Source: Pedobacter arcticus A12
GTDB taxonomy: Bacteria > Bacteroidota > Bacteroidia > Sphingobacteriales > Sphingobacteriaceae
Direction of reading: 5' to 3'
Assembly: GCF_000302595.1 (NCBI RefSeq)
Contig: NZ_JH947127.1
Span: forward strand, 248,001-312,000
DNA: 64,000 bases
Shown here: positions 1-64,000 of the stretch, piece after piece
Layout: the number at the start of each line of letters is the position of its first letter
How positions within the stretch are numbered: position 1 is the stretch's first letter
Notes under the pieces: model-generated
The model's input: the letters and a program-made list of their open reading frames with translations, nothing else
What the model was told of the DNA's origin: nothing
Database searches by the model: none
Made by a program: the position numbers and the translations under genes

Positions 1-2
1 TT

Positions 3-581
3 GGCGTTAGTCCAGCGGCGGCAACTGCAATCACAGGCTTTGGATTAATTATGGATGCTAGTGGAGAGTTTTCTCGTACGCCACTTGTTGTCGGAAACGT
101 GTATGCTTCAAACTATGCCGCTCCTACACCTTCAAATCTTACCACTGCAATTAGCAATATGGAAACGGCTTATACCACGGCAAACAACCTGGTTACACCA
201 GCGCCTGTTGTTGGTTTAGGTGCAGGAAATATTTCTGGACTAAACTTAGCGCCAGGCTTATATAAATGGAGTACGGGAGTTCTAATAGATCCAAATACAA
301 CCGTTACCTTAACAGGTGGTGCAAATGATACTTGGGTACTTCAAATAGCAGGTGACTTAACCGTGAGCAATAATGCAAAAGTACAATTGGCGGGTGGTGC
401 GCAAGCTAAAAACATTATATGGGTGGTTGCTATAAAAGCTATGCTTGGTACACAGGCAAATTTTAATGGAAATATCCTCTCCAAAGAACTTATTTCATTA
501 AACAACGGCGCTGTAGTAAACGGTAGGTTATTAGCTCAAACTGCTGTAACCCTAATCGGAAGTACTGTTATACAACCATAA
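3..581 (+). CDS. Ice-binding-like protein (DUF3494), 5' end cut off by the window
   Basis: Only the C-terminal part (about 192 residues) is present. The frame is open from base 3, and the first in-frame ATG at 51 lies inside the domain, so it is not the true start. The visible part has the features of the DUF3494 ice-binding-like fold: SPAAATAITGFGLIMD near the start, a long helix-like stretch (TTAISNMETAYTTANN), then small and polar beta-solenoid residues ending in GRLLAQTAVTLIGSTVIQP. Family members are secreted or surface proteins that bind ice or act as adhesive solenoids. Ice binding itself cannot be judged from this fragment. A hairpin follows the stop codon, and an OmpA-type gene lies 62 bases downstream on the same strand. 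Confidence 0.85.
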   Translation, partial: GVSPAAATAITGFGLIMDASGEFSRTPLVVGNVYASNYAAPTPSNLTTAISNMETAYTTANNLVTPAPVVGLGAGNISGLNLAPGLYKWSTGVLIDPNTTVTLTGGANDTWVLQIAGDLTVSNNAKVQLAGGAQAKNIIWVVAIKAMLGTQANFNGNILSKELISLNNGAVVNGRLLAQTAVTLIGSTVIQP

Positions 582-587
582 TTAATT

Positions 588-618
588 TATCCCCGCCAAC
601 AAGCGGGGATATTGTTTT
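588..618 (+). terminator. Probable terminator after the ice-binding-like gene
   Basis: A 9-bp GC-rich stem (588-596 pairing with 603-611) with a 6-base loop is followed by a short T-rich tail (ttgtttt). It begins seven bases after the stop codon. The weak T tract suggests partial read-through into the OmpA-type gene. Confidence 0.55.
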
Positions 619-643
619 AACAACGATTTTAAAAAGATAGAAT

Positions 644-2569
644 ATGTTAACTTTAAATAAATCCATAAAAAGTCTCATCGTCTGTACGCTGATGATCTTT
701 ACAAACAATGTTTTACAAGCCCAAACTGCGCCAACATGGTGGTTTGGTGTATCAAGTGCGGCAAATATGAACTTTTACACTGGAACCACTCAGCGTTTAA
801 ACAACTCGTTAGTAGCGCCAACGGCTTTCCACAACGGAAATGGTGTTCGCCCGTACGGATCTGTTTTATTAGAATACCGCCCTGCCAGCGTATTTGGCTT
901 TATGCTGAATGTTGGTTACGACGGTCGAGGTGGAAAATTTGATGATGTTATTGCGCCCTGTAATTGCCCAGCCACATTAAAAACCAATTTAGACTATATT
1001 ACTGTAGAACCTAGCTTGCGTTTTGCCGTACCTACCACAAACATCTATTTATTTGCCGGTCCAAGAATTGCGTTTGGCATGCAGAAAGAATTTAATTATA
1101 CGCAACTAACCCAACCGAATACCGATGGTGATTTTAGCGATATGAATTCAACTATTTTTTCTGGTCAGGTTGGTATCGGTTACGAAATACCACTTTCTTC
1201 AGCAAAAAGCATGACTAAGGTTTCCTTGTCTCCTTTTATATCTTATCACCCTTACTTTGGACAAGATGCCCGCGATATAGAAAGCTGGTCGGTATCTACA
1301 GTTAGGGCTGGTATTGCTTTGAAATTCGGTAAAGCCGGAAAAAAAGTAATTATTCCCGACGATGAAACTCCACTAAACGACGTTACTTTCAGCGTTCGTG
1401 AGCCTAAGAATATCCGCACAACACGAATGGTAAGCGAAACCCTACCTCTACTTAATGCTGTTTTCTTTAACAAGGGTTCAGTGGCAATTCCAGAGCGTTA
1501 TGTTTTATTGAATAAAGAAGATGCTAAAAGCTTTAAAGAAAGTTCTTTAGAAAACGCACAATCTAGCGGAATGAACGGTCGTTCATCTAGGCAGTTATAC
1601 GCTTACCACAATATCCTGAATATTATTGGAGACCGCATGCGGGCAAATACCTCTAGTAGCATTTCGGTAAGTGGAGCATCAGAAAATGGCGCTAAAGAAG
1701 GAAAGCAATTTGCCGAAACTATTCAACAATACTTAGTAAACACATTCGGAATCAACCCCTCAAGAATTGCTGTTGAAGGTAGGATAAAACCCGTAATCCC
1801 ATCAGAACAACCAGGTGGAACAAAAGAGCTAGCATTGCTTAGAGAAGGCGATACAAGAGCTGATATTACCAGTACTTCGCCAGAATTATTGATGGAAGTT
1901 GGTGGGAGCATGATGAAACCATTGCAAATTACCTCTACGCAAATTGATCCTTTAGACAGTTGCGTGGTATTAAATGTTGATGGTGCTACAAAAAACCTTA
2001 AATCATGGTCGGTAGATTTAACAAACGACAAAGGCGTAGTGAAACATTACGGTCCGTTCTATAAAGACCAAGAAACTATTGCGGGAGCATCTGTTTTGGG
2101 TAACGATGCATCTGGTAGCTATAAAGTGGAAATGGTTGGACAAACCAATGACGGACGAGTATTGCGAAAAGAAAGTAAAGTTAATTTGATTCGCGAACAA
2201 GAAGGCTTGGAAAAAAGCTTCCGTTATAGCATTCTGTTCAATTTTAACCAGTCAGATGCTGTTGCGGCTTACCGTAAATTCCTCACAGATATTGTTTCAG
2301 CTAAAATCACATCAGGTGCTACCGTAAGAATAAATGGTTACACCGATATCATTGGCGAAGAAGTGTATAATCAAAAACTGTCTGCTGACCGAGCTATCGA
2401 AACGCAAAACATTTTAGAGAAAGCCATTGCTTTGGCAGGTATAAGTAATGTGAAATTTGAAACGGTTGGGTTTGGAGAGGATCCAAACAGAACCATGTTT
2501 GAAAACAGTCTTCCAGAAGAACGTTTTTACAACAGAACAGTTATTATCGACATTATTCCTATAAAATAG
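644..2569 (+). CDS. OmpA family outer membrane protein with two OmpA-like domains
   Basis: The 641-residue protein has a signal peptide of about 26 residues (ends VLQA|Q). Residues about 27-230 are rich in aromatic, barrel-like strands (FGFMLNVGYDGRGGKF, LYLFAGPRIAFG-like), as in a small outer membrane barrel. A classical OmpA/MotB peptidoglycan-binding domain fills about 535-640, with GYTD at 565-568 and the LSADRA arginine at 583, the two residues that normally hold diaminopimelate. A second, degenerate OmpA-like region lies at about 272-410 (AVFFNKGS, then ISVSGASENG, then ADITS); it lacks the TD and R residues. The protein should tether the outer membrane to the wall. The neighbouring secreted ice-binding-like gene may be cotranscribed, but no functional link is shown. 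Confidence 0.85.
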   Translation: MLTLNKSIKSLIVCTLMIFTNNVLQAQTAPTWWFGVSSAANMNFYTGTTQRLNNSLVAPTAFHNGNGVRPYGSVLLEYRPASVFGFMLNVGYDGRGGKFDDVIAPCNCPATLKTNLDYITVEPSLRFAVPTTNIYLFAGPRIAFGMQKEFNYTQLTQPNTDGDFSDMNSTIFSGQVGIGYEIPLSSAKSMTKVSLSPFISYHPYFGQDARDIESWSVSTVRAGIALKFGKAGKKVIIPDDETPLNDVTFSVREPKNIRTTRMVSETLPLLNAVFFNKGSVAIPERYVLLNKEDAKSFKESSLENAQSSGMNGRSSRQLYAYHNILNIIGDRMRANTSSSISVSGASENGAKEGKQFAETIQQYLVNTFGINPSRIAVEGRIKPVIPSEQPGGTKELALLREGDTRADITSTSPELLMEVGGSMMKPLQITSTQIDPLDSCVVLNVDGATKNLKSWSVDLTNDKGVVKHYGPFYKDQETIAGASVLGNDASGSYKVEMVGQTNDGRVLRKESKVNLIREQEGLEKSFRYSILFNFNQSDAVAAYRKFLTDIVSAKITSGATVRINGYTDIIGEEVYNQKLSADRAIETQNILEKAIALAGISNVKFETVGFGEDPNRTMFENSLPEERFYNRTVIIDIIPIK

Positions 2570-2587
2570 GCAAGCTTATTCAATAGT

Positions 2588-2627
2588 AAAAAGCGATGCT
2601 GGGTTTAACACCTAGCATCGCTTTTTT
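2588..2627. terminator. Strong bidirectional terminator
   Basis: A stem of about 18 bp with one G-T wobble (AAAAAGCGATGCTGGG pairing with its complement) and a 7-base loop is flanked by A and T runs on the two sides. It lies between the convergent OmpA-type and GH92 genes and can stop transcription from both sides. Confidence 0.85.
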
Positions 2628-2724
2628 AGTTAAATCTCCTCAGATTTATTTTAGCAGTAATTGTTGACCTGTTTAAAAGTAGAGGCAAATAAGCTTTCCA
2701 TAAATATCTTTAGTAAAGAAAATC

Positions 2725-5022
2725 TTACTTACTATACGGCCTGTCTCTCGTGACAACACCCCACGTAGCAGAAGGTTTATCGCTCATTTCAATCAGCATT
2801 TCCCCACCATTTACAATATCCTGATGAAGGATATAGGATTTCTGGTAGGGTTTTCCGTTTAAGCTTACCTTATTGATATAAATATTTTTAGCATTGTTAT
2901 TTTTAACCACCAGGTGGAATTGCTTTCCATTACCTAAATCTAAAACAGCATCGTCAACTATGGGGCTCCCAAAAACGTACATGCCATTTGCTGGGTTTAC
3001 TGGGTAAAACCCTAAAGCAGAATAAATATACCATGCCGACATTTGACCTAAATCTTCATTTCCGCACAAACCATTTGGTTTATCGGTGTAAAACAAATCC
3101 ATAATCTGCCTAACCCTTTCGGCGGTTTTATAAGGTTTCCCCGCAAATGAAAATAAATAAGGGATATGATGATTGGGTTCGTTTCCTTGGGCATACTGTC
3201 CAATTAAACCACTGATGTCCGGAGAACTACCTTCAGGTAATTTCTCTTTGGTATTGAAAAGCGTGTCCAGTTTAAGCGTAAAAGGCTCATCTCCTCCAAA
3301 AAGCTGAATCAAACCTTCTACATCCTGTGGCACCAACCAAGTGTATTGCCACGCATTTCCCTCTGTATAATCATCTTGCCTATGGACAGACGAAACAGGG
3401 TTAAAAGGTGTACGCCATTCGCCAGCGCTGGTTTTTCCACGCATAAAATTGGTGTGTTTATCAAAATAAAACTGGTAAAGTTTTGCCCTTTTGCTGAAGT
3501 AGTTATAATCTTCCGTTTTACCCAACGATTTAGCCATGGCTGCAATACACCAATCATCAATAGCGTATTCTAACCCTTTAGCTACCGATTCGATAACCTT
3601 ATCCGAGGGGATATATTTTAATTCCTGAGCGTAATCTATCCCATCAGTTTTTTGCATAGCCGAGTGTTTCATGGCTGCATAAACTTTCTCAACATCATAG
3701 GACCTGAAACCTTTTAAATAGGCATCAACAATCACAGGGATGGCATGATAACCAATCATGGTGTTGGTCTCGTTTCCCATTAAATGCCATACGGGTAGCT
3801 TTCCTTGTTGATCATAAATGGCTAAAAAAGATTTGATAATGTCATTTACCTTATCGGGATGCAAAATGGTATATAGCGGATGAAATGCCCGGTAGGTATC
3901 CCACAAAGAAAAAGTAGTGTAATTGTTAAATCCGGGCTTGGTGTACACCTTTTTATCTGTCCCTAAATAATCGCCATTGGCATCATTAAATAAAGAAGGC
4001 GCAAACATGGTATGGTACAATGCAGTATAAAAAACTGTTTTGGTTTTCTCATCGGCAGTAATCTTAATCTTGTTGAGTTCTTTATTCCAGCTGTTGTCCG
4101 CATCAGTTATTACCTTTTCAAAATCCCAGTTGGGTATCTCTGCGTTGATATTTGCTAAAGCATTGCCGCTACTTACCGGCGAAATACCCACTTTCAAATA
4201 AACAGGTTCTCCTTTTTTTACATCAAGGCGGGCAACTCCTTTAATTTTTAGTCCTTTAGCTTCTGTCCCGTTTTTTAAACTCACCGAGTCGTACACACTA
4301 AACTCATCAATAGCGGTAGAGATTTTAATTGCGAAATATACGCGTTGATCTGTAGCCCAACCTTTAGACCATCTGTAACCAACCAAAGTGTTTTTATCTA
4401 ACTGTTTGATGTAGGTTTTTACCGGGCTATCCCATCCCACACCGTCTGCTAAATCAATAATAATATTTGACTGCTCGTTTTCGCTGAAGGTATATTTATG
4501 AAAACCTACGCGTTCACTTGCTGTTAGTTCTGCCTTAATTTTGTATCTATCTAGCCAAACGCTATAATAACCTGCTTTTGCCACTTCATTATCATGACTA
4601 AAAGTAGATAAGTAACCACTGTAGGGTTTTCCTTTTGTCCCTGGTTTTAACTGTAGTTCTCCTGTAGTGGGCAAAATCAAAATATCATTTAAATCGCCAA
4701 TACCTGTACCGCTTAAATGTGTATGGGTAAAACCTAAAATGGTATTGCTACTGTAATGATATCCGCTGCACCAATCCCACCCCTCGGGAATGTTTTTTGG
4801 ACCCAATTGTACCGCACCGAAGGGTACATTTGCACCTAAAAACACATGGCCATGTTCGGCTGTGCCAATATAGCTGTCCACATATTTTGTTAAATTAATT
4901 GAATCGGGAAGTTTTGTTTTCTGATGGCGACTTGCGCAACTACCTACAAACAGTCCAGCAATCAGGGTTAAAACAACAGTAGCTCTGCAATTTCTAAATA
5001 TCATTTTTTTCATATTTATCAT
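2725..5022 (-). CDS. GH92 alpha-mannosidase, lipoprotein (last gene of the N-glycan run)
   Basis: Calcium-dependent exo-alpha-mannosidase of family GH92, 765 residues, the family's usual length. The N-terminus is a lipoprotein signal peptide ending FVGSC (Cys29), so the enzyme is probably lipid-anchored in the periplasm or at the surface. Family motifs are YIGTAEHGHVFLGANVPFGA near the start, GWDWCSGYHYSS, THTHLSGTGIGDL, YTEGNAWQYTW and, near the C-terminus, GNEDLGQMSAWYIYSALG. The N-terminal block with HLSGTGIGDL resembles the alpha-1,2-mannosidase group; that specificity is inferred. It is last in the minus-strand run, 207 bases after the GH125 gene, with a dispersed repeat in the gap. ATGs at 5022, 5013 and 5004 are all possible starts. 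Confidence 0.92.
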   Translation of the reverse strand: MINMKKMIFRNCRATVVLTLIAGLFVGSCASRHQKTKLPDSINLTKYVDSYIGTAEHGHVFLGANVPFGAVQLGPKNIPEGWDWCSGYHYSSNTILGFTHTHLSGTGIGDLNDILILPTTGELQLKPGTKGKPYSGYLSTFSHDNEVAKAGYYSVWLDRYKIKAELTASERVGFHKYTFSENEQSNIIIDLADGVGWDSPVKTYIKQLDKNTLVGYRWSKGWATDQRVYFAIKISTAIDEFSVYDSVSLKNGTEAKGLKIKGVARLDVKKGEPVYLKVGISPVSSGNALANINAEIPNWDFEKVITDADNSWNKELNKIKITADEKTKTVFYTALYHTMFAPSLFNDANGDYLGTDKKVYTKPGFNNYTTFSLWDTYRAFHPLYTILHPDKVNDIIKSFLAIYDQQGKLPVWHLMGNETNTMIGYHAIPVIVDAYLKGFRSYDVEKVYAAMKHSAMQKTDGIDYAQELKYIPSDKVIESVAKGLEYAIDDWCIAAMAKSLGKTEDYNYFSKRAKLYQFYFDKHTNFMRGKTSAGEWRTPFNPVSSVHRQDDYTEGNAWQYTWLVPQDVEGLIQLFGGDEPFTLKLDTLFNTKEKLPEGSSPDISGLIGQYAQGNEPNHHIPYLFSFAGKPYKTAERVRQIMDLFYTDKPNGLCGNEDLGQMSAWYIYSALGFYPVNPANGMYVFGSPIVDDAVLDLGNGKQFHLVVKNNNAKNIYINKVSLNGKPYQKSYILHQDIVNGGEMLIEMSDKPSATWGVVTRDRPYSK

Positions 5023-5100
5023 TTCTTCAATCCGTTTATGGAGTGTACGTCATTAGTTGTATTAACATGAGGATTATTAATGGCGAATTTAAAATTGATT

Positions 5101-5178
5101 TGGGCGTTTTAACACGCTATCCGCTATATCTTTTTGTCAGAAAAAGCCAAAAAGGATACCGCTTCTATCGTTAACGCA
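5101..5178. repeat. Dispersed intergenic repeat, copy 1
   Basis: The segment reads GGGCGTTTTAACACGCTATC, then CCGCTATATCTTTTT, a short centre, AAAAAGGATACCGCT and an end resembling TTAACGC. The same modules (GGGCG..., TCTTTTT, AAAAAGGATACC) recur near 58844, 50752 and, inverted, 63488. The ends are partly complementary, so it could fold. It lies inside the glycan operon between GH125 and GH92. Confidence 0.6.
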
Positions 5179-5229
5179 CTTATATTCTGTAAATTCATCC
5201 TTAAGCTGAAATAAGTAAAACTCCGGTTA

Positions 5230-6654
5230 TTAAACCTTCAATAAATGTGGTTTCTCTTGATAAATCTTCCATAAAAACTCTCCGAAGATGGTATTGGCCC
5301 AAGCAAACCACTTTCTGGTAAAATTAGTAGCATCATCCTTATGAAAAGATTCATGCACAAAGCCTGTATCCGCATGTGTTTTCATCAACAGCTGTATACT
5401 TTCTTTAATCTCCTGATCATTGGTACTGGTTAAACCACGCATGATAATACCCAAGGGCCATACCATATCTTGTCCCACATGCGGACCGCCAACACCGGCT
5501 GCAGCTTTACCTTTAAAATAGAACGGATTATCTTCTGATAAACAATAGTTTCTGGTGTTGATATAGATTGGGTCACTTGGTTCAACAGCATCTAAATAAG
5601 GTAAAGAAACCAAACTAGGTACATTTGCATCGTCCATTAAATTGTAGCTTCCCATACCGTTTATTTCAAAAGCATACATTTCTCCATATTTGGGATGCTT
5701 TACAATGGCATGTTCTTGTATCGCCGATGCTACTTCGCTGGCTAAATCATTAAGTTCTTGTGCAAGAGAATTTTGCTGATGAATTTCTTTAAGCATGATC
5801 GCCGCCTGTTTTAAACTTACTACCGCAAAAAAGTTCGACGGAATTAAGAAAGGGTAAATAGTAGCATCATCACTAGGACGAAACATGGAGCAAATTAAAC
5901 CATTGGGTTTAACCGGAAAACCGTAGCCCATCATAGGTAGCGTATCTGTTGGTTTTAAGGTTTCCCGTCTAAAATGATACGGCCCTAAATTATCTTTACG
6001 TTGCTGTTCTTTAAATACTTTTAACGTTAAGCGGATGGCTTTAACCCATTCCTCATCAAACGGACTTTGATCTTTACTGGTTTTCCAATAATGATAGGCT
6101 AAACGAATTGGATAACATAAGGAATCTATTTCCCATTTTCGCTCATGCACTCCCGGTAGCATTGTGGTTTCATCTGTTTTCCACTCGCCTAATTTATTTT
6201 CATCCTTATAAAAAGCATTGGCATAAGGGTCTTTTAAAATATATTGCGTTTGCCTGTTAATTAAGCCTGCAACCAAATCTTTTAAAGGTCTGTCTTTATT
6301 GATCTCGGGAAGATAAGGCCAAACCTGTGCACTACTATCGCGTAACCACATGGCATCAATATCTCCGGTAATGATGTAAGAATCGGGCTTATTGCCCTTC
6401 ATCTCAAAATAAACCGTGGTATCAAGCGTGTTAGGGAAACAGTTTTCAAACAGCCATCCCAATTCTGGGTTTTTTACATTTTTCTTAAACTCTTTGATCA
6501 TTGCTTCCACACTTTTGCTGTAGAAATGTCTTTTAGCTAATGGTGGTCGCTGACTGGTATAGCCCGCTAACATGCCACTTGCGTAAGCAAACTTATTCAA
6601 CACGATCCCACCTGTTAAAATTCCGGTAGTTTTTAAAAATTCGTTCCTTTTCAT
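5230..6654 (-). CDS. GH125 exo-alpha-1,6-mannosidase
   Basis: Glycoside hydrolase family 125 (formerly DUF1237), 474 residues, whose members remove non-reducing alpha-1,6-linked mannose. The diagnostic block TGDIDAMWLRDSSAQVWPY is present near residue 100, along with YANAFYKDE, CSMFRPSDDATIYPFLIPSN and GGPHVGQDMVWPLG. The N-terminus (KRNEFLKTTGILTGG, then AYA) looks like a Tat-type or ordinary signal peptide, with KR in place of RR, so the enzyme is probably periplasmic. It starts 27 bases after the GH2 stop. In the operon it would open the alpha-1,6 branch left after GH92 trimming. Confidence 0.93.
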   Translation of the reverse strand: MKRNEFLKTTGILTGGIVLNKFAYASGMLAGYTSQRPPLAKRHFYSKSVEAMIKEFKKNVKNPELGWLFENCFPNTLDTTVYFEMKGNKPDSYIITGDIDAMWLRDSSAQVWPYLPEINKDRPLKDLVAGLINRQTQYILKDPYANAFYKDENKLGEWKTDETTMLPGVHERKWEIDSLCYPIRLAYHYWKTSKDQSPFDEEWVKAIRLTLKVFKEQQRKDNLGPYHFRRETLKPTDTLPMMGYGFPVKPNGLICSMFRPSDDATIYPFLIPSNFFAVVSLKQAAIMLKEIHQQNSLAQELNDLASEVASAIQEHAIVKHPKYGEMYAFEINGMGSYNLMDDANVPSLVSLPYLDAVEPSDPIYINTRNYCLSEDNPFYFKGKAAAGVGGPHVGQDMVWPLGIIMRGLTSTNDQEIKESIQLLMKTHADTGFVHESFHKDDATNFTRKWFAWANTIFGEFLWKIYQEKPHLLKV

Positions 6655-6681
6655 AGGGTTGGTTTAAAAGGTTTTCATCTG

Positions 6682-9315
6682 TTAAGGCTGGATATTTATG
6701 TAATAGGCTGTTCCGTTCCAGCCTTTAATTTCAATAGCAAGTTTTGTATCGCCCTGAGCGGAATACTCCATTTTAATTTGCTTTTGCTCGCCCGGTAACA
6801 CTGTAAGGTAATTCTCTGTATAAAAAACAGGCAATACTCTTTCTTTTGTTTGTGCATTCACCAAGGATATCCGATTGAAAAACGACAAGTTGTTGCCAAC
6901 AGCGTTCTCTAGGTTTAAAACAATTTTCCCCTCAGCATCTCGGTTTGCTTTTGCCTGCAATTTTACATTTGCAAGAGTCTGTAATCCAGAATATTCCTGA
7001 TTTGCATCTGGCAACCAATAAACGTTTTGATCGACCACATTTTTGTTCATATCTTCTAACTGAAGTACCAGAAAAGCACCTTTATTTTTTGAAACCCGAT
7101 CCGTTTCCTTTTTGATAGCGAAGGATTTTTTGGACGATGACGCATCTATTTCTACCATTAGCTTTGAGATAAGGTGTTCTTTTCCGTCCATATCAAAAAT
7201 TTTGACCAACAACATTCGGTTTCTAACTTGCTCAAAGCTGTTGTTTACCAAATTAATCATTCCGTCAACGGGGTTATACATAGCGTGTAATGATGCAGAC
7301 CCATTTTTTAAACCATAAAAGCAAGCATTCTGATCCAAATAATAATCATACATCTGTCCGCGTAAGGCAGTCCATGGGTTTTGCGTTTTCCAAATAATTA
7401 CCCCAGTGTACCACCTCCACATATTTGCGCTAAACCCTTCTATTAAAGCTCTATATTGGTTGTAATTTACTAGCTGTGCTTTCTCTGTAAAATCCTGTAC
7501 ATCCCGTGGAGCGCCATAAGCATTTACAAATTCGCCGTAACTAATGTATTTGTGATAATCCCATACAGAATCAATCTTTTCGGTTTGGGTGGCTGGATCA
7601 AACTGTGGGGCAATCATATTTTCTTTGGGGATAAACCTTTTTAAAGATTCATAATCGCCCACGCCTACCGAACCTATTTCTGAGTTGAAAGGCCAAGTTC
7701 TGTAATTCCAAAAACGCTCAATGGGTTGGATTTCATAGGGGCCGTCGCCGTTTCCGCCAATTTCATTTAAAGACATTTCGTTTGAGTTCGAAAAATCAAT
7801 AAACCAACGGGTTCCGTCTAATTTTGGGATAATGGAATCTCTTAAAGGAATTAAAATATCATCGGGAGGCATAATTTCATTTCCTCCGCACCAAATCGCC
7901 AAAGAAGCATGGTTACGCACCATTTTAATTTGGTCTGCCGCCGAGGTTAAAAACAGTTGATGATCATCGGGATATTTTCTCCGGGCATATTGATCATCTG
8001 TTTTTTTAGGATCTAACCACCTACCATTGGCATCGCCAGACATCCAAAAATCTTGAAACACCAACATTCCATATTTATCACAAGCATTGTAAAACTCTGG
8101 GCGTTCAATTAAAGCGCCACCCCACACCCGAATCAGGTTCAAGTTCATCTCTTTATGAAACCTCACTTCCGTGTCATAACGGGCATCTGTAAAGCGCAAC
8201 ATCGCATCAGAAATAATCCAGTTACCACCTTTTATAAATATTTTTTGTCCGTTGACTGATACTTGCTGGCTTTTGGTTTCACTGTTCCACGTATGCTGAA
8301 TTTCTCTTACGCCCACCTGTAACTTCTGAATGCTTGATGCAGGTTTTCCGTTTGCTACGAATTTGATTTCCATAGGGTACAGAAAAGCATCTCCGTACCC
8401 ACTTGGCCACCATAATTGAGGATTTTCCAATTCAAAATCATCCAAGCTTATTGTTGTGGTAGCAAGTGGCGCTAGTTTTACCTTTTTAGAGATGGTTTGC
8501 CCAGCAATGCTGTATTGCACAACCCCTTTAACTACTTTAGTGGCTGTATTATTCAGTTCGGCAGAAACTTTAATAATGGCTGGCGCCTGATTTCCGCTTG
8601 GTTTACGTTTACCGGGTACCAAAGTAACTACATGCGGATTGGACAGTTTAACCATCCCCGTTTTTTCAATGGTGACTTTATCCCATATCCCAGTATTCCG
8701 ATCGCGGATGGGCTGAATCCAATCCCAACCAGCTACGTATTGATGCGAAACATTTTTTGCGATTGTTCCGTCGCCAGCCTGCCCGCCATTAGGTTTGCCC
8801 ACTGGGTTTGGTGGATAAACAATTACCGCTAATCTGTTTTTGCCATTTTTATTTAAAACCTTGGTGATGTTATAGGTTTGACGTAAAAACATGCCCTCAT
8901 GTGTTTTGGAATTTAGTTTTTGTCCGTTTACAAACACATCACAACTGTAATTAACACCTCTTAAGTGAAGCCAAACTTGCTCTTCGTTACTTGCGTTTTC
9001 TTCAAAATCTTTAACAAACCAGTAGGTATAAGTTGCACTCCCGGTATCGTATATGTCTGCTATTTTTTGGTTGTTCATCCCATAAAAAGGATCAGGAACT
9101 TCTTTATTTTGAAGCATTGTAGTTAAAACCGTTCCGGGAACGACGGCTTTTTTCCAATTGCTTAAGGTGTATTTGAGAGAGGAAATATTTTCTCCCTGAT
9201 CTTTTACCTGCGTAATTGGCGCACACAGCCATCCATCATTCAGCTCATATTGGTTTTGAGCCAACGCGGAAAAACATAGCAATAAAACAAAGAAAACAGT
9301 ATAAATAAATTTCAT
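6682..9315 (-). CDS. GH2 family beta-mannosidase-like glycosidase
   Basis: Five-domain GH2 exo-glycosidase of 877 residues from the ATG at 9315, where the signal peptide MKFIYTVFFVLLLCFSALAQ begins; an ATG seven codons upstream is less likely. Order seen: N-terminal sugar-binding sandwich (WLHLRGVNYSCDVFVNG), immunoglobulin-like domain, then the TIM barrel (GGNWIISDAMLRF, NLNLIRVWGGALIE). The acid/base Glu480 is in WCGGNEI and the probable nucleophile Glu546 in FNSEIGSVG. This layout is shared by beta-mannosidases and exo-beta-glucosaminidases. The neighbours (GH92, GH125, glycosylasparaginase) favour cleavage of Man-beta-1,4-GlcNAc in the N-glycan core, which is an inference. Confidence 0.85.
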   Translation of the reverse strand: MKFIYTVFFVLLLCFSALAQNQYELNDGWLCAPITQVKDQGENISSLKYTLSNWKKAVVPGTVLTTMLQNKEVPDPFYGMNNQKIADIYDTGSATYTYWFVKDFEENASNEEQVWLHLRGVNYSCDVFVNGQKLNSKTHEGMFLRQTYNITKVLNKNGKNRLAVIVYPPNPVGKPNGGQAGDGTIAKNVSHQYVAGWDWIQPIRDRNTGIWDKVTIEKTGMVKLSNPHVVTLVPGKRKPSGNQAPAIIKVSAELNNTATKVVKGVVQYSIAGQTISKKVKLAPLATTTISLDDFELENPQLWWPSGYGDAFLYPMEIKFVANGKPASSIQKLQVGVREIQHTWNSETKSQQVSVNGQKIFIKGGNWIISDAMLRFTDARYDTEVRFHKEMNLNLIRVWGGALIERPEFYNACDKYGMLVFQDFWMSGDANGRWLDPKKTDDQYARRKYPDDHQLFLTSAADQIKMVRNHASLAIWCGGNEIMPPDDILIPLRDSIIPKLDGTRWFIDFSNSNEMSLNEIGGNGDGPYEIQPIERFWNYRTWPFNSEIGSVGVGDYESLKRFIPKENMIAPQFDPATQTEKIDSVWDYHKYISYGEFVNAYGAPRDVQDFTEKAQLVNYNQYRALIEGFSANMWRWYTGVIIWKTQNPWTALRGQMYDYYLDQNACFYGLKNGSASLHAMYNPVDGMINLVNNSFEQVRNRMLLVKIFDMDGKEHLISKLMVEIDASSSKKSFAIKKETDRVSKNKGAFLVLQLEDMNKNVVDQNVYWLPDANQEYSGLQTLANVKLQAKANRDAEGKIVLNLENAVGNNLSFFNRISLVNAQTKERVLPVFYTENYLTVLPGEQKQIKMEYSAQGDTKLAIEIKGWNGTAYYINIQP

Positions 9316-9398
9316 AGCATATATAATTGAAGACACAAAACCTTGCTTATTCTTAGCAATTGTTTTGTACGTCGTGGTATAATGTGGTTTTCAATAGA

Positions 9399-10160
9399 TC
9401 AATAGTCTTTTACATTAGCATTTGCAGCAATTTGCACTGCCATTTTTAGCATCCGCACATCTTCTGAATGGATGGTATTGTTGACGTAAGTATCTGTTAC
9501 GTTGGTAAAATTAGGATGGATAAAATTCATTTTACTTCCTTCTCTCTCTCTTAAAGAAGCATGAAACTCAGAACAGCCAGTCATTTTAAACAAGGACTGA
9601 ATATTGCTGCGCCTGATTCCGCTGCCCGGCATAATAATAATTCGCCCCTTTGCTGCCTGTTGCAATTGGCTAATTAGCTGAACACCTTCTGGCGCTGTGG
9701 GATATTGCCCGGAGGTCAAAATTCTTTGGCATCCCAGCTCTATCAACTGTTCCATTGCCTTAAAAGGATCTAAACAACAATCAAAAGCTCTATGAAAAGT
9801 AACCTGCATCGGGTAAGCCAGTGCAATCAGTTGTGCAACTTTAGCTAAGTCAATTTGTCCGTCGGTGTTTAACATTCCAATCACTACACCATCGCAAGCT
9901 AAGTCTTTACACAATTTGATATCGCTTTGCATGATTTCAAATTCTTCCTCTTTAAACAAAAAATCTCCGCCACGCGGACGAATAATCGGGAAAATTGGAA
10001 TCTCAAATGACTCTCGGCATTTTTTTATGGTGCCGTAAGATGCTGTTGTGCCTCCTTCATAAAGGTTCGCACAAAGCTCAATCCGATCTGCACCACCTTT
10101 AACCGCGGCTTTGGTGGTGGCAAAATCTGATGTTGCAATTTCTATTAAAGGTGTATTCAT
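9399..10160 (-). CDS. cutC: CutC family TIM-barrel protein
   Basis: A 253-residue single-domain protein matching the CutC family, with motifs IEIATSDFATTKAAVKGGADRIELC at the start (read in two blocks), PIIRPRGGDFLF, VTFHRAFDCC, RILTSGQYPTAPEG and MPGSGIRRSN. There is no signal peptide, so it is cytoplasmic. The family is annotated as copper homeostasis on old genetic evidence, but its fold is an enzyme-like TIM barrel with a phosphate-binding type loop. It lies 21 bases after the glycosylasparaginase and 83 bases before the GH2 gene, inside a glycan degradation run with no other metal gene nearby. A catalytic role in sugar catabolism is therefore possible but unproven. Confidence 0.9.
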   Translation of the reverse strand: MNTPLIEIATSDFATTKAAVKGGADRIELCANLYEGGTTASYGTIKKCRESFEIPIFPIIRPRGGDFLFKEEEFEIMQSDIKLCKDLACDGVVIGMLNTDGQIDLAKVAQLIALAYPMQVTFHRAFDCCLDPFKAMEQLIELGCQRILTSGQYPTAPEGVQLISQLQQAAKGRIIIMPGSGIRRSNIQSLFKMTGCSEFHASLREREGSKMNFIHPNFTNVTDTYVNNTIHSEDVRMLKMAVQIAANANVKDY

Positions 10161-10181
10161 AGGTAGTTTGAAAAATTTAGC

Positions 10182-11207
10182 CTACGCAAAATAGCTGTTC
10201 ACTTTTACCAGTTCTTCTTCCACACTATTTCTTAAAGCATAATTAAATCCGGGATGCAAAGCAAAAGAACCTACTTCACCGTTTTTATCTATGGCAATAA
10301 ATGCGACTTGAATATCTTTGGCTTTTTCTCCTTTTATTTTGGCAATTCGTTCTATCACTTTTTCACAGGCTTGGCTGGGCGAAAAGCCGTGTCTCATCAT
10401 TTCTACAACGCTATGCGAACCTGCAACCCGAATTACATCTTCTCCCTGGCCAGTTGCTGTACAGGCACCAACTTCATTATCTACATATAAACCTGCACCA
10501 ATAATTGGAGAATCGCCTACTCTGCCTCGCATCTTAAAACCAGCGCCACTAGTGGTACAACTACCACTTAAATTTCCATGATAATCCATTGCCAACATGC
10601 CAATCGTATCATGGTTCCATTCGCCATTATCTAATTTATGAGGTGCAAAAGATCCATGACCGTTCTGATTTTCAACATTTATTTTTGGAGCGTGGTAGTT
10701 ACTCCTTTTCAACCAATCTTGATAAGATTTTTGAGCCTCGTCAGATAGTTTCTGTGGTTCTAAAGGAAAGCCTTCGGCAACAGCAAACTTTTGTGCACCC
10801 TCTCCTACCAACATCACGTGTGGCGTTTTTTCCATCACCTTTCTGGCAACAGAAATCGGGTGTTTAATTCTTTCTAAAAAGGCAACACTCCCACAATTGT
10901 ATTGGTGATCCATAATGCTTGCATCTAGGGTAACAATGCCGTCTCTATCTGGGTTTGCACCTAAGCCCACACAGCAATTCTGTGAGCTTTCTATTTCCAT
11001 CACGCCTTTTTCTACGGCATCTAAAGCATTTCCGTTTTTGCTCAACACCGTCCAAGCAGCTTTATTAGCAATCAAACCGGTATCCCAAGTAGAAATTACA
11101 AGTGGCTTAGTGGCGGTCCTTTTATTAAAGGAAAATGCTTTTTTATTGAGTAATAATAAAACGGAACCCAAAACTCCTGATTGTAAAAACTTTCTCCTAT
11201 TTGCCAT
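10182..11207 (-). CDS. N4-(beta-N-acetylglucosaminyl)-L-asparaginase (glycosylasparaginase)
   Basis: N-terminal nucleophile hydrolase of 341 residues that splits the GlcNAc-Asn bond of N-linked glycopeptides. Precursors self-cleave before a threonine; here the site is NHD|TIGM with Thr201 as predicted nucleophile. Other family motifs are NCCVGLGANPDRDG, DHQYNCGSVAFL and a glycine-rich SPIIGAGLYVDNEVGACTATG region. The N-terminus NRRKFLQSG is a true twin-arginine motif before a hydrophobic stretch, so the folded protein is probably exported by Tat to the periplasm. It starts 27 bases after the ROK stop. It gives the operon the step that frees the glycan from asparagine. Confidence 0.93.
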   Translation of the reverse strand: MANRRKFLQSGVLGSVLLLLNKKAFSFNKRTATKPLVISTWDTGLIANKAAWTVLSKNGNALDAVEKGVMEIESSQNCCVGLGANPDRDGIVTLDASIMDHQYNCGSVAFLERIKHPISVARKVMEKTPHVMLVGEGAQKFAVAEGFPLEPQKLSDEAQKSYQDWLKRSNYHAPKINVENQNGHGSFAPHKLDNGEWNHDTIGMLAMDYHGNLSGSCTTSGAGFKMRGRVGDSPIIGAGLYVDNEVGACTATGQGEDVIRVAGSHSVVEMMRHGFSPSQACEKVIERIAKIKGEKAKDIQVAFIAIDKNGEVGSFALHPGFNYALRNSVEEELVKVNSYFA

Positions 11208-11234
11208 TTTAATTAAAACTGGTTTGATTTAAAA

Positions 11235-12104
11235 TTAAAGCCATAAACTCGCTGCTCCTATTAAAGCACTATTTTCACCCAATGATGCAATACATATTGG
11301 AATATTAACCGCACTCCGCTTTAAAGTTGCTTTCAAAGAATCTTCAAACCAATGAAACGCATTTGCGATATTGCCCCCAAGCACAATGGCTTCTGCTTTT
11401 TCTTTTTTAGAAAAGAAGACTAGAAAATTTCCTAAATTTTCTCCAAACTCCTCAAAAATATCATTGGAAATACTTTGGTCTTTTATACGCTGGCAAAGTT
11501 CTTTCACATTGCTAATGGGTTGATGATTCGGGTACATTTCCGTAAACCGTTTTGTGAACCACCTACTAGCAATATAATCTTCAGCGATACTATCTAAAAA
11601 AGGAGTATTCCATAAAGCACATTCCTCTACTGTTTCATTTTTATAAACTGCCGTACCTAAACCGGTTCCTAGTGTTAAACCGATTACGCGTTGGTAACCA
11701 ATTGCCGATCCGCTAAAAACTTCTCCTTGCAGAAAGCAAGCAGCATCATTTTTCATTTGTATTGCCGTTGGCTTAATATTCAGCGCTTCCGCCAATAATT
11801 CTTTCACGTTATAACCGTACAAAGCGTCGTATTTGTCTTGATTTTGCATTAAACTGACTCCTTTTTCATAATCAAAAGGACCGGGCATGGCAATACCGAT
11901 ACGCACTGTGGCTACATTAGCCTCTTTATACGACTGTTTGATAGTAGTTGCCCAATCGGCGATGATTTCTGTCAGCGGGGCTTTTGAGTCTACAGTCCTT
12001 CGAAAATAGGTTTGCGCTATCATTTCTTTGCGATGTAAGTTTATTAAACCCACCGTGATATGAGAACCACCTATATCTATACCTAAAGCATTAAAATTGT
12101 CCAT
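11235..12104 (-). CDS. ROK family sugar kinase
   Basis: Cytoplasmic sugar kinase-like protein, 289 residues from the ATG at 12104, which immediately precedes the ATP-binding GIDIGGSHITVGL. An upstream ATG at 12161 would add 19 residues of non-family sequence. The predicted catalytic Asp lies in MKNDAACFLQGE, and GLTLGTGLGTA and VLGGNIANAF are further kinase blocks. The CxCGxxGCxE zinc motif of classical ROK glucokinases is absent. The context suggests phosphorylation of a released sugar such as GlcNAc, mannose or glucose; the substrate is not shown by the sequence. The gap to the upstream GH92 gene is 125 bases. Confidence 0.87.
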   Translation of the reverse strand: MDNFNALGIDIGGSHITVGLINLHRKEMIAQTYFRRTVDSKAPLTEIIADWATTIKQSYKEANVATVRIGIAMPGPFDYEKGVSLMQNQDKYDALYGYNVKELLAEALNIKPTAIQMKNDAACFLQGEVFSGSAIGYQRVIGLTLGTGLGTAVYKNETVEECALWNTPFLDSIAEDYIASRWFTKRFTEMYPNHQPISNVKELCQRIKDQSISNDIFEEFGENLGNFLVFFSKKEKAEAIVLGGNIANAFHWFEDSLKATLKRSAVNIPICIASLGENSALIGAASLWL

Positions 12105-12229
12105 TCTTGATAATTGGTTATACCTTAAAAATCCGTAGACGGAGAAAGGTTTATGGAACAAATATAAAAACTAAAAGCATTACTCAAAATTATGTACTAC
12201 TTAATAAAATATCACAGTGAATGGCAAGC

Positions 12230-14527
12230 TTATTTTTTAGCTCTACTTAAGTCTGTAGAAAAAGAGTAAGGAAAGTCTGTTGCGTTGATTCCGCGTTTTT
12301 CGTTTGGATTTGTCGATAGGTTAAAATCAATCTTCATCCCCTTCATCATCTCTGTATGACTGATCCAGTTTCTACTATACAACTTACCATTCAGTTTCAT
12401 ACTTTCGATATACTTATTGCTCTCGCTATTATTCGGCGATTCAATGACTACCTCCTTTCCGTTCTCTAAACAAATCGTGACTTTTTTAAAGAGCGGTGCT
12501 CCAATCACATATTGATTTACAGCCGGCGTAACCGGATAAAAGCCCATTGCAGAAAACACATACCATGCAGAGGTTTGTCCATTATCTTCATCGCCACAAT
12601 AACCATCTGGTGTGGCTTGGTACATTCTGTTCATTATTTCACGCACCCAATATTGGGTTTTCCAAGGTTTGCCAGCATAATTGTAGAGGTAAATCATGTG
12701 CTGGATGGGTTGGTTGCCATGTGCGTATTGCCCCAGATTAGCAATCTGCATTTCTCTAATCTCATGGATTACAAAACCATAAGCACTCTCATCGAAAATG
12801 GGTGGTAAAGAAAAAACAGAATCTAATTTGTCTGTGAATTTTCGGTTTCCGCCCATCAAATCAATCAAACCCTGCACATCCTGAAACACGGACCAGGAAT
12901 AATGCCAGCTGTTTCCTTCCGTAAAGGCATCGCCCCATTTGAACGGGTTAAAGGGTGTTACAAACTTGCCGTTTTTATATTTGGGACGCATTAATCCAAT
13001 GGAAGGGTCAAATAAGTTACGGTAGTTCTGACTTCTTTTGGCGTAAAGCTCAATATCTGAAGTAGGCTTGTGTAAGGCTTTCCCTAACTGATAGATTGCG
13101 AAATCATCATAAGCATATTCTAAAGTTCTTGCCGCATTCTCATTCACGTTAACATCATAAGGAACATAGCCCAACTGATTATAGTCATTTACGCCAGCCC
13201 TGCCTACAGCGGTAATTGGACCTTCATTATTTGCACCATGCAACAAGGCTTGGTACAGTTTCTCAATGTCATAACCACGCAAACCTTTGATATAGGCATC
13301 TGCCACTACCGATGCGGAATTATTTCCAATCATGATATTTGCATAACCTGGGCTCGACCACTCTGGCAACCAACCACCTTCTTTATAATCGTTGATTAAA
13401 CCTTCCTGCATTTCTTTGTTGATAGACGGATAAACCAAGTTTAAAAATGGATAAAGCGCCCTAAATGTATCCCAAAACCCAGTGCCGGCGAACATATAAC
13501 CGGGCATTACTTTACCGTTGTAAGGACTGTAATGCACAATTTGATTGTCTTTATCTAGCTCATAAAGTTTGTTAGGAAAAAACAGCGTACGGTACAAGCA
13601 AGAATAAAATGTTCGCATTTGATCGGTAGTGCCACCTTCTACCTTTATACGTCCCAGTTTTTCGTTCCATAAAAATTTTGCTTTCTCTGCCGTTTGGTCA
13701 AAACTATCTTTGCCCAGCTCTCTTTTTAAGTTGAGGTCTGCCTGCTCAAAACTGATAAACGACGAGGCTACTTTTACATGAACCTGCTCTCCTTTTTGTG
13801 TTTTAAAACCGATAACGGCACCAGCATGGTTTGCACTTAATTCCAAGTTATTATCGATAAGCTTGTTGCCTGCCCAAGTATGTGCCAGCGTAAAAGGTTT
13901 ATCAAAATAGATGACGAAATAATTTTTAAAATTCTCCAGCTTTCCACTACTGTACCTGGTTGAGTAACCAATTATCTTATTTTCTTCGGGTATGATTTTG
14001 ATGTAAGAGCCTTTATCAAAAGCATCAATCACCACAAAAGAGCTGTCAGTTTTTGGGAAGGTAAACCTAAATTGTGCCGTTCTTTCTGTGGGTGTAAGTT
14101 CGGTGGTTACGTCTGCATCAGCTAAATAAACGCTGTAATAATAAGGTTTGGCAATTTCCGCTTTATGCGAAAACCAGCTTGCCCGCTCGGTCTCTGTAAA
14201 TTTTAGATGTTTGGTTACCGGCATGATGGAAAATTGCCCGTAATCATTCATCCAAGGAGATGGTTGATGCGTTTGCTTAAATCCCTTAATTTTATCGGCA
14301 GTGTAAGTGTACATCCAACCATCTCCCATATTACCAGTTTGTGCTGTCCAAATGTTCATCCCCCAAGGAACGCCAACTGCGGGATAGGTGTTTCCATTAG
14401 ATAGATCGGGTTTGGATAGCGTTCCCATTAAAGGGTTCACCAAACTGACTGGGTTTATGCTTTGTGCATTTGAATAAGAACATATAAACAGACAAATGAA
14501 AGCAGTAACAACAGGGATGGGCTTCAT
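12230..14527 (-). CDS. GH92 alpha-mannosidase (first gene of the N-glycan run)
   Basis: A second GH92 enzyme, also 765 residues but clearly diverged from the first. The signal peptide is MKPIPVVTAFICLFICSYSNA, cleaved before QS, with no lipobox, so it is probably a soluble periplasmic protein. Family blocks are PAVGVPWGMNIWTAQTG, THQPSPWMNDYGQF, FTEGNSWHYSWSVFQD, HGNQPIQHMIYLYN and GDEDNGQTSAWYVFSAMG. The substrate-pocket blocks differ from the other copy (TYTADKIKGFKQTHQ in place of GWDWCSGYHYSS; GNQPIQH in place of GNEPNHH), which suggests another mannosidic linkage, for example alpha-1,3. It is the promoter-proximal gene. No regulator or transporter gene adjoins it. Confidence 0.92.
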   Translation of the reverse strand: MKPIPVVTAFICLFICSYSNAQSINPVSLVNPLMGTLSKPDLSNGNTYPAVGVPWGMNIWTAQTGNMGDGWMYTYTADKIKGFKQTHQPSPWMNDYGQFSIMPVTKHLKFTETERASWFSHKAEIAKPYYYSVYLADADVTTELTPTERTAQFRFTFPKTDSSFVVIDAFDKGSYIKIIPEENKIIGYSTRYSSGKLENFKNYFVIYFDKPFTLAHTWAGNKLIDNNLELSANHAGAVIGFKTQKGEQVHVKVASSFISFEQADLNLKRELGKDSFDQTAEKAKFLWNEKLGRIKVEGGTTDQMRTFYSCLYRTLFFPNKLYELDKDNQIVHYSPYNGKVMPGYMFAGTGFWDTFRALYPFLNLVYPSINKEMQEGLINDYKEGGWLPEWSSPGYANIMIGNNSASVVADAYIKGLRGYDIEKLYQALLHGANNEGPITAVGRAGVNDYNQLGYVPYDVNVNENAARTLEYAYDDFAIYQLGKALHKPTSDIELYAKRSQNYRNLFDPSIGLMRPKYKNGKFVTPFNPFKWGDAFTEGNSWHYSWSVFQDVQGLIDLMGGNRKFTDKLDSVFSLPPIFDESAYGFVIHEIREMQIANLGQYAHGNQPIQHMIYLYNYAGKPWKTQYWVREIMNRMYQATPDGYCGDEDNGQTSAWYVFSAMGFYPVTPAVNQYVIGAPLFKKVTICLENGKEVVIESPNNSESNKYIESMKLNGKLYSRNWISHTEMMKGMKIDFNLSTNPNEKRGINATDFPYSFSTDLSRAKK

Positions 14528-14716
14528 TATTGATATTTTTTTAGGTAAGGTTTTGTAGCTTTTGGTTAGCCACTCCCAAATTAAATAAAAAAAATGAAGG
14601 ATAAACGACCGCAGCTGAAAACAGTTTTTACAGATAGGATTAGCGTACTACAGCAATTAAACGATGTAAAGTAGCAGATGATAGGCCATCCAATACCAAA
14701 CGGTATTAAAACTGGA

Positions 14717-14950
14717 TCAGATCAGTTCGTCAATCTTCTTAGCTAATTCTCTGTCTTTTTCTGTAACCGTATTTCCCTTATCGTGAGTTGTTAACGTAAT
14801 ATTTACCGTGTTGTAAACATTGCTCCACTCGGGGTGATGGTTCATTTTTTCTGCGACCATAGCAACTTTGGTCATAAACGACCAAGCTTCTACAAAATTT
14901 TTAAACTTAAAGGTTTGTGTAAGTGCGTTGTTTTCTTCTTTCCAGCTCAT
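14717..14950 (-). CDS. 4a-hydroxytetrahydrobiopterin dehydratase (pterin carbinolamine dehydratase)
   Basis: A small enzyme of 77 residues that dehydrates 4a-hydroxy-tetrahydropterin in the recycling of the pterin cofactor of aromatic amino acid hydroxylases. The family signature is complete: EKMNHHPEW with His38 and His39, Tyr46, His56 in [14 protein letters not shown]. It is slightly short at the N-terminus (typical length 90-110) but keeps the core. It is monocistronic, with 138 bases to the ankyrin gene and 189 to the GH92 gene. No phenylalanine hydroxylase gene is nearby. Confidence 0.93.
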
Positions 14951-15088
14951 GATGTTTTATTTTTAGATGTGCTTTAAGTTAGGGAAAATTAAAAGCATGA
15001 TGGGGTTTTGTTGAATTATAATTTAGATTTCTTCTATCGGATAAGCTGAAGATTGGTTAAATGCGTCTTTTAAATCCGCTGCCTACGC

Positions 15089-15547
15089 TTATGCCAATAA
15101 TTCAATTGCCTCCACATTTTTCTGCATGCCTGCATGGTCAACAGCCATTAAACCTTTATGGTCCCTCATCATCTTATCTGCACCATGAGCCAGTAAAAGT
15201 TTAACTAAATCATTTTTACCAAACATACTCGCAAACATGAGCGCAGTTCCACCGTTTCCGTGTGTTAAATTTACATCTGCTCCGTTCTCCAATAATAACT
15301 GCGCAATCTCAAAATACCCTTTAAAACAAACGCCCATCAACGCAGTGTTACCACCATTGTCTTTAGCATTTACATCAGCTCCATTTTTTAATAGCATTTG
15401 GGTAGCGGCAAATTGGTTATTATAGGTAGCAATTATCAATGGCGTATAACCCTTTTCGTCCTTAAAATTAATATCCATTTCTTCTGCTAAAAGCGATTCA
15501 ATCAGATCAGTGTCGCCTGTTCTTGCAGCGTCTATTAGTTGTTTCAT
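15089..15547 (-). CDS. Ankyrin repeat protein linked to catalase
   Basis: A 152-residue protein made of four to five ankyrin repeats and no signal peptide. Repeat starts are seen at KGYTPLIIATYNNQ, GGNTALMGVCFKGY and GGTALMFASMFGKN, each ending in a LLLENGADVN-type turn. Small ankyrin proteins beside catalase genes are known from other bacteria (AnkB with KatB in Pseudomonas aeruginosa), where they support catalase activity. Here it is the second gene after the catalase, 45 bases downstream, with a terminator-like hairpin between them. A partner role for the catalase is inferred from position. Confidence 0.88.
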   Translation of the reverse strand: MKQLIDAARTGDTDLIESLLAEEMDINFKDEKGYTPLIIATYNNQFAATQMLLKNGADVNAKDNGGNTALMGVCFKGYFEIAQLLLENGADVNLTHGNGGTALMFASMFGKNDLVKLLLAHGADKMMRDHKGLMAVDHAGMQKNVEAIELLA

Positions 15548-15552
15548 ATCAT

Positions 15553-15584
15553 TAAAAAATAGGGGAACAACCTCTTGCTCCCCT
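15553..15584 (-). terminator. Terminator-like hairpin between catalase and ankyrin genes
   Basis: Read on the minus strand, a 10-bp stem with one mismatch (AGGGGAGCAA with TTGTTCCCCT, 15561-15584) is followed by a run of six T. It comes directly after the catalase stop and 6-14 bases before the ankyrin start, so it probably reduces, rather than abolishes, transcription into the second gene. Confidence 0.65.
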
Positions 15585-15592
15585 TAGTTAAA

Positions 15593-17770
15593 TTAAGCTG
15601 GAATTTTACCTTGTTTTTCTCTTTCAAAAAAACGATGATTACCTATTGCTTTGATAAAGTTCTTACTGAAGTTTTGATCAGCAATACTTCCAATTAATAA
15701 GCCCGCATCCTTCACTTTATCCAAATTTTTATTCAAATAATTAGCTACATAGCTAATTTTTACCAATTCAATAGCGTTACCATCTACGGCAATAGCTTTG
15801 CAATGCAAAAAAGCTTCGTCAATAAAATGAACTGCTTTAGGTGTGTTTTTTAATTTATCTATACTTTTATCGCCCGCAGGCACATAAATAGCATCTACCA
15901 AAACGGATGCAAATGTTAAAAAGCTGTGATCCACTTTTACATCTTTTCCTGCACTGTCTTTTATAAACCCTGAATGTGGAGCAATTACTCGTACCACCGC
16001 TCCTTCTGCTTCTAACGCGTTCTTCATGTCAGCAAGAGACTTTGAATCTACCCCTTCTGCTACTAAAAATGCAATCTGGCGAGTTTTTATATTTCCTTTT
16101 ATCGTATTTGCCATACTTAGAGCAGGCGAGCTTTTAAGCTTCTGCGTAACTTTGATGGGTTGATAATCATCAGGATTTGCGTCGGCACCAAACTGGTGAT
16201 TAATGGGTTGTTCTGGCTGTTTAACCTGTAAACCTAAACCATCGGCAACTTTTTGCGCTAAACCCTTATCAACCTGACTAATCAATCCGACAACGCGTTG
16301 GCGAATTTCCGGAATATCCACTTTACCCAATTCAAAACAAAATGCTTCGACTAAATGGTTTTGTTCTGGTTCTGATAAACTATTGTAAAACAATGTTGGC
16401 TGACTAAAGAAATCCATAAAACTTTTACTTCTGGCTCTTACCTTATTTGCATCAACACGTTCTTGATAACTTGCAAAACCACCTTCACTCACTTTTGCTT
16501 GTTCTGGATAACCTTGCGACATGGAGTTTGGGTGATAAGCTGTTTTACCCTTGTTTATTTCCATACGGGCAATACCATCACGTTGGTTATTATGAATTGG
16601 CGCTATTGGTCGGTTGATCGGGATTTCGTGGAAATTTGGTCCACCTAAACGACTTAATTGAGTATCTGTATAAGAAAACAATCTGCCTTGCAATAAAGGA
16701 TCGTTGGTAAAATCTATACCTGGAACTAAATGACCTGGGTGAAAAGCAACCTGTTCAGTTTCCGCAAAGAAATTATCAGGGTTACGGTTCAAAGTCATTT
16801 TACCGATTATTTGTACAGGCACAATCTCTTCTGGAATAAGTTTGGTTGGATCCAATAAATCGAAATCGAATTTATGCTCATCTTCTTCCGCCACAATCTG
16901 AACACCAAATTCCCACTCGGGATATGCGCCACCTTCAATTGCTTCATGTAAATCACGACGATGAAAATCGGGATCTTGACCGTTAACTTTCTGAGCTTCG
17001 TCCCAAACGACCGAGTGTGTACCTAAAAGTGGTTTCCAATGAAATTTTACGAAATGAGCTTTTCCTTCATCGTTAATCAAACGGAACGTATGTATTCCAA
17101 AACCTTCCATCATTCTTAAGCTTCGCGGAATCGCTCGATCACTCATCAACCACATTACGTTGTGCATGGTTTCTGGAGAAAGCGAAACGAAATCCCAAAA
17201 AGTATTATGCGCAGAGGCAGCTTGTGGAATTTCGTTATGCGGTTCTGGTTTAACCGCGTGAACTAAATCTGGAAACTTAATCGCATCCTGAATAAAAAAC
17301 ACAGGCATATTATTTCCTACTAAATCATAGTTACCTTCTTCGGTGTAAAATTTAACGGCAAAACCACGTACATCGCGAGGGATGTCTGCTGAACCACGGA
17401 AGCCAGCAACAGTAGAAAATCGCGTAAAAACTGGTGTCTCACGCGATGGATCAATTAAGAAAGCAGCCTTGGTATATTTTTTTAATGAGTCGTCGTAAAC
17501 TTTAAATACGCCATGTGCGCCAGAACCTCTAGCATGTACAATTCTCTCAGGAATACGTTCGTGATCAAAATGTGTAATCTTTTCTCTTAAAATGAAGTCT
17601 TCAAGAAGTGTAGCTCCACGTTCTCCAGCTTTTAAGGAGTGATTGTCATCATTGATTCTGAGTCCTTGGTTAGTCGTCATTTTTTGATTTTGGCTATCTT
17701 CCATATTACTTGAAAGGTCTTCCAATTTCTGACTATTGTTCTGTTTTTTATCCGATTTTGTGCTTTTCAT
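15593..17770 (-). CDS. katE: Catalase, large-subunit (HPII/KatE) type
   Basis: Heme catalase of 725 residues that disproportionates hydrogen peroxide. The length marks the large-subunit clade. Residues 1-40 are a hydrophilic extension; the core carries the distal histidine His79 in [13 protein letters not shown], the asparagine in [11 protein letters not shown] and the proximal heme block [14 protein letters not shown]. From about 560 on there is the extra C-terminal DJ-1/PfpI-like flavodoxin domain typical of HPII ([22 protein letters not shown]). There is no export signal, so it is cytoplasmic. The ankyrin gene follows. No OxyR-type site was recognised upstream. Confidence 0.95.
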
Positions 17771-18065
17771 AATTGAGATTTACGGGTTATTAGACTATTC
17801 AGACAATTACAATTATTATTCCATTTTGACAGCAGATTTATGGCAATACGAATAAGACTATTTTAAAAGGCTAATGGGTTATAAAAACAGCAAGTCTATC
17901 TCAAATTATCCTTTGGATAACACCTTGTTCGCGGTTTTTTCTGGAAATTTTTATTATTTTCCAATCCTAAGACCTTTTCTGTCGGTAGAGTTAATCGAAG
18001 CGCCTCTACGGGTTAACCCTCAGAGGAGCCTCTCTAAACGCTAGGAACAGGTTGGGACGAGTTAG
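17771..18065. other. Catalase upstream region with a small palindromic hairpin
   Basis: This 295-base gap between the MDR oxidoreductase and the catalase holds no credible gene. The only structure seen is at 18003-18026: CCTCT pairing with AGAGG around the palindrome GGGTTAACCC. It lies about 40 bases beyond the oxidoreductase stop and has no T tract. The catalase promoter should lie near 17780-17850, but no clear TAnnTTTG box was found. Confidence 0.4.
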
Positions 18066-19040
18066 TCAAATTAAGACTACTAAACGTTTTCCGCTGTCGA
18101 TTTTCTGTTCCCAAACTTTTTCTATATCCTTCAATAAAACTTTTACTGTTTCTATTTTCAGTTTTCCATCAGCAGCAAGCTGAAACATTTCTGGAAGAAT
18201 CTCGGTAATCAACAAACCTACTTCGGTACGTGTCCAGCTTCCCAAACCAGATCCCGAAATTTGAATATCTGTGCCACGTAAAATAGAGGATGATAATGTA
18301 ATTGCATCATCCATCATTCCACCAACGGTTACGTAACGAGTGCGGGCAGAAAAACTACCATTGCCTTTTAGCGAAGACAAAATCAACTCTGCGCTGTGTC
18401 CCCATAAATAATCAATCACAACATCAATAGGGTTTTGTTTATGAACGTTTTTGATCTCAGAAACAAAAGTTTCATCATCTTGGCTTAACAAAATAATTTC
18501 ATCAGCACCTAATGCTAATAATTCTTTTAATGCATGTCTGTTTCTACTGGTTGCTATCACTTTTTTTGCTCCGTAATGCTTTGCAATCTGCACCGCAATT
18601 TTTCCGGTAACGCCAGTAGCACCATTTATCAAAACAGTTTCGTCTTTTTGTAAAAAAGCTCTGAAACGTATAGCCATCACCGAACCCATAACGGCATTTG
18701 GCAAGGCCGCGGCGGTTGCGTCATCAATACCATCAGGGACTTTCACAGTTCTACTTTTTTCGATTACCGCTTTTTCGGCAATCATCCCGCTTACACCAAT
18801 TCCATAAACACGTGTTCCATCTTTCAGAAAACCAACTCCATCTCCGCCAACAACTTTTGCTATAAATATTTCGTTTTGTGTAGAATAATGCTTTCCACTC
18901 GCCTGCATTTTATCAAGATTTTTGATAGCCGAAGCCTTTACGGAAATCAATAGTTCATTTTCATTTTGAGCCATTGGTTCTTCAAAATCAGCTACATATT
19001 TTGGTGATTCTCCTTTGTGATGTACTACTGCTGCTTTCAT
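18066..19040 (-). CDS. MDR superfamily (quinone oxidoreductase-like) alcohol dehydrogenase
   Basis: NAD(P)H-dependent oxidoreductase of the medium-chain, zinc-less quinone reductase type, 324 residues from the ATG at 19040 (MKAAVVHHKG), where the family's first strand begins; an ATG ten codons upstream adds only a basic leader. The nucleotide-binding loop is LINGATGVTGKIAVQIAK, followed by KKVIATSRN and the later YVTVGGM. The structural-zinc cysteines of true alcohol dehydrogenases are missing. It follows the Crp/Fnr-type regulator by 86 bases on the same strand, which suggests a regulator-target pair. The substrate is unknown. Confidence 0.85.
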   Translation of the reverse strand: MKAAVVHHKGESPKYVADFEEPMAQNENELLISVKASAIKNLDKMQASGKHYSTQNEIFIAKVVGGDGVGFLKDGTRVYGIGVSGMIAEKAVIEKSRTVKVPDGIDDATAAALPNAVMGSVMAIRFRAFLQKDETVLINGATGVTGKIAVQIAKHYGAKKVIATSRNRHALKELLALGADEIILLSQDDETFVSEIKNVHKQNPIDVVIDYLWGHSAELILSSLKGNGSFSARTRYVTVGGMMDDAITLSSSILRGTDIQISGSGLGSWTRTEVGLLITEILPEMFQLAADGKLKIETVKVLLKDIEKVWEQKIDSGKRLVVLI

Positions 19041-19126
19041 TTTTCGCTTATTTAAATTAAAATTTTTCAATTCATCAAAGCTATAGCTCGTTCAAATTTT
19101 TCACGATAACATTTGTTATTAAATTT

Positions 19127-19699
19127 TCACTGCTTAGCCAGTTTACTTTTCAACCTACTGAGGTGAACAGAAGTAACTCCCAAATAAGAAGCAATGTAAT
19201 GTTGCGGAACTCGTTTTACAATTTGTGGTCGTTCTTTTATTAAGTTGAGGTAGCGTTGGCATGGCGTATCTCTGATAGCTGAAAAAAAATATTTCATATA
19301 ATCGAACGTTCGTTCAAAAATTGTATTAATAAACACATCTCTAAATCGGGGAATTTCTTTAATTTCTTCTATTATTCTATCCAGGTCTTTTTTATGTATC
19401 CACCAAACGGTACTTGGCTCAATGGTTTCGGCAGTAACTGGACTGGGAATATTCTTTCTAAAGCTTTCAATGGATGAAACCATTTCATCTTCAAAAAAAA
19501 ACTGACAAGTAATATCTTTTCCATTATTGTTAAACCATACCCGAATACAGCCCTTTTCAATCAGAAACATTTTTTTTGAAGTTTCGCCTTCGCTTAAAAG
19601 CACAGTTTTAGCTGGAATTTCAAGTCTATTAAAGCAATTGATGTATTCGTTCCATTTATGATTATCGATCCGAAATCTACTTTTAAACTGATCAAACAT
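19127..19699 (-). CDS. Crp/Fnr family transcriptional regulator
   Basis: A 190-residue regulator with an N-terminal cyclic-nucleotide-binding type beta roll (PAKTVLLSEGETSKKMFLIEKG, read in two blocks) and a short C-terminal winged helix (VPQHYIASYLGVTSVHLSRL). The cAMP-binding arginine/serine signature of Crp and the N-terminal cysteines of Fnr are absent, so the effector is unknown. Proteins of this kind are common in Bacteroidota and often sit beside a single redox or stress gene; here the MDR oxidoreductase follows. Confidence 0.87.
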   Translation of the reverse strand: MFDQFKSRFRIDNHKWNEYINCFNRLEIPAKTVLLSEGETSKKMFLIEKGCIRVWFNNNGKDITCQFFFEDEMVSSIESFRKNIPSPVTAETIEPSTVWWIHKKDLDRIIEEIKEIPRFRDVFINTIFERTFDYMKYFFSAIRDTPCQRYLNLIKERPQIVKRVPQHYIASYLGVTSVHLSRLKSKLAKQ

Positions 19700-20096
19700 T
19701 TATTTAGTTTTTTAAGATGTAGACTCGAAAGTTACCAATAAGGTTTGGAGTTTGCTGTTGTACGGGTAGCTTTATTACGAGACAATAGTAGGACTCACTC
19801 ACATAAATAGACTAATTAAAATAAAATCACGAAATTCTCCCAAATAAACCCAAATAAAAACCGAAAGACCAAAGTTATCTAAACCCGGTTGAAGCGACAG
19901 CCCACAACGAGCTTTTTCAGCGAGTGAGGACTATAGCGGAAAACGGGACTATCGGGAGTTAAAAAGCACAACAGCACCTTTTCAAAAAAACACCTAACCA
20001 TTATTCTTCAAAATTCTCACGTTCACCCACTCCATCATTCACTCTTTTAATCCCTGTTTCATTAAAAACCACTAACAATCAACTACTTAAAAAATA

Positions 20097-20127
20097 TTGT
20101 GGTTTTAAAATAAATACCATACCTTTG
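20097..20127 (+). promoter_or_regulatory. Bacteroidota-type promoter of the DEAD-box helicase gene
   Basis: A TTG at 20097-20099 and a perfect TACCTTTG (TAnnTTTG class) at 20120-20127 are separated by 20 bases, close to the known 19-base spacing of the group's housekeeping promoter. The transcript should start near 20132, leaving a leader of about 35 bases. Confidence 0.75.
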
Positions 20128-20133
20128 CGCCCT

Positions 20134-20153
20134 GCTTAGCAATGTTGCTAGGC
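20134..20153 (+). other. Hairpin at the 5' end of the helicase mRNA
   Basis: GCTTAGCAATGTTGCTAGGC forms a stem of eight to nine base pairs (TAGCAA with TTGCTA, extended by GC/GC and one wobble) with a tiny loop. It would occupy the first bases of the transcript. Such leaders can stabilise mRNA or respond to cold; this role is inferred. Confidence 0.55.
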
Positions 20154-20166
20154 TTTATAAATAATC

Positions 20167-22143
20167 ATGAACCCATTCAATGAATTGGGGATCCGTGAAG
20201 ATATTGTTAATGCGATAACCGAGTTAGGCTTCGAAAGCCCAACTCCGATTCAGGAAGGTGCCATTCCTATTTTGTTATCAGGCAGCAACGATTTTGTCGG
20301 ATTAGCCCAGACAGGAACCGGAAAGACCGCCGCATTTGGTCTTCCACTTTTAGAACTAATAGACTACAAGAAAAATTTCCCTCAAGCTTTAATTCTTTGC
20401 CCAACTCGCGAACTTTGTTTGCAGATTAGCAATGACATTAAAAATTATGCAAAAAACCTCCCTAACGTAAGTGTGGTAGCAGTATATGGCGGTGCCAATA
20501 TTGTAAACCAATTGCGTGACATTAAAAGAGGTGTTCACATTGTTGTTGCGACTCCTGGTCGTATGAAAGACATTTTGAACAGAAAAGCCATAGACTTCTC
20601 TGAAGTTGGTTACGTTGTTTTAGACGAGGCCGATGAAATGTTGAATATGGGTTTTCAGGAAGATATTGATGAGATTTTATCAACTACTCCAAAAACTAAA
20701 AAAACTTGGTTGTTTTCTGCAACAATGCCACGTGAAGTACGGGCAATTGCAAAAAACTACATGACCGACCCCAAAGAGTTGACCATGGGAACTAAGAACA
20801 CAGGTAACGTAAATATTGAGCATGAATATTATGTGGTGAAAGCCCGTGATAAATACGCTGCTTTTAAACGTATTGTTGATTACAACCCTGAGATTTTTGG
20901 TATAGTATTTTGCCGTACCAAAATTGAAACGCAAGAAATTGCTGAATCTTTGGTTAAAGACGGTTACAATGCCGATTCTTTACACGGAGATTTATCTCAG
21001 CAACAGCGTGATAAGGTAATGAAGCGTTACCGCGATAGAAGCTTACAGTTGTTAATTGCAACAGATGTAGCTGCTCGTGGTATTGATGTTACAGATGTTA
21101 CTCACGTAATCAACTATTCTTTACCTGATGAGATTGCAAACTATACGCACCGTAGCGGTCGTACTGGTAGAGCAGGAAAATCTGGTATTTCGATTGCGAT
21201 TATCAACTCAAGAGAAACTGGTAAAATCCGTCAGATAGAGAAAACTATTGGTAAGCAATTTACAAAGGCTGAAGTACCTACGGGCTTTGATGTTGTTGAA
21301 AAACAATTATTTGGCTTAATTCATAAAGTAAATACGGTTGAGGTTAACGACAGTCAGATTGACCAGTACTTACCACGTATTATGGACGCTTTTGCTGATG
21401 CAAGCAAAGAAGATATCATCAAACGTTTTGTTTCTTTAGAGTTTAACCGCTTTTTAGACTATTACAAAAACGCGAGAGATTTAAACGCCAGTGCAGACGA
21501 TAGAGGAAGAGATGGCGACAGACCAGAAAGAGGCGAAAGAGGTGAGCGTGGAGAACGTAGAGATAGAGGAACTAGCGAAGGTTTTACTCGTTTGTTCATT
21601 AATTTAGGTGCGGTTGATGATTTCTCTCGCGGTGATTTGTTAGGTTACATTTGTAACAATACTGGCATAACCGGAAGATCTGTAGGTAAAATTGATATGA
21701 AAGGTGTTTTCTCTTTCTTTGAAGTAGAAACAGAATTTGTAGAAAAAGTTACCGAAGCTTTTAAACCAATTGATTTCCACGGTCGTGATGTAAGAATCGA
21801 AGTTTCTGGAGATGCTCCAGAAGGTGGCGAACGTAGAGAGAGAAGTGGTGGCGGGGAACGCAGAGGCAATGGCGGTGGTTACGGTGGCGGCGAAAGACGC
21901 GGCGGTGGCGAACGCAGAGAGAGAAGTAGCGGTGGTTACGGCGGCGGAGGCGGAGAACGCAGAAGCGGCGGTGGCGGTGGTTACGGTGGCGGCGAACGCA
22001 GAGAACGCACTGGCGGTGGAAACAGCGGTGGTGGTTTCAGAGATTTCTCTGGAAAAAGCAGAGATGATAAGAAAGAAGGTGGCGGCGGAAGTCGTAGCGG
22101 TGGTGGATACAGTGGTGGTGGCCGTAGAGGCGGCGATAGATAA
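20167..22143 (+). CDS. deaD: DEAD-box ATP-dependent RNA helicase (DeaD/CsdA-like)
   Basis: A 658-residue RNA helicase. RecA domain 1 carries the Q motif (PTPIQE), Walker A AQTGTGKT (47-54), PTREL, DEAD (153-156) and SAT (184-186). Domain 2 has ATDVAARGID and HRSGRTGRAGK. An arginine-rich RGERGERGERRDRG patch near 455-470 precedes a DbpA/CsdA-type RNA-binding domain (FTRLFINLGAVDDFSRGDLL, read in two blocks). From about 560 the tail is an RGG/GGYGGG low-complexity region, likely for RNA binding. Role: cold-shock and ribosome-assembly remodelling. It has its own promoter, a leader hairpin and a bidirectional terminator. Confidence 0.96.
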   Translation: MNPFNELGIREDIVNAITELGFESPTPIQEGAIPILLSGSNDFVGLAQTGTGKTAAFGLPLLELIDYKKNFPQALILCPTRELCLQISNDIKNYAKNLPNVSVVAVYGGANIVNQLRDIKRGVHIVVATPGRMKDILNRKAIDFSEVGYVVLDEADEMLNMGFQEDIDEILSTTPKTKKTWLFSATMPREVRAIAKNYMTDPKELTMGTKNTGNVNIEHEYYVVKARDKYAAFKRIVDYNPEIFGIVFCRTKIETQEIAESLVKDGYNADSLHGDLSQQQRDKVMKRYRDRSLQLLIATDVAARGIDVTDVTHVINYSLPDEIANYTHRSGRTGRAGKSGISIAIINSRETGKIRQIEKTIGKQFTKAEVPTGFDVVEKQLFGLIHKVNTVEVNDSQIDQYLPRIMDAFADASKEDIIKRFVSLEFNRFLDYYKNARDLNASADDRGRDGDRPERGERGERGERRDRGTSEGFTRLFINLGAVDDFSRGDLLGYICNNTGITGRSVGKIDMKGVFSFFEVETEFVEKVTEAFKPIDFHGRDVRIEVSGDAPEGGERRERSGGGERRGNGGGYGGGERRGGGERRERSSGGYGGGGGERRSGGGGGYGGGERRERTGGGNSGGGFRDFSGKSRDDKKEGGGGSRSGGGYSGGGRRGGDR

Positions 22144-22168
22144 GCATTCTATTATTATTTTTATATCT

Positions 22169-22202
22169 AAAGGCTTCGGATTTTTATCCGAAGCCTTTTT
22201 TT
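22169..22202. terminator. Bidirectional terminator shared by helicase and ligD genes
   Basis: A perfect 12-bp stem, AAAGGCTTCGGA (22169-22180) with TCCGAAGCCTTT (22187-22198), a 6-base loop and T runs on both sides. The ligD stop codon lies in its loop (22184-22186), so the last codons of ligD form one arm of the stem. Confidence 0.88.
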
Positions 22203-24724
22203 GTTAACGTTAAATCGGTGCTTTTAACTTTCCACTTTCCCACTTTCAACTTCTTCAGCGCTTCCTTTAAATTCTGCTTCTTCTTAAAAAGATCAGCCCA
22301 AGGGTCTTTTCTTTTTTTGATTAAGTCAGGAACATTAAAAATATCATAGTCCGTCATGTCTAAACTTTCATCCAATTCATCCCAATTTAGCGGAAAAGAA
22401 ACGGTGGCGCCAGGTCTTGGTCGGGCAGAGTAAGGAGCTGCAATGGTTTGCCCTCTCCTATTCTGTAAAAAATCGATGTATATTTTGCCTTTTCTTTTAG
22501 AAGGTGAACGTTCTAAACTTGTATTATCCGGACTGCCTTCATGAACTTTTTGAGCAATGAAGTGAGCAAATTCTTTCACAAAATCATAGTTGTAAGCACC
22601 AGCAATGTAAGTGTAAATATGAATGCCGGTTGAACCTGATGTTTTCACATAAGCGGTAACTCCCATTCCGTCAAAAACAGCTTTCACTACCAAAGCCAGT
22701 TTTACCACTTCCTGAAAATCATTGCCATCCGGATCCAAATCAATCACCATAAAATCGGGGTTTTCTGGTTTTTTGTAAGTGCTTAACCACGGATTAATTT
22801 CAATACAACCTAAATTTGCCATATAAAGCAAGGTCGCTTGATCATTACAAACTAAATAATCGATGTCTTTACCGTTACTTTCCGAATGTACCACCGTGGT
22901 TTTCGCCCATTTCGGGATATGTTTCGTATCTACGTCTTTTTGAAAAAATCCTGGTTTTGTAATTCCACTTGGATGGCGATTTAAAGAGAGCGGCTTATCC
23001 TTCAAATAAGGCAACATCTGCTCACCAATTTGATCGTAATAATTCAACAAATCTCCCTTAGTGATTTTTTCTTTGGGCCAATAGATTTTGTCTAAATTAC
23101 TTAAATTGACTTTTTTGGACTTGTAGGTTTTGGTGATATCCTGTTTCCCGGAAAAGTTATGCTCATCTTTTTTGTTAATTTTCACTTTTTCCTCCTTTAC
23201 AGAATCTTTGTCTTTATCTTCTCTTAAGCCTTTAAAAACTGGGTGACGCAAGTGTTCGTCGTTTGTGCATTCGCTATAGGTTACTTCGCAAACCAGCTCG
23301 GGCTTTATCCAAGTAACGGCAGATTCCTGTGCTACTTTCCCTAAAACCGGCTTTTTCTGCGTCTGCAAAGGTTCCATCTTCGCAAAAAGGCTTTTCAAAA
23401 CTTTTTCGGTAAAACCTGTCCCACAATTACCGATGTATTTCAATTTCTTATCGTCGCCCAAGATCCCTAAAACCAAAGCTCCAAAATATTTCCGGCTTCC
23501 GGCTGGTTTTGTAAAACCGCAAATAATCGCTTCCTGACTGTTACTGAATTTAAATTTCAACCAGGACTGACTGCGTTTGCCTGCATAATATTCATCATCT
23601 TTCTTTTTGGCGATGATGCCCTCCCATTTTTCTTTTTCCGCTTTCTTGGAAGCCTTTTTCCCCTCTCCAACAAAATGATCGTTATAAATCACATCTTTTA
23701 AACTGTATTTTTTTAACAGTTGCGCTAACAATTTTTTACGCTTTAAAAGTGGGATTTCGGTTAAATCGTTACCGTTAAGCGCCAATAAATCGAAAGCAAA
23801 GTACTTTAATGGCGCTTTACTTTCTTCATAATGTTGAAGCAACTGAAAGTTGTCATTTCCTTTTTTATCTAGCGCAACCAATTCACCATCTAAAACACAT
23901 TCTTCTTCAATATGCCCCAGTTCTTTCACAACAAGCGGGTATTTATCACTGTAATTCTTGCCGTTTCGCGTGGTTAATTTTACTTTTTTTCCCGCTTTGG
24001 CTACAATGCGATAACCATCTAATTTGCGTTCAAAAATCCAATCTTCATCATCGAAAATATTTTCAGACAGCGTTGCCAACATCGGACTGTATTCTTTTAT
24101 CGGTTTTGCTTTTTCTGTAGTTTCTTTAGGTTGTACAATTACCGGCTCTTTCGCTTTTTTAAAATCTTTTCCGGCTTTTTTAATTTTAGCATCTATTAAA
24201 TCCTCAGCCGAAAACTTTTTATGCACTGCTCCTTCATCATCATGCTTAATCAAAAGCCAAGCGTTTTGCTCTGCATTCCTCAATTTCACCAAGGCAAATT
24301 CCCCTTGTAGTATCTTCCCTTTTAAAGCAAATTTTAAGTTACCCGTTTTTAAACCTTCCTCTAAAGTTTTAACATCGTCTTTTCTAGTTTTAGCTAAAGA
24401 AGTGTAAAAGCCTTCATCAAAAACACTAACAGTACCTGCGCCGTAATTTCCTTTCGGGATTTCCCCTTCAAAATCTTTATAACTGTAAGGATGATCTTCA
24501 ACCATCATTGCTAAACGCTTATCTTTTGGATTTAAAGACGGACCTTTCGGTATCGCCCAGCTTTTTAAGACACCGTCAAGCTCTAACCTAAAATCATAAT
24601 GCAGATGCGAGGCATGATGTCTTTGCACTACAAAACGCAGTTTTTTTGTCGTCTTGGTTTTACCTTTCTGAGGTTCTTTAGTCGATTCAAAATCTCGCTT
24701 TTTATTGTACTTATCTAAACTCAT
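22184..24724 (-). CDS. ligD: Multifunctional DNA ligase D (non-homologous end joining)
   Basis: An 846-residue ATP-dependent ligase with three modules in the order phosphoesterase - ligase - polymerase. Residues about 30-180 are the 3'-phosphoesterase (RHHASHLHYDFRLELDG). The ligase core has the adenylation lysine Lys234 in FERKLDGYRI and later ECVLDGELVALD. The primase-like polymerase fills about 545-830, with FMVIDLDPDG for metal binding and KTSGSTGIHIYTY. It is two bases after ku, so the two are translationally coupled. The last 20 residues (from KVGKWKVKS on) are unlike family ends and come from a simple-repeat tract plus the terminator stem. Together with Ku it repairs double-strand breaks. 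Confidence 0.96.
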   Translation of the reverse strand: MSLDKYNKKRDFESTKEPQKGKTKTTKKLRFVVQRHHASHLHYDFRLELDGVLKSWAIPKGPSLNPKDKRLAMMVEDHPYSYKDFEGEIPKGNYGAGTVSVFDEGFYTSLAKTRKDDVKTLEEGLKTGNLKFALKGKILQGEFALVKLRNAEQNAWLLIKHDDEGAVHKKFSAEDLIDAKIKKAGKDFKKAKEPVIVQPKETTEKAKPIKEYSPMLATLSENIFDDEDWIFERKLDGYRIVAKAGKKVKLTTRNGKNYSDKYPLVVKELGHIEEECVLDGELVALDKKGNDNFQLLQHYEESKAPLKYFAFDLLALNGNDLTEIPLLKRKKLLAQLLKKYSLKDVIYNDHFVGEGKKASKKAEKEKWEGIIAKKKDDEYYAGKRSQSWLKFKFSNSQEAIICGFTKPAGSRKYFGALVLGILGDDKKLKYIGNCGTGFTEKVLKSLFAKMEPLQTQKKPVLGKVAQESAVTWIKPELVCEVTYSECTNDEHLRHPVFKGLREDKDKDSVKEEKVKINKKDEHNFSGKQDITKTYKSKKVNLSNLDKIYWPKEKITKGDLLNYYDQIGEQMLPYLKDKPLSLNRHPSGITKPGFFQKDVDTKHIPKWAKTTVVHSESNGKDIDYLVCNDQATLLYMANLGCIEINPWLSTYKKPENPDFMVIDLDPDGNDFQEVVKLALVVKAVFDGMGVTAYVKTSGSTGIHIYTYIAGAYNYDFVKEFAHFIAQKVHEGSPDNTSLERSPSKRKGKIYIDFLQNRRGQTIAAPYSARPRPGATVSFPLNWDELDESLDMTDYDIFNVPDLIKKRKDPWADLFKKKQNLKEALKKLKVGKWKVKSTDLTLTKKGFG

Positions 24725-24726
24725 TG

Positions 24727-25494
24727 CTAAGCTCCTTTCTTGCTTAAACTTTCCATTAATTGATCGTACAAATCGTCGCTTTTCGCTTTCTGCGGTTTTA
24801 GTTTTTTAATAGTAGGGCGTTTTCCTTTAGCTTTAGCTTTAATGATTTTCAGCAACTGATCGTGATAAGTATCTTTATAAGCTTCGATATTAAAATCCGA
24901 AGTATACTGTTTTATCAAAGCCAGGGCAACATCTAATTCTTTTTTTGGGATATTAACGTCATCGGGCGTATTTATTTCGGTGGTTTTACGTATCTCCTGA
25001 GCGAAACGAATTCTCGAAATTACCAGCGCTTCATCTTTTGGATAAATTACACATAAAGCTTCTTTTTGCCTTAACACAAATGAACCGAAACCAGCCAATT
25101 TGGTTTTCTCTAAGGCTTTATGCAAAAGTGCATAAGCCTTTTCGCCATGTTTAGCTGGCTCCGCATAGTAAGAAGTTTCGAAAAGCATCGGGTTGATGTC
25201 TGTTGCTTTCACAAAATTATCTATCGCAATGTTTTTACTCTTTTCTGGACTGGCGTCCTCAAAATCCTGATCTTCTAAAACCACATAATCATCCTTAATC
25301 AGATAGCCCTTCACAATCTTTTCGTAAGGAACTTCTTTTCGTGTCTTTTCATTGATCCGTTGGTATTTAATATGTTGGTGATCTCTACTGTCCAACATAT
25401 CTAGGTCCAAATTGCTGCTTTCAATAGCAGAGTAAAGTTTAATAGGGATGTTTACCAAACCAAAGCCGATTGTTCCGTTCCAGATAGATCTCAT
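24727..25494 (-). CDS. ku: Ku protein (non-homologous end joining)
   Basis: A 255-residue bacterial Ku homologue, the usual length. It begins with the family signature MRSIWNGTIGFGLVNIPIKL and contains YQRINEKTRKEVPYEKIVKG. A basic, lysine-rich C-terminal tail (KAKGKRPTIKKLKPQKAK) follows the core beta barrel; such tails bind DNA or ligase. It forms a homodimeric ring on DNA ends and recruits LigD. Ku is the first gene, and ligD starts two bases after its stop. Confidence 0.96.
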   Translation of the reverse strand: MRSIWNGTIGFGLVNIPIKLYSAIESSNLDLDMLDSRDHQHIKYQRINEKTRKEVPYEKIVKGYLIKDDYVVLEDQDFEDASPEKSKNIAIDNFVKATDINPMLFETSYYAEPAKHGEKAYALLHKALEKTKLAGFGSFVLRQKEALCVIYPKDEALVISRIRFAQEIRKTTEINTPDDVNIPKKELDVALALIKQYTSDFNIEAYKDTYHDQLLKIIKAKAKGKRPTIKKLKPQKAKSDDLYDQLMESLSKKGA

Positions 25495-25915
25495 AATTTC
25501 TTTTTAGGATTTGGAAGAAAGTATTCAAGAAATATGCCATGAGCTTGTTTTTGATTTTTGACCTTATAATTCAAGTTTCTCGATTTATTTAAAATGTATT
25601 TGCTTTTGCGCACAGGCTTGCCTGCCCTCATGCCGGGCAAAAGGCATTTACTTTTTTTCCGCAAAAAAGTAAACAAAAAACTCTCGCCTACGCCCTTTGC
25701 TATTAACGGAATTGCGTTTATTTTGGTCATTCGTTACCGCAAAGGCCAAGGGCGAATTAGAGGTCTACTTTGGTTATTGCTTTTGTATTGTGGGCGCTCC
25801 TATTTTAAAATTTCTTCATGTCGAACGATAGAGAGACCCGCCTACCGCAGGCAGGCATATCACAAATAGATGATTAAATTCAATTTTATCGTAAATTTAA
25901 ACGTTATCGAATTTT
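25495..25915. other. Intergenic region with imperfect inverted repeats
   Basis: A 421-base stretch between the divergent ku and glycosyltransferase genes with no credible gene. It contains an imperfect inverted repeat, CGCCCTTTGC (25691-25700) against GCAAAGGCCAAGGGCG (25739-25754), and a small hairpin-forming CGCCTACCGCAGGCAGGC near 25838-25856. These look like remnants of non-coding repeats common between genes in this group. Confidence 0.5.
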
Positions 25916-27244
25916 ATGCTCATTCCCGAACGTTTTAGAAATCCTGCATCCCTTATCTTTTTGGCTTTAATCATGGTGATTGCGGTGGTTTTCATTGGCT
26001 ATTTTATTCCAGATAGAACCCACATTTATAGCTACTGGGCAGGCATTGGAATTGCATTTATTGCTTATTTCATTATTTTAAAAGAGTTTGATTCGGACCA
26101 ATTTAACAAAGTAAATTACGCAACAGCAGCTATTCTTCGGTTCGTCTTACTATTTGCATTTCCATTACTGAGCGATGATTTATACCGCTTTTTTTGGGAT
26201 GGGGCACAAATTTTCCATGGCATAAATCCATTTTCTTTTACCCCCAAAGAGTTGTTGGTTTTCAATTATAGCTGGGTAGATGTTTCTCTTTTTGATAAAA
26301 TGAACTCACCCGAATATTACTCAGTTTATCCACCAATTAATCAGCTGGCATTTTTCCTCACTGCCTTAGCGGGAAAAGGAAATCTACTTTCTTCCATCGT
26401 AATTTTACGACTGATTATTATCGTTTTTGATATCGGTAACATTTACTTGATCAGAAAGTTCCTACGCAATTTTAACAAAAAGGAAAGCTTAGTTTTTCTG
26501 TATGCTCTAAATCCTTTGGTTATTATAGAACTTACCGGAAACCTTCATTTTGAAGCGGTAATGATATTTTTCACGTTGCTTTCTTTCTGGTTTCTTTTAA
26601 AAAACAGATGGATTCTAGCTTCACTTGCTCTGGCATTTGCTGTTTGTGCTAAGCTTTTGCCACTAATCTTTTTACCGCTTTTCATCAAACATATCGGCTT
26701 CAGAAAAACAATTTATTCGGGAGTGATTGTGGGCGCTATCATTTTAATTTTGTTTTTACCTTTTATTCACAACCTTACTTTGGCTCAACATTTATTGAGC
26801 AGCATAAAGCTTTATTACGGCAACTTTGAGTTTAACGGAAGTATTTCTCAGTTGTTAAAATCCGCAGGTTGGACGTTATTAGGTCATGATCCCATTGCAT
26901 ACACCCGTATTATTTTATTGGCTTGCACTTTTGGAGGTTCTTATCTCGCTTACAGAAAATCGTCGAATATTTTACAAGGAAGTTTTTGGTTTATAATGGT
27001 TTATTACCTTTTTAGCGCCGTTGTTCATCCTTGGTATATTGTTATTTTAGTTTGCTTTACCCCCTTTCTTAATTTCCGGTTTGCGTTATTGTGGTCGGCA
27101 CTTATCTGTTTAACCTATTACACTTATGTTAGTCTTCCGTACCAACAAAGCACATTGTTAACTATTGTAGAATATTGCTTAATTGCCTTAGCTTTTACAA
27201 ACGAATGGTGGAAAGCAAAACGCTTAAAAGAAAAATTAGTTTAA
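25916..27244 (+). CDS. GT-C type integral membrane glycosyltransferase (mannosyltransferase-like)
   Basis: A 442-residue protein with about ten to twelve hydrophobic helices from residue 12 to the end. The first large loop has SDDLYRFFWDGAQIFHG, the acidic motif expected of polyprenol-phosphate-sugar dependent GT-C enzymes, followed by INPFSFTP and YYSVYPPINQLAFF. It lacks a GT-A or GT-B domain. Members of this group transfer mannose or similar sugars from a lipid carrier to lipids or glycans on the outer face of the inner membrane. The acceptor is unknown. The Pif1-like helicase gene follows after 34 bases. Confidence 0.7.
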   Translation: MLIPERFRNPASLIFLALIMVIAVVFIGYFIPDRTHIYSYWAGIGIAFIAYFIILKEFDSDQFNKVNYATAAILRFVLLFAFPLLSDDLYRFFWDGAQIFHGINPFSFTPKELLVFNYSWVDVSLFDKMNSPEYYSVYPPINQLAFFLTALAGKGNLLSSIVILRLIIIVFDIGNIYLIRKFLRNFNKKESLVFLYALNPLVIIELTGNLHFEAVMIFFTLLSFWFLLKNRWILASLALAFAVCAKLLPLIFLPLFIKHIGFRKTIYSGVIVGAIILILFLPFIHNLTLAQHLLSSIKLYYGNFEFNGSISQLLKSAGWTLLGHDPIAYTRIILLACTFGGSYLAYRKSSNILQGSFWFIMVYYLFSAVVHPWYIVILVCFTPFLNFRFALLWSALICLTYYTYVSLPYQQSTLLTIVEYCLIALAFTNEWWKAKRLKEKLV

Positions 27245-27278
27245 ATTTGTACATCATCCACATTAAAAAACACACTGA

Positions 27279-29735
27279 ATGCTTTCAAAAAACCCTCAGT
27301 TAGAATTAGCTTCCGAATTTGTACAGTTTACAGACCGAAATATTTTTTTAACAGGTAAAGCAGGAACAGGAAAAACCACCTTTTTACATCAGCTTAAAAA
27401 AACCTGCCCAAAACGCATGGTTGTTGTGGCGCCAACAGGTGTTGCTGCAATTAATGCTGGTGGCAGTACCATACATTCTTTTTTTCAATTGCCTTTTGGG
27501 CCGTACGTTCCCGGTAACTCGGAAAAAGCGAACCAAAACCGCAGGATGAACCGAGAAAAAATCAACCTGATTAAAAGTTTGGATTTGTTGGTGATCGATG
27601 AGATTAGTATGGTTCGGGCCGATACTTTAGATAGTATTGACGATGTTTTAAGGCGTTACCGCGATAGAACAAAACCTTTTGGAGGTGTGCAGCTGTTGAT
27701 GATTGGCGATTTACACCAGCTTTCGCCAGTAGTAAAAGACGATGAATGGGCTTTGCTGAAAGCGCATTATGATAATATCTATTTTTTCAATAGTAATGCA
27801 CTAAAGCAAACTTTTCCCATCAATATCGAGCTGAAACATATTTATCGCCAGTCAGACGATACGTTTATTAAACTGTTAAATGCTGTAAGAGAAAACAAGA
27901 TTGATGCACCAACCTTAGAAAAACTCAATTCCCGTTACATCCCAAATTTTAACCCGCATGAGGATGAAGGTTACATCACTTTAAGTTCTCATAATTTTTC
28001 GGCAAATCAAATTAACGAAGGCAAACTAACTGGATTGAAAGGAAAGGAATACACCTTTAAAGCAGAGGTTTATGGCGATTTCCCAGAGTTTTCTTATCCA
28101 AACTCAGCTGAGCTAACTTTTAAAATTGGTGCGCAGGTGATGTTTGTTAAAAACGACATTTCAAGAGATAAGCTTTACTTCAACGGAAAAATAGGAAAAA
28201 TCACAAAAATAAAAGACGAAACCATTTACGTAAAATGCCCTGGAGATTATCAGGAAATCATAGTCAATAAAGCCGAATGGCAAAATTTTAAGTACGAGCT
28301 CAATGCTTCTACCAAAGAGATTGAAGAAAACATAATCGGGACGTTTCTGCAATATCCGCTAAAGTTAGCTTGGGCAATTACCATCCACAAAAGTCAGGGT
28401 TTAACTTTTGACAAAGCCATTATTGATGCCAATGCAGCTTTTGCCCACGGACAGGTTTACGTGGCTTTAAGCCGATGCAAAACCTTTGAAGGCTTGGTAT
28501 TGCACTCTCCGATCAGCTTCAATAGCGTAAAAACCGATGGTACAGTTTCCAATTTCACCAGAAATGCAGAAGAAAATGCACCCGACGAAAACCATTTGGT
28601 ACAATCCAAAATCATTTTTCAGCAAAATTTGTTGTTTGATTTATTTGATTTTAAAACCTTAAAAGGTGCATTATTCCAAATCAAAAAGCTATCGGAAGAA
28701 AACCACCAGACCATAACAGATGGTTTTTTAGACGAGATCAATAAAGTCCGAGAACTAGGCGATAACAAGATTTACGACGTTGCCGAAAAATTCAAAAGAC
28801 AGATTTACACGCAACTGCAAGATAATGGGCTGCCAGAAGAAAACGACGAGCTTCAAAACCGCATTAGAAAAGGCTGTACCTACTTTTTGGAAGTTTTGGA
28901 AAAGATAGAAAAACAGTTAAAGGCAACAGATTTTGATGCGGATAACAAATCGGTAAAAAAACACATTGAAGAAGCTTTAGAAACGTTGAACAAAGAACTT
29001 TTTGTTAAACAAAGTAGCTTAAAACTATGCAGCGAAGGCTTTAAAACACTTTCTTACTTAAAAACCAAAGCTAATGCGGAGATAGATTTTAGCAATTCCC
29101 GTAAAGTAGAGACTTCTGTTGTTACACCTAGAAAAACGGCAGCGCCAGCAGGCGTAAAACATGCACCACTTTTCCAAACCATCAAAAAATGGAGAGACGA
29201 TCTGGCTAACGACTATGGCGTACCAGTTTACCAGGTTCTACCACAGAAAGTACTGACAGATTTAGCCAATAAGCTTCCGTCAAACTATGAGGAACTGGAA
29301 AGTATCAAAGGCATCGGTAAAGTAAAAGTAAAACAATACGGAAACGAATTGTTGATTATGATTTCTGATTATTGCGAAGCTAACAATATAGAACAAGCCC
29401 CTATCAAGGGTTTAATTACCTCAAAAATCAGTAAAACCGACACCAAACGTCTCAGCCTTGATTTGTTTAAAGCGGGTAAATCTGTGGAAGATATCGCAAA
29501 AGAGCGAGGTTTTGTGGCTTCAACAATTGAAACACATTTAACCCATTATATAGAAAGTGGTGAAATTGCAGTTTCGGATTTCATTGCAAAGGAAAAGGTA
29601 GATAAAATCACTGATTACATCCATGAAACGAAGCCTATTTCCATCAACCAAACCAAAGAAGCAATGGGAAACGAGATTTCATACGGTGAAATTAGAGCAG
29701 TGATGAAGCATTTGGAGATATTACAATCGATTTAA
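27279..29735 (+). CDS. Pif1-like helicase with HRDC and helix-turn-helix tail
   Basis: An 818-residue superfamily 1 DNA helicase. Walker A is GKAGTGKTT (26-34), Walker B is LLVIDEISM (Asp106, Glu107), and motifs V/VI are WAITIHKSQGLTFDKA and YVALSRCKTFEGL near residues 370-405, so the motor is like Pif1/RecD2. Residues about 630-700 form an HRDC-like domain (VLPQKVLTDLANKLPSNYEEL, read in two blocks; IKGIGKVKVKQYG). The end (about 715-818) is a helix-turn-helix region like the RecQ C-terminus (SLDLFKAGKSVEDIAKERG). It probably unwinds structured DNA during replication or repair. Confidence 0.85.
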   Translation: MLSKNPQLELASEFVQFTDRNIFLTGKAGTGKTTFLHQLKKTCPKRMVVVAPTGVAAINAGGSTIHSFFQLPFGPYVPGNSEKANQNRRMNREKINLIKSLDLLVIDEISMVRADTLDSIDDVLRRYRDRTKPFGGVQLLMIGDLHQLSPVVKDDEWALLKAHYDNIYFFNSNALKQTFPINIELKHIYRQSDDTFIKLLNAVRENKIDAPTLEKLNSRYIPNFNPHEDEGYITLSSHNFSANQINEGKLTGLKGKEYTFKAEVYGDFPEFSYPNSAELTFKIGAQVMFVKNDISRDKLYFNGKIGKITKIKDETIYVKCPGDYQEIIVNKAEWQNFKYELNASTKEIEENIIGTFLQYPLKLAWAITIHKSQGLTFDKAIIDANAAFAHGQVYVALSRCKTFEGLVLHSPISFNSVKTDGTVSNFTRNAEENAPDENHLVQSKIIFQQNLLFDLFDFKTLKGALFQIKKLSEENHQTITDGFLDEINKVRELGDNKIYDVAEKFKRQIYTQLQDNGLPEENDELQNRIRKGCTYFLEVLEKIEKQLKATDFDADNKSVKKHIEEALETLNKELFVKQSSLKLCSEGFKTLSYLKTKANAEIDFSNSRKVETSVVTPRKTAAPAGVKHAPLFQTIKKWRDDLANDYGVPVYQVLPQKVLTDLANKLPSNYEELESIKGIGKVKVKQYGNELLIMISDYCEANNIEQAPIKGLITSKISKTDTKRLSLDLFKAGKSVEDIAKERGFVASTIETHLTHYIESGEIAVSDFIAKEKVDKITDYIHETKPISINQTKEAMGNEISYGEIRAVMKHLEILQSI

Positions 29736-29788
29736 AAGTCCTTATTCAACAGTAGAATCCTCGTTTATTCCAAGCGGTAAAAATGGTC

Positions 29789-29821
29789 AAAAAAAAGTCC
29801 CGCTAAGTAAATAGCGAGACT
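29789..29821 (-). terminator. Terminator of the 97-residue coiled-coil gene
   Basis: On the minus strand a 10-bp stem with one mismatch (AGTCTCGCTA with TAGCGGGACT) is followed by a run of seven T. It lies 24 bases after the stop codon of the minus-strand gene. Confidence 0.7.
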
Positions 29822-29844
29822 CTGTTTTCGATAGATAGATTAAT

Positions 29845-30138
29845 TTATTTAATGTTATCGATTGCTTCTTGAGCTCTTAATCCTTCGATGTTATTTTTCC
29901 CTTCGAACTTATCTTTTACTTCGTCAAAGTTTTCTAATACGGCAGCAATGGAATCTAATATCTCCGCTGCATTTTGATGCATATCTCCTAATTTACTTTC
30001 CAATTTTTTGTTGTTGAGCTCCATATTATCAACTTCAATTTTCCCAATTTTTTGGATAACTGCAGTTTGGCTGTGCTTTAAATCTTCCAGCTCCCTGCTT
30101 ATTTTCTCCATCAAATCAAACTGTTTTAACTTATCCAT
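29845..30138 (-). CDS. Small coiled-coil protein of unknown function
   Basis: A 97-residue, highly charged protein without signal peptide or membrane segment. Heptad-like spacing of hydrophobic residues (LMEKISRELEDLKHSQTAV, then IGKIEVDNMELNNKKLESKL in two blocks) predicts a long helix or coiled coil. I do not recognise a family. It has its own terminator and sits between convergent and parallel unrelated genes. Confidence 0.65.
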   Translation of the reverse strand: MDKLKQFDLMEKISRELEDLKHSQTAVIQKIGKIEVDNMELNNKKLESKLGDMHQNAAEILDSIAAVLENFDEVKDKFEGKNNIEGLRAQEAIDNIK

Positions 30139-30195
30139 AATATCAAATTTTGGTTTATATTTATTGATATAACCAGTAATGATGCCAAATTTTAT

Positions 30196-30654
30196 TTAAG
30201 GTTTAAATCTTGTAAAAGCAAGGGTTTGACATAAAAATTCAAACTTCCAGTAGCCTTTAACTTCAAGTTGGTTTTCTTTATTAAAATAAACCACAGAACT
30301 CCAATGCCTTCCGCTGCTAGCATCATAAATTCTTCCTTTCTCCCACCTGTGCTTATCAGAATTATAGAGTAAACCTTCCAATACATCCATACCCAAAATA
30401 AGCTGATCCCTCAATCCTTTATTAGGATTATGGATATCGGTTCTTGTCCGCATTGGCCTACTGAGATCATCGGTGTCTTTAAACCACAACACTTTTGCCT
30501 GAAACTGATTGGAAACTTTATAAACTTCAATAATTACATTCTTTTTTGTAGAGATCCATTTGCCTAAAATATCATTCTGAGACTGTAGACAGATGCCTTT
30601 TAAAGGCAATAACATTAAAAGGAAAGCAACAAAAAGCTTATAAGGTATCTGCAT
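30196..30654 (-). CDS. DUF2147 family secreted protein
   Basis: A 152-residue protein with a signal peptide of about 22 residues (LFVAFLLMLLPLKGIC). The DUF2147 pattern is present: ILGKWISTKKNVIIEVYK near the start, then WEKGRIYDASSGRHWSS, LEVKGYWKFEF and a final FTRFKP. Members are small periplasmic beta-barrel-like proteins of unknown function, common in Bacteroidota. It is divergent from csaA, with only 54 bases between the two starts. Confidence 0.8.
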   Translation of the reverse strand: MQIPYKLFVAFLLMLLPLKGICLQSQNDILGKWISTKKNVIIEVYKVSNQFQAKVLWFKDTDDLSRPMRTRTDIHNPNKGLRDQLILGMDVLEGLLYNSDKHRWEKGRIYDASSGRHWSSVVYFNKENQLEVKGYWKFEFLCQTLAFTRFKP

Positions 30655-30708
30655 AAAATTGATTTGCTTAAAGAAAGCAATTATAATGCTAATTATTACT
30701 TTAGCAGG

Positions 30709-31038
30709 ATGAATATTTTTAGCGCATTTGAAAGTTTAGATATAAGAGTGGGAACAATTATTAAAGCAGTCGTTTTTAAGGAGGTAAAAAAACCAGCGTA
30801 CAAAATTTGGATAGATTTCGGCGAACTTGGTATTAAAAAAACATCCGCCCAGATTACCGTACTTTACCTGCCGGAACAACTAGTTGGCAAACAAGTTACA
30901 GCTATTGTAAATTTTGAGCCGAAACAGATTGCCAATTTCATGAGCGAGTGTTTGATTTTAGGTGCTGTTGGTGAAGGTAATTCTGTAACTTTGTTAACAA
31001 CGGATAAGGTGGTTGAGAATGGGGTTAGGGTTGGGTAA
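30709..31038 (+). CDS. csaA: tRNA-binding protein CsaA
   Basis: A 109-residue single-domain OB-fold protein from the ATG at 30709; an upstream ATG at 30664 would add 15 atypical residues. Family motifs are FESLDIRVGTIIKAVVF at the start, KKTSAQITVLY, VTAIVNFEPKQIANFMSE and a C-terminal LGAVGEGNSVTLLTTD. CsaA is a homodimer that binds tRNA and has chaperone-like activity linked to protein export. The 54-base gap to the divergent DUF2147 gene must hold both promoters. Confidence 0.93.
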   Translation: MNIFSAFESLDIRVGTIIKAVVFKEVKKPAYKIWIDFGELGIKKTSAQITVLYLPEQLVGKQVTAIVNFEPKQIANFMSECLILGAVGEGNSVTLLTTDKVVENGVRVG

Positions 31039-31246
31039 GGGTACGATTAAATCCCTTTCGTCAATTTACCCGTATATATCGATTACTAATTAATTCCTTG
31101 AGAGCTGTTGTTGCTATAATCTCGATCCTTTTAAGTATAGCAAATCGTTAAGTGGTGCATTTCCCATTTTTGCTAAGTATATTTGAACTTGTATCAGAGT
31201 CGATAATCCCATTCACAAAAGGAGAACTCGAGCATAATAAATTTTT

Positions 31247-34200
31247 ATGAAAAAACACCTTTTACTTCTAGTGATTTTCTTTTCGTTGATTTGGTCAAAA
31301 TCTTATGCTCAAACGTATGGTAACGAATGGATTAACGCTAGTCAGAAATATCTAAAGATAAAAGTAAGCGAAGAAGGTATATATAAAATAACTCTTAGTG
31401 ATATAAATGCTGGCGCATTCCAAACTGGCCAGCTAAACCCATCTAAATTACAAATATTTAATAAAGGTGTTGAGGTACCGCTTTATATTACGGGAACAGC
31501 TGACGGTAGTTTCGATAACGGTGATTTAATTTACTTTTACGGAAATAAAAATAATGCCTCGCTCGATAAAGTTTTATATCAAAACCCTGCAGATCTCCCA
31601 AATTCTGAAGTAAGCTTATTTGAGAATGACAACTACTACTTTTTAACTTACTCAACAGCCAACGACGGCCTAAGGTATATTGTTAATAATCAAGTTAACA
31701 CTAGCCTTACACCAGAGAGTTTTGTTGTTGTTAACGAACGTATCAATCTGTCCAACAGCTATTATCCGGGAGAATATATTTTAGACGCTATGTCTCTATC
31801 TGAATATACTGAAGGCGAGGGATATTTAGGAAGTACCTTTGGTAAGGGAGAGAATCAAAATTATCAACTAAACACATTAGGTTTTCTGAACACACCTTCA
31901 TTCCAACCTACGATTTCCTTTTACGTTGCTGGGCGATCGAATGCTTCATCGACAAACAGTCAAAGTAAAAATCACCATTTAAGAATCTCTACGGGTGGCA
32001 GTCCCCTTTTTGACTCTCTATATAGAGGTTATACAACAATTAGAAAAACCGTTCCACTAACAGTAGGTTCTGCAACAACAGCTATTTCTGTTTCGTCGGT
32101 AGACGATTTGGGCGCTGTTACGGATTTCCAGGCACTTGGTTACATTCAACTCAATTATAGTAGAAACTTGGACTTGAACAGTCTAAAAAACCTAACTTTT
32201 AACGTCTCTGGCTCAAAAGAAAGCAATTTATTAAACTTTACCAATTCGGGTCTTACTACAGCTTTTATTGTGGAGAAAAACGGAACAAATATTTATTTCG
32301 CCAATTCAACAACAGCCTCCCTCCAATTTTCACTAAAAAACACCAATACAACAACGAATTACTATCTGGCTGATTTATCGCTTTCAAAACCAGTTACTAC
32401 AATTAACGTCAGTTTCAAAAACACCAATCCAGCTTCGTCGAAAAGCTATCTAATGATCTCTCACACTTCTTTGAGTGATGGAGCCTTAGCTTATAAACAG
32501 TATAATGAGAGTATAGGAATGCCTACCGCTTTAGAATACACAGAAGACTTATATAATGAGTTTTACTATGGTTTTCATCACCCAATGGCTTTAAGAAACT
32601 ATTGTAACTACATGATAGAAAAAGGGAGTACAAAGCCCGAGTATCTTTTGTTGTTGGGTAAAGGATATGAGAATTCAAGAGACTATCTTGGTAGTGATTT
32701 GGTGCCGACAATGGGGTTTCCTGGCAGTGATAATATGCTAACCGCTGGATTAAACGGGAGTAAACTGGAACCGGGGTTAGCAACTGGTAGAGTGCCCGCA
32801 GAAAATAATGCGGATATATACAATTACCTAAATAAGATAAAAGCATATAACACCTTGGGCGATGATTTATGGAGAAAACGAATGCTTTTTATCTCGGGTG
32901 GAAGAACACTCTCTGAAAATTCCAGCTTCCAATCTTATCAGAACTCCCTTGCGGAAGTAGCAAAAAAAGAGTTCTATGGAGCTAACCCGCTATACGTAAA
33001 AAAAAATGTTAACGTTCCGGTAACAGAAAGCTTTACGGATGTAATTGTTAAGGAAACCCAGCAAGGATTAGGACTTATTTCTTTTTTAGGCCATGGAAGT
33101 ACAATAACCACAGAAATACTTATGGGAGAACCCGCTACTTTAGGAAATAAAGAGAAACCTACAATATATTTAGTAAACGGATGCAGTACGGGAAATGTTT
33201 TTTCAAACGTAAAATCTTTAGGAGAAAGATTCTTACTTCAGGAAGATTTTGGAGCGGTGGGATGGATAGGGACCTCAAGCGAAGGTGTTGCGTCATATTT
33301 AAATAGTGCTTCACTTAAATTCTACCAAAGTTGGTTTGTTAAGAACTACGGGATATCAGTATCAAAAGGGATAAAAATTGGTTTAGGCACTTTTCAATCA
33401 GCCAATGATAAACTAAATTTAGCACATACAAGACAATATATATTTTTAGGCGATCCATATTTAAAGTTTCTCACTCCTGATAAACCGGACTACTCAATAT
33501 CTAATAGTGAAATTTTTCCCGCAGTCTCAAATCAAAACTCAACTAATCCTACTTTACAAATTAATGCTATAATCTCTAATAAGGGTAAAGCAGTAATCGA
33601 CAGTTTAGAAATACAGGTGAGCAGGACACTACCTAACAATTCCGTAATTAATTTACCAATATTCAAAATAAAACCAGTTTTTAATTCAGATACTTTAGCC
33701 CTGAGTTTAGATAATAATTTAGCAGGACTTTCAGGAAATAATAAGATTTCCATTAAACTCAATCCTAGAGGCACAATCGGAGAGAACGCAAATACCAATA
33801 ATGATGCTACTTTAGAAATATTTCTACCCGGGAATAGTATTAACTTAATCTATCCTTTAAAAAACTCAATTCTAAATACAACACGAGTAGAACTTAAGGC
33901 ACAACCCGATGATTTATTTACCCTAAATGCAGAATATTTATTTGAGATTGACACTTCACCTAATTTCGACTCTAATTTCAAAAAAACATCTCCAATAATT
34001 AAAGCAGACTTGTTTCCTACTTGGAGCCCCGATGTTTTGTTAGAGAATGGAAAACTTTACTACTGGAGAGCCCGATTAAATTTACCAATTGATAAAGGAG
34101 GCCAATGGGCTGAAAGTTCGTTTACGTACGTTCAAGACAGTAATGACGGATTTATGGTTTCATCGTATAATCAGTTAAAGGAATTTGACTCGCAAAACAT

Positions 34201-36133
34201 TGTAAAAAGTAACGATTACCTCGAATTTGTCCCCGACGTGTTTTCAACTACCATACAAACCCGGGGAGATGATGCCTCGACTTTGGAAGAAAAGCGATAT
34301 CGATACGGAGGGATTGGTTTAGGCTATTTTAGTGAAGGCTTTGAGGGAATTACTTTAGTCGCTTATGACCCTGTAGTATGGGGTAAACGATTTAGCTACC
34401 CAAGTCCTTTCAATGTTGCTAACAGCACTGGGCCTATCATTGGTTATACGGGTCAATATTATTGGAATACAAATAATGCTGTTGAATTAGATTCTCTATT
34501 GAGTTACTTAAAACAAGTACCTTTGGGTTCAAATGTTGTATGTTACAATGGGTACAATATATCTTTCAAAGAATTACCTTTAAATATAAAAAATGAGTTA
34601 AGAAATTTAGGACTCGTTAAATTTGAAAATCTAGAAAGAGGTGAACCTTACATGTTTTGGGCTGTTAAAGGAGGAGCTCCTGGAACGGCTATTGAAGTCA
34701 CTGCAGATTATTCATCAAGTATTCCACCTAGGCAACAGATTATTAAGAAAGCCGTGGATCTACAATACAAGGCGTCTAGCGGGTCAATAGAAAGCACAAA
34801 AATAGGTCCTGCTATAATTTGGAATAGTTTAGAAAGTTTATTTGATGAACGACCTTCTGACAACCTAAAATACAGTGTAATAGGGATTGATAATAAAAAT
34901 CAAGAATCTGTCCTTTTAAATAATTTCACCACAAACAATCAAAATCTATCTAGCATTAATGCAACTAATTACCCGTATATTAAAATTAAAATCTCATTTG
35001 AGAATTCTTTATTGCGAACTATACCATTAATAAACCAGCTAAAAGTTTTTTTCCAACCAGTCCCAGAACTTTCTTTTAATCCGCAATTAAAAAACGAATT
35101 TTACAAAGATGAAATACAAGAAGGCGATTCTTTAAAAATAAATTACGGATTAAGTAACCTATCAAAATATCAGACAGATTCAATAGGTATTTACTATCAA
35201 ATAGTTAACAACAATAAACCTGGGGAGTTAAAACTTGTCCGTAAAATAGGTGGTTTAAAGCCTTTTGAAAATACTACCGTAAGTCTTTCACAATTCACCA
35301 ATAATTTGGGTGGAGAAAATATCATTCGATTGACAAGTGGTTATGAAAAAGTTAATGATGCTTTCCAGTTTAATAATTTTATTTCTAAAAGATTTACGGT
35401 CTTACGAGATGAAAAAGAGCCAGTACTGAATGTTTTGTTTGATGGTAGAAGCATCATAAATGGTGAGACCGTAAGCTCATCGCCATTGATTTCTATTACT
35501 GCAACCGATGAAAACCAATTCCTTTTAATGAAAGACACGAGTAAGATTGATGTTTATTTAAAAGGCTCGAAAGAATCCGAATTCAAAAAAATCAGCTATT
35601 CATCAAATGTTCTAACTGTAAAAGAAAATGCTTCGCCGCAATCAAATAAATACGTTCTAGATTTTACCCCTAAAAACCTTGCTGACGACATTTATACTTT
35701 GAAAATTAAGTATCGTGACAATAGTGGAAATGGAAATAGTAAACCAGACTTTCTGGTGGATTTTAACATTATAAATGAGTCTGCAATAAGCAATTTTTAC
35801 CCTTACCCCAACCCCGTAGTAAGTTCAATGAATTTTGTTTTCACTATTACTGGCAATAAAATACCAGATAAGATAAACATACAAATATTTACAGCAAGCG
35901 GGAAAGTAGTGAGGGAAATAAACAGAACCGAACTTGGAAATTTAAGGATTGGGAACAATAAAACAGACTTTACATGGGACGGCACAGACATGTATGGTGA
36001 CAGACTTGCAAATGGAGTGTATTTTTATAAGGTTACGGTGGGAGATAATGAAGATAAAACTTACAAAAAAATACAAGCCACGAACTCTAAACTTTTTAAA
36101 AATAACATTGGTAAAATTTATCTACTAAGATAG
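31247..36133 (+). CDS. Large C25 (gingipain/PorU-like) cysteine peptidase with type IX sorting-like C-terminus
   Basis: A 1628-residue secreted protein with a signal peptide of 21 residues (SYAQ|TYGN). A PorU-type N-terminal domain (YLKIKVSEEGIYKITLSDI) is followed at about 430-745 by a C25 caspase-like peptidase domain. Both catalytic residues are present: His616 in FLGHGST and Cys646 in VNGCSTGNVF. Long immunoglobulin-like repeats follow, and the end is a FlgD-like type IX sorting domain (YPYPNPVVSSMNF, GTDMYGDRLANGVYFYKVTV, read separately). PorU is the sortase of type IX secretion and is about 1100-1300 residues, so this longer form may be a PorU paralogue or a surface protease. Two membrane protein genes follow at 62 and 7 bases. 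Confidence 0.85.
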   Translation: MKKHLLLLVIFFSLIWSKSYAQTYGNEWINASQKYLKIKVSEEGIYKITLSDINAGAFQTGQLNPSKLQIFNKGVEVPLYITGTADGSFDNGDLIYFYGNKNNASLDKVLYQNPADLPNSEVSLFENDNYYFLTYSTANDGLRYIVNNQVNTSLTPESFVVVNERINLSNSYYPGEYILDAMSLSEYTEGEGYLGSTFGKGENQNYQLNTLGFLNTPSFQPTISFYVAGRSNASSTNSQSKNHHLRISTGGSPLFDSLYRGYTTIRKTVPLTVGSATTAISVSSVDDLGAVTDFQALGYIQLNYSRNLDLNSLKNLTFNVSGSKESNLLNFTNSGLTTAFIVEKNGTNIYFANSTTASLQFSLKNTNTTTNYYLADLSLSKPVTTINVSFKNTNPASSKSYLMISHTSLSDGALAYKQYNESIGMPTALEYTEDLYNEFYYGFHHPMALRNYCNYMIEKGSTKPEYLLLLGKGYENSRDYLGSDLVPTMGFPGSDNMLTAGLNGSKLEPGLATGRVPAENNADIYNYLNKIKAYNTLGDDLWRKRMLFISGGRTLSENSSFQSYQNSLAEVAKKEFYGANPLYVKKNVNVPVTESFTDVIVKETQQGLGLISFLGHGSTITTEILMGEPATLGNKEKPTIYLVNGCSTGNVFSNVKSLGERFLLQEDFGAVGWIGTSSEGVASYLNSASLKFYQSWFVKNYGISVSKGIKIGLGTFQSANDKLNLAHTRQYIFLGDPYLKFLTPDKPDYSISNSEIFPAVSNQNSTNPTLQINAIISNKGKAVIDSLEIQVSRTLPNNSVINLPIFKIKPVFNSDTLALSLDNNLAGLSGNNKISIKLNPRGTIGENANTNNDATLEIFLPGNSINLIYPLKNSILNTTRVELKAQPDDLFTLNAEYLFEIDTSPNFDSNFKKTSPIIKADLFPTWSPDVLLENGKLYYWRARLNLPIDKGGQWAESSFTYVQDSNDGFMVSSYNQLKEFDSQNIVKSNDYLEFVPDVFSTTIQTRGDDASTLEEKRYRYGGIGLGYFSEGFEGITLVAYDPVVWGKRFSYPSPFNVANSTGPIIGYTGQYYWNTNNAVELDSLLSYLKQVPLGSNVVCYNGYNISFKELPLNIKNELRNLGLVKFENLERGEPYMFWAVKGGAPGTAIEVTADYSSSIPPRQQIIKKAVDLQYKASSGSIESTKIGPAIIWNSLESLFDERPSDNLKYSVIGIDNKNQESVLLNNFTTNNQNLSSINATNYPYIKIKISFENSLLRTIPLINQLKVFFQPVPELSFNPQLKNEFYKDEIQEGDSLKINYGLSNLSKYQTDSIGIYYQIVNNNKPGELKLVRKIGGLKPFENTTVSLSQFTNNLGGENIIRLTSGYEKVNDAFQFNNFISKRFTVLRDEKEPVLNVLFDGRSIINGETVSSSPLISITATDENQFLLMKDTSKIDVYLKGSKESEFKKISYSSNVLTVKENASPQSNKYVLDFTPKNLADDIYTLKIKYRDNSGNGNSKPDFLVDFNIINESAISNFYPYPNPVVSSMNFVFTITGNKIPDKINIQIFTASGKVVREINRTELGNLRIGNNKTDFTWDGTDMYGDRLANGVYFYKVTVGDNEDKTYKKIQATNSKLFKNNIGKIYLLR

Positions 36134-36195
36134 TAAGCTCTATATAGTCAAAATCTCATAATTTCTTTAACAAAAGAAATTCAATTTATAACAGT

Positions 36196-36729
36196 ATGTA
36201 TTTTTTAGAAAAGGTAAAGAAGAAAAACAGAAAGTTATATTGGCTATTTATAACTATAATATGCGTTACTTTTCTAGTAAATATCGCAAAATTGGAAACA
36301 ACTCCATTTTACGTTTGGAGAATGTATGCTAAACCGCAACAAATACGCAAAGAGAATATTTTTTATACCCTCACATACAACCACAACAAATTATTTAATA
36401 AAAAATATTTTTGGAACACCAATCAAAAGCTTATGCTGACTTATACTATACCAAAATTTGTTGAGTGCAGAAATAACGGTGGCTATACGTTACAGCAAAA
36501 GAAAACCCAAAAATCTTTGGAGAGCAAACCGTATAAGAAATTCTTTTTAAAAACACCAATTTATCAGAAAGCAGACTTAAATAAATTTCCAGACTGGCTG
36601 GTAAGCTATGTATCTGAGGTAGAGAACAGAAAGATAACCGACCTAAAAATCTTTAAAATAACTTCAACGTACGAAAATGGCAATTATGCTGTTAAGGATA
36701 AGCAGTTGATTCTCTCATACAAAAACTAA
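36196..36729 (+). CDS. Membrane-anchored protein of unknown function (177 aa)
   Basis: It has one hydrophobic segment at about 14-33 (LYWLFITIICVTFLVNIAKL) after a very basic start (KVKKKNRK), so it is anchored in the inner membrane with the rest probably in the periplasm. The soluble part is basic and aromatic (TTPFYVWRMYAKPQQIRKEN). I recognise no domain. It lies between the C25 peptidase gene and the multi-span membrane gene on the same strand, only seven bases before the latter, so the three probably form an operon. Confidence 0.7.
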   Translation: MYFLEKVKKKNRKLYWLFITIICVTFLVNIAKLETTPFYVWRMYAKPQQIRKENIFYTLTYNHNKLFNKKYFWNTNQKLMLTYTIPKFVECRNNGGYTLQQKKTQKSLESKPYKKFFLKTPIYQKADLNKFPDWLVSYVSEVENRKITDLKIFKITSTYENGNYAVKDKQLILSYKN

Positions 36730-36736
36730 GGCTCTG

Positions 36737-37609
36737 ATGATAATCAATAATATCAGTTTGTTTCGACGGCTAATAACAAGAATTATTGTAGTTATTATTT
36801 TATTTGATTTATGTTGGCGAGGCTATTCCTATATTTTACCAAACCAACTACAAGCACCGGTTATACACAATTATAGTTATGACCCACTATACTGGATGTT
36901 TCAATACTTCGATATTAACGAGATACTAATCTCAAGTTATTGGGGCGCTAACATTTTAACTATTTTATTATTTATAACAGCTTTAATAGTTTTTGCAAAA
37001 CCAGACAAGACCTTATACAAGGTGCTATTTACCTTGGTTCTAATTAGCTATACCGTATTATTAAACATTAATATTAGTCATTCCGTTCATGTCTTTTCAG
37101 GGATAATTTTAATAACTTTTGCACTATGGCCAAGTACCAATGAAAACTTTAAAATAACTTGGGAATTTTTACGCTATTATATTTGCTGGCTCTATTTTTC
37201 GGCATTTCTTTGGAAAATTATTCACTTAGGCTTTTTTCAGGCTGAGTACGGTTATGAAGCATTTACTGATAATCTTTCGTGGTATATATATCAAAATCCC
37301 GAAGATTTATTAACCAAATTGTACTTATATTTAGTTAAACATAAGCTAATACTTAACATTGGAGCGAAAGTGATTATCTTGCTAGAAGGGGCTTTTATAA
37401 TAGGCTTTTTTACAAAAAAAATGGACCACTACTTGGTTCTATCGTTGCTTATTATTCATATATCAACGTTTATCTTTGTTGATGTGATGTTTTTTGAGTT
37501 GTTTATATTGGTAATACCTTTTATCACTTTAAACACTTGGGCAAAAATTGACAAATTAAAAGACGCTATTTTTTATTCTTTTAAAAAGTCAAAATCGATT
37601 AAAATATAA
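36737..37609 (+). CDS. Multi-span membrane protein, HTTM/DoxX-like
   Basis: A 290-residue protein with about seven hydrophobic helices and a basic C-terminus (KKSKSIKI). Blocks such as WEFLRYYICWLYFSAFLWKI and a late FVDVMFFELFILVIPFI recall HTTM (vitamin K-dependent carboxylase-like) or DoxX-like membrane proteins, but no diagnostic motif can be confirmed by eye. It starts seven bases after the 177-residue membrane protein, downstream of the C25 peptidase. A shared job in secretion or surface protein maturation is an inference from position. Confidence 0.65.
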   Translation: MIINNISLFRRLITRIIVVIILFDLCWRGYSYILPNQLQAPVIHNYSYDPLYWMFQYFDINEILISSYWGANILTILLFITALIVFAKPDKTLYKVLFTLVLISYTVLLNINISHSVHVFSGIILITFALWPSTNENFKITWEFLRYYICWLYFSAFLWKIIHLGFFQAEYGYEAFTDNLSWYIYQNPEDLLTKLYLYLVKHKLILNIGAKVIILLEGAFIIGFFTKKMDHYLVLSLLIIHISTFIFVDVMFFELFILVIPFITLNTWAKIDKLKDAIFYSFKKSKSIKI

Positions 37610-37791
37610 TCTCATTCTTAAAAATGGCCCATCTACTTTCTTTAATGTTTAGCTTGAGATTTTTCGTAGAATAGACAATAAATTAAATTCAAATTATTAG
37701 CTTAGTTCCTTATCTTAATCATACTTCTAAGTTCTTTGTATAACAACTATAATGTTCTAAGTATGTTTGACTATTTAATTTGAGAAAATAG

Positions 37792-38466
37792 ATGAACAAA
37801 ATATTACGAACTGCATTACGCAGATTCATAGAAAAAAAGGGATTTGTTATTTATAGAAAATCTTCTTTGGTAGGAAATCAAAATGCTTTTGAATACAATT
37901 CACCAACAAATACAGATAAATATTATTCTTCCATAACTAATTTAAGGGATTACCTGAGTAAAAGCAGAACCGACGCTTTTGAAGAAATTTTAGACATAAC
38001 AAAGAAAAACTTAAGCAATAAACCATTACAAATTTTGGACGCAGGTTGTGGATGTGGCTTTTTAACAACTTTAATTAAAAAACAGTTCCCTGAAGCAAGC
38101 GTCACAGGCATCGATCACTCAGACGTAGCCGTAGCTTATGCAAATAAGAACTTTAGCGATATTGTTTTTGAACAAACAGACCTTTATACAGGTAGACTTG
38201 ATAAATTTGATTTAATTTTTTGTAGTTCTGTTTTAGAGCATTTAAGTTATCCTGAGATTATAATTTCAAATTTCGCAAATTCTTTAAATGAAAATGGAAG
38301 AATTATCATTACAGTTCCTAACGGGAGGATGGATTTTTTTGATGGTCATATTCATTTCTGGAGTCCTGAAAGTTGGCAACTATTGTTAGAAAAAGTTATC
38401 CCGAAAAATTCTTTTAAAATTCATTTACTAAAGTCAAAACCGGATATCTTAACTATTATCAGTTAA
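37792..38466 (+). CDS. Class I SAM-dependent methyltransferase
   Basis: A 224-residue Rossmann-fold methyltransferase (Methyltransf_11/23 type). Motif I is ILDAGCGCGFLTTL, the acidic residue of motif II lies in VTGIDHSDVAVAYA, and motif post-I/IV is FDLIFCSSVLEHLSYPEII. The N-terminus is basic and has no signal. Position beside the flippase suggests methylation of a surface sugar or lipid intermediate. Its 3' end overlaps the convergent flippase gene by 18 bases. Confidence 0.82.
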   Translation: MNKILRTALRRFIEKKGFVIYRKSSLVGNQNAFEYNSPTNTDKYYSSITNLRDYLSKSRTDAFEEILDITKKNLSNKPLQILDAGCGCGFLTTLIKKQFPEASVTGIDHSDVAVAYANKNFSDIVFEQTDLYTGRLDKFDLIFCSSVLEHLSYPEIIISNFANSLNENGRIIITVPNGRMDFFDGHIHFWSPESWQLLLEKVIPKNSFKIHLLKSKPDILTIIS

Positions 38467-39906
38467 ATATTTCTCAATTGATTGTTTCTTAATTAATAAC
38501 ACAAATAAGAACCAAATAGTTATCGAAATATAAAAAGAAAACGTTGGCGTAAAATAATCGAATATACGCTGCAAAGCAAATGCTGATATTCCAAAAACCA
38601 CTAAGTCTTTAAAGATAGTTAAGTAAGGAAACAGTTTTAATATACTAACATTAAGTATCTGAGCGCTATAAATATTAACTAATATCACGTACAAATAACT
38701 TGTAATCACCACGGCGAAAACTAAACCCAAAACTCCTAAATATTTGTACAATACTAAAGATAGCAGAACATGAAAAATAAGTTCGGCAAATTGAAAATAA
38801 AATATAAATTTTGTTCGATTGGTTGCTAATAATATATCATGATGACTACAAACTCTTAATAATCCGACTAAAGAATATATAGCGAACAAGTAAGAATATT
38901 GTACATAGCTATTACCAAAAAAAAGACCGATAAAATCTTTATGCCACACAACAACAGCTATTGAAACAGGAAAAATAACATTAACAACTTTTAAAATATA
39001 CTTAAACCGTAATTGAATAACTTCCCCATCATTTTTATTTTGATACGCCATAATCATTGCAGGTAAAGCAATAGTAAAATACGATATATATATATTTGCC
39101 AAAAACGGCACATCAAATGTTACATTTGCAAATACAGCAAAATTTGCTAAATTATTGCTTTCCAAACTAACAATAAATTTACCGGTGTTGGCAATTAGAA
39201 AACTTGAAATAGAACTAAAAAATAGAGGAAGTGCATATGAAATCAGTGTTTTCTGTAAGTTAAGATCGAAATTCCAACTTTTTGCTCCAAAAAAATCGTC
39301 TTTCAACACTGCCCAATTAGCTAACCCAATAATAGCTTGCATTACTGCATTCAAAACCAATATGTAGGTTAAATTCATTGAAAAAGAGGTGAGTACTAAA
39401 AGTAAAATACACCTCCCGGCTTGAATTATAATATTATACTTAATATAACGAACGTATTTTCCGTAAACTAAAGCAAGGTTTAAGTCTATAACAGATAAAC
39501 CAGAAAAGAAAATATAAGTAATAATTGATAGCCAGTCTATCAAACTAAGCTTACTTTCGTTGGAAAGATAAGTAGTCAATATAAAGGCTAGAATAGAGAC
39601 GGAAGTACAGAGTAAAATAATTTGAAAAATACGTACCTGCTTTACAATTAGCTTCCTTTCTTCTAAGCAAGCTTTAACATTTAAATAATAATAAATGGTT
39701 TGAGAAAATCCCGCTGTACTAAATTGAATAATCAGCCCAGAGTATAACAATATCTCTCTTAACTTGCCGTATATACCAATTGACAAATTGTGGGAGAGAA
39801 TAATTAAAATTAGAAAGCTAAAAACAGATAATAGGGAATTCCCAAGAATTAAAGAAAACCCTTCATCTTTTGATATTTTTTTTAAAAGTCTTTTTATTTT
39901 CATCAA
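38449..39906 (-). CDS. Polysaccharide flippase (Wzx / MATE-like)
   Basis: A 485-residue inner membrane protein with 12-14 predicted helices, the size and pattern of O-antigen/teichoic acid flippases (N-terminal FSLILGNSLLSVFSFLILII; FSTAGFSQTIYYYLN near the second helix). It would move undecaprenyl-linked oligosaccharide units to the periplasmic face. It is the only transport-like gene among the surface polysaccharide genes at 37.8-43.1 kb, and it overlaps the convergent methyltransferase gene by 18 bases at the 3' ends. Confidence 0.83.
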   Translation of the reverse strand: MMKIKRLLKKISKDEGFSLILGNSLLSVFSFLILIILSHNLSIGIYGKLREILLYSGLIIQFSTAGFSQTIYYYLNVKACLEERKLIVKQVRIFQIILLCTSVSILAFILTTYLSNESKLSLIDWLSIITYIFFSGLSVIDLNLALVYGKYVRYIKYNIIIQAGRCILLLVLTSFSMNLTYILVLNAVMQAIIGLANWAVLKDDFFGAKSWNFDLNLQKTLISYALPLFFSSISSFLIANTGKFIVSLESNNLANFAVFANVTFDVPFLANIYISYFTIALPAMIMAYQNKNDGEVIQLRFKYILKVVNVIFPVSIAVVVWHKDFIGLFFGNSYVQYSYLFAIYSLVGLLRVCSHHDILLATNRTKFIFYFQFAELIFHVLLSLVLYKYLGVLGLVFAVVITSYLYVILVNIYSAQILNVSILKLFPYLTIFKDLVVFGISAFALQRIFDYFTPTFSFYISITIWFLFVLLIKKQSIEKYLTDNS

Positions 39907-40326
39907 TGACGCTATCGAAAATCTTTTTCAATCTATAAAGCAGTTCAAATAATCAAATCTCGATATTTACCACTGAAAGTGAGTGGAGAAATACAACGCT
40001 ATTTAATCCTCTCAAAATCAAAGTTGTTACTGCCTGAAAAATCATCATAATCCTCTCAAAATCAAAGTTGTTACTGCCTGAAAAATCATCAGTTAAGACT
40101 GGAGTAGATATTTTATAACAAACGGAAAATATAAATTAACACATAATACTTTGATATACTTACGTTTGAAGTGATTATTTACCGTCCTTAATGTTGGTAT
40201 ATTAAAAGTACATATTACAAGTTGGCATATAACAACTCAAACGATTTCAAAAACATAAAGAAGCAATCATCTAATATTGAATCTAATTGGACACACTATC
40301 GAAATGTAATTTATATTTAACTAAGT
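39907..40326. other. AT-rich intergenic region holding a tandem duplication
   Basis: A 420-base gap between the flippase gene and the acyltransferase-like gene (both minus strand). Apart from the 44-base tandem duplication at 40004-40091, I see no gene, terminator or repeat. The flippase promoter should be in the part next to 39907. Confidence 0.55.
40004..40091. repeat. Perfect 44-base tandem duplication
   Basis: Bases 40004-40047 and 40048-40091 are identical, with no spacer between. The unit starts TAATCCTCTCAAAATCAAAG and ends CTGAAAAATCATCA. There are just two copies, and flanking bases do not continue the match. It lies 98-185 bases upstream of the flippase start. Confidence 0.95.
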
Positions 40327-41274
40327 TTATTTAAAATAATTCCTTATAAAACGTTTAATTTTATGTAGTCTGTTTCTAATAATAGTAAATTGGTTATACT
40401 TGTAATCTACAATATAATAATTTTGAAGTTCCGGTTCGCTCCTAACCTTGTTTTCAGCAACTTTCCTGGTGTTTGCGCCTAGGTAATCGAAATATTCATA
40501 TTTATTTTCCTTTAGCCAATAATGCATACTTATTTTTAAAAAAGCATTTGATTTAGATTTTAAATTATTATCAACGGTATGTTCCAACAGCGAATTCCCT
40601 GTTTTTTTAAATTGATCTAACACCAAAAAGGTAGAGCCCATATAATTATCGCCTTCATCAAAAACACAAAAAAATTTAATTATTCTTTTTTCCATAAGCT
40701 CAATAATCCAGCTTCTTAAATTTCCAATAATCTTGATTGAAAATCCAATATCCGACAGTAAGCACTTATGAAAATCCCAATACAAATCAAAACCATGCAT
40801 TTCTTTTAACGTAAAATTTAGTCTATCTAAGGCAATCTTATGGTTTCTTACCATATCTTTCTTAAATTTCAATGCATCCAGCTTCTTCAAATAAGTGTAA
40901 CGTACAGTAACATCAAAATCATTCCATATAAAACACCTAATATCCTTTACCTCTACCGGTAACATTAGTTTGATTGATTTATAGGTTTTCTTTAATTCGA
41001 GTAAGGTATTATCCAAAACCTCATTCTGCTTCAAATAAGATAAACTGTTATCCAACCAAAAACCACTATAGAACGGATAGATATTCGGCAAAATTAATTT
41101 TCCATCTCTTTCAAAAGAAGAAAGTTTCAAAACTGGTTTATCATCTAAGAAATAAAGAAAAAAAACTGCTTTGCAATTAATTAATTTCGCCGTAATTTCT
41201 ACAAAAGTTAAAGAAAGACTCAAGTTGTTTAGTCCTGTATTATTGAAAGTCAAAAAATCAACCTTTTTGAACAT
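40327..41274 (-). CDS. GNAT/FemAB-like acyltransferase family protein
   Basis: A 315-residue cytoplasmic protein. The second half has the layout of the BioF2/FemAB-like GNAT domain: FKKDMVRNHKIALDRLNF, then YMGSTFLVLDQFKKTGNSLL, and near the end YEYFDYLGANTRKVAENKV, where such enzymes read FDFGG. Members transfer acyl or aminoacyl groups to sugars or peptidoglycan peptides. It is the last gene of a tight three-gene run (deacetylase, methyltransferase, this one), one base after the methyltransferase stop. The assignment to family is moderate and the substrate is unknown. Confidence 0.6.
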   Translation of the reverse strand: MFKKVDFLTFNNTGLNNLSLSLTFVEITAKLINCKAVFFLYFLDDKPVLKLSSFERDGKLILPNIYPFYSGFWLDNSLSYLKQNEVLDNTLLELKKTYKSIKLMLPVEVKDIRCFIWNDFDVTVRYTYLKKLDALKFKKDMVRNHKIALDRLNFTLKEMHGFDLYWDFHKCLLSDIGFSIKIIGNLRSWIIELMEKRIIKFFCVFDEGDNYMGSTFLVLDQFKKTGNSLLEHTVDNNLKSKSNAFLKISMHYWLKENKYEYFDYLGANTRKVAENKVRSEPELQNYYIVDYKYNQFTIIRNRLHKIKRFIRNYFK

Positions 41275-41275
41275 G

Positions 41276-42049
41276 TTACTTATCTAATTTTTCAATAACG
41301 AAAAACAACTCTCTTTCTTTATTTCCTAGACTCTGTCTTTTATTCTCCTCTTTACTATATTTTAACGAGTAATCTACCATCTCAATTTTAACATTTTTTC
41401 TCGCAAGTCTTTCTCTAAAATCTAGACCATGGAGACGAAGTAGGTCTTTTTCACCATAAAATTTCAATCTTTCATCTTCTGAAGAAACACCGCTCAGCTC
41501 TAAAGTTTCAAACTCTTTCAAATTAATAACCGTATTTATTATTGCCGTTCCTCCAATTTTCAGAACTCTATAAATCTCATCAATCGCCTTAATTTCATCA
41601 GCAACATGTCCTAAAACACAGCAACAAATCACATAATCAAAAACTGTATCTTTAAAAGTCAAGCTCTGAATATCTTGTTGAATATCTGCTACAGATGGAT
41701 CAAGATCTGACGAAACATAATCATTCTTAAGTGAGTTTCTTAATTTCTTACTTAGCATGTACTCAGGTGCAAAATGGAGCGTCTTCTTTTTTTTAATAAA
41801 TATGTCTGTTTCGTTCAGCAAGTATAAATTTAAAAGCCTTGTTCTTTCTAAAGAAGCACAATAAGGACACATTGCATTCTTTCTAGATACGTTTCCGTAC
41901 GGCAAAAATTTTCTAAAAGAACGATTACAGCAAACACAGTAAAAATTGCTGCCAAAAAAAAACAGCGCCCTCAAGTTATTTTTAAAAAGACGTAGTTCCA
42001 TTCTATTTTCAAAGGACAGATAACTTTTGATTCTTTCCTTAACCCTCAT
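41276..42049 (-). CDS. SAM-dependent methyltransferase with N-terminal zinc-ribbon-like motif
   Basis: A 257-residue protein. Cys38-x2-Cys41 and Cys61-x2-Cys64 (CVCC and CPYC) form a likely zinc site before the catalytic domain. The Methyltransf_11 domain has FDYVICCCVLGHVADEI, with the matching VLKIGGTAIINTV. The classic glycine-rich motif I is weak (TLHFAPEYMLSKKL). The start overlaps the deacetylase stop by four bases, which suggests translational coupling. It probably modifies a surface glycan. Confidence 0.78.
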   Translation of the reverse strand: MRVKERIKSYLSFENRMELRLFKNNLRALFFFGSNFYCVCCNRSFRKFLPYGNVSRKNAMCPYCASLERTRLLNLYLLNETDIFIKKKKTLHFAPEYMLSKKLRNSLKNDYVSSDLDPSVADIQQDIQSLTFKDTVFDYVICCCVLGHVADEIKAIDEIYRVLKIGGTAIINTVINLKEFETLELSGVSSEDERLKFYGEKDLLRLHGLDFRERLARKNVKIEMVDYSLKYSKEENKRQSLGNKERELFFVIEKLDK

Positions 42050-43053
42050 GATCTTTTAATTATATTTTGATTGAACAAATTTAAAATCAAAAGTTTCAAA
42101 CAGTTTCTTTTTAAAATCTCTTCCGCAGATGAATTATCTTCCTCGATAGCAATTCTCTGAAAGTTGTTTGAGAATTTATCTTTTCTAAGCCCGAAAGTTC
42201 CAAAAGACATATCGACAAAATTCCTTTCATAGATTGTCTCAAAAAAACGGTTAGAAACACCAATATCTGAAAAAGGAAAAGCAAACAGGTTTAACCTTGT
42301 ATTGAAATTTCTTCTTACAAAATCTAAACTTTCAGTGGTTTGAATAAATTGATCCTCGATAGTAATCTCACTAAATCTCGGATGATCTATACTATGTGCG
42401 CCAACAGTAAAGCCTTTATCAACTAACCACCGTACATCTTCTGAAGTAAGGTACGGTTCAGATTTTAAAAAAGAATCAAAATCCAAATCTAATAACTCGG
42501 CTATATCATCTAAAACATTCGCATTAGAATACTTTATATTTAGCAGTTTTTCACGAGATGTCTTTCCTACAATATCTCCAAGCTTAGTTTCGACAATTTG
42601 AACAGTAGCTTTCGAAAAATTTTTCGCTTTCAAAGCCTCAATAATCAAAGATGTTTTAAATCTATAAAACAATGCCTTATTATCAATAAATCCTGAATTT
42701 AGAAAGAACGTAGCATGAACTCCTTTTCTTAACAAGATTGGCGCTATAATATCCCTAACCTGTTTCAGTCCATCATCAAAAGTTAAATGAAATCTAGGTT
42801 CGCTAATTATTTCTTTGCTGTTGATAAGTTTAAAAACACTTTCAATACTCTCAGATTTGAAATTCTTGGTAAAAAATGTAAGATCCGTTTCAAACTCATT
42901 TACTGTTCTACATTTGTAGAGGTTATCAATATGGGGTAAGCGTTTATCACTAACAGTGTGATAGAGTGGAAAGATAATCTTTGTATTCGCTTTTTCTATT
43001 AAAGAGTCTAATCTAAATACATTTAAAAACGGATTAACTGCTGTATTGAACAC
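42046..43053 (-). CDS. NodB-type polysaccharide deacetylase (CE4)
   Basis: A 335-residue protein without a clear signal peptide. Motif 1 is HLTFDDG (Asp93, Asp94), motif 2 is VGAHSIDHPRF (His220, His224), giving an intact metal triad. FPLYHTVSD near residue 30 is the typical lead-in of this group. It should deacetylate N-acetylated sugars, perhaps an intermediate of the surface polysaccharide. It is the first gene of the three-gene run, with four bases of overlap to the methyltransferase gene. Confidence 0.85.
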   Translation of the reverse strand: MFNTAVNPFLNVFRLDSLIEKANTKIIFPLYHTVSDKRLPHIDNLYKCRTVNEFETDLTFFTKNFKSESIESVFKLINSKEIISEPRFHLTFDDGLKQVRDIIAPILLRKGVHATFFLNSGFIDNKALFYRFKTSLIIEALKAKNFSKATVQIVETKLGDIVGKTSREKLLNIKYSNANVLDDIAELLDLDFDSFLKSEPYLTSEDVRWLVDKGFTVGAHSIDHPRFSEITIEDQFIQTTESLDFVRRNFNTRLNLFAFPFSDIGVSNRFFETIYERNFVDMSFGTFGLRKDKFSNNFQRIAIEEDNSSAEEILKRNCLKLLILNLFNQNIIKRS

Positions 43054-43108
43054 TTTAATATTTTTTTATATTAGTTATGACCGTTTTCTATAAATTCAAA
43101 TATAAAAC

Positions 43109-43140
43109 AAAAGCCACAACTATCGAAAATTGTGGCTTTT
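43109..43140. terminator. Terminator of the tonB-like gene
   Basis: A perfect 11-bp stem, AAAAGCCACAA (43109-43119) with TTGTGGCTTTT (43130-43140), and a 10-base loop. It begins 17 bases after the stop codon of the minus-strand tonB-like gene and has A/T runs on both sides. Confidence 0.8.
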
Positions 43141-43157
43141 AAATATCTCTTAGCTGG

Positions 43158-44005
43158 TCACTCCATCCTAAAAACAACCGGCATCATATACGCTACCCTA
43201 ACCGCTCTTCCATTCTGCATACCGGGTTTCCAAAAAGGAGATTTTTTGATCACACGCATCGCTTCTTCATCACATCCACCACCAATTCCCTTAATAACTT
43301 TCAAATTAGAAATCTCTCCATTCTTCTCTACAACAAAAGACACCAATACTTTGCCACTTACTCCTCCTTCTGTAGCCATCACCGGATATTTTAAATTTTT
43401 TGTTAAAAACTTAGCCCAAGCGCTCATTCCTCCAGGGAATTCCGGCATAGCTTCTAAAAATTCGGTGCCATAAATCTCTGTTCCTCCTATCGAGCCTTCG
43501 CCTGTTGCGTTAGCATTTCCTATACCACTTCCATTATCAGTGGCTCCTGCGGTTAAACCTACACTTGTTTGCGAACCGATTATACTTTCTGCAATCTGCT
43601 TACTTGTTGGTACTTCTGCCACAACCAACTCATCTCGAACAGGATTTAGTTTTCCTGAAAACTTCACGGATTGTAAGTCTGATTTCTCCAAATTAATTGC
43701 TGGTGCAGAAGATTCTTTAACAACTAGCTGAGGTTTGGGTTCAACAATCTCAATGGGATAACATGAACTACATCGGGATCAACTGAAGGAGTGACGCCAA
43801 CTATCGAGTTATCCAATTCTGTTTTATTGCTAAGGGAAGAGAATAAAACAGCTCCCCCAAAAATAAAACCGGTTATCAATAAAGATTTGAATAAATAACT
43901 TCCAGCGTCTCTTCTAAGAACATAAGCTCCATAAGACTGGTTTCTGTTTTCAAAAACAAGATTAAGCCACTCAACCTTGTTCACATCAATTTTAGAAAAT
44001 ATCAT
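43158..44005 (-). pseudogene. TonB family protein gene broken by a one-base deletion
   Basis: Two open frames together encode one TonB-type protein. The first (44005 down to about 43754) gives the cytoplasmic start, a membrane segment (LFKSLLITGFIFGGAVLF) and a periplasmic linker reading PDVVHVIP, then runs into an unrelated tail and a stop at 43724. The other frame, open through the same point, continues with IEIVEPKPQLVV, a glycine-rich linker and the TonB C-terminal domain (EFPGGMSAWAKFL, KYPVMATEGGVSGKVLVSF, WKPGMQNGRAVRVAYMMPV). Restoring one base in CCATTG near 43753 (CCAATTG) joins them to about 283 residues. TonB passes proton-motive energy to outer membrane transporters. A sequencing error would give the same picture. 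Confidence 0.85.
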
Positions 44006-44094
44006 AGCGGTAAGGATTTATTTATCATATAACGATATATATTTTACAGTATTATTTAAGTTGAAATATTTTTGTTACAATACTTTCCGAAAAC

Positions 44095-44123
44095 AAAAAA
44101 CCCTCAGCTAAAATAGCTAAGGG
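44095..44123 (-). terminator. Terminator of the porin gene
   Basis: On the minus strand, CCCTTAGCTA (44123-44114) pairs with TAGCTGAGGG (44110-44101) with one mismatch and a 3-base loop, then a run of six T. It starts 28 bases after the porin stop. Confidence 0.75.
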
Positions 44124-44150
44124 AATCATTTTTAAAATTTACTGTGTTCG

Positions 44151-45197
44151 TTAAAATGCGTAAACTACTGCTAAAGAAAGCTGAGATGCTGATTTTGTAG
44201 GCATTCCATTTTCTTTCAAAAACATATTTGCACTTCCGTTATCCAATCTAAATTCTGGAATAAAAGTTAAACCACCGCTTTTTAAATTAGCGGTTAAGGT
44301 TAATGCAGTTACAGATTCATCAGCCGCAGGACCAGAAGGAACAGCATCATAAGCAGAATTTTTCTTTCCTTTAAAGTATTCACCACGTAAACCTAATGCA
44401 AAAGCATCGCTTACATTAAATGATGGATATAACGCAACTCCTGTATATCCCTCATCGTTACCAATTCCTGAAAAGTCGGCTCCGTTTAAACCTAATTTGA
44501 ATTTGCTTGTGATTTGGTATGCGGTTGTTAAATCATAAATAGTTCCACACTCAGACCCTGTTAAAACATTTAGATAAGCTGTCCAGCCTTCAACTGGTGA
44601 TATTGTCAACTGACCACCAATTGCGTTTACACCAAAGGAAGGATTAGCGGTATAAGAATTCCATGAATCGTTAAACAAGCCAACCATTACGCCAACTTTA
44701 TCAGATATTGCATAATTAGCTTTGATACCTGCATTTTGGAAAGGTCCGTTTGTAAACAGATACGATGTTGAATAGTTGAAATTTCCGACTGGCGATATCA
44801 CCTCATAACCGATAAAAGTCCCCATAAACCCTGCAGTCATGCTAAATTTATCTGTAAAGGCATAGCTTGCATATAAATTTTGAATATGGAAAGAGCTTGT
44901 TCCGCCGTCGCCGGGTAAAATCGACTGTCCCTGACCTCGCGGACCAAAAGAAAGTTCACCTACAAAAGAGGATTTACCCGTTTTCTTTTTTAAGGCAATA
45001 TCAATCATTCCCAAAGAAATCGAGTTTTGATCAGTAGCAAAACTGGTAGGGATATTCGCATTCTTTGAGAAATCATATTTATAATATGCGTCTATAGAAC
45101 CCGAAATTTCTAAAGGTGCGCTGGTAGAATCTGTTTGGGCGTTTGCACCAAATGAAACTATAAGGACTAAGATTAAAGTTAATAGTTGCTTTTTCAT
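44151..45197 (-). CDS. Outer membrane beta-barrel porin (OmpL/bbp2-like)
   Basis: A 348-residue protein with a 20-residue signal peptide (FGANAQ). The rest alternates short amphipathic strands and turns (LEISGSIDAYYKYDFSKN, SMTAGFMGTFIGYEVISP, LGLRGEYFKGKKN) and ends in a terminal aromatic, VVYAF, as expected for insertion by the BAM complex. It fits the porin-2 (bbp2) group of Bacteroidota. It lies 119 bases downstream of the ammonium transporter on the same strand, so it may supply outer membrane permeability for the same nitrogen source; this is inferred. Confidence 0.82.
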   Translation of the reverse strand: MKKQLLTLILVLIVSFGANAQTDSTSAPLEISGSIDAYYKYDFSKNANIPTSFATDQNSISLGMIDIALKKKTGKSSFVGELSFGPRGQGQSILPGDGGTSSFHIQNLYASYAFTDKFSMTAGFMGTFIGYEVISPVGNFNYSTSYLFTNGPFQNAGIKANYAISDKVGVMVGLFNDSWNSYTANPSFGVNAIGGQLTISPVEGWTAYLNVLTGSECGTIYDLTTAYQITSKFKLGLNGADFSGIGNDEGYTGVALYPSFNVSDAFALGLRGEYFKGKKNSAYDAVPSGPAADESVTALTLTANLKSGGLTFIPEFRLDNGSANMFLKENGMPTKSASQLSLAVVYAF

Positions 45198-45235
45198 TTT
45201 TGATTTGTTTAAGGTTTTCGTTGTTAAGGATATAG

Positions 45236-45310
45236 TACTGTGTACTTTTACTGTGTACTTTTTACTTTTTACTATGTAATTTTTACTATGTAATTTTTAC
45301 TTTTTAATTT
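45236..45310. repeat. Short tandem repeats between transporter and porin genes
   Basis: Two copies of TACTATGTAATTTT (45270-45283 and 45284-45297) follow two units of ACTGTGTACTTTT, and the tract ends in TACTTTTTAATTT. These low-complexity units built on TACTTTT recur near 58999. Confidence 0.75.
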
Positions 45311-45316
45311 GAAACA

Positions 45317-46630
45317 TTATAACTCTTCGTCATGTTGCGAAACATCTAATCCAGCTAGTTCATCCTCAGCAGAAACCCTCAATGGTATAATTAAGTCGGT
45401 TATCTTTAATAAGAGAAACGAGCCTACAAAAGCGAAAAGAGAAACACCAACTAGCGCAACTAAGTGGACAACAAACAATTTGGTTTCTCCGTAGAACAAT
45501 CCATTACCAGTTGTATTGGCCGGATTAACATTCTGACTTGCGAAAACACCGGTCAAAAGCATACCTACCATTCCTCCTACCCCATGGCAAGGAAAAACGT
45601 CTAAAGTATCATCGATATTTGTTTTTGATCTCCAGATCACCACCAGGTTACTTACTATTGCAGCTACAAATCCGATGATTAAAGAACTTGTGATTGTTAC
45701 AAACCCCGCCGCAGGAGTAATTGCTACCAAACCTACAACCGCACCGATACAGGCTCCAACAGCTGTCGGTTTTTTACCTCTTAAAATATCGAAGAAAATC
45801 CACGTTATCGCAGCAGCAGCAGAAGCAGTGGTGGTTGTAGCTAAAGCGGTAGCTGCTAAAACATTTGCGCCACCTGCTGAACCTGCATTAAAACCAAACC
45901 AGCCAAACCAAAGTAAACCAGTTCCTAATATTACATAGCTGATTCTAGCAGGTGTATGGTCTGCCGAATTTCTTTTCTTAAAAAATAATGCAGCAGCAAG
46001 CGCAGCCCAACCAGCCGACATGTGAACTACCGTTCCGCCAGCAAAATCCAGCACACCGTAATTAAATAGAATACCTTGTGGATGCCATGTAGAATGTGCT
46101 AATGGCGCATAGATAAAGATTACAAACAGCGTAATAAATAATAGGTAAGCATTAAACTTAATACGTTCCGCAAATGCACCTGTAATTAAAGCCGGCGTAA
46201 TAACCGCAAACTTTAACTGAAACATCGCAAATAAAATTAGCGGTACTGTGGGCATCAAAGACCAAGAAGCAAGGCCTAAAGTGTCTTTCATCATAAAGAA
46301 AGTCCTCGGATCTCCTATAATACCGCCAATATCATTTCCAAAGGCTAAACTAAAACCCACAACCACCCAAATTATGGTTACAATTCCCATAGAAACAAAA
46401 CTTTGCAACATGGTAGAAATAACATTCTTCTTTCTAACCATTCCGCCGTAGAAAAATGCTAGTCCTGGGGTCATTAATAAAACCAATGCAGTCGAAACCA
46501 GTAGCCAGGCGGTATCACCCGTATCAATCTTAGTGTCCTTAATATCTAAGATATTTCCATTAGGGAAAATAAAACAGAGAACAGCAATAATTGACAATAC
46601 TAAAAAGGGAATAATTTTTTTCATCTTCAT
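45317..46630 (-). CDS. amtB: Ammonium transporter (Amt family)
   Basis: A 437-residue inner membrane protein with a signal-like first helix and eleven further helices. Family landmarks are DTAWLLVSTALVLLMTPGLAFFYGG, read in two blocks, GMVRKKNVISTM, LLWFGWFGFNAGSA, and the pore-lining region DVFPCHGVGGMVG with the conserved histidine. It conducts ammonium or ammonia inward. The glnK (PII) gene that often follows amtB is not there; a porin gene takes that place. Type III glutamine synthetase is divergent across a 491-base region, giving uptake and assimilation in one locus. Confidence 0.96.
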   Translation of the reverse strand: MKMKKIIPFLVLSIIAVLCFIFPNGNILDIKDTKIDTGDTAWLLVSTALVLLMTPGLAFFYGGMVRKKNVISTMLQSFVSMGIVTIIWVVVGFSLAFGNDIGGIIGDPRTFFMMKDTLGLASWSLMPTVPLILFAMFQLKFAVITPALITGAFAERIKFNAYLLFITLFVIFIYAPLAHSTWHPQGILFNYGVLDFAGGTVVHMSAGWAALAAALFFKKRNSADHTPARISYVILGTGLLWFGWFGFNAGSAGGANVLAATALATTTTASAAAAITWIFFDILRGKKPTAVGACIGAVVGLVAITPAAGFVTITSSLIIGFVAAIVSNLVVIWRSKTNIDDTLDVFPCHGVGGMVGMLLTGVFASQNVNPANTTGNGLFYGETKLFVVHLVALVGVSLFAFVGSFLLLKITDLIIPLRVSAEDELAGLDVSQHDEEL

Positions 46631-47121
46631 TTGTTTTAAAATTTTAGTTCAAATTAATATTAACCAAAATACTATTATCAATGTTTATTATATATCTAAT
46701 TGATTAAACAAAAAATAACGTATTTTTTTTTTACTAAAGTCAACATTTATATAAAAACACAAAAATAAAAATGAGTATTATCAATATTTTTATAATAAAA
46801 TAAAATATAACATTAAAAATAAACACAATTTTACATTATTTACAATACAAAAAGTAAAAATTTAACATTTCTTTAAAAGAAATAACGTGGAAAAAATCAT
46901 AAATAATAGATAACGATCCATTTTTGCATCAAAAACAACAGAAAAAACTCACTTATTAACCAAAACCATCAAACAAACAACAGTTATTCAGTAATATTTT
47001 CAATAAAAAATAGAAATAGTTGATTTTTTTTGAAAAAAAATATAAAAAACTCACAAAATCACATTACTTTTATCCCATTCTTTAAAAAAAATAGTTTTTA
47101 ACTCATAAAAAACACCTCAAA
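46631..47121. other. Divergent AT-rich control region of amtB and glnN
   Basis: A 491-base gap of extreme AT content with many A and T runs. Both nitrogen genes start at its ends, so promoters and any nitrogen-control site lie here. I could not identify a convincing TAnnTTTG box with correct spacing on either strand, nor a coding sequence. A TACTTTTA-like box at 47065 upstream of glnN is weak. Confidence 0.5.
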
Positions 47122-49296
47122 ATGTCAACAATTAGATTTCAAGCACTTCAATCGGTATTGGGCAGAACAATACCAGAAGTTAAAGCACCATCTACAAAAA
47201 TTTCTGACTACTACGGTAAAAACGTTTTCAATAAACCAAAAATGAAAGCCTATATGTCTAAAGAGGCTTTTGAGGCTATCGTTAACGCAGGCGAAAACGG
47301 AACACCTATTGAAAGAGACATTGCGGAAAACATTGCTGCCGCAATGAAATCTTGGGCAATGAGCCAAGGAGTAACACATTACACACACTGGTTCCAGCCT
47401 TTAACTGGTACAACTGCAGAAAAACACGATTCATTTTTTGAACCTGCGCCGGACGGTTCTCCTTTAGAAAAATTTTCTGCAGATGCTTTGGTACAACAAG
47501 AGCCAGACGCTTCAAGTTTTCCTAACGGAGGCATAAGAAGTACTTTTGAAGCTCGTGGCTATACCGCTTGGGACCCAAGTTCTCCGGCTTTTATATTTAG
47601 AGGCACACTTTGTATCCCAACAGTATTTGTATCATACACCGGCGAGGCGTTAGATTATAAAGCTCCTTTATTAAAAGCATTATCTGTATTGGATAAAGCC
47701 GCAGTTGATGTTTGTAGTTATTTTGACAAAGGTGTAACTAAGGTTAATGTTTCATTAGGTATTGAACAAGAATACTTTTTAGTTGATTTAGCCTTATTTA
47801 ATGCAAGACCAGATTTACTATTAACAGGAAGAACACTTTTCGGTCATTCATCTGCAAAAAACCAACAACTAGAAGATCATTATTTTGGTTCAATACCAGA
47901 AAGAGTACTTGCTTACATGCAGGATTTCGAAATTGAAGCCTTACAATTAGGTATTCCATTAAAAACTCGCCATAACGAAGTTGCTCCTTCCCAATTTGAG
48001 TGCGCTCCTTTATATGAGGAAATAAACTTAGCCATTGACCACAATCAATTGTTGATGGATTTGATGGATAAAGTTGCAAAAAGACACCACTTTAAAGTTT
48101 TATTGCATGAAAAACCTTATGCGGGTGTAAACGGTTCTGGAAAGCACAATAACTGGTCTTTAATTACAGATACTGGTAAAAACCTTTTAGCGCCTGGCAA
48201 AACACCAAAAAACAATTTGATGTTTTTAACATTCTTTGTTAATACCATTAAAGCAGTTCATGAGCATGCCGATTTATTAAGAGCATCTATCGCGTCTGTA
48301 CATAACGATCATCGTTTGGGAGCAAACGAAGCACCTCCGGCAATTATTTCTATATTCTTAGGAAGCCAGCTGAATGATATTCTTGACGAAATCGAAAGTC
48401 CAAAAATTGCTAAAAAAGTTAAAGACGAAAACTTAATGTGGGTTGGTATTCCAAAAATACCTAACATTTTGTTTGACAATACGGATAGAAACAGAACTTC
48501 ACCTTTCGCTTTTACAGGCAACAAGTTCGAGTTAAGAGCGGTTGGCTCATCAGCCAATTCATCTAGCCCGATGACCATTTTGAATACCATCATGGCAGAA
48601 CAGCTGGTAAAATTTAAGATTGATGTTGACAAACTGATTAAAAAAGGCGAGAAAAAAGATCTTGCTATCGTTAACGTACTTAGAAAGTATATTAAAGAAT
48701 CAAAAAGTATCCGCTTTGAAGGCAATGGCTACAGTGATGAGTGGGCAGAAGAAGCTAAAAAACGTGGTTTATCAAACATCAAAACCACACCAAAAGCCTT
48801 AGACGCTTTAAGTTCAGAAAAATCTATAAAATTATTCCATGAGACCGGAGTTTTCACATCAAGAGAAGCACATGCCCGTCATGAAATTTTATTAGAAGAC
48901 TATTACAAAAAGTTACAGATTGAAGGTCGTGTAATTGGCGAAATGGTAACAAACGTAATTATCCCGTCTGCAATAATTTACCAAAACACGCTTATCCAAA
49001 ACGTTAAAGGTCTGCAAGACATCGGTTTAGAGGAGGAAAACTACAGCGCACAAATCTTGATCATCAAAGAAATATCAAAACATGTAAACTTTATTAAAGA
49101 CAACGTACATGCGATGATTGAGGAGCGTAAAATAGCTAACAAAATGGAAAGCTCTCGCGATAAAGCAATAGCTTACGATGAGAAAGTAAAATCATACTTT
49201 GCACCAATCCGTTACCATGTTGACAAATTAGAGTTAATGGTTGATGATAACCTTTGGCCTTTACCAAAGTTTAGAGAACTATTGTTTATCAAATAA
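47122..49296 (+). CDS. glnN: Glutamine synthetase type III
   Basis: A 724-residue ATP-dependent glutamine synthetase of the GSIII class, the usual length, which forms large dodecamers. Motifs are THYTHWFQPLTGTTAEKHDSF (read in two parts), the metal site GIEQEYFLVD, the KTRHNEVAPSQFE block, GVNGSGKHNNWSLITDTG and DNTDRNRTSPFAFTGNKFELR (two parts). It is the main assimilation enzyme in Bacteroidota that lack GSI. It is divergent from amtB. An IS element starts seven bases after its stop codon and parts it from its terminator at 50703. Confidence 0.97.
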   Translation: MSTIRFQALQSVLGRTIPEVKAPSTKISDYYGKNVFNKPKMKAYMSKEAFEAIVNAGENGTPIERDIAENIAAAMKSWAMSQGVTHYTHWFQPLTGTTAEKHDSFFEPAPDGSPLEKFSADALVQQEPDASSFPNGGIRSTFEARGYTAWDPSSPAFIFRGTLCIPTVFVSYTGEALDYKAPLLKALSVLDKAAVDVCSYFDKGVTKVNVSLGIEQEYFLVDLALFNARPDLLLTGRTLFGHSSAKNQQLEDHYFGSIPERVLAYMQDFEIEALQLGIPLKTRHNEVAPSQFECAPLYEEINLAIDHNQLLMDLMDKVAKRHHFKVLLHEKPYAGVNGSGKHNNWSLITDTGKNLLAPGKTPKNNLMFLTFFVNTIKAVHEHADLLRASIASVHNDHRLGANEAPPAIISIFLGSQLNDILDEIESPKIAKKVKDENLMWVGIPKIPNILFDNTDRNRTSPFAFTGNKFELRAVGSSANSSSPMTILNTIMAEQLVKFKIDVDKLIKKGEKKDLAIVNVLRKYIKESKSIRFEGNGYSDEWAEEAKKRGLSNIKTTPKALDALSSEKSIKLFHETGVFTSREAHARHEILLEDYYKKLQIEGRVIGEMVTNVIIPSAIIYQNTLIQNVKGLQDIGLEEENYSAQILIIKEISKHVNFIKDNVHAMIEERKIANKMESSRDKAIAYDEKVKSYFAPIRYHVDKLELMVDDNLWPLPKFRELLFIK

Positions 49297-49303
49297 AGTA
49301 TAA

Positions 49304-49328
49304 TGTCTCGTCCTGAAATAGCGTTACA
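49304..49328 (+). repeat. Left inverted repeat of the IS3-family element
   Basis: The 25 bases start TGTCTCGTCCTGAAATAGCG and match the right end with a single difference (T in place of C at position 5). The 3-base duplication TAA precedes it. Confidence 0.93.
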
Positions 49329-49349
49329 GTTTTTACAAGAATAATAATT

Positions 49350-50219
49350 TTAAATAGCATTGTGGTTTTCCACGATGCTATTTTTTGTTTTATACGTTCT
49401 GATTCTAACAGTTCTTTGTCTGTGCATCTGATCTGGAGTATTCATGAAACAACTCCAATGTGGTCTTTCCCCATTGTAAATATCGATTGATTGGGCAATC
49501 AGTTTTTTCATCAATTGTATGTCAGTTATCTGAATTCCACGAATAAATTCCTGTTTCAGTATCCCATTGATCCGTTCAGCGGCTGCATTTTGATAGGGGT
49601 CGTATCTTTCCGTCATGCTGCACAGAATTCGGCTGTCAGCCAATAGTCCCTGATACTCATCGCAGCAATATTGCAGTCCCCTGTCAGAGTGATGTATCAG
49701 CTCTTCATCTTTGAATCTGCGGTTTTTCAGGGCGTGTTTAATTGCACAGACCGCTCCGGTGGCATGAAGACTTTCTGAAACGTCATGCCCCATAATCCTC
49801 TTGGAATAGAGATCTGTTACAAGGGACAGGTACATCGGGTTCTTTCTTGTCCCGATGTAGGTAATGTCTGATACCCAGACCTGTTCGGGTCTGTCCACCC
49901 TGAGATGTTCAACCAAATTTTTATGCTTACGGAATCTGTGATGGGAATCTGTAGTGATGTGATATTGCCTTTTGGGAACAATGTCCAGATGGTTGGCTTT
50001 CATTATCCTGAAAAGTTTATCCCTTCCGATTCCTAGGTTCTGTAACTCTGGACAAAGCATATGGTAGAGTTTCCGGGTGCCTAGCCTGGGCATACGCATG
50101 CGCACTTCCAGCACCAGTGCTGTTACTTTTTGGGCAACAGTTCTTTTGTTATTCAGTGAATTTATAGCCCGGTAATAAAGTTGTCTGTTCATCCCAAGCA
50201 ATCTACAGACGCCGCTCAA
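49350..50219 (-). CDS. IS3-family transposase OrfB (DDE integrase domain)
   Basis: A 289-residue product of the integrase (rve) fold. It starts with a short HTH_21-like region (VCRLLGMNRQLYYRAI). The DDE triad is in WVSDITYIGTR, LIHHSDRGLQYC and NAAAERINGILKQEF. The in-track start is TTG at 50219, which overlaps the orfA stop, but the frame is open back to 50267, so it is probably made mainly as an OrfAB fusion by -1 frameshifting. It catalyses cutting and joining of the IS ends. Confidence 0.95.
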   Translation of the reverse strand: MSGVCRLLGMNRQLYYRAINSLNNKRTVAQKVTALVLEVRMRMPRLGTRKLYHMLCPELQNLGIGRDKLFRIMKANHLDIVPKRQYHITTDSHHRFRKHKNLVEHLRVDRPEQVWVSDITYIGTRKNPMYLSLVTDLYSKRIMGHDVSESLHATGAVCAIKHALKNRRFKDEELIHHSDRGLQYCCDEYQGLLADSRILCSMTERYDPYQNAAAERINGILKQEFIRGIQITDIQLMKKLIAQSIDIYNGERPHWSCFMNTPDQMHRQRTVRIRTYKTKNSIVENHNAI

Positions 50220-50650
50220 CGATTCTTTTTGTTCTGACTTGAACCGCTGGACTGTTTGGGTAAGTACTTTTTTCTGATGGGGATATTGAATTCTTCTTCC
50301 GCAATATCTATCATCATATCAAAGAAGATGGCTTTCTTATCCGTGAAATCAAGCTTTTTCTCCAGTTCGGCTTTCTGCTTCTCTAGCAGTTTTACTTTCT
50401 GCTCCAGTTCTAGGAGTTTCTGTTCGGGGCTTTTTGACATAGTCTGAGGGGTCCTGTTTTCCCAATCAAAGTTACCATGTTTTCTCAGCCAATTACTAAT
50501 TGTGGCATCTCCCTGAATACCGTATTTGCGTTGAGCTTCCTTTTTCCCTAAAAGCCCACGTTCGATCTCCTCAATCACCTTCAGCTTAAAAGAAAAACTG
50601 TAATCTTTCGAACTTCTTCTAACATGTTCATTCTCTGCTTCTTCTTTCAT
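50216..50650 (-). CDS. IS3-family transposase OrfA (helix-turn-helix)
   Basis: A 144-residue DNA-binding subunit. The helix-turn-helix is KLKVIEEIERGLLGKKEAQRKYG (two blocks) with ATISNWLRKHG, and a leucine-zipper-like coiled coil follows (LLELEQKVKLLEKQKAELEK). The end contains the slippery site that allows passage into orfB. It binds the terminal repeats and by itself usually regulates transposition. Confidence 0.94.
   Translation of the reverse strand: MKEEAENEHVRRSSKDYSFSFKLKVIEEIERGLLGKKEAQRKYGIQGDATISNWLRKHGNFDWENRTPQTMSKSPEQKLLELEQKVKLLEKQKAELEKKLDFTDKKAIFFDMMIDIAEEEFNIPIRKKYLPKQSSGSSQNKKNR
50267..50273 (-). other. Programmed -1 frameshift site A_AAA_AAG
   Basis: On the minus strand AAAAAAG is read in the orfA frame as A AAA AAG (Lys-Lys, in IRKKYLPK). 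A one-base slip back enters the orfB frame, which is open from there to the orfB start region. This is the classic site type of the IS3 family for making OrfAB. Confidence 0.88.
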
Positions 50651-50664
50651 AACATTACTTTTTG

Positions 50665-50689
50665 TGTAACGCTATTTCAGGACGGGACA
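50665..50689 (-). repeat. Right inverted repeat of the IS3-family element
   Basis: Read on the minus strand it begins TGTCCCGTCCTGAAATAGCG. It is complementary to the left end in 24 of 25 positions and is followed by the target duplicate TAA at 50690-50692. Confidence 0.93.
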
Positions 50690-50702
50690 TAAACTGAAAA
50701 GC

Positions 50703-50739
50703 AAAAGCCGTTTCTATTTAAAGGAACGGCTTTTTTTTG
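50703..50739 (+). terminator. Original glnN terminator, now cut off from the gene by the IS
   Basis: The stem AAAAGCCGTT (50703-50712) with AACGGCTTTT (50725-50734), extended inward by three pairs, is followed by eight T. Without the IS it would begin about 17 bases after the glnN stop codon. With the IS in place it ends transcription only after 1.4 kb of antisense IS sequence. Confidence 0.82.
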
Positions 50740-50751
50740 TTTATATATTTA

Positions 50752-50845
50752 GGGCGGCGTTTCCGCTAAAAAAGCGGGCGGGCTATCCGCTCATACTGCG
50801 CAAGGCCTTAGCCACAAAGCCTGTATCCGCTGCTATCCCTAACCG
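50752..50845. repeat. Dispersed intergenic repeat, copy 2
   Basis: Modules shared with the other copies: GGGCGGCGTTTCCGCT, CGGGCGGGCTATCCGCTC and TATCCGCTGCTATCCC. The centre differs (GCAAGGCCTTAGCCACAAAG). It lies between the glnN terminator and the desaturase terminator. Confidence 0.6.
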
Positions 50846-50900
50846 TAAATTTCACTTCCTAAAAATCGGGTCTCTAAAAAGCAAAAGCTAACCCCCAACA

Positions 50901-50935
50901 AAAAAGCTCCTTAATCAATAATCAAGGAGCTTTTT
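50901..50935. terminator. Terminator of the acyl-ACP desaturase gene
   Basis: A perfect 12-bp stem, AAAAAGCTCCTT (50901-50912) with AAGGAGCTTTTT (50924-50935), and an 11-base loop. It lies 20 bases after the stop of the minus-strand desaturase gene and works in both directions. Confidence 0.85.
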
Positions 50936-50954
50936 GTATATGTTAAAAATGAGT

Positions 50955-51938
50955 CTAAGCGATAATCCAGCTAAACTTATATTCTAAATTTGGAACTTTT
51001 ATACGATCGGCAATTCTTGTTAAACGATTAGGTAAAGCAACCACGTAATCGCGGGCTTTTTCTCCGGCCTCGTTCAAGTCTTTCATGCTTTCCACATTCC
51101 AATCTTCAATTAAATTTTTCAGAATATCAACATAATCTACTGCTGTATAAACACCTAAACGTTGGGCTGCATCTGTAAAGTGACCGAAAGTATGGCCAAT
51201 GTTAGTGCCTAGCTCTCTTAAAAAATGAGCTGGCATTACAATTTTTTTTCGCATCATATCTTCAAAAGCAATCATCACTTCACTAGCATCAACCTCAAAC
51301 GCTTTACTGATAAACGCTTTATAAGCTTTAGCATGACGAGCTTCATCTGCAGCAATTACACCGCACATTTTCGAAAGTTGCTTATCGCCAGAATTTTTAG
51401 CCAACTGAGCAACCCTTCTGTGAGAAATATTAGTTGCAATTTCTTGAAAAGAGGTATAAATAAAGTTTCTATACGGGTCGTAACCTGTACCAATATCAAA
51501 ACCATCCTGAATCAAGTATTGAGTAGATGCTTCCATCGCTCTCATGTTAATCCTTCCGGATAGGTAAAGGTATTTATTCAACAAATCCCCATGGCGATTC
51601 TCCTCCGCAGTCCAAGCCCTCACCCATTTCATCCAACCACCTTGTTCGCTTCTAGAAATATCATCAACCATAGTTAACCATGATTCGTAGGTTGGCAAAG
51701 CTTCTTCTGTAATGGTATCACCAACCAAAACTGCCATTAAATCATAAGAAAGTTCATTTGCATTGCCTTGCAAATCTTTAACTTCATCAAAAAAAGTATC
51801 TTTGCTGGCATCTGGCAAAAAATCTGCAGGTTGCCACATATCTTCAACCGGCTTTAAATAATCAGCCATTTCGTTCACCATAAAAGGCTCCAAATAACTC
51901 ATTACTTCTCTTCTCGATCCAACAGGTAATTCCATCAT
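50955..51938 (-). CDS. Acyl-ACP desaturase (ferritin-like di-iron)
   Basis: A soluble fatty acid desaturase of the stearoyl-ACP type, 327 residues from the ATG at 51938. The longer frame to 51956 begins with TTG inside a -7 promoter box and is not the start. The two di-iron motifs are WTAEENRHGDLLNKY and IAADEARHAKAYKAF, each E/D-ExxRH-like, as in plant and actinobacterial enzymes. It introduces a cis double bond into an acyl chain bound to ACP, which tunes membrane fluidity. It has its own promoter and terminator. Confidence 0.93.
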   Translation of the reverse strand: MMELPVGSRREVMSYLEPFMVNEMADYLKPVEDMWQPADFLPDASKDTFFDEVKDLQGNANELSYDLMAVLVGDTITEEALPTYESWLTMVDDISRSEQGGWMKWVRAWTAEENRHGDLLNKYLYLSGRINMRAMEASTQYLIQDGFDIGTGYDPYRNFIYTSFQEIATNISHRRVAQLAKNSGDKQLSKMCGVIAADEARHAKAYKAFISKAFEVDASEVMIAFEDMMRKKIVMPAHFLRELGTNIGHTFGHFTDAAQRLGVYTAVDYVDILKNLIEDWNVESMKDLNEAGEKARDYVVALPNRLTRIADRIKVPNLEYKFSWIIA

Positions 51939-52304
51939 AAAACAATTAAAATTCAAATATAAGTATTCTTGCTACAATTCTATTTACAATACCGCATTTT
52001 AATAGATAATGTTTTAATAAATTTGATTGCTATATATTAAGCTAACAATCCGTTATGCTATAATTAAACGCAAAAAAGAAGCCAACACACACAAAGCCAC
52101 AATAATGAATCATAAATACTGGAGTAACTTACCGCACAATTGTAAATTCCTTAGGACTGAAAGTGCATAAAGAATTTGATGAGTGGAATTGGATTAGATA
52201 TCTTTATCACATCCAAAACAATACGCGGTCGTTAAAAACAGATCAACCAAGAGGTAGCCAGGCATTCATTTTTAATTAACTTATCACCTTTAATCAACTT
52301 TATT
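51939..52304. other. Divergent gap between desaturase and lipoprotein genes
   Basis: About 366 bases without a credible gene. It holds the -7 box of the desaturase at 51954-51961 and, on the other side, the upstream region of the lipoprotein gene. An ATG-started frame at 52105 encodes just 21 codons and has no family signs. Confidence 0.45.
51954..51961 (-). promoter_or_regulatory. -7 box of the desaturase promoter
   Basis: Read on the minus strand the sequence is TATATTTG, a perfect TAnnTTTG box, ending 15 bases before the ATG at 51938. A matching TTG at the 19-base spacing was not found. Confidence 0.5.
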
Positions 52305-52760
52305 ATGCAATTCACTAATTTATTAAAACCAACTATTTTAGGTCTGTTATGCCTAACTTTTGCTTTCACAGCTTGTAACAACCATAAAAAACAGCAAGAG
52401 GACTTGCAGCAATCTGTAATTGCCGTACATGATAGTGTAATGATGGATATGGGTGCTTTGATGGAAAAAAAGATAGCAGCAAATAAAATGCTTACTCAGC
52501 TTGATAGCCTAAAGTCAAAAAAAACAAGCCTAGATACCGCTAAAGTACGTACAGACTTAACACAGGTTATCAAAGAACTCGCTTCCGCAGATGATGCAAT
52601 GATGACTTGGATGCACAACTTCAACCCCGATTACACGGGTAAATCTCATGAAGAAGTCATGGACTATTTAAATGACCAGAAGCTAAAAATAAACGCTGTA
52701 GACAGTGCTATCAAATCAATTATCTTTAAAAGCGATTCGGTAATCTCAAAATACAGATAA
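52305..52760 (+). CDS. Small lipoprotein of unknown function
   Basis: A 151-residue protein with a lipoprotein signal (FAFTACNN; predicted lipidated Cys24). The mature part is charged and mainly helical, with regular heptads (VIAVHDSVMMDMGALMEKKI, LDSLKSKKTSLDTAKVRTDL). It ends SDSVISKYR. Similar small lipoproteins are common in Bacteroidota but no function is known to me. It is monocistronic, 170 bases before bamD. Confidence 0.72.
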   Translation: MQFTNLLKPTILGLLCLTFAFTACNNHKKQQEDLQQSVIAVHDSVMMDMGALMEKKIAANKMLTQLDSLKSKKTSLDTAKVRTDLTQVIKELASADDAMMTWMHNFNPDYTGKSHEEVMDYLNDQKLKINAVDSAIKSIIFKSDSVISKYR

Positions 52761-52896
52761 ATACAGAGGTTTGATGAACAACGTATAGAATAATGGAGTA
52801 AACGAATTCAATCATTCTATACATCGCGTTAAATTTTGTTAATTATCTCTCAAGCTGAAAGAATTATTTTAGTTTAGCATTTCATATATTTTACAA

Positions 52897-52926
52897 TTGA
52901 CATTATTATTTATTAACCTATCTTTG
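52897..52926 (+). promoter_or_regulatory. bamD operon promoter
   Basis: A TTG at 52897-52899 and TATCTTTG at 52919-52926 are separated by exactly 19 bases, the consensus of the Bacteroidota housekeeping promoter. The box ends four bases before the bamD ATG at 52931, so the mRNA is probably leaderless or nearly so. Confidence 0.85.
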
Positions 52927-52930
52927 CAGC

Positions 52931-53791
52931 ATGTTTAAAAACAAGGGCTTAGCAGTATTAAGCTTATTTATATTATTTACTGTCGTTTTTACAGGCTGTA
53001 AAAGCAGATTTGAGAAGCTGAGAGCAAGTACTGATGTTGCGAAAAAATACCAGGAAGCTATCCGTTTATACAACAAGAAAGATTATTCTAAAGCATTAGT
53101 TTTATTTGACGATTTAGTACAGCGATATAGAGGAAGGTCAGAATCTGAAGACCTTTACTACTATTATGCTTATACAAATTACAAATTAAAAGACTATTTA
53201 TCAGCAAGATATCATTTCAAAACATTTGCAGATACTTATCCAAGTAGTCCCAAAGCAGAGGAATGTCGTTTTTTAGCAGCTTATTGCTTTTATTTAGATT
53301 CACCTAATTATTCGCTAGATCAAGACAATACCTATAAGGCAATAGAATCTTTACAACTGTTTATCAACCTTTACCCAAAGAGCGAACGTGTTGCAGAAGC
53401 TAGCAAACTGATTGCTGATTTAAGAGAGAAATTGGAGCGAAAATCATTTGAGAATGCAAAACTATTCTTAGATATTGGAGATTATCAAGCGGCTGTAATT
53501 GCTTTCAGGAATTCAGCAAAAGACTTTCCCGACACTAAATATGCGGAAGAAATGGAATACCTGACCATACAAGCGCAATATTTATACGCAAAAAACAGTT
53601 TAGAAACCAAACAAGAGGATAGGTATAACGAAGCTATCGAAGAATATGGTAGATTTGTAGAAAGATACCCAAAAAGTACTTTTTCAAAAGAAGCAGAAGA
53701 CCTAAAAACAGCTTCTTTAAAAGGGATAGAAAAAACAAAAGAAACTTTAGCAGCCTACGGCTATAAAACCAAGCAAGAAGATGAACAATAA
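52931..53791 (+). CDS. bamD: Outer membrane assembly lipoprotein BamD
   Basis: A 286-residue lipoprotein; the signal peptide ends VFTGC with Cys23 as the lipidated residue. The rest is a string of TPR-like helical pairs (YQEAIRLYNKKDYSKALVLF, LYYYYAYTNYKLKDYLSARY, FINLYPKSERVAEASKLIAD), as in BamD/ComL. It takes part in the BAM complex that folds outer membrane barrels. It overlaps rpoZ by 11 bases and heads the operon bamD-rpoZ-coaBC-porD. It is driven by a nearly perfect promoter. Confidence 0.92.
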   Translation: MFKNKGLAVLSLFILFTVVFTGCKSRFEKLRASTDVAKKYQEAIRLYNKKDYSKALVLFDDLVQRYRGRSESEDLYYYYAYTNYKLKDYLSARYHFKTFADTYPSSPKAEECRFLAAYCFYLDSPNYSLDQDNTYKAIESLQLFINLYPKSERVAEASKLIADLREKLERKSFENAKLFLDIGDYQAAVIAFRNSAKDFPDTKYAEEMEYLTIQAQYLYAKNSLETKQEDRYNEAIEEYGRFVERYPKSTFSKEAEDLKTASLKGIEKTKETLAAYGYKTKQEDEQ

Positions 53792-54116
53792 AGATGTAAA
53801 TAAGCCAACTGTTTCAAATACAACAGTTACCAGAGATTTAAGAGAATTTGATATTGAAACGCACAACGTTTACGAATCTTTAGTAGTAATCAGCAAAAGA
53901 GCAAACCAAATTGCAGCAAATGTAAAAGAAGAATTACATAGTAAATTAGCCGAATTTGCAAGCTCAAATGACAATTTAGAAGAGATTTTTGAAAACAGAG
54001 AGCAAATTGAGATTTCTAAGCATTACGAAAGAATGCCAAAACCATCTCTAGTTGCTATCGATGAATTTCTTCACGGTAAAGTTTATCACAGAAATCCAGC
54101 AAAAGAACAAAAGTAA
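53781..54116 (+). CDS. rpoZ: RNA polymerase omega-like subunit (Rpb6 family)
   Basis: A 111-residue protein. The core reads NVYESLVVISKRANQIAANV, the conserved omega/Rpb6 helix that binds beta-prime. A charged central part (SKLAEFASSNDNLEEIFENR) is peculiar to Bacteroidota. The start overlaps the end of bamD by 11 bases in another frame, and coaBC follows at 17 bases. It helps assemble RNA polymerase. Confidence 0.9.
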   Translation: MNNKDVNKPTVSNTTVTRDLREFDIETHNVYESLVVISKRANQIAANVKEELHSKLAEFASSNDNLEEIFENREQIEISKHYERMPKPSLVAIDEFLHGKVYHRNPAKEQK

Positions 54117-54133
54117 TTGTTCTATATTTGAGC

Positions 54134-55333
54134 ATGTCCACAATGCTTAAAGACAAAAATATACTCCTTGGCGTTTGCGGCAGCATTGCAAGTTATAAAT
54201 CGGCAGAAATTGTTAGGTTATTTGTAAAAGCTGGTGCAAACGTAAAGGTGGTAATGACAAAAGATGCAACTTCTTTTATCACCCCGCTTACCCTTTCCAC
54301 TTTATCCAAAAATCAAGTTTACAGCACTTATGCCAATACCGAAACAGGTACTTGGAATAATCATGTAGAATTAGCGTTATGGGCAGATTTTATATTAATA
54401 GCACCCGCTACTGCAAATTCTTTAGCCAAATTCGCCAACGGGATCTGTGATAATCTATTAACCGCTGTTTATCTGTCGGCAAAATGCAATGTATATGTAG
54501 CTCCAGCAATGGATTTAGATATGTGGAAGCATAAAAGCACCCAAAACAATATCGAAAAACTCAAAAGCTACGCTAACATTATCATTGCACCATCAAACGG
54601 AGAGCTTGCAAGTGGTTTACACGGCGAAGGACGATTAGCTGAACCTCAAGAAATTTTTAATTTTATTGCTAACGATTTAGGTGCAAGCCAACCCTTAAAA
54701 AATAAAAAAGCTTTAGTTACCGCCGGACCTACATTTGAAGCGATTGACCCAGTGAGGTTTATTGGAAACCATTCATCCGGAAAAATGGGTTACGCCATTG
54801 CTAAAGAATTACAAAAACAGGGCGCCGAAGTAACTTTAATAAGTGGTCCAACCAGTTTAACCGCACCAGACGGAATTAAAGTGGTAAATATTACTTCCGC
54901 ATCCGAAATGCTTTACGCTTGCCAAAAAGCGTTTAATACTACCGATATTTGCGTAATGAGTGCGGCCGTTGCCGATTATACACCACAAGAAGTTGCATCG
55001 CAAAAAATCAAAAAAAATACCGACGAATTTTCTATCAATTTAAAGAAAACCACTGACATTCTTTTTACCTTAGGTGAAGCAAAAAAGAACCAGATTTTAG
55101 TCGGCTTTGCCTTAGAAACAAACAACGAAGAAGAAAACGCAATCACGAAATTACAACGTAAAAACCTCGACTTCATCGTACTCAACTCATTAAATGATTC
55201 AGGCGCAGGTTTTAAAACCAACACCAACAAAATCACAATTATTGATAAGAACTTAGTTAAAACAGAGTTTATTTTAAAATCTAAAGAAGAAGTTGCTAAA
55301 GACATTTGCAACAAAGTAGCATCGTTGATATGA
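54134..55333 (+). CDS. coaBC: Phosphopantothenoylcysteine decarboxylase / synthetase
   Basis: A bifunctional coenzyme A biosynthesis enzyme of 399 residues from the ATG at 54134. The N-terminal CoaC flavoprotein domain has LGVCGSIASYKSAEI, the active-site His of WNNHVELALWAD and APAMDLDMWKHKSTQ. The C-terminal CoaB domain begins at about 185 with KKALVTAGPTFEAIDPVRF and has NHSSGKMGYAIAKEL, AAVADYTP and the KKNTDEF lysines. It overlaps porD by four bases (ATGA). Confidence 0.96.
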   Translation: MSTMLKDKNILLGVCGSIASYKSAEIVRLFVKAGANVKVVMTKDATSFITPLTLSTLSKNQVYSTYANTETGTWNNHVELALWADFILIAPATANSLAKFANGICDNLLTAVYLSAKCNVYVAPAMDLDMWKHKSTQNNIEKLKSYANIIIAPSNGELASGLHGEGRLAEPQEIFNFIANDLGASQPLKNKKALVTAGPTFEAIDPVRFIGNHSSGKMGYAIAKELQKQGAEVTLISGPTSLTAPDGIKVVNITSASEMLYACQKAFNTTDICVMSAAVADYTPQEVASQKIKKNTDEFSINLKKTTDILFTLGEAKKNQILVGFALETNNEEENAITKLQRKNLDFIVLNSLNDSGAGFKTNTNKITIIDKNLVKTEFILKSKEEVAKDICNKVASLI

Positions 55334-56226
55334 AGAAACTAATTGCTTTTATACTCTGTTTTTTGTCGTTGCACACGTTTGCCCAGGATTTAAACTGCAG
55401 GGTACAAATTTTATCACCACAAATCCAAAACACCAACAAAAAGGCTTTAGACGATTTACAGATTACAATTAGTGAATTTTTGAACAACAGGAAGTGGGCC
55501 GATTTCGAATTAAAATCTCAAGAAAGAATTGACTGTAATTTGGTAATAACCCTTAAAAACTGGGATGGTGGTAGTAATTTTCAGGGCGAAGCCCAAGTTT
55601 TGAGCAGCAGACCAGTTTTTGGCAGTTCGTACAACACTACCCTATTAAATCTAAATGATAAAAACTTTGATTTTAACTATACAGAAGGACAACCTTTAGA
55701 TTATTCAGAGCAGAGCTATCAAAATAATTTAAGTTCTATGCTGGCATTTTATGCCTATATAATTATTGGTTTCGATTCGGACTCGTTTTCAAAATTAGGA
55801 GGAGCCACTTATTACACAAAAGCCCAAACAATAGTTAATAATGCACAAAACGCTCCTTTTCCGGGGTGGAAAGCTTTTGAGAATTTGAAAAATAGGTATT
55901 GGCTGGTCGAAAACATCAACAATAAAAGCTTTTTACCCATCAGAAATATCTTGTACAGCTACCATAGGTTAGGGTTAGATATCATGAGCGAAGATATCAT
56001 CAAGGGACGAAAAGTGATTGCTGAAACATTGCCACAGCTTGCGGAGCTTGACAAACAAAAGCAAAGTTCTATGCTAAACCAGGTTTTCTTTCTAGCTAAA
56101 GCAGATGAAATAGTTGATATTTTTAGTAAAGGGAACCCAATGGAGCGGACTAAAATATACAACTTAATGGTTGATGCCGATCCAACAAATACCTCAAAAT
56201 ACGAGGAATTAAAGAAAATCAAATAG
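55330..56226 (+). CDS. porD: Type IX secretion-associated protein PorD (DUF4835)
   Basis: A 298-residue protein from the ATG at 55330, which overlaps the coaBC stop in ATGA; an upstream TTG frame is not the start. The signal peptide is KKLIAFILCFLSLHTFAQ. DUF4835 features are FAQDLNCRVQILSPQIQ, NRKWADFELKSQERIDCNL and TEGQPLDYSEQSYQNNLSSM (in parts), with a final YEELKKIK. It is a periplasmic helper of type IX secretion. Placement between coaBC and recN is the usual one for the phylum. Confidence 0.9.
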   Translation: MKKLIAFILCFLSLHTFAQDLNCRVQILSPQIQNTNKKALDDLQITISEFLNNRKWADFELKSQERIDCNLVITLKNWDGGSNFQGEAQVLSSRPVFGSSYNTTLLNLNDKNFDFNYTEGQPLDYSEQSYQNNLSSMLAFYAYIIIGFDSDSFSKLGGATYYTKAQTIVNNAQNAPFPGWKAFENLKNRYWLVENINNKSFLPIRNILYSYHRLGLDIMSEDIIKGRKVIAETLPQLAELDKQKQSSMLNQVFFLAKADEIVDIFSKGNPMERTKIYNLMVDADPTNTSKYEELKKIK

Positions 56227-56251
56227 CACACATTCTACTATTTTTACATTC

Positions 56252-56259
56252 TACCTTTG
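56252..56259 (+). promoter_or_regulatory. -7 box upstream of recN
   Basis: TACCTTTG, a perfect TAnnTTTG box, lies 16 bases before the recN ATG. A TTG at the expected -33 distance was not seen, so it may be a weak promoter internal to the operon. Confidence 0.45.
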
Positions 56260-56275
56260 AATTTTTATTTACAAT

Positions 56276-57937
56276 ATGCTTAGCAGATTACTGATCAAAA
56301 ACTATGCTTTAATAGATAATCTCGACATTTCTTTTGATAAAGACTTAAACATCATTACTGGAGAAACTGGCGCTGGAAAATCTATCGTACTGGGTGCTTT
56401 AGGCTTAATTTTAGGTCAAAGAGCCGAAAGTAAGTACTTTTTCAATCAGCAGAAAAAGTGTATTGTCGAAGGATTTTTCAATATAAAGAACTATCATTTT
56501 CAGGATTTTTTCTCAGAAAATGATTTAGATTACGAAAACGAAACAGTTTTACGCCGAGAAATTGCTTTAGATGGAAAATCAAGAGCGTTTATAAACGACA
56601 CCCCGGTTAATTTAAACACGCTAAAGGCATTAGGGCAACAATTAATTGATGTACACTCGCAACATGCCACGCTACAGATAAACGACAACATTTTTCAATT
56701 ATTGGTTTTGGATGTAGTTGCAGAACAACATCATTTAATTTCTGCTTATAAAGCAGATTATCAGCGATACAAAAAGACACAGAAAAAATACGCAGATCTA
56801 TTAGCGCAAAGCGATAAAGCAAAAGCAGATCAAGATTATTTTCAATTTTTGTTTGATGAGCTGGAAACAGCAAACTTAGAAGAAAATGAGCAAGAGACTT
56901 TAGAAAAAGAACTCAACAGCCTCACCCACGCAGAAGAAATCAAAAAAAACCTTTATGGTTCTGGCTATTTGATTAATGGATTCGAGCAATCCGTATTACC
57001 CCAGTTAAAAGACGCGATGATGCAGTTACAGACCATAGAGAGTTATGAAACAGCGATAAGTCCACTGCTAGAGCGTCTAAAAAGTTGCAATATCGAGATC
57101 AAAGATATCGCCAACGAACTGGAAACTTTAGAACAACATACCGTTTTTGACGAGTCCAGGGCAGAAGAAATAAATGAACGATTAAGTCAGCTATTTGCCT
57201 TACAAAAAAAACATCGGGTAAATAATGTTCGAGAATTACTAGATCTAAAAACCGATCTATCCAACAAATTAAATGACATTTTATTTATCGATGAAGATTT
57301 AGTTAAGCTTGAAAAAGAACTAGAAACTGTAGAAAAAGGACTATTAAAACAAGCGGGTCAAATCAGCGAAAGCAGGAAAAAAGTAATCCCTACTATTGAA
57401 CAGCATATTGTAAAAACCCTTGCAGAGGTGGGCATGCCGACGGCTCAAATTAAAATAGAGCAAACCCTCCTGCCCGACCAAAAATTTGACCTTAATGGAA
57501 TTGACCAAGTAAAGTTTTTATTCAACGCCAACAAAGGTCATCAATTAAACGAATTGAATAAAGTTGCCTCTGGTGGCGAATTATCGCGGTTAATGTTGAG
57601 TATAAAGTCTTTAATAGCACAAAAAACAGCTTTACCAACCATTATTTTTGATGAGATTGACACAGGAGTTTCTGGCGAGGTAGCTAATCGTGTAGGTTTA
57701 ATTATGCAGGAGCTATCAAAGGAAATGCAGGTAATCGCGATCACTCACCTGCCACAAATGGCAAGTAAAGGTCAAGCACATTACTTTGTACATAAAATTA
57801 TCAAAAACGATTTAACTTATACCCAAATCAAACGTTTGGATAAAGACGAACGCGTGTTAGAAATCGCAAAAATGCTCAGTGGCGAAAACCCAAAAGAATC
57901 TGCTTTACAGAATGCGAGGGAATTATTGCAGAATTAA
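56276..57937 (+). CDS. recN: DNA repair protein RecN
   Basis: A 553-residue SMC-like ATPase. The N-terminus has LLIKNYALIDNLDISF and Walker A GETGAGKS (29-36). Two long coiled-coil arms run about 150-380, and the C-terminal head has the signature ASGGELSRLMLSIKSL, Walker B PTIIFDEIDTGVSGEVA and the D-loop/His AITHLPQMAS. RecN acts early at double-strand breaks. It follows porD by 49 bases with a possible own promoter. Confidence 0.96.
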   Translation: MLSRLLIKNYALIDNLDISFDKDLNIITGETGAGKSIVLGALGLILGQRAESKYFFNQQKKCIVEGFFNIKNYHFQDFFSENDLDYENETVLRREIALDGKSRAFINDTPVNLNTLKALGQQLIDVHSQHATLQINDNIFQLLVLDVVAEQHHLISAYKADYQRYKKTQKKYADLLAQSDKAKADQDYFQFLFDELETANLEENEQETLEKELNSLTHAEEIKKNLYGSGYLINGFEQSVLPQLKDAMMQLQTIESYETAISPLLERLKSCNIEIKDIANELETLEQHTVFDESRAEEINERLSQLFALQKKHRVNNVRELLDLKTDLSNKLNDILFIDEDLVKLEKELETVEKGLLKQAGQISESRKKVIPTIEQHIVKTLAEVGMPTAQIKIEQTLLPDQKFDLNGIDQVKFLFNANKGHQLNELNKVASGGELSRLMLSIKSLIAQKTALPTIIFDEIDTGVSGEVANRVGLIMQELSKEMQVIAITHLPQMASKGQAHYFVHKIIKNDLTYTQIKRLDKDERVLEIAKMLSGENPKESALQNARELLQN

Positions 57938-58017
57938 TTAAGGGTTATTTTTATCTTTACCGAAATTAAAGACGTGACAACTTATCAATCAGACACAAAA
58001 CACAGATATAACAATAT

Positions 58018-58836
58018 ATGGCTTATAACTTATTAAAAGGAAAAAGAGGCATCATTAGCGGTGCATTAGATGAAAATTCGATTGCTTGGAAAGTTGCAGA
58101 AAAAGCACACGAAGAAGGTGCTACCTTTGTGTTAACAAATGCTCCAATCGCTATGCGTATGGGCGAAATTAATGCCTTAGCAGAAAAAACAGGATCTCAA
58201 ATTATCCCTGCAGACGCTACAAGTGTTGAAGATTTAGAAAATCTGTTTTCTAAATCTCAAGAAGTTTTGGGAGGAAAAATTGATTTCGTACTACATTCAA
58301 TAGGTATGAGTGTGAACATCCGTAAAAAAGTTCCCTATTCAGAGCTTAACTACGATTATTTCCAGAAAGGAATTGATGTTTCGGCAATGTCTTTACACAA
58401 AATGTTGGCTGTTGCTAAAAAAATGGATGCCATTAACGAGTGGGGAAGTGTTGTTGCCTTAACCTATATGGCCGCACAACGTACTTATCCTTTTTATACC
58501 GACATGGCTGACATTAAAGCGATGTTAGAATCGATTGCTCGTAGTTTTGGTTACCATTACGGTTTAGAGAAAAAAGTCCGTATAAACACGGTTTCTCAAT
58601 CTCCAACCCGTACAACAGCTGGCAATGGAATTAAAGGATTCGATAATTTCTTCGATTTTGCAGATAAAATTGCGCCGCTTGGAAACGCTAGCGCTGAATC
58701 TTGTGCTGATTATTGCATCAGTTTATTCTCTGATTTAACGCGTATGGTTACCATGCAAAACCTTTTTCATGACGGTGGCTACTCTTCAACCGGAGTAAGT
58801 TTAGAAGTTATGGACAAACTTGCTGGCGACGAGTAA
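58018..58836 (+). CDS. fabI: Enoyl-[acyl-carrier-protein] reductase (NADH)
   Basis: A 272-residue short-chain dehydrogenase that reduces the enoyl-ACP in the last step of the fatty acid elongation cycle. FabI-type features are GIISGALDENSIAWKVAEKA with the wide cofactor loop, the pair Tyr150/Tyr160 with Lys167 in LTYMAAQRTYPFYTDMADIK, and QSPTRTTAGNGIKGFDNF. The spacing of the catalytic residues (10 and 7) matches E. coli FabI. It is the target of triclosan in other bacteria. A repeat and a strong bidirectional terminator follow. Confidence 0.96.
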   Translation: MAYNLLKGKRGIISGALDENSIAWKVAEKAHEEGATFVLTNAPIAMRMGEINALAEKTGSQIIPADATSVEDLENLFSKSQEVLGGKIDFVLHSIGMSVNIRKKVPYSELNYDYFQKGIDVSAMSLHKMLAVAKKMDAINEWGSVVALTYMAAQRTYPFYTDMADIKAMLESIARSFGYHYGLEKKVRINTVSQSPTRTTAGNGIKGFDNFFDFADKIAPLGNASAESCADYCISLFSDLTRMVTMQNLFHDGGYSSTGVSLEVMDKLAGDE

Positions 58837-58843
58837 ACTATTT

Positions 58844-58925
58844 TGGGCGTTTTACGGGCTTTCCGTTAAATCTTTTTTGTATCCTGAGCGAAGTCCAAGG
58901 ACACACAAAAAAGGATACCACTCCC
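58844..58925. repeat. Dispersed intergenic repeat, copy 3
   Basis: It begins GGGCGTTTTACGGGCTTTCC eight bases after the fabI stop, with GTATCCTGAGCGAAGTCCAA in the centre and AAAAAAGGATACCACTCCC at its end. It shares the modules GGGCGTTTTA, TCTTTTT and AAAAAGGATACC with the copy at 5101. Confidence 0.65.
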
Positions 58926-58928
58926 AAA

Positions 58929-58969
58929 ACAAAACGGGCTGTCTTTCAAGAAAAGACAGCCCGTTTTGT
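58929..58969. terminator. Strong bidirectional terminator between fabI and argS
   Basis: An 18-bp perfect stem, ACAAAACGGGCTGTCTTT (58929-58946) with its complement (58952-58969), and a 5-base loop, between the convergent fabI and argS genes. Confidence 0.9.
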
Positions 58970-58998
58970 TATAAATAAAATTTAGATTTCTGCCTTCT

Positions 58999-59040
58999 AC
59001 TTTCCACTTTCCACTTTCCACTTTTTACTTTTAACTTTTA
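58999..59040. repeat. Heptamer tandem tract ACTTTCC
   Basis: Three perfect copies of ACTTTCC (58999-59019) are followed by variants ACTTTTT, ACTTTTA, ACTTTTA. The tract ends 10 bases before the argS stop. Similar ACTTT-based units are seen at 45236-45310 and, inside the ligD 3' end, at about 22228. Confidence 0.85.
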
Positions 59041-59049
59041 AATTACGCT

Positions 59050-60816
59050 TTACATCCTCTCCGGCATTTCAATACCCAATATCGCCATTGCCTTATTCAA
59101 CGTTCTTGCTGTATGTAATGAAAGTTGCAGCCTAAAAGCTTTCAACAAATCATCTTCTACTTTTAAAATGGATTCTGTTTGGTAAAACTTGTTGTAAGTT
59201 TTAGCTAAATCATAAGCAAAGTTTGCGATAGCAGCAGGGTTATAATCTTTAGCGGCCTGTAAAATAGTTTCAGGGTATTTACTTAAAGCTTGCAACAGTT
59301 CAACTTCCGTTTCTCCTAATTTTGTAGGATACTGAATATTACCGTCGTTAAAATCGGCTTTCTTTAAAACAGACTTGATCCTAGCATGCGTATACTGAAT
59401 AAACGGACCAGTATTTCCTTGGAAATCTATCGACTCATTTGGATCAAACAGCAAACGTTTTTTAGGTTCTACCTTTAACAAAAAATACTTTAAAGCACCC
59501 ATTCCAATCATCTGGTATAAAGCATCTTTCTCTATTTCTTCAAAATTATCAACCTTACCTAAAGCTTCTGTTTTTTCTTTGGCAGTAGCCTTCATCTCGT
59601 CAATCAAATCATCGGCATCAACCACAGTTCCCTCACGCGATTTCATTTTACCCGACGGTAAATCCACCATTCCGTACGACAAATGATATAGACCTTTCGC
59701 CCAATCTTTACCTAGTTTTTCTAAAATTAAGAAAAGCACTTTGAAGTGATAATCTTGTTCATTACCCACCACATAAATTGACTTGTCCACTTTAAAGTCA
59801 TCATACTTTAGCTGAGCAGTTCCTAAATCTTGGGTAATGTACACTGAAGTACCATCTGCTCTACGCACCAGTTTTTCGTCTAAACCGTCAGCAGTCAAAT
59901 CTATCCAAACAGAACCATCTTCTTTTTTAAAGAAAACTCCTTTTTGTAAGCCTTCTTCAACAATATCTTTTCCTAATAAATAGGTGTCAGATTCGTAATA
60001 GTATTTATCAAAGCTTACGCCTAGTTTTTTATAAGTTTCATCAAAACCGGCGTAAACCCAACTGTTCATTGTCTTCCAAAGAGAGATGACTTTTTCATCA
60101 CCTTGCTCCCATTTTAAAAGCATTTGTTGTGCTTCTAAAATCAACGGAGCCTGCTTTTTAGCGTCATCTTCGGTTTTACCTTTTGCTACTAAATCGGTAA
60201 TCTGTTGTTTATACTGTTGGTCAAAGATCACATAGTATTTACCCACTAAATGGTCGCCTTTTAAACCAGCACTTTCTGGCGTTTCGCTATTACCAAATTT
60301 TTGCCAAGCCAACATCGATTTACAGATGTGTATTCCCCTATCGTTCACCAAATTGACCTTTATCACTTCAAAACCGGCAACATCCAATAAATTAGAGACA
60401 GAAAAACCTAATAAATTATTACGCACATGCCCCAAATGCAAAGGTTTGTTTGTATTGGGCGATGAATACTCCACCATTACCTTTTCTCCGTTTTTAGGTA
60501 ACGAGCCAAAGCTATCCGCTAAAACTTCGGTTTTAAAGACTGAAAGCCAATAAGCATCACTCAATACCAAGTTCAAAAAACCTTTAATTACGTTGAAACT
60601 TTCAATCTCTTCACAGTTTGTTTGTAAATACTCGCCCAATAAATTGGCAGTTTGCTCTGGAGATTTTTTGGTATGTTTAACAAAAGGGAAAACTACAAAA
60701 GTTGCATGGCCTTCAAATTCCTTTTTGGTTTGTTCTAAATTGATTTGATTTTCTTGTAGCGCTGTTTCAAAAGTATCGGCGAAAGCCTTAACAATGGCTT
60801 GTTGTAAAAATTTCAT
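59050..60816 (-). CDS. argS: Arginyl-tRNA synthetase
   Basis: A 588-residue class I aminoacyl-tRNA synthetase. The N-terminal additional domain is present; the HIGH motif is HLGH (127-130) in NTNKPLHLGHVRNNL and the KMSK counterpart is SGKMKSREGTVVDADDL. The C-terminal anticodon-binding DALR domain begins near 460 and ends LNKAMAILGIEMPERM. It charges tRNA-Arg. It is divergent from the arginine deiminase family gene, with 88 bases between the starts. Confidence 0.97.
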   Translation of the reverse strand: MKFLQQAIVKAFADTFETALQENQINLEQTKKEFEGHATFVVFPFVKHTKKSPEQTANLLGEYLQTNCEEIESFNVIKGFLNLVLSDAYWLSVFKTEVLADSFGSLPKNGEKVMVEYSSPNTNKPLHLGHVRNNLLGFSVSNLLDVAGFEVIKVNLVNDRGIHICKSMLAWQKFGNSETPESAGLKGDHLVGKYYVIFDQQYKQQITDLVAKGKTEDDAKKQAPLILEAQQMLLKWEQGDEKVISLWKTMNSWVYAGFDETYKKLGVSFDKYYYESDTYLLGKDIVEEGLQKGVFFKKEDGSVWIDLTADGLDEKLVRRADGTSVYITQDLGTAQLKYDDFKVDKSIYVVGNEQDYHFKVLFLILEKLGKDWAKGLYHLSYGMVDLPSGKMKSREGTVVDADDLIDEMKATAKEKTEALGKVDNFEEIEKDALYQMIGMGALKYFLLKVEPKKRLLFDPNESIDFQGNTGPFIQYTHARIKSVLKKADFNDGNIQYPTKLGETEVELLQALSKYPETILQAAKDYNPAAIANFAYDLAKTYNKFYQTESILKVEDDLLKAFRLQLSLHTARTLNKAMAILGIEMPERM

Positions 60817-60820
60817 AGGG

Positions 60821-60828
60821 CAAAAATA
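60821..60828 (-). promoter_or_regulatory. -7 box of argS
   Basis: On the minus strand the sequence is TATTTTTG, a perfect TAnnTTTG box, ending four bases before the argS ATG at 60816. The mRNA may therefore be leaderless. No TTG at -33 was found. Confidence 0.45.
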
Positions 60829-60877
60829 ATTAAACTAAAATCATTATGGGCTATTTAATTTTTGATTTAAATTCTGA

Positions 60878-60885
60878 TAGCTTTG
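60878..60885 (+). promoter_or_regulatory. -7 box of the arginine deiminase family gene
   Basis: TAGCTTTG, a perfect TAnnTTTG box, 19 bases before the ATG at 60905. A TTTG lies 13 bases upstream of it, shorter than the usual 19. Confidence 0.45.
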
Positions 60886-60904
60886 TGTTTGACAGGTACA
60901 AAAT

Positions 60905-62356
60905 ATGATAGAGACTTTACAAAATTTTAAGGTAAATGTAAGTTCAGAAATAGGCAGATTACGCTGTCTGTTAATTCACAGTCCGGATAGCGGATTAGGA
61001 AACATTGTACCGTCTAAAGCACAAGATTGGCTTTTTGAAGATATTGTACATTTAGAAACAGTTAGAAAAAACGAATATGACTATTATCTGAAACTGTTGC
61101 TTTACTTTTTAGATCCACAAAAAATAAGGGGAAAGCTCGCCCAAATTGACGGCTTAAAAGAAAGGAACTTTTATAAACCAGCGCATAAAGATTTTCACGG
61201 CTCAACAAAAGTGATTGAAATTCAGCAATTGCTTGCAGAGGTTCTGGTCGACGAAAACCTTAAAATGGAGTTAATCTCTGCGGTTTGTGCTTTTGAACAT
61301 TGTACTTATCAGTTAAAGTTAAAATTACGAGAATTATCTGCTACGGAACTTGCTGAGACCTTTATTTCTGGAGCAATTCGTGAAAACCAGCTGGTATTTG
61401 CACCCATTCCCAATTTTATTTTCACCCGAGATGTCGGAACAGTAATTAATCAACATATTTTATTAAACAAACCTGCAAAAAAGGCGAGAGCGAGGGAATC
61501 TCTGTTGGCTAAATACGTTTTCTATAACCATTCGTTTTTTGCCAACTACAAAAACAACATTATCGAATTGCCCGACACACTCGAACACGTTATTCTTGCC
61601 GAAGAGAACGACAACTACAGAAACACCCTAGAAGGTGGCGACGTGATGATGGTGTCTAAAAACCACCTATTAATAGGCTGTAGCGAACGAACTTCGGCAT
61701 TAGCTATTAGCGAAACTATTAAATTGTTGTTTGAAAAGGATGTAGTTGAAAAAGTGACTGTAATTAAAATACCCAATAAACGTGACTATATGCATATGGA
61801 TACTGTTTTTACTCAGGTTAAAAAGAACATGTGGGTAATTCTAGAATCGATTGCTAAAGCAGATAAACGCGGAAGTGGTTTTGAACCGATTGACCATTTA
61901 ATCCAGAACAAACCAGTGGATAAAGTGGAGGTTACGCAATTTACAAAGGGGAATATCACCAGACCAAAGAAATATGAATCGGTAGAGGAGCTATTGGCCG
62001 ATGTGAGCACAATTGATCTAAAATCTAGCAAAAAAGTAGAATTTATATATTCGGGTAATCAACAATTTCCATCGGACGCCCGCGAACAATGGACAGATTC
62101 CTGCAATTTGTTAGCGATAAAAGAAGGTGTTGTTATTGGTTACGATAGAAACGATGTTACTTTAAATACTTTTAGAGAAAAGGGATTTTTGGTAATCGCT
62201 GTGAAAGAGCTTCTACAGAAATTTGAGAGTGGCGAACTAAATCCAGAAACATTAGAAAATACTTTTATTACTATTCCTTCAGCAGAATTATCACGAGCTA
62301 GAGGGGGATTTCATTGTATGAGTATGCCGATTTTGAGGGATGAGTTAGGTAGTTAG
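60905..62356 (+). CDS. Arginine deiminase family protein
   Basis: A 483-residue guanidino-group modifying enzyme. The catalytic set is complete: FTRDVGTVIN (Asp), NTLEGGDVMMV, the His of YMHMDTVFTQV and the nucleophile Cys471 in ARGGFHCMSMP. It is longer than classical arginine deiminase (about 410), with an insert at about 105-160 and a long segment (KYESVEELLADVSTIDLKS) before the last block. The likely reaction is arginine to citrulline and ammonia; use of another guanidino substrate cannot be excluded. It sits beside argS, a CtlX-type gene and arginine decarboxylase. Confidence 0.88.
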   Translation: MIETLQNFKVNVSSEIGRLRCLLIHSPDSGLGNIVPSKAQDWLFEDIVHLETVRKNEYDYYLKLLLYFLDPQKIRGKLAQIDGLKERNFYKPAHKDFHGSTKVIEIQQLLAEVLVDENLKMELISAVCAFEHCTYQLKLKLRELSATELAETFISGAIRENQLVFAPIPNFIFTRDVGTVINQHILLNKPAKKARARESLLAKYVFYNHSFFANYKNNIIELPDTLEHVILAEENDNYRNTLEGGDVMMVSKNHLLIGCSERTSALAISETIKLLFEKDVVEKVTVIKIPNKRDYMHMDTVFTQVKKNMWVILESIAKADKRGSGFEPIDHLIQNKPVDKVEVTQFTKGNITRPKKYESVEELLADVSTIDLKSSKKVEFIYSGNQQFPSDAREQWTDSCNLLAIKEGVVIGYDRNDVTLNTFREKGFLVIAVKELLQKFESGELNPETLENTFITIPSAELSRARGGFHCMSMPILRDELGS

Positions 62357-62488
62357 TTGGTTAGTAAAGTCCCTGGTCGGGTGTCCGAAGTCAGAACTTA
62401 TCTACAAAGAGTCTAAGTTGGAAATGGACAACTAAGCTACGGACTGCGGACAAAAAACATCCGACTAATAATACGTTATAAAAGCACC

Positions 62489-63400
62489 ATGCAAAGCACT
62501 GCAAATATATTAATGATCAGACCGGTAGCATTCGGCTTTAATCCTCAAACGGAGGGAAATACCTTCCAACATCAGCCAGAAGCAGGTAAAGTTCAAGAAA
62601 GGGCATTGGCAGAGTTTAACCAGTTTGTGACTAAACTGAGGTTAAATCATATCAACGTGATCGTGATTGAAGACACTCTAAAGCCCCATACTCCAGATTC
62701 TATTTTCCCGAACAACTGGGTTTCTTTTCATAACGACGGAAGTGTTTACGTTTATCCGATGCAGGCAGAAAATCGCAGAAATGAGCGTAGAGACGATATT
62801 CTGGATGTTTTGAGCACTCAGTTTGATATCACAGAAATTAATGATTTAACTTTTACCGAGGATCGGGGAGAATATTTAGAAGGGACGGGTAGTATGGTTT
62901 TAGACCGAGATTATAAAATCGCTTATGCTTGCCTTTCAATCCGCACAAATCCGAAAGCATTAGAAGTTTTTTGCAACGAAAGTGGCTATGAACCAATTAC
63001 TTTCCATGGTTTTGATGAACATGAGAACCCTATTTATCATACCAACGTGATGATGTGCGTTGCGGAAAAATTTGTGGTAATCTGTTTAGAAAGCATTTCT
63101 GACCCATTGGAAAAAGAAAAGCTGGTTAATTCTTTTAAAAAGACGGAGAAAGAAATCATCGAAATCAGTTTTGAGCAGATGAACAGTTTTGCTGGCAACA
63201 TGTTAGAAGTTAAAAACACTTTAAACCAAACGTTTTTAGTGATGAGCGAGAGCGCAAAAAATAGTTTAGTAGCAAATCAAATTGCGACGATCAATAAATA
63301 CGCTGAGATTTTGTATTCGCCCATACCAACTATTGAAAAAATTGGTGGCGGTAGCGCAAGATGTATGATGGCGGAGATTCATTTGGATAAACGGAATTAG
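62489..63400 (+). CDS. ctlX: CtlX-type amidinotransferase family hydrolase
   Basis: A 303-residue protein of the same pentein fold as arginine deiminase but another branch. Motifs are MIRPVAFGFNPQTEGN at the start, SIFPNNWVSFHNDGSVYVYP, DRGEYLEGTGSMVLDR, ENPIYHTNVMMCV and the catalytic Cys292 in GGGSARCMMAEIHL. The family has been called citrulline utilisation hydrolase CtlX, which should act on citrulline. The upstream enzyme can make citrulline, so the two could act in sequence. The 132-base gap before it holds low-complexity sequence. Confidence 0.85.
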   Translation: MQSTANILMIRPVAFGFNPQTEGNTFQHQPEAGKVQERALAEFNQFVTKLRLNHINVIVIEDTLKPHTPDSIFPNNWVSFHNDGSVYVYPMQAENRRNERRDDILDVLSTQFDITEINDLTFTEDRGEYLEGTGSMVLDRDYKIAYACLSIRTNPKALEVFCNESGYEPITFHGFDEHENPIYHTNVMMCVAEKFVVICLESISDPLEKEKLVNSFKKTEKEIIEISFEQMNSFAGNMLEVKNTLNQTFLVMSESAKNSLVANQIATINKYAEILYSPIPTIEKIGGGSARCMMAEIHLDKRN

Positions 63401-63487
63401 AAAAATTTCATCTATGATTGGTGATCATACTAACCATAAGGAAAAATAGGAAAGGAAAAATTGGTTCTGCGTAAGGGATAATAACGA

Positions 63488-63578
63488 AAATCCTTTTTGC
63501 TATTCTGAGCGGAGTCGAAGAATTTGCAAAAAGATTGAAGTGGATAGCCCGACCCGATCAAAGGAGGGATACGCTCAA
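63488..63578. repeat. Dispersed intergenic repeat, copy 4 (inverted)
   Basis: The reverse strand shows GAGCGTATCCCTCCTTTGAT, CGGGTCGGGCTATCCACTTC, ATCTTTTTGC and later AAAAAGGATTTTCG, the module order of the other copies. It lies between ctlX and speA. Confidence 0.6.
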
Positions 63579-63686
63579 AACATTTGACTCACTAAACAAC
63601 AAAATTGCGGAACGGATATTGTAAAACTTTTATAAACCTTACATTATTTCATTATTTAATCACATTTTTGCAAAAAAAATTAATAA

Positions 63687-64000
63687 ATGCAGAGCTACGA
63701 AGAATTTTTGGACCTAAGCGTTGGTTTTCCACAGGAAGGTTTTGACATTATTGATGACGAACTTTATTTCCATGATTTGAATTTGATGGAAATGATAGAA
63801 ACTTACGGCACTCCCTTAAGATTCACCTACTTACCTATCATCAGTAAAAAAATTCAGCAGGCGAAAATTCTTTTTCAGACTGCGATTATTAAAAATAATT
63901 ACCGCGGAACTTACAAGTATTGTTATTGCACCAAAAGTTCGCATTTTAAACATATCGTTGAAGAAGCTTTAAAAAACGACATCCACTTAGAAACATCTTC
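63687..64000 (+). CDS. speA: Arginine decarboxylase (PLP, alanine racemase fold), 3' end cut off
   Basis: The first 104 residues, from the ATG at 63687, run off the window. The sequence MQSYEEFLDLSVGFPQEGFD and YGTPLRFTYLPIISKKIQQA is that of the arginine decarboxylase form found in Bacteroidota. The pyridoxal phosphate lysine is Lys83 in YCYCTKSSHFKHI, followed by ALKNDIHLETSS. It would make agmatine from arginine, for polyamine synthesis. The close relation to diaminopimelate decarboxylase means the substrate is set partly by context. Confidence 0.85.
   Translation, partial: MQSYEEFLDLSVGFPQEGFDIIDDELYFHDLNLMEMIETYGTPLRFTYLPIISKKIQQAKILFQTAIIKNNYRGTYKYCYCTKSSHFKHIVEEALKNDIHLETS

Follow-up and report, generated by a model that had tools for sequence, protein, structure and literature searches.

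A CutC family protein of Pedobacter arcticus associated with glycosylasparaginase and probably acting in amino-sugar catabolism

Gene content of the cutC locus

The window, a stretch of 64,000 nucleotides of the Pedobacter arcticus A12 genome, contains a cutC gene at positions 9399-10160. The gene is read from the minus strand, a point on which the sequence-only reading was silent, as a single open frame that extends from an ATG to a stop codon and encodes 253 aa; the plus strand of the same interval contains no open frame. The product matched the Pfam profile PF03932 with an E value of 1.3e-68 and 230.9 bits (curated cut-off 23.3) over profile positions 3-200 of 202, and a profile search of the whole genome returned this copy only. 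With 237.8 bits, it stayed below the curated cut-off (311) of the NCBIfam equivalog NF008603 (copper homeostasis protein CutC); judged by profile score, it is classed as a member of the family and not as this equivalog. Choline TMA-lyase, a different protein sharing the gene name, was dismissed as an identity.

The gene is part of a run of seven genes on one strand (Table 1), which are transcribed in the order GH92, ROK, AGA, CutC, GH2, GH125 and GH92 and separated by 68, 27, 21, 62, 27 and 207 bp, respectively. The placement of a CutC gene inside a glycan operon, between glycosylasparaginase (AGA) and GH2 genes, as described in the sequence-only reading, was thus confirmed, with a full-length cutC flanked by both genes on the same strand. 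For the ROK gene, an ATG located 19 codons into the open reading frame represents an alternative to the TTG start. The ROK protein matched its profile weakly, and the zinc motif usual in this family (C-x-C-G-x-x-G-C) was missing on inspection by eye.

Table 1. Genes of the seven-gene run, with coordinates in the window
Feature	Position	Strand	Basis and remarks
GH92 protein, first in run	12230..14527	-	profile match
ROK-family sugar kinase, divergent	11235..12161	-	profile match; TTG start from ORF tool
Glycosylasparaginase (AGA, PF01112), 341 aa	10182..11207	-	Pfam and PDB matches; Tat-like N-terminus (RRKFLQ)
CutC family protein (PF03932), 253 aa	9399..10160	-	ORF, Pfam profile, predicted (beta/alpha)8 barrel; no signal peptide seen
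GH2 protein, beta-mannosidase-like	6682..9336	-	Mannosidase_ig and Ig_GlcNase domains
GH125 alpha-mannosidase family protein	5230..6654	-	profile match
GH92 protein, last in run	2725..5022	-	profile match; 207 bp after GH125

The run brings together a set for N-glycan degradation, consisting of alpha-mannosidases, a beta-mannosidase-type GH2 protein and AGA. Going by the family names, these genes would fit the stepwise trimming of a high-mannose N-glycan to its GlcNAc-Asn stub. GH92 and GH125 are listed as alpha-mannosidase families of N-glycan degradation in the available part of a review (PMC10154615). N-glycan degradation loci of Bacteroides and other bacteria share GH92, GH125 and GH2 with the run. 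Unlike these loci, the run additionally contains AGA, ROK and CutC, and no SusC/SusD gene was present among the genes examined beside it. Term counts in the accessible text of the same review and of a plant N-glycan paper gave no mention of either asparaginase or CutC, and no near match to the seven-gene run was found among the plasmids searched.

The assignment of the AGA gene was verified against the PDB. Its product matched best to 3ljq, an N(4)-(beta-N-acetylglucosaminyl)-L-asparaginase (E 5e-101), whereas isoaspartyl peptidases matched with E values of 4e-35 or weaker, which places it nearer to the glycosylasparaginases. The predicted nucleophile is Thr201, preceded by Asp200, and the beta chains in the PDB align from query residue 201. 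Amino-GlcNAc is an intermediate of the AGA reaction, and the first product is held to hydrolyse spontaneously. The products named in the part of the source consulted are aspartate, ammonia and GlcNAc (PMC5134220).

Conserved residues and fold of CutC

Nine residues (E7, R26, E28, G37, R61, H123, D127, G151 and H200) were conserved to 98-100% over 169 CutC rows and to 95-100% when three groups (AGA-linked, unlinked and other-record) were considered separately. At the level of sequence, such near-invariance argues for one chemistry common to all CutC groups. The three motifs highlighted in the sequence-only reading (PIIRPRGGDF, TFHRAFD and MPGSGIRRSN) were all present, and R61, G65, F67, H123, D127, G179 and G181 were 94-100% conserved (169 rows); the claim of conservation did not hold for the RRSN part. 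An identity as NanE-type epimerase, an enzyme that uses a catalytic lysine, was rejected, as none of the lysines was invariant across the 169 rows.

An AlphaFold2 model of CutC (pLDDT 89.7) showed a (beta/alpha)8 barrel, in which the majority of the conserved residues lie in or just after the strands. It matched human CUTC (3iwp) with Z 36.0 and an rmsd of 1.9 over 230 residues, in agreement with the earlier assignment to the TIM barrels, and CutC structures in general were the top fold matches (Z 28-36). The protein thus resembles human CUTC and Shigella CutC (1twd/1x7i) in sequence (3iwp, E 4e-60), in fold (Z 36 and 35) and in its conserved residues. The nearest folds outside the family were the (beta/alpha)8 barrels of MfnB (MJ1099; Z 21.1) and hexulose-6-phosphate synthase (Z 20.4), a likeness of the modelled overall fold at 13-15% identity. 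They were followed, at Z 17-19, by RuBisCO-like proteins, PdxJ, KGPDC and PRAI. Such barrels mostly bind phosphorylated ligands; with many of them at Z 17-18, these neighbours of the model cannot name a substrate.

CutC neighbourhoods in Bacteroidota

PF03932 was matched in 130 of 392 Bacteroidota genomes, and from 128 of them 131 regions around CutC, none longer than 20 kb, were collected. A weak match (genome G330) and a broken one (G037) do not figure among the regions, while the genome counts given below include G037 and omit G330. Sixteen of the 131 regions were shortened by contig ends. The genome lists for AGA position and for the presence counts were entered by hand, which may have introduced single transcription errors.

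AGA of the window type was present in 64 of the 131 regions (from 64 genomes, spread over 37 of 72 genera and 11 of 23 families), compared with about 0.6 regions expected by chance, assuming one AGA copy per 4.2 Mb, and with none of nine control regions. The centres of AGA and CutC were less than 1.5 kb apart in 57 of these 64 regions. Unsupervised clustering of the neighbours likewise ranked AGA first (63 regions, 54 of them with direct adjacency), and each of the next clusters covered at most 20 regions. A separate scan yielded 12 named loci, several of them on short contigs, and five of these contained AGA. AGA was found upstream on the same strand or in divergent orientation (the latter mostly in one family, f4), and downstream once; on Hymenobacter plasmids, where GH92 and ROK lie alongside, the AGA and CutC genes share 4 bp. 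A Tat-like N-terminus was seen in 65 of 68 AGA genes. One of the smaller neighbour clusters was argS, with 18/131 Bacteroidota regions; the E. coli cutC gene likewise has argS nearby.

Other markers were less frequent, with GH92 and GH20 in 14 regions each, nagB in seven, ROK in three, GH125 in one and the window-type GH2 in 12 (13 by profile search). Given these counts, AGA is the main partner of CutC, and not GH92 or ROK. The check put forward in the sequence-only reading, co-occurrence with glycosylasparaginase and GH92 above chance, therefore gave a very strong result for the former and a far weaker one for the latter (14/131, against about 1.5 expected, as estimated by hand from 46 CutC genomes). 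The pairing of CutC with a ROK kinase, which the same reading had suggested, was discarded as a general feature of Bacteroidota because it was seen in 3/131 regions. AGA or another glycan marker occurred in 78 regions, whereas none of the markers searched for was found in 53/131, a large minority; the outcome named as refuting in the sequence-only reading, a lack of glycan genes around CutC in most relatives, was thus not observed. One Parabacteroides plasmid locus with CutC had no amino-sugar gene.

Co-occurrence of CutC and AGA across genomes

Window-type AGA (E up to 1e-65) was present in 108 of 129 CutC genomes and in 46 of 263 others (odds ratio 24); counted by genus, the values were 63 of 73 with CutC and 19 of 106 without. 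The paralogous isoaspartyl-peptidase type, by contrast, was found in 66 of 129 CutC genomes and 116 of 263 others (odds ratio 1.3, p 0.20), and serves as control for Fisher tests that ignore phylogeny. The co-occurrence of CutC and AGA is thus very strong in both position and presence/absence, and specific against the paralogue. AGA does not need CutC, since 46 genomes carry AGA without it.

An inherited gene order without function, or a housekeeping protein (e.g. one for metabolite repair) riding in the operon, could leave the two genes side by side as well, and would agree with the wide distribution of CutC beyond glycan loci, which takes in E. coli and human, and with the 53/131 regions devoid of markers. 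This explanation is improbable in view of the variable arrangement of the pair, the at least 19 changes between the AGA-linked and unlinked labels on the CutC tree (FastTree, 168 rows; gain and loss being indistinguishable), the genome-level co-occurrence with AGA but not with its paralogue, and a similar GH92-AGA-CutC set in an alphaproteobacterium (Novosphingobium, locus L183).

Evaluation of the copper annotation

CutC is counted as a copper gene in at least one copper survey, as far as its available text goes (PMC6769254). In the window protein, the cysteine pair of the proposed Cu(I) site is incomplete, with Cys30 present and Ala9 in the other position. Cys30 was 98% conserved, and a cysteine was found at position 9 in 59% of the 169 rows. 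Position 9 aligns with Cys31 of human CUTC (human numbering of the proposed copper site), from which the window protein differs in this residue and in its location in an N-glycan operon beside AGA. In agreement with the sequence-only reading, no copper or metal-transport gene was present among the genes examined in positions 1-25494, and the copper/heavy-metal (HMA) domains of the genome were located on another contig. Motif scans of the 131 Bacteroidota regions detected HMA motifs in just two regions and P-type ATPase (P1B) or multicopper-oxidase motifs in none.

In E. coli, the sRNA gene micL overlaps cutC. A publication, seen in part, attributes the copper tolerance obtained by cutC overexpression in this species to the sigma-E response (2019, PMC6338753); the primary paper is reportedly Guo et al. 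2014. Conversely, knock-down of CutC by RNAi or siRNA raised copper sensitivity in worm and human cells, and human CUTC bound Cu(I) weakly, at micromolar concentrations, according to the accessible sections of a review (2024, PMC11083455). These two observations and the annotation itself favour a copper-homeostasis protein that is co-transcribed with glycan genes by chance. With Ala9 in place of a cysteine that is itself variable across the family, the scarcity of copper genes in the neighbourhoods and the sigma-E explanation for the overexpression effect, such a function is very improbable for the window protein. The copper role of CutC is poorly supported, in line with the earlier remark that it is thinly based.

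CutC loci outside Bacteroidota

Twenty-one plasmid loci from outside Bacteroidota, and later the Novosphingobium locus L183, were picked for annotation and variety, and not at random, from 65-67 matching records; one E. coli chromosome was examined in addition, and enteric plasmid records were left out. Amino-sugar genes (nagA, nagB/SIS, GH20, ROK/NagK or MurQ-like) were located within 7-8 kb of CutC at 16 of the 21 loci, including all 13 alphaproteobacterial ones, with three loci (L160, L161 and L166) scored on a kinase or SIS gene alone. By annotation, none of these genes occurred in four 50-kb control stretches on four of the same plasmids. No amino-sugar gene was found at the Cetobacterium, Entomospira and two Enterococcus loci or at the E. 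coli K-12 cutC locus, and the Embleya locus gave no clear call, which leaves five of 21 outside the amino-sugar count.

The kinase pairing proposed in the sequence-only reading was recovered in several Proteobacteria, where CutC abuts a ROK or NagK-type kinase gene. In Sinorhizobium and Qingshengfaniella, CutC overlaps a ROK gene that, among the NCBIfam models, matches GlcNAc kinase best, though below cut-off; in Asticcacaulis and Pseudoalteromonas, it precedes a NagK-like kinase gene. The L183 locus, chosen because it contains both AGA and CutC, has a TonB-receptor gene, GH92 and AGA on one side and, in divergent orientation to these, CutC with a NagB-II-type SIS gene and nagA, and thereby joins the AGA context of CutC to its nag context. 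Many NagA/NagB/NagK operons lack CutC; the literature searched contained no description of CutC as a part of them, although it adjoins such genes in Alphaproteobacteria.

Viewed locus by locus, genes for amide or peptide hydrolases (M81, amidase, M17, M19 and PF01112) lie near CutC outside Bacteroidota, which may point to amide-linked sugars as substrates. With only 31% identity to the window AGA, the L176 gene of PF01112 was not taken to be a glycosylasparaginase, and the asparaginase of L166 belongs to another family (PF06089). Genes for M81 (MlrC-type) metallopeptidases recurred near CutC in Alphaproteobacteria, often together with GH20 (L157, L158, L160, L162, L171 and L175), and none was annotated in the four plasmid control stretches.

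Proposed role of CutC

CutC is widely distributed, including human and E. coli, and its function is unsettled. Based on its gene context and sequence, the window protein is probably a cytoplasmic enzyme of amino-sugar (GlcNAc) catabolism that belongs to the same pathway as AGA. By association, there is good support for a cytoplasmic role in amino-sugar breakdown, and all support comes from association, conservation and fold. The proteins of the run would act as follows. GH92 and GH125 would strip alpha-mannose off N-glycans, after which the GH2 enzyme would take off beta-mannose. The Tat-exported AGA would then cut the GlcNAc-Asn stub into aspartate and amino-GlcNAc, the latter giving GlcNAc and ammonia; the freed sugar would enter the cell, where CutC may act alongside the general GlcNAc enzymes (kinase, NagA and NagB). 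The order of the pathway, its compartments and a catalytic function of CutC are what we infer from these data. CutC and AGA probably reside in different compartments because AGA has a Tat-like N-terminus and none was seen in CutC.

The reaction itself can be given as a guess, and a rather doubtful one: CutC may attack the AGA product, or the 6-phosphate of this product, at the anomeric carbon, for instance by hydrolysis or ring-opening of the glycosylamine, which would prevent its build-up or glycation. Putative acid/base groups are the Glu, His, Asp and Arg residues at the barrel end, and the Gly-rich loops that follow strands 6 and 7 could accommodate a phosphate. An unlikely extension of this idea is that CutC proteins in general, including human CUTC, are enzymes whose substrate is the glycosylamine left by the deglycosylation of Asn-linked GlcNAc (1-amino-GlcNAc or its 6-phosphate) or a close amino-sugar intermediate from the same process. 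If true, this would constitute a so far unrecognised step, and the whole family would carry a mistaken copper label.

Several findings count against an amino-sugar role, namely the 53/131 regions without markers, the E. coli, Enterococcus, Cetobacterium, Entomospira and Parabacteroides loci without an amino-sugar gene, the spontaneous hydrolysis of the AGA product, the separation of exported AGA from cytoplasmic CutC, and the copper sensitivity upon knock-down. Moreover, no missing step points to the reaction of CutC, because the clusters often contain a complete kinase-NagA-NagB route.

CutC might also act on GlcNAc or GlcNAc-6-P generally, as a mutarotase, epimerase or isomerase, with AGA being just one source of GlcNAc. 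Such an activity would match the alphaproteobacterial loci, in which CutC is paired with GlcNAc-type ROK/NagK-like kinases, GH20, nagA and nagB while AGA is mostly not close, and the nearest folds, which are barrels taking phosphorylated ligands. It is nevertheless unlikely, as CutC has no invariant lysine comparable to that of the NanE epimerase and its neighbours in Bacteroidota are dominated by AGA. The link to AGA is preferred over one to general GlcNAc genes because AGA is found in 64 of 131 regions, compared with 14 for GH20 and seven for nagB.

A role in the AGA pathway would caution against scoring CutC as a copper gene, and the strong, paralogue-controlled link to AGA narrows the candidates for its substrate to a few amino sugars. 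In the literature searched, which covers few subscription papers and preprints, no paper mentioned both CutC and glycosylasparaginase, and no report of a link between them was found.

Other features of the window

Three further features were noted in the window. An ice-binding-like protein (PF11999) is encoded at positions 51-581; its match starts at profile position 37, and the gene is perhaps cut by the window edge. At positions 15089-17770, an ankyrin-repeat protein adjoins a long catalase that carries a DJ-1/PfpI-like domain at its C-terminus. Positions 22184-25494 contain LigD, with ligase, phosphoesterase and primase-polymerase domains, beside Ku, which together represent a bacterial end-joining pair.
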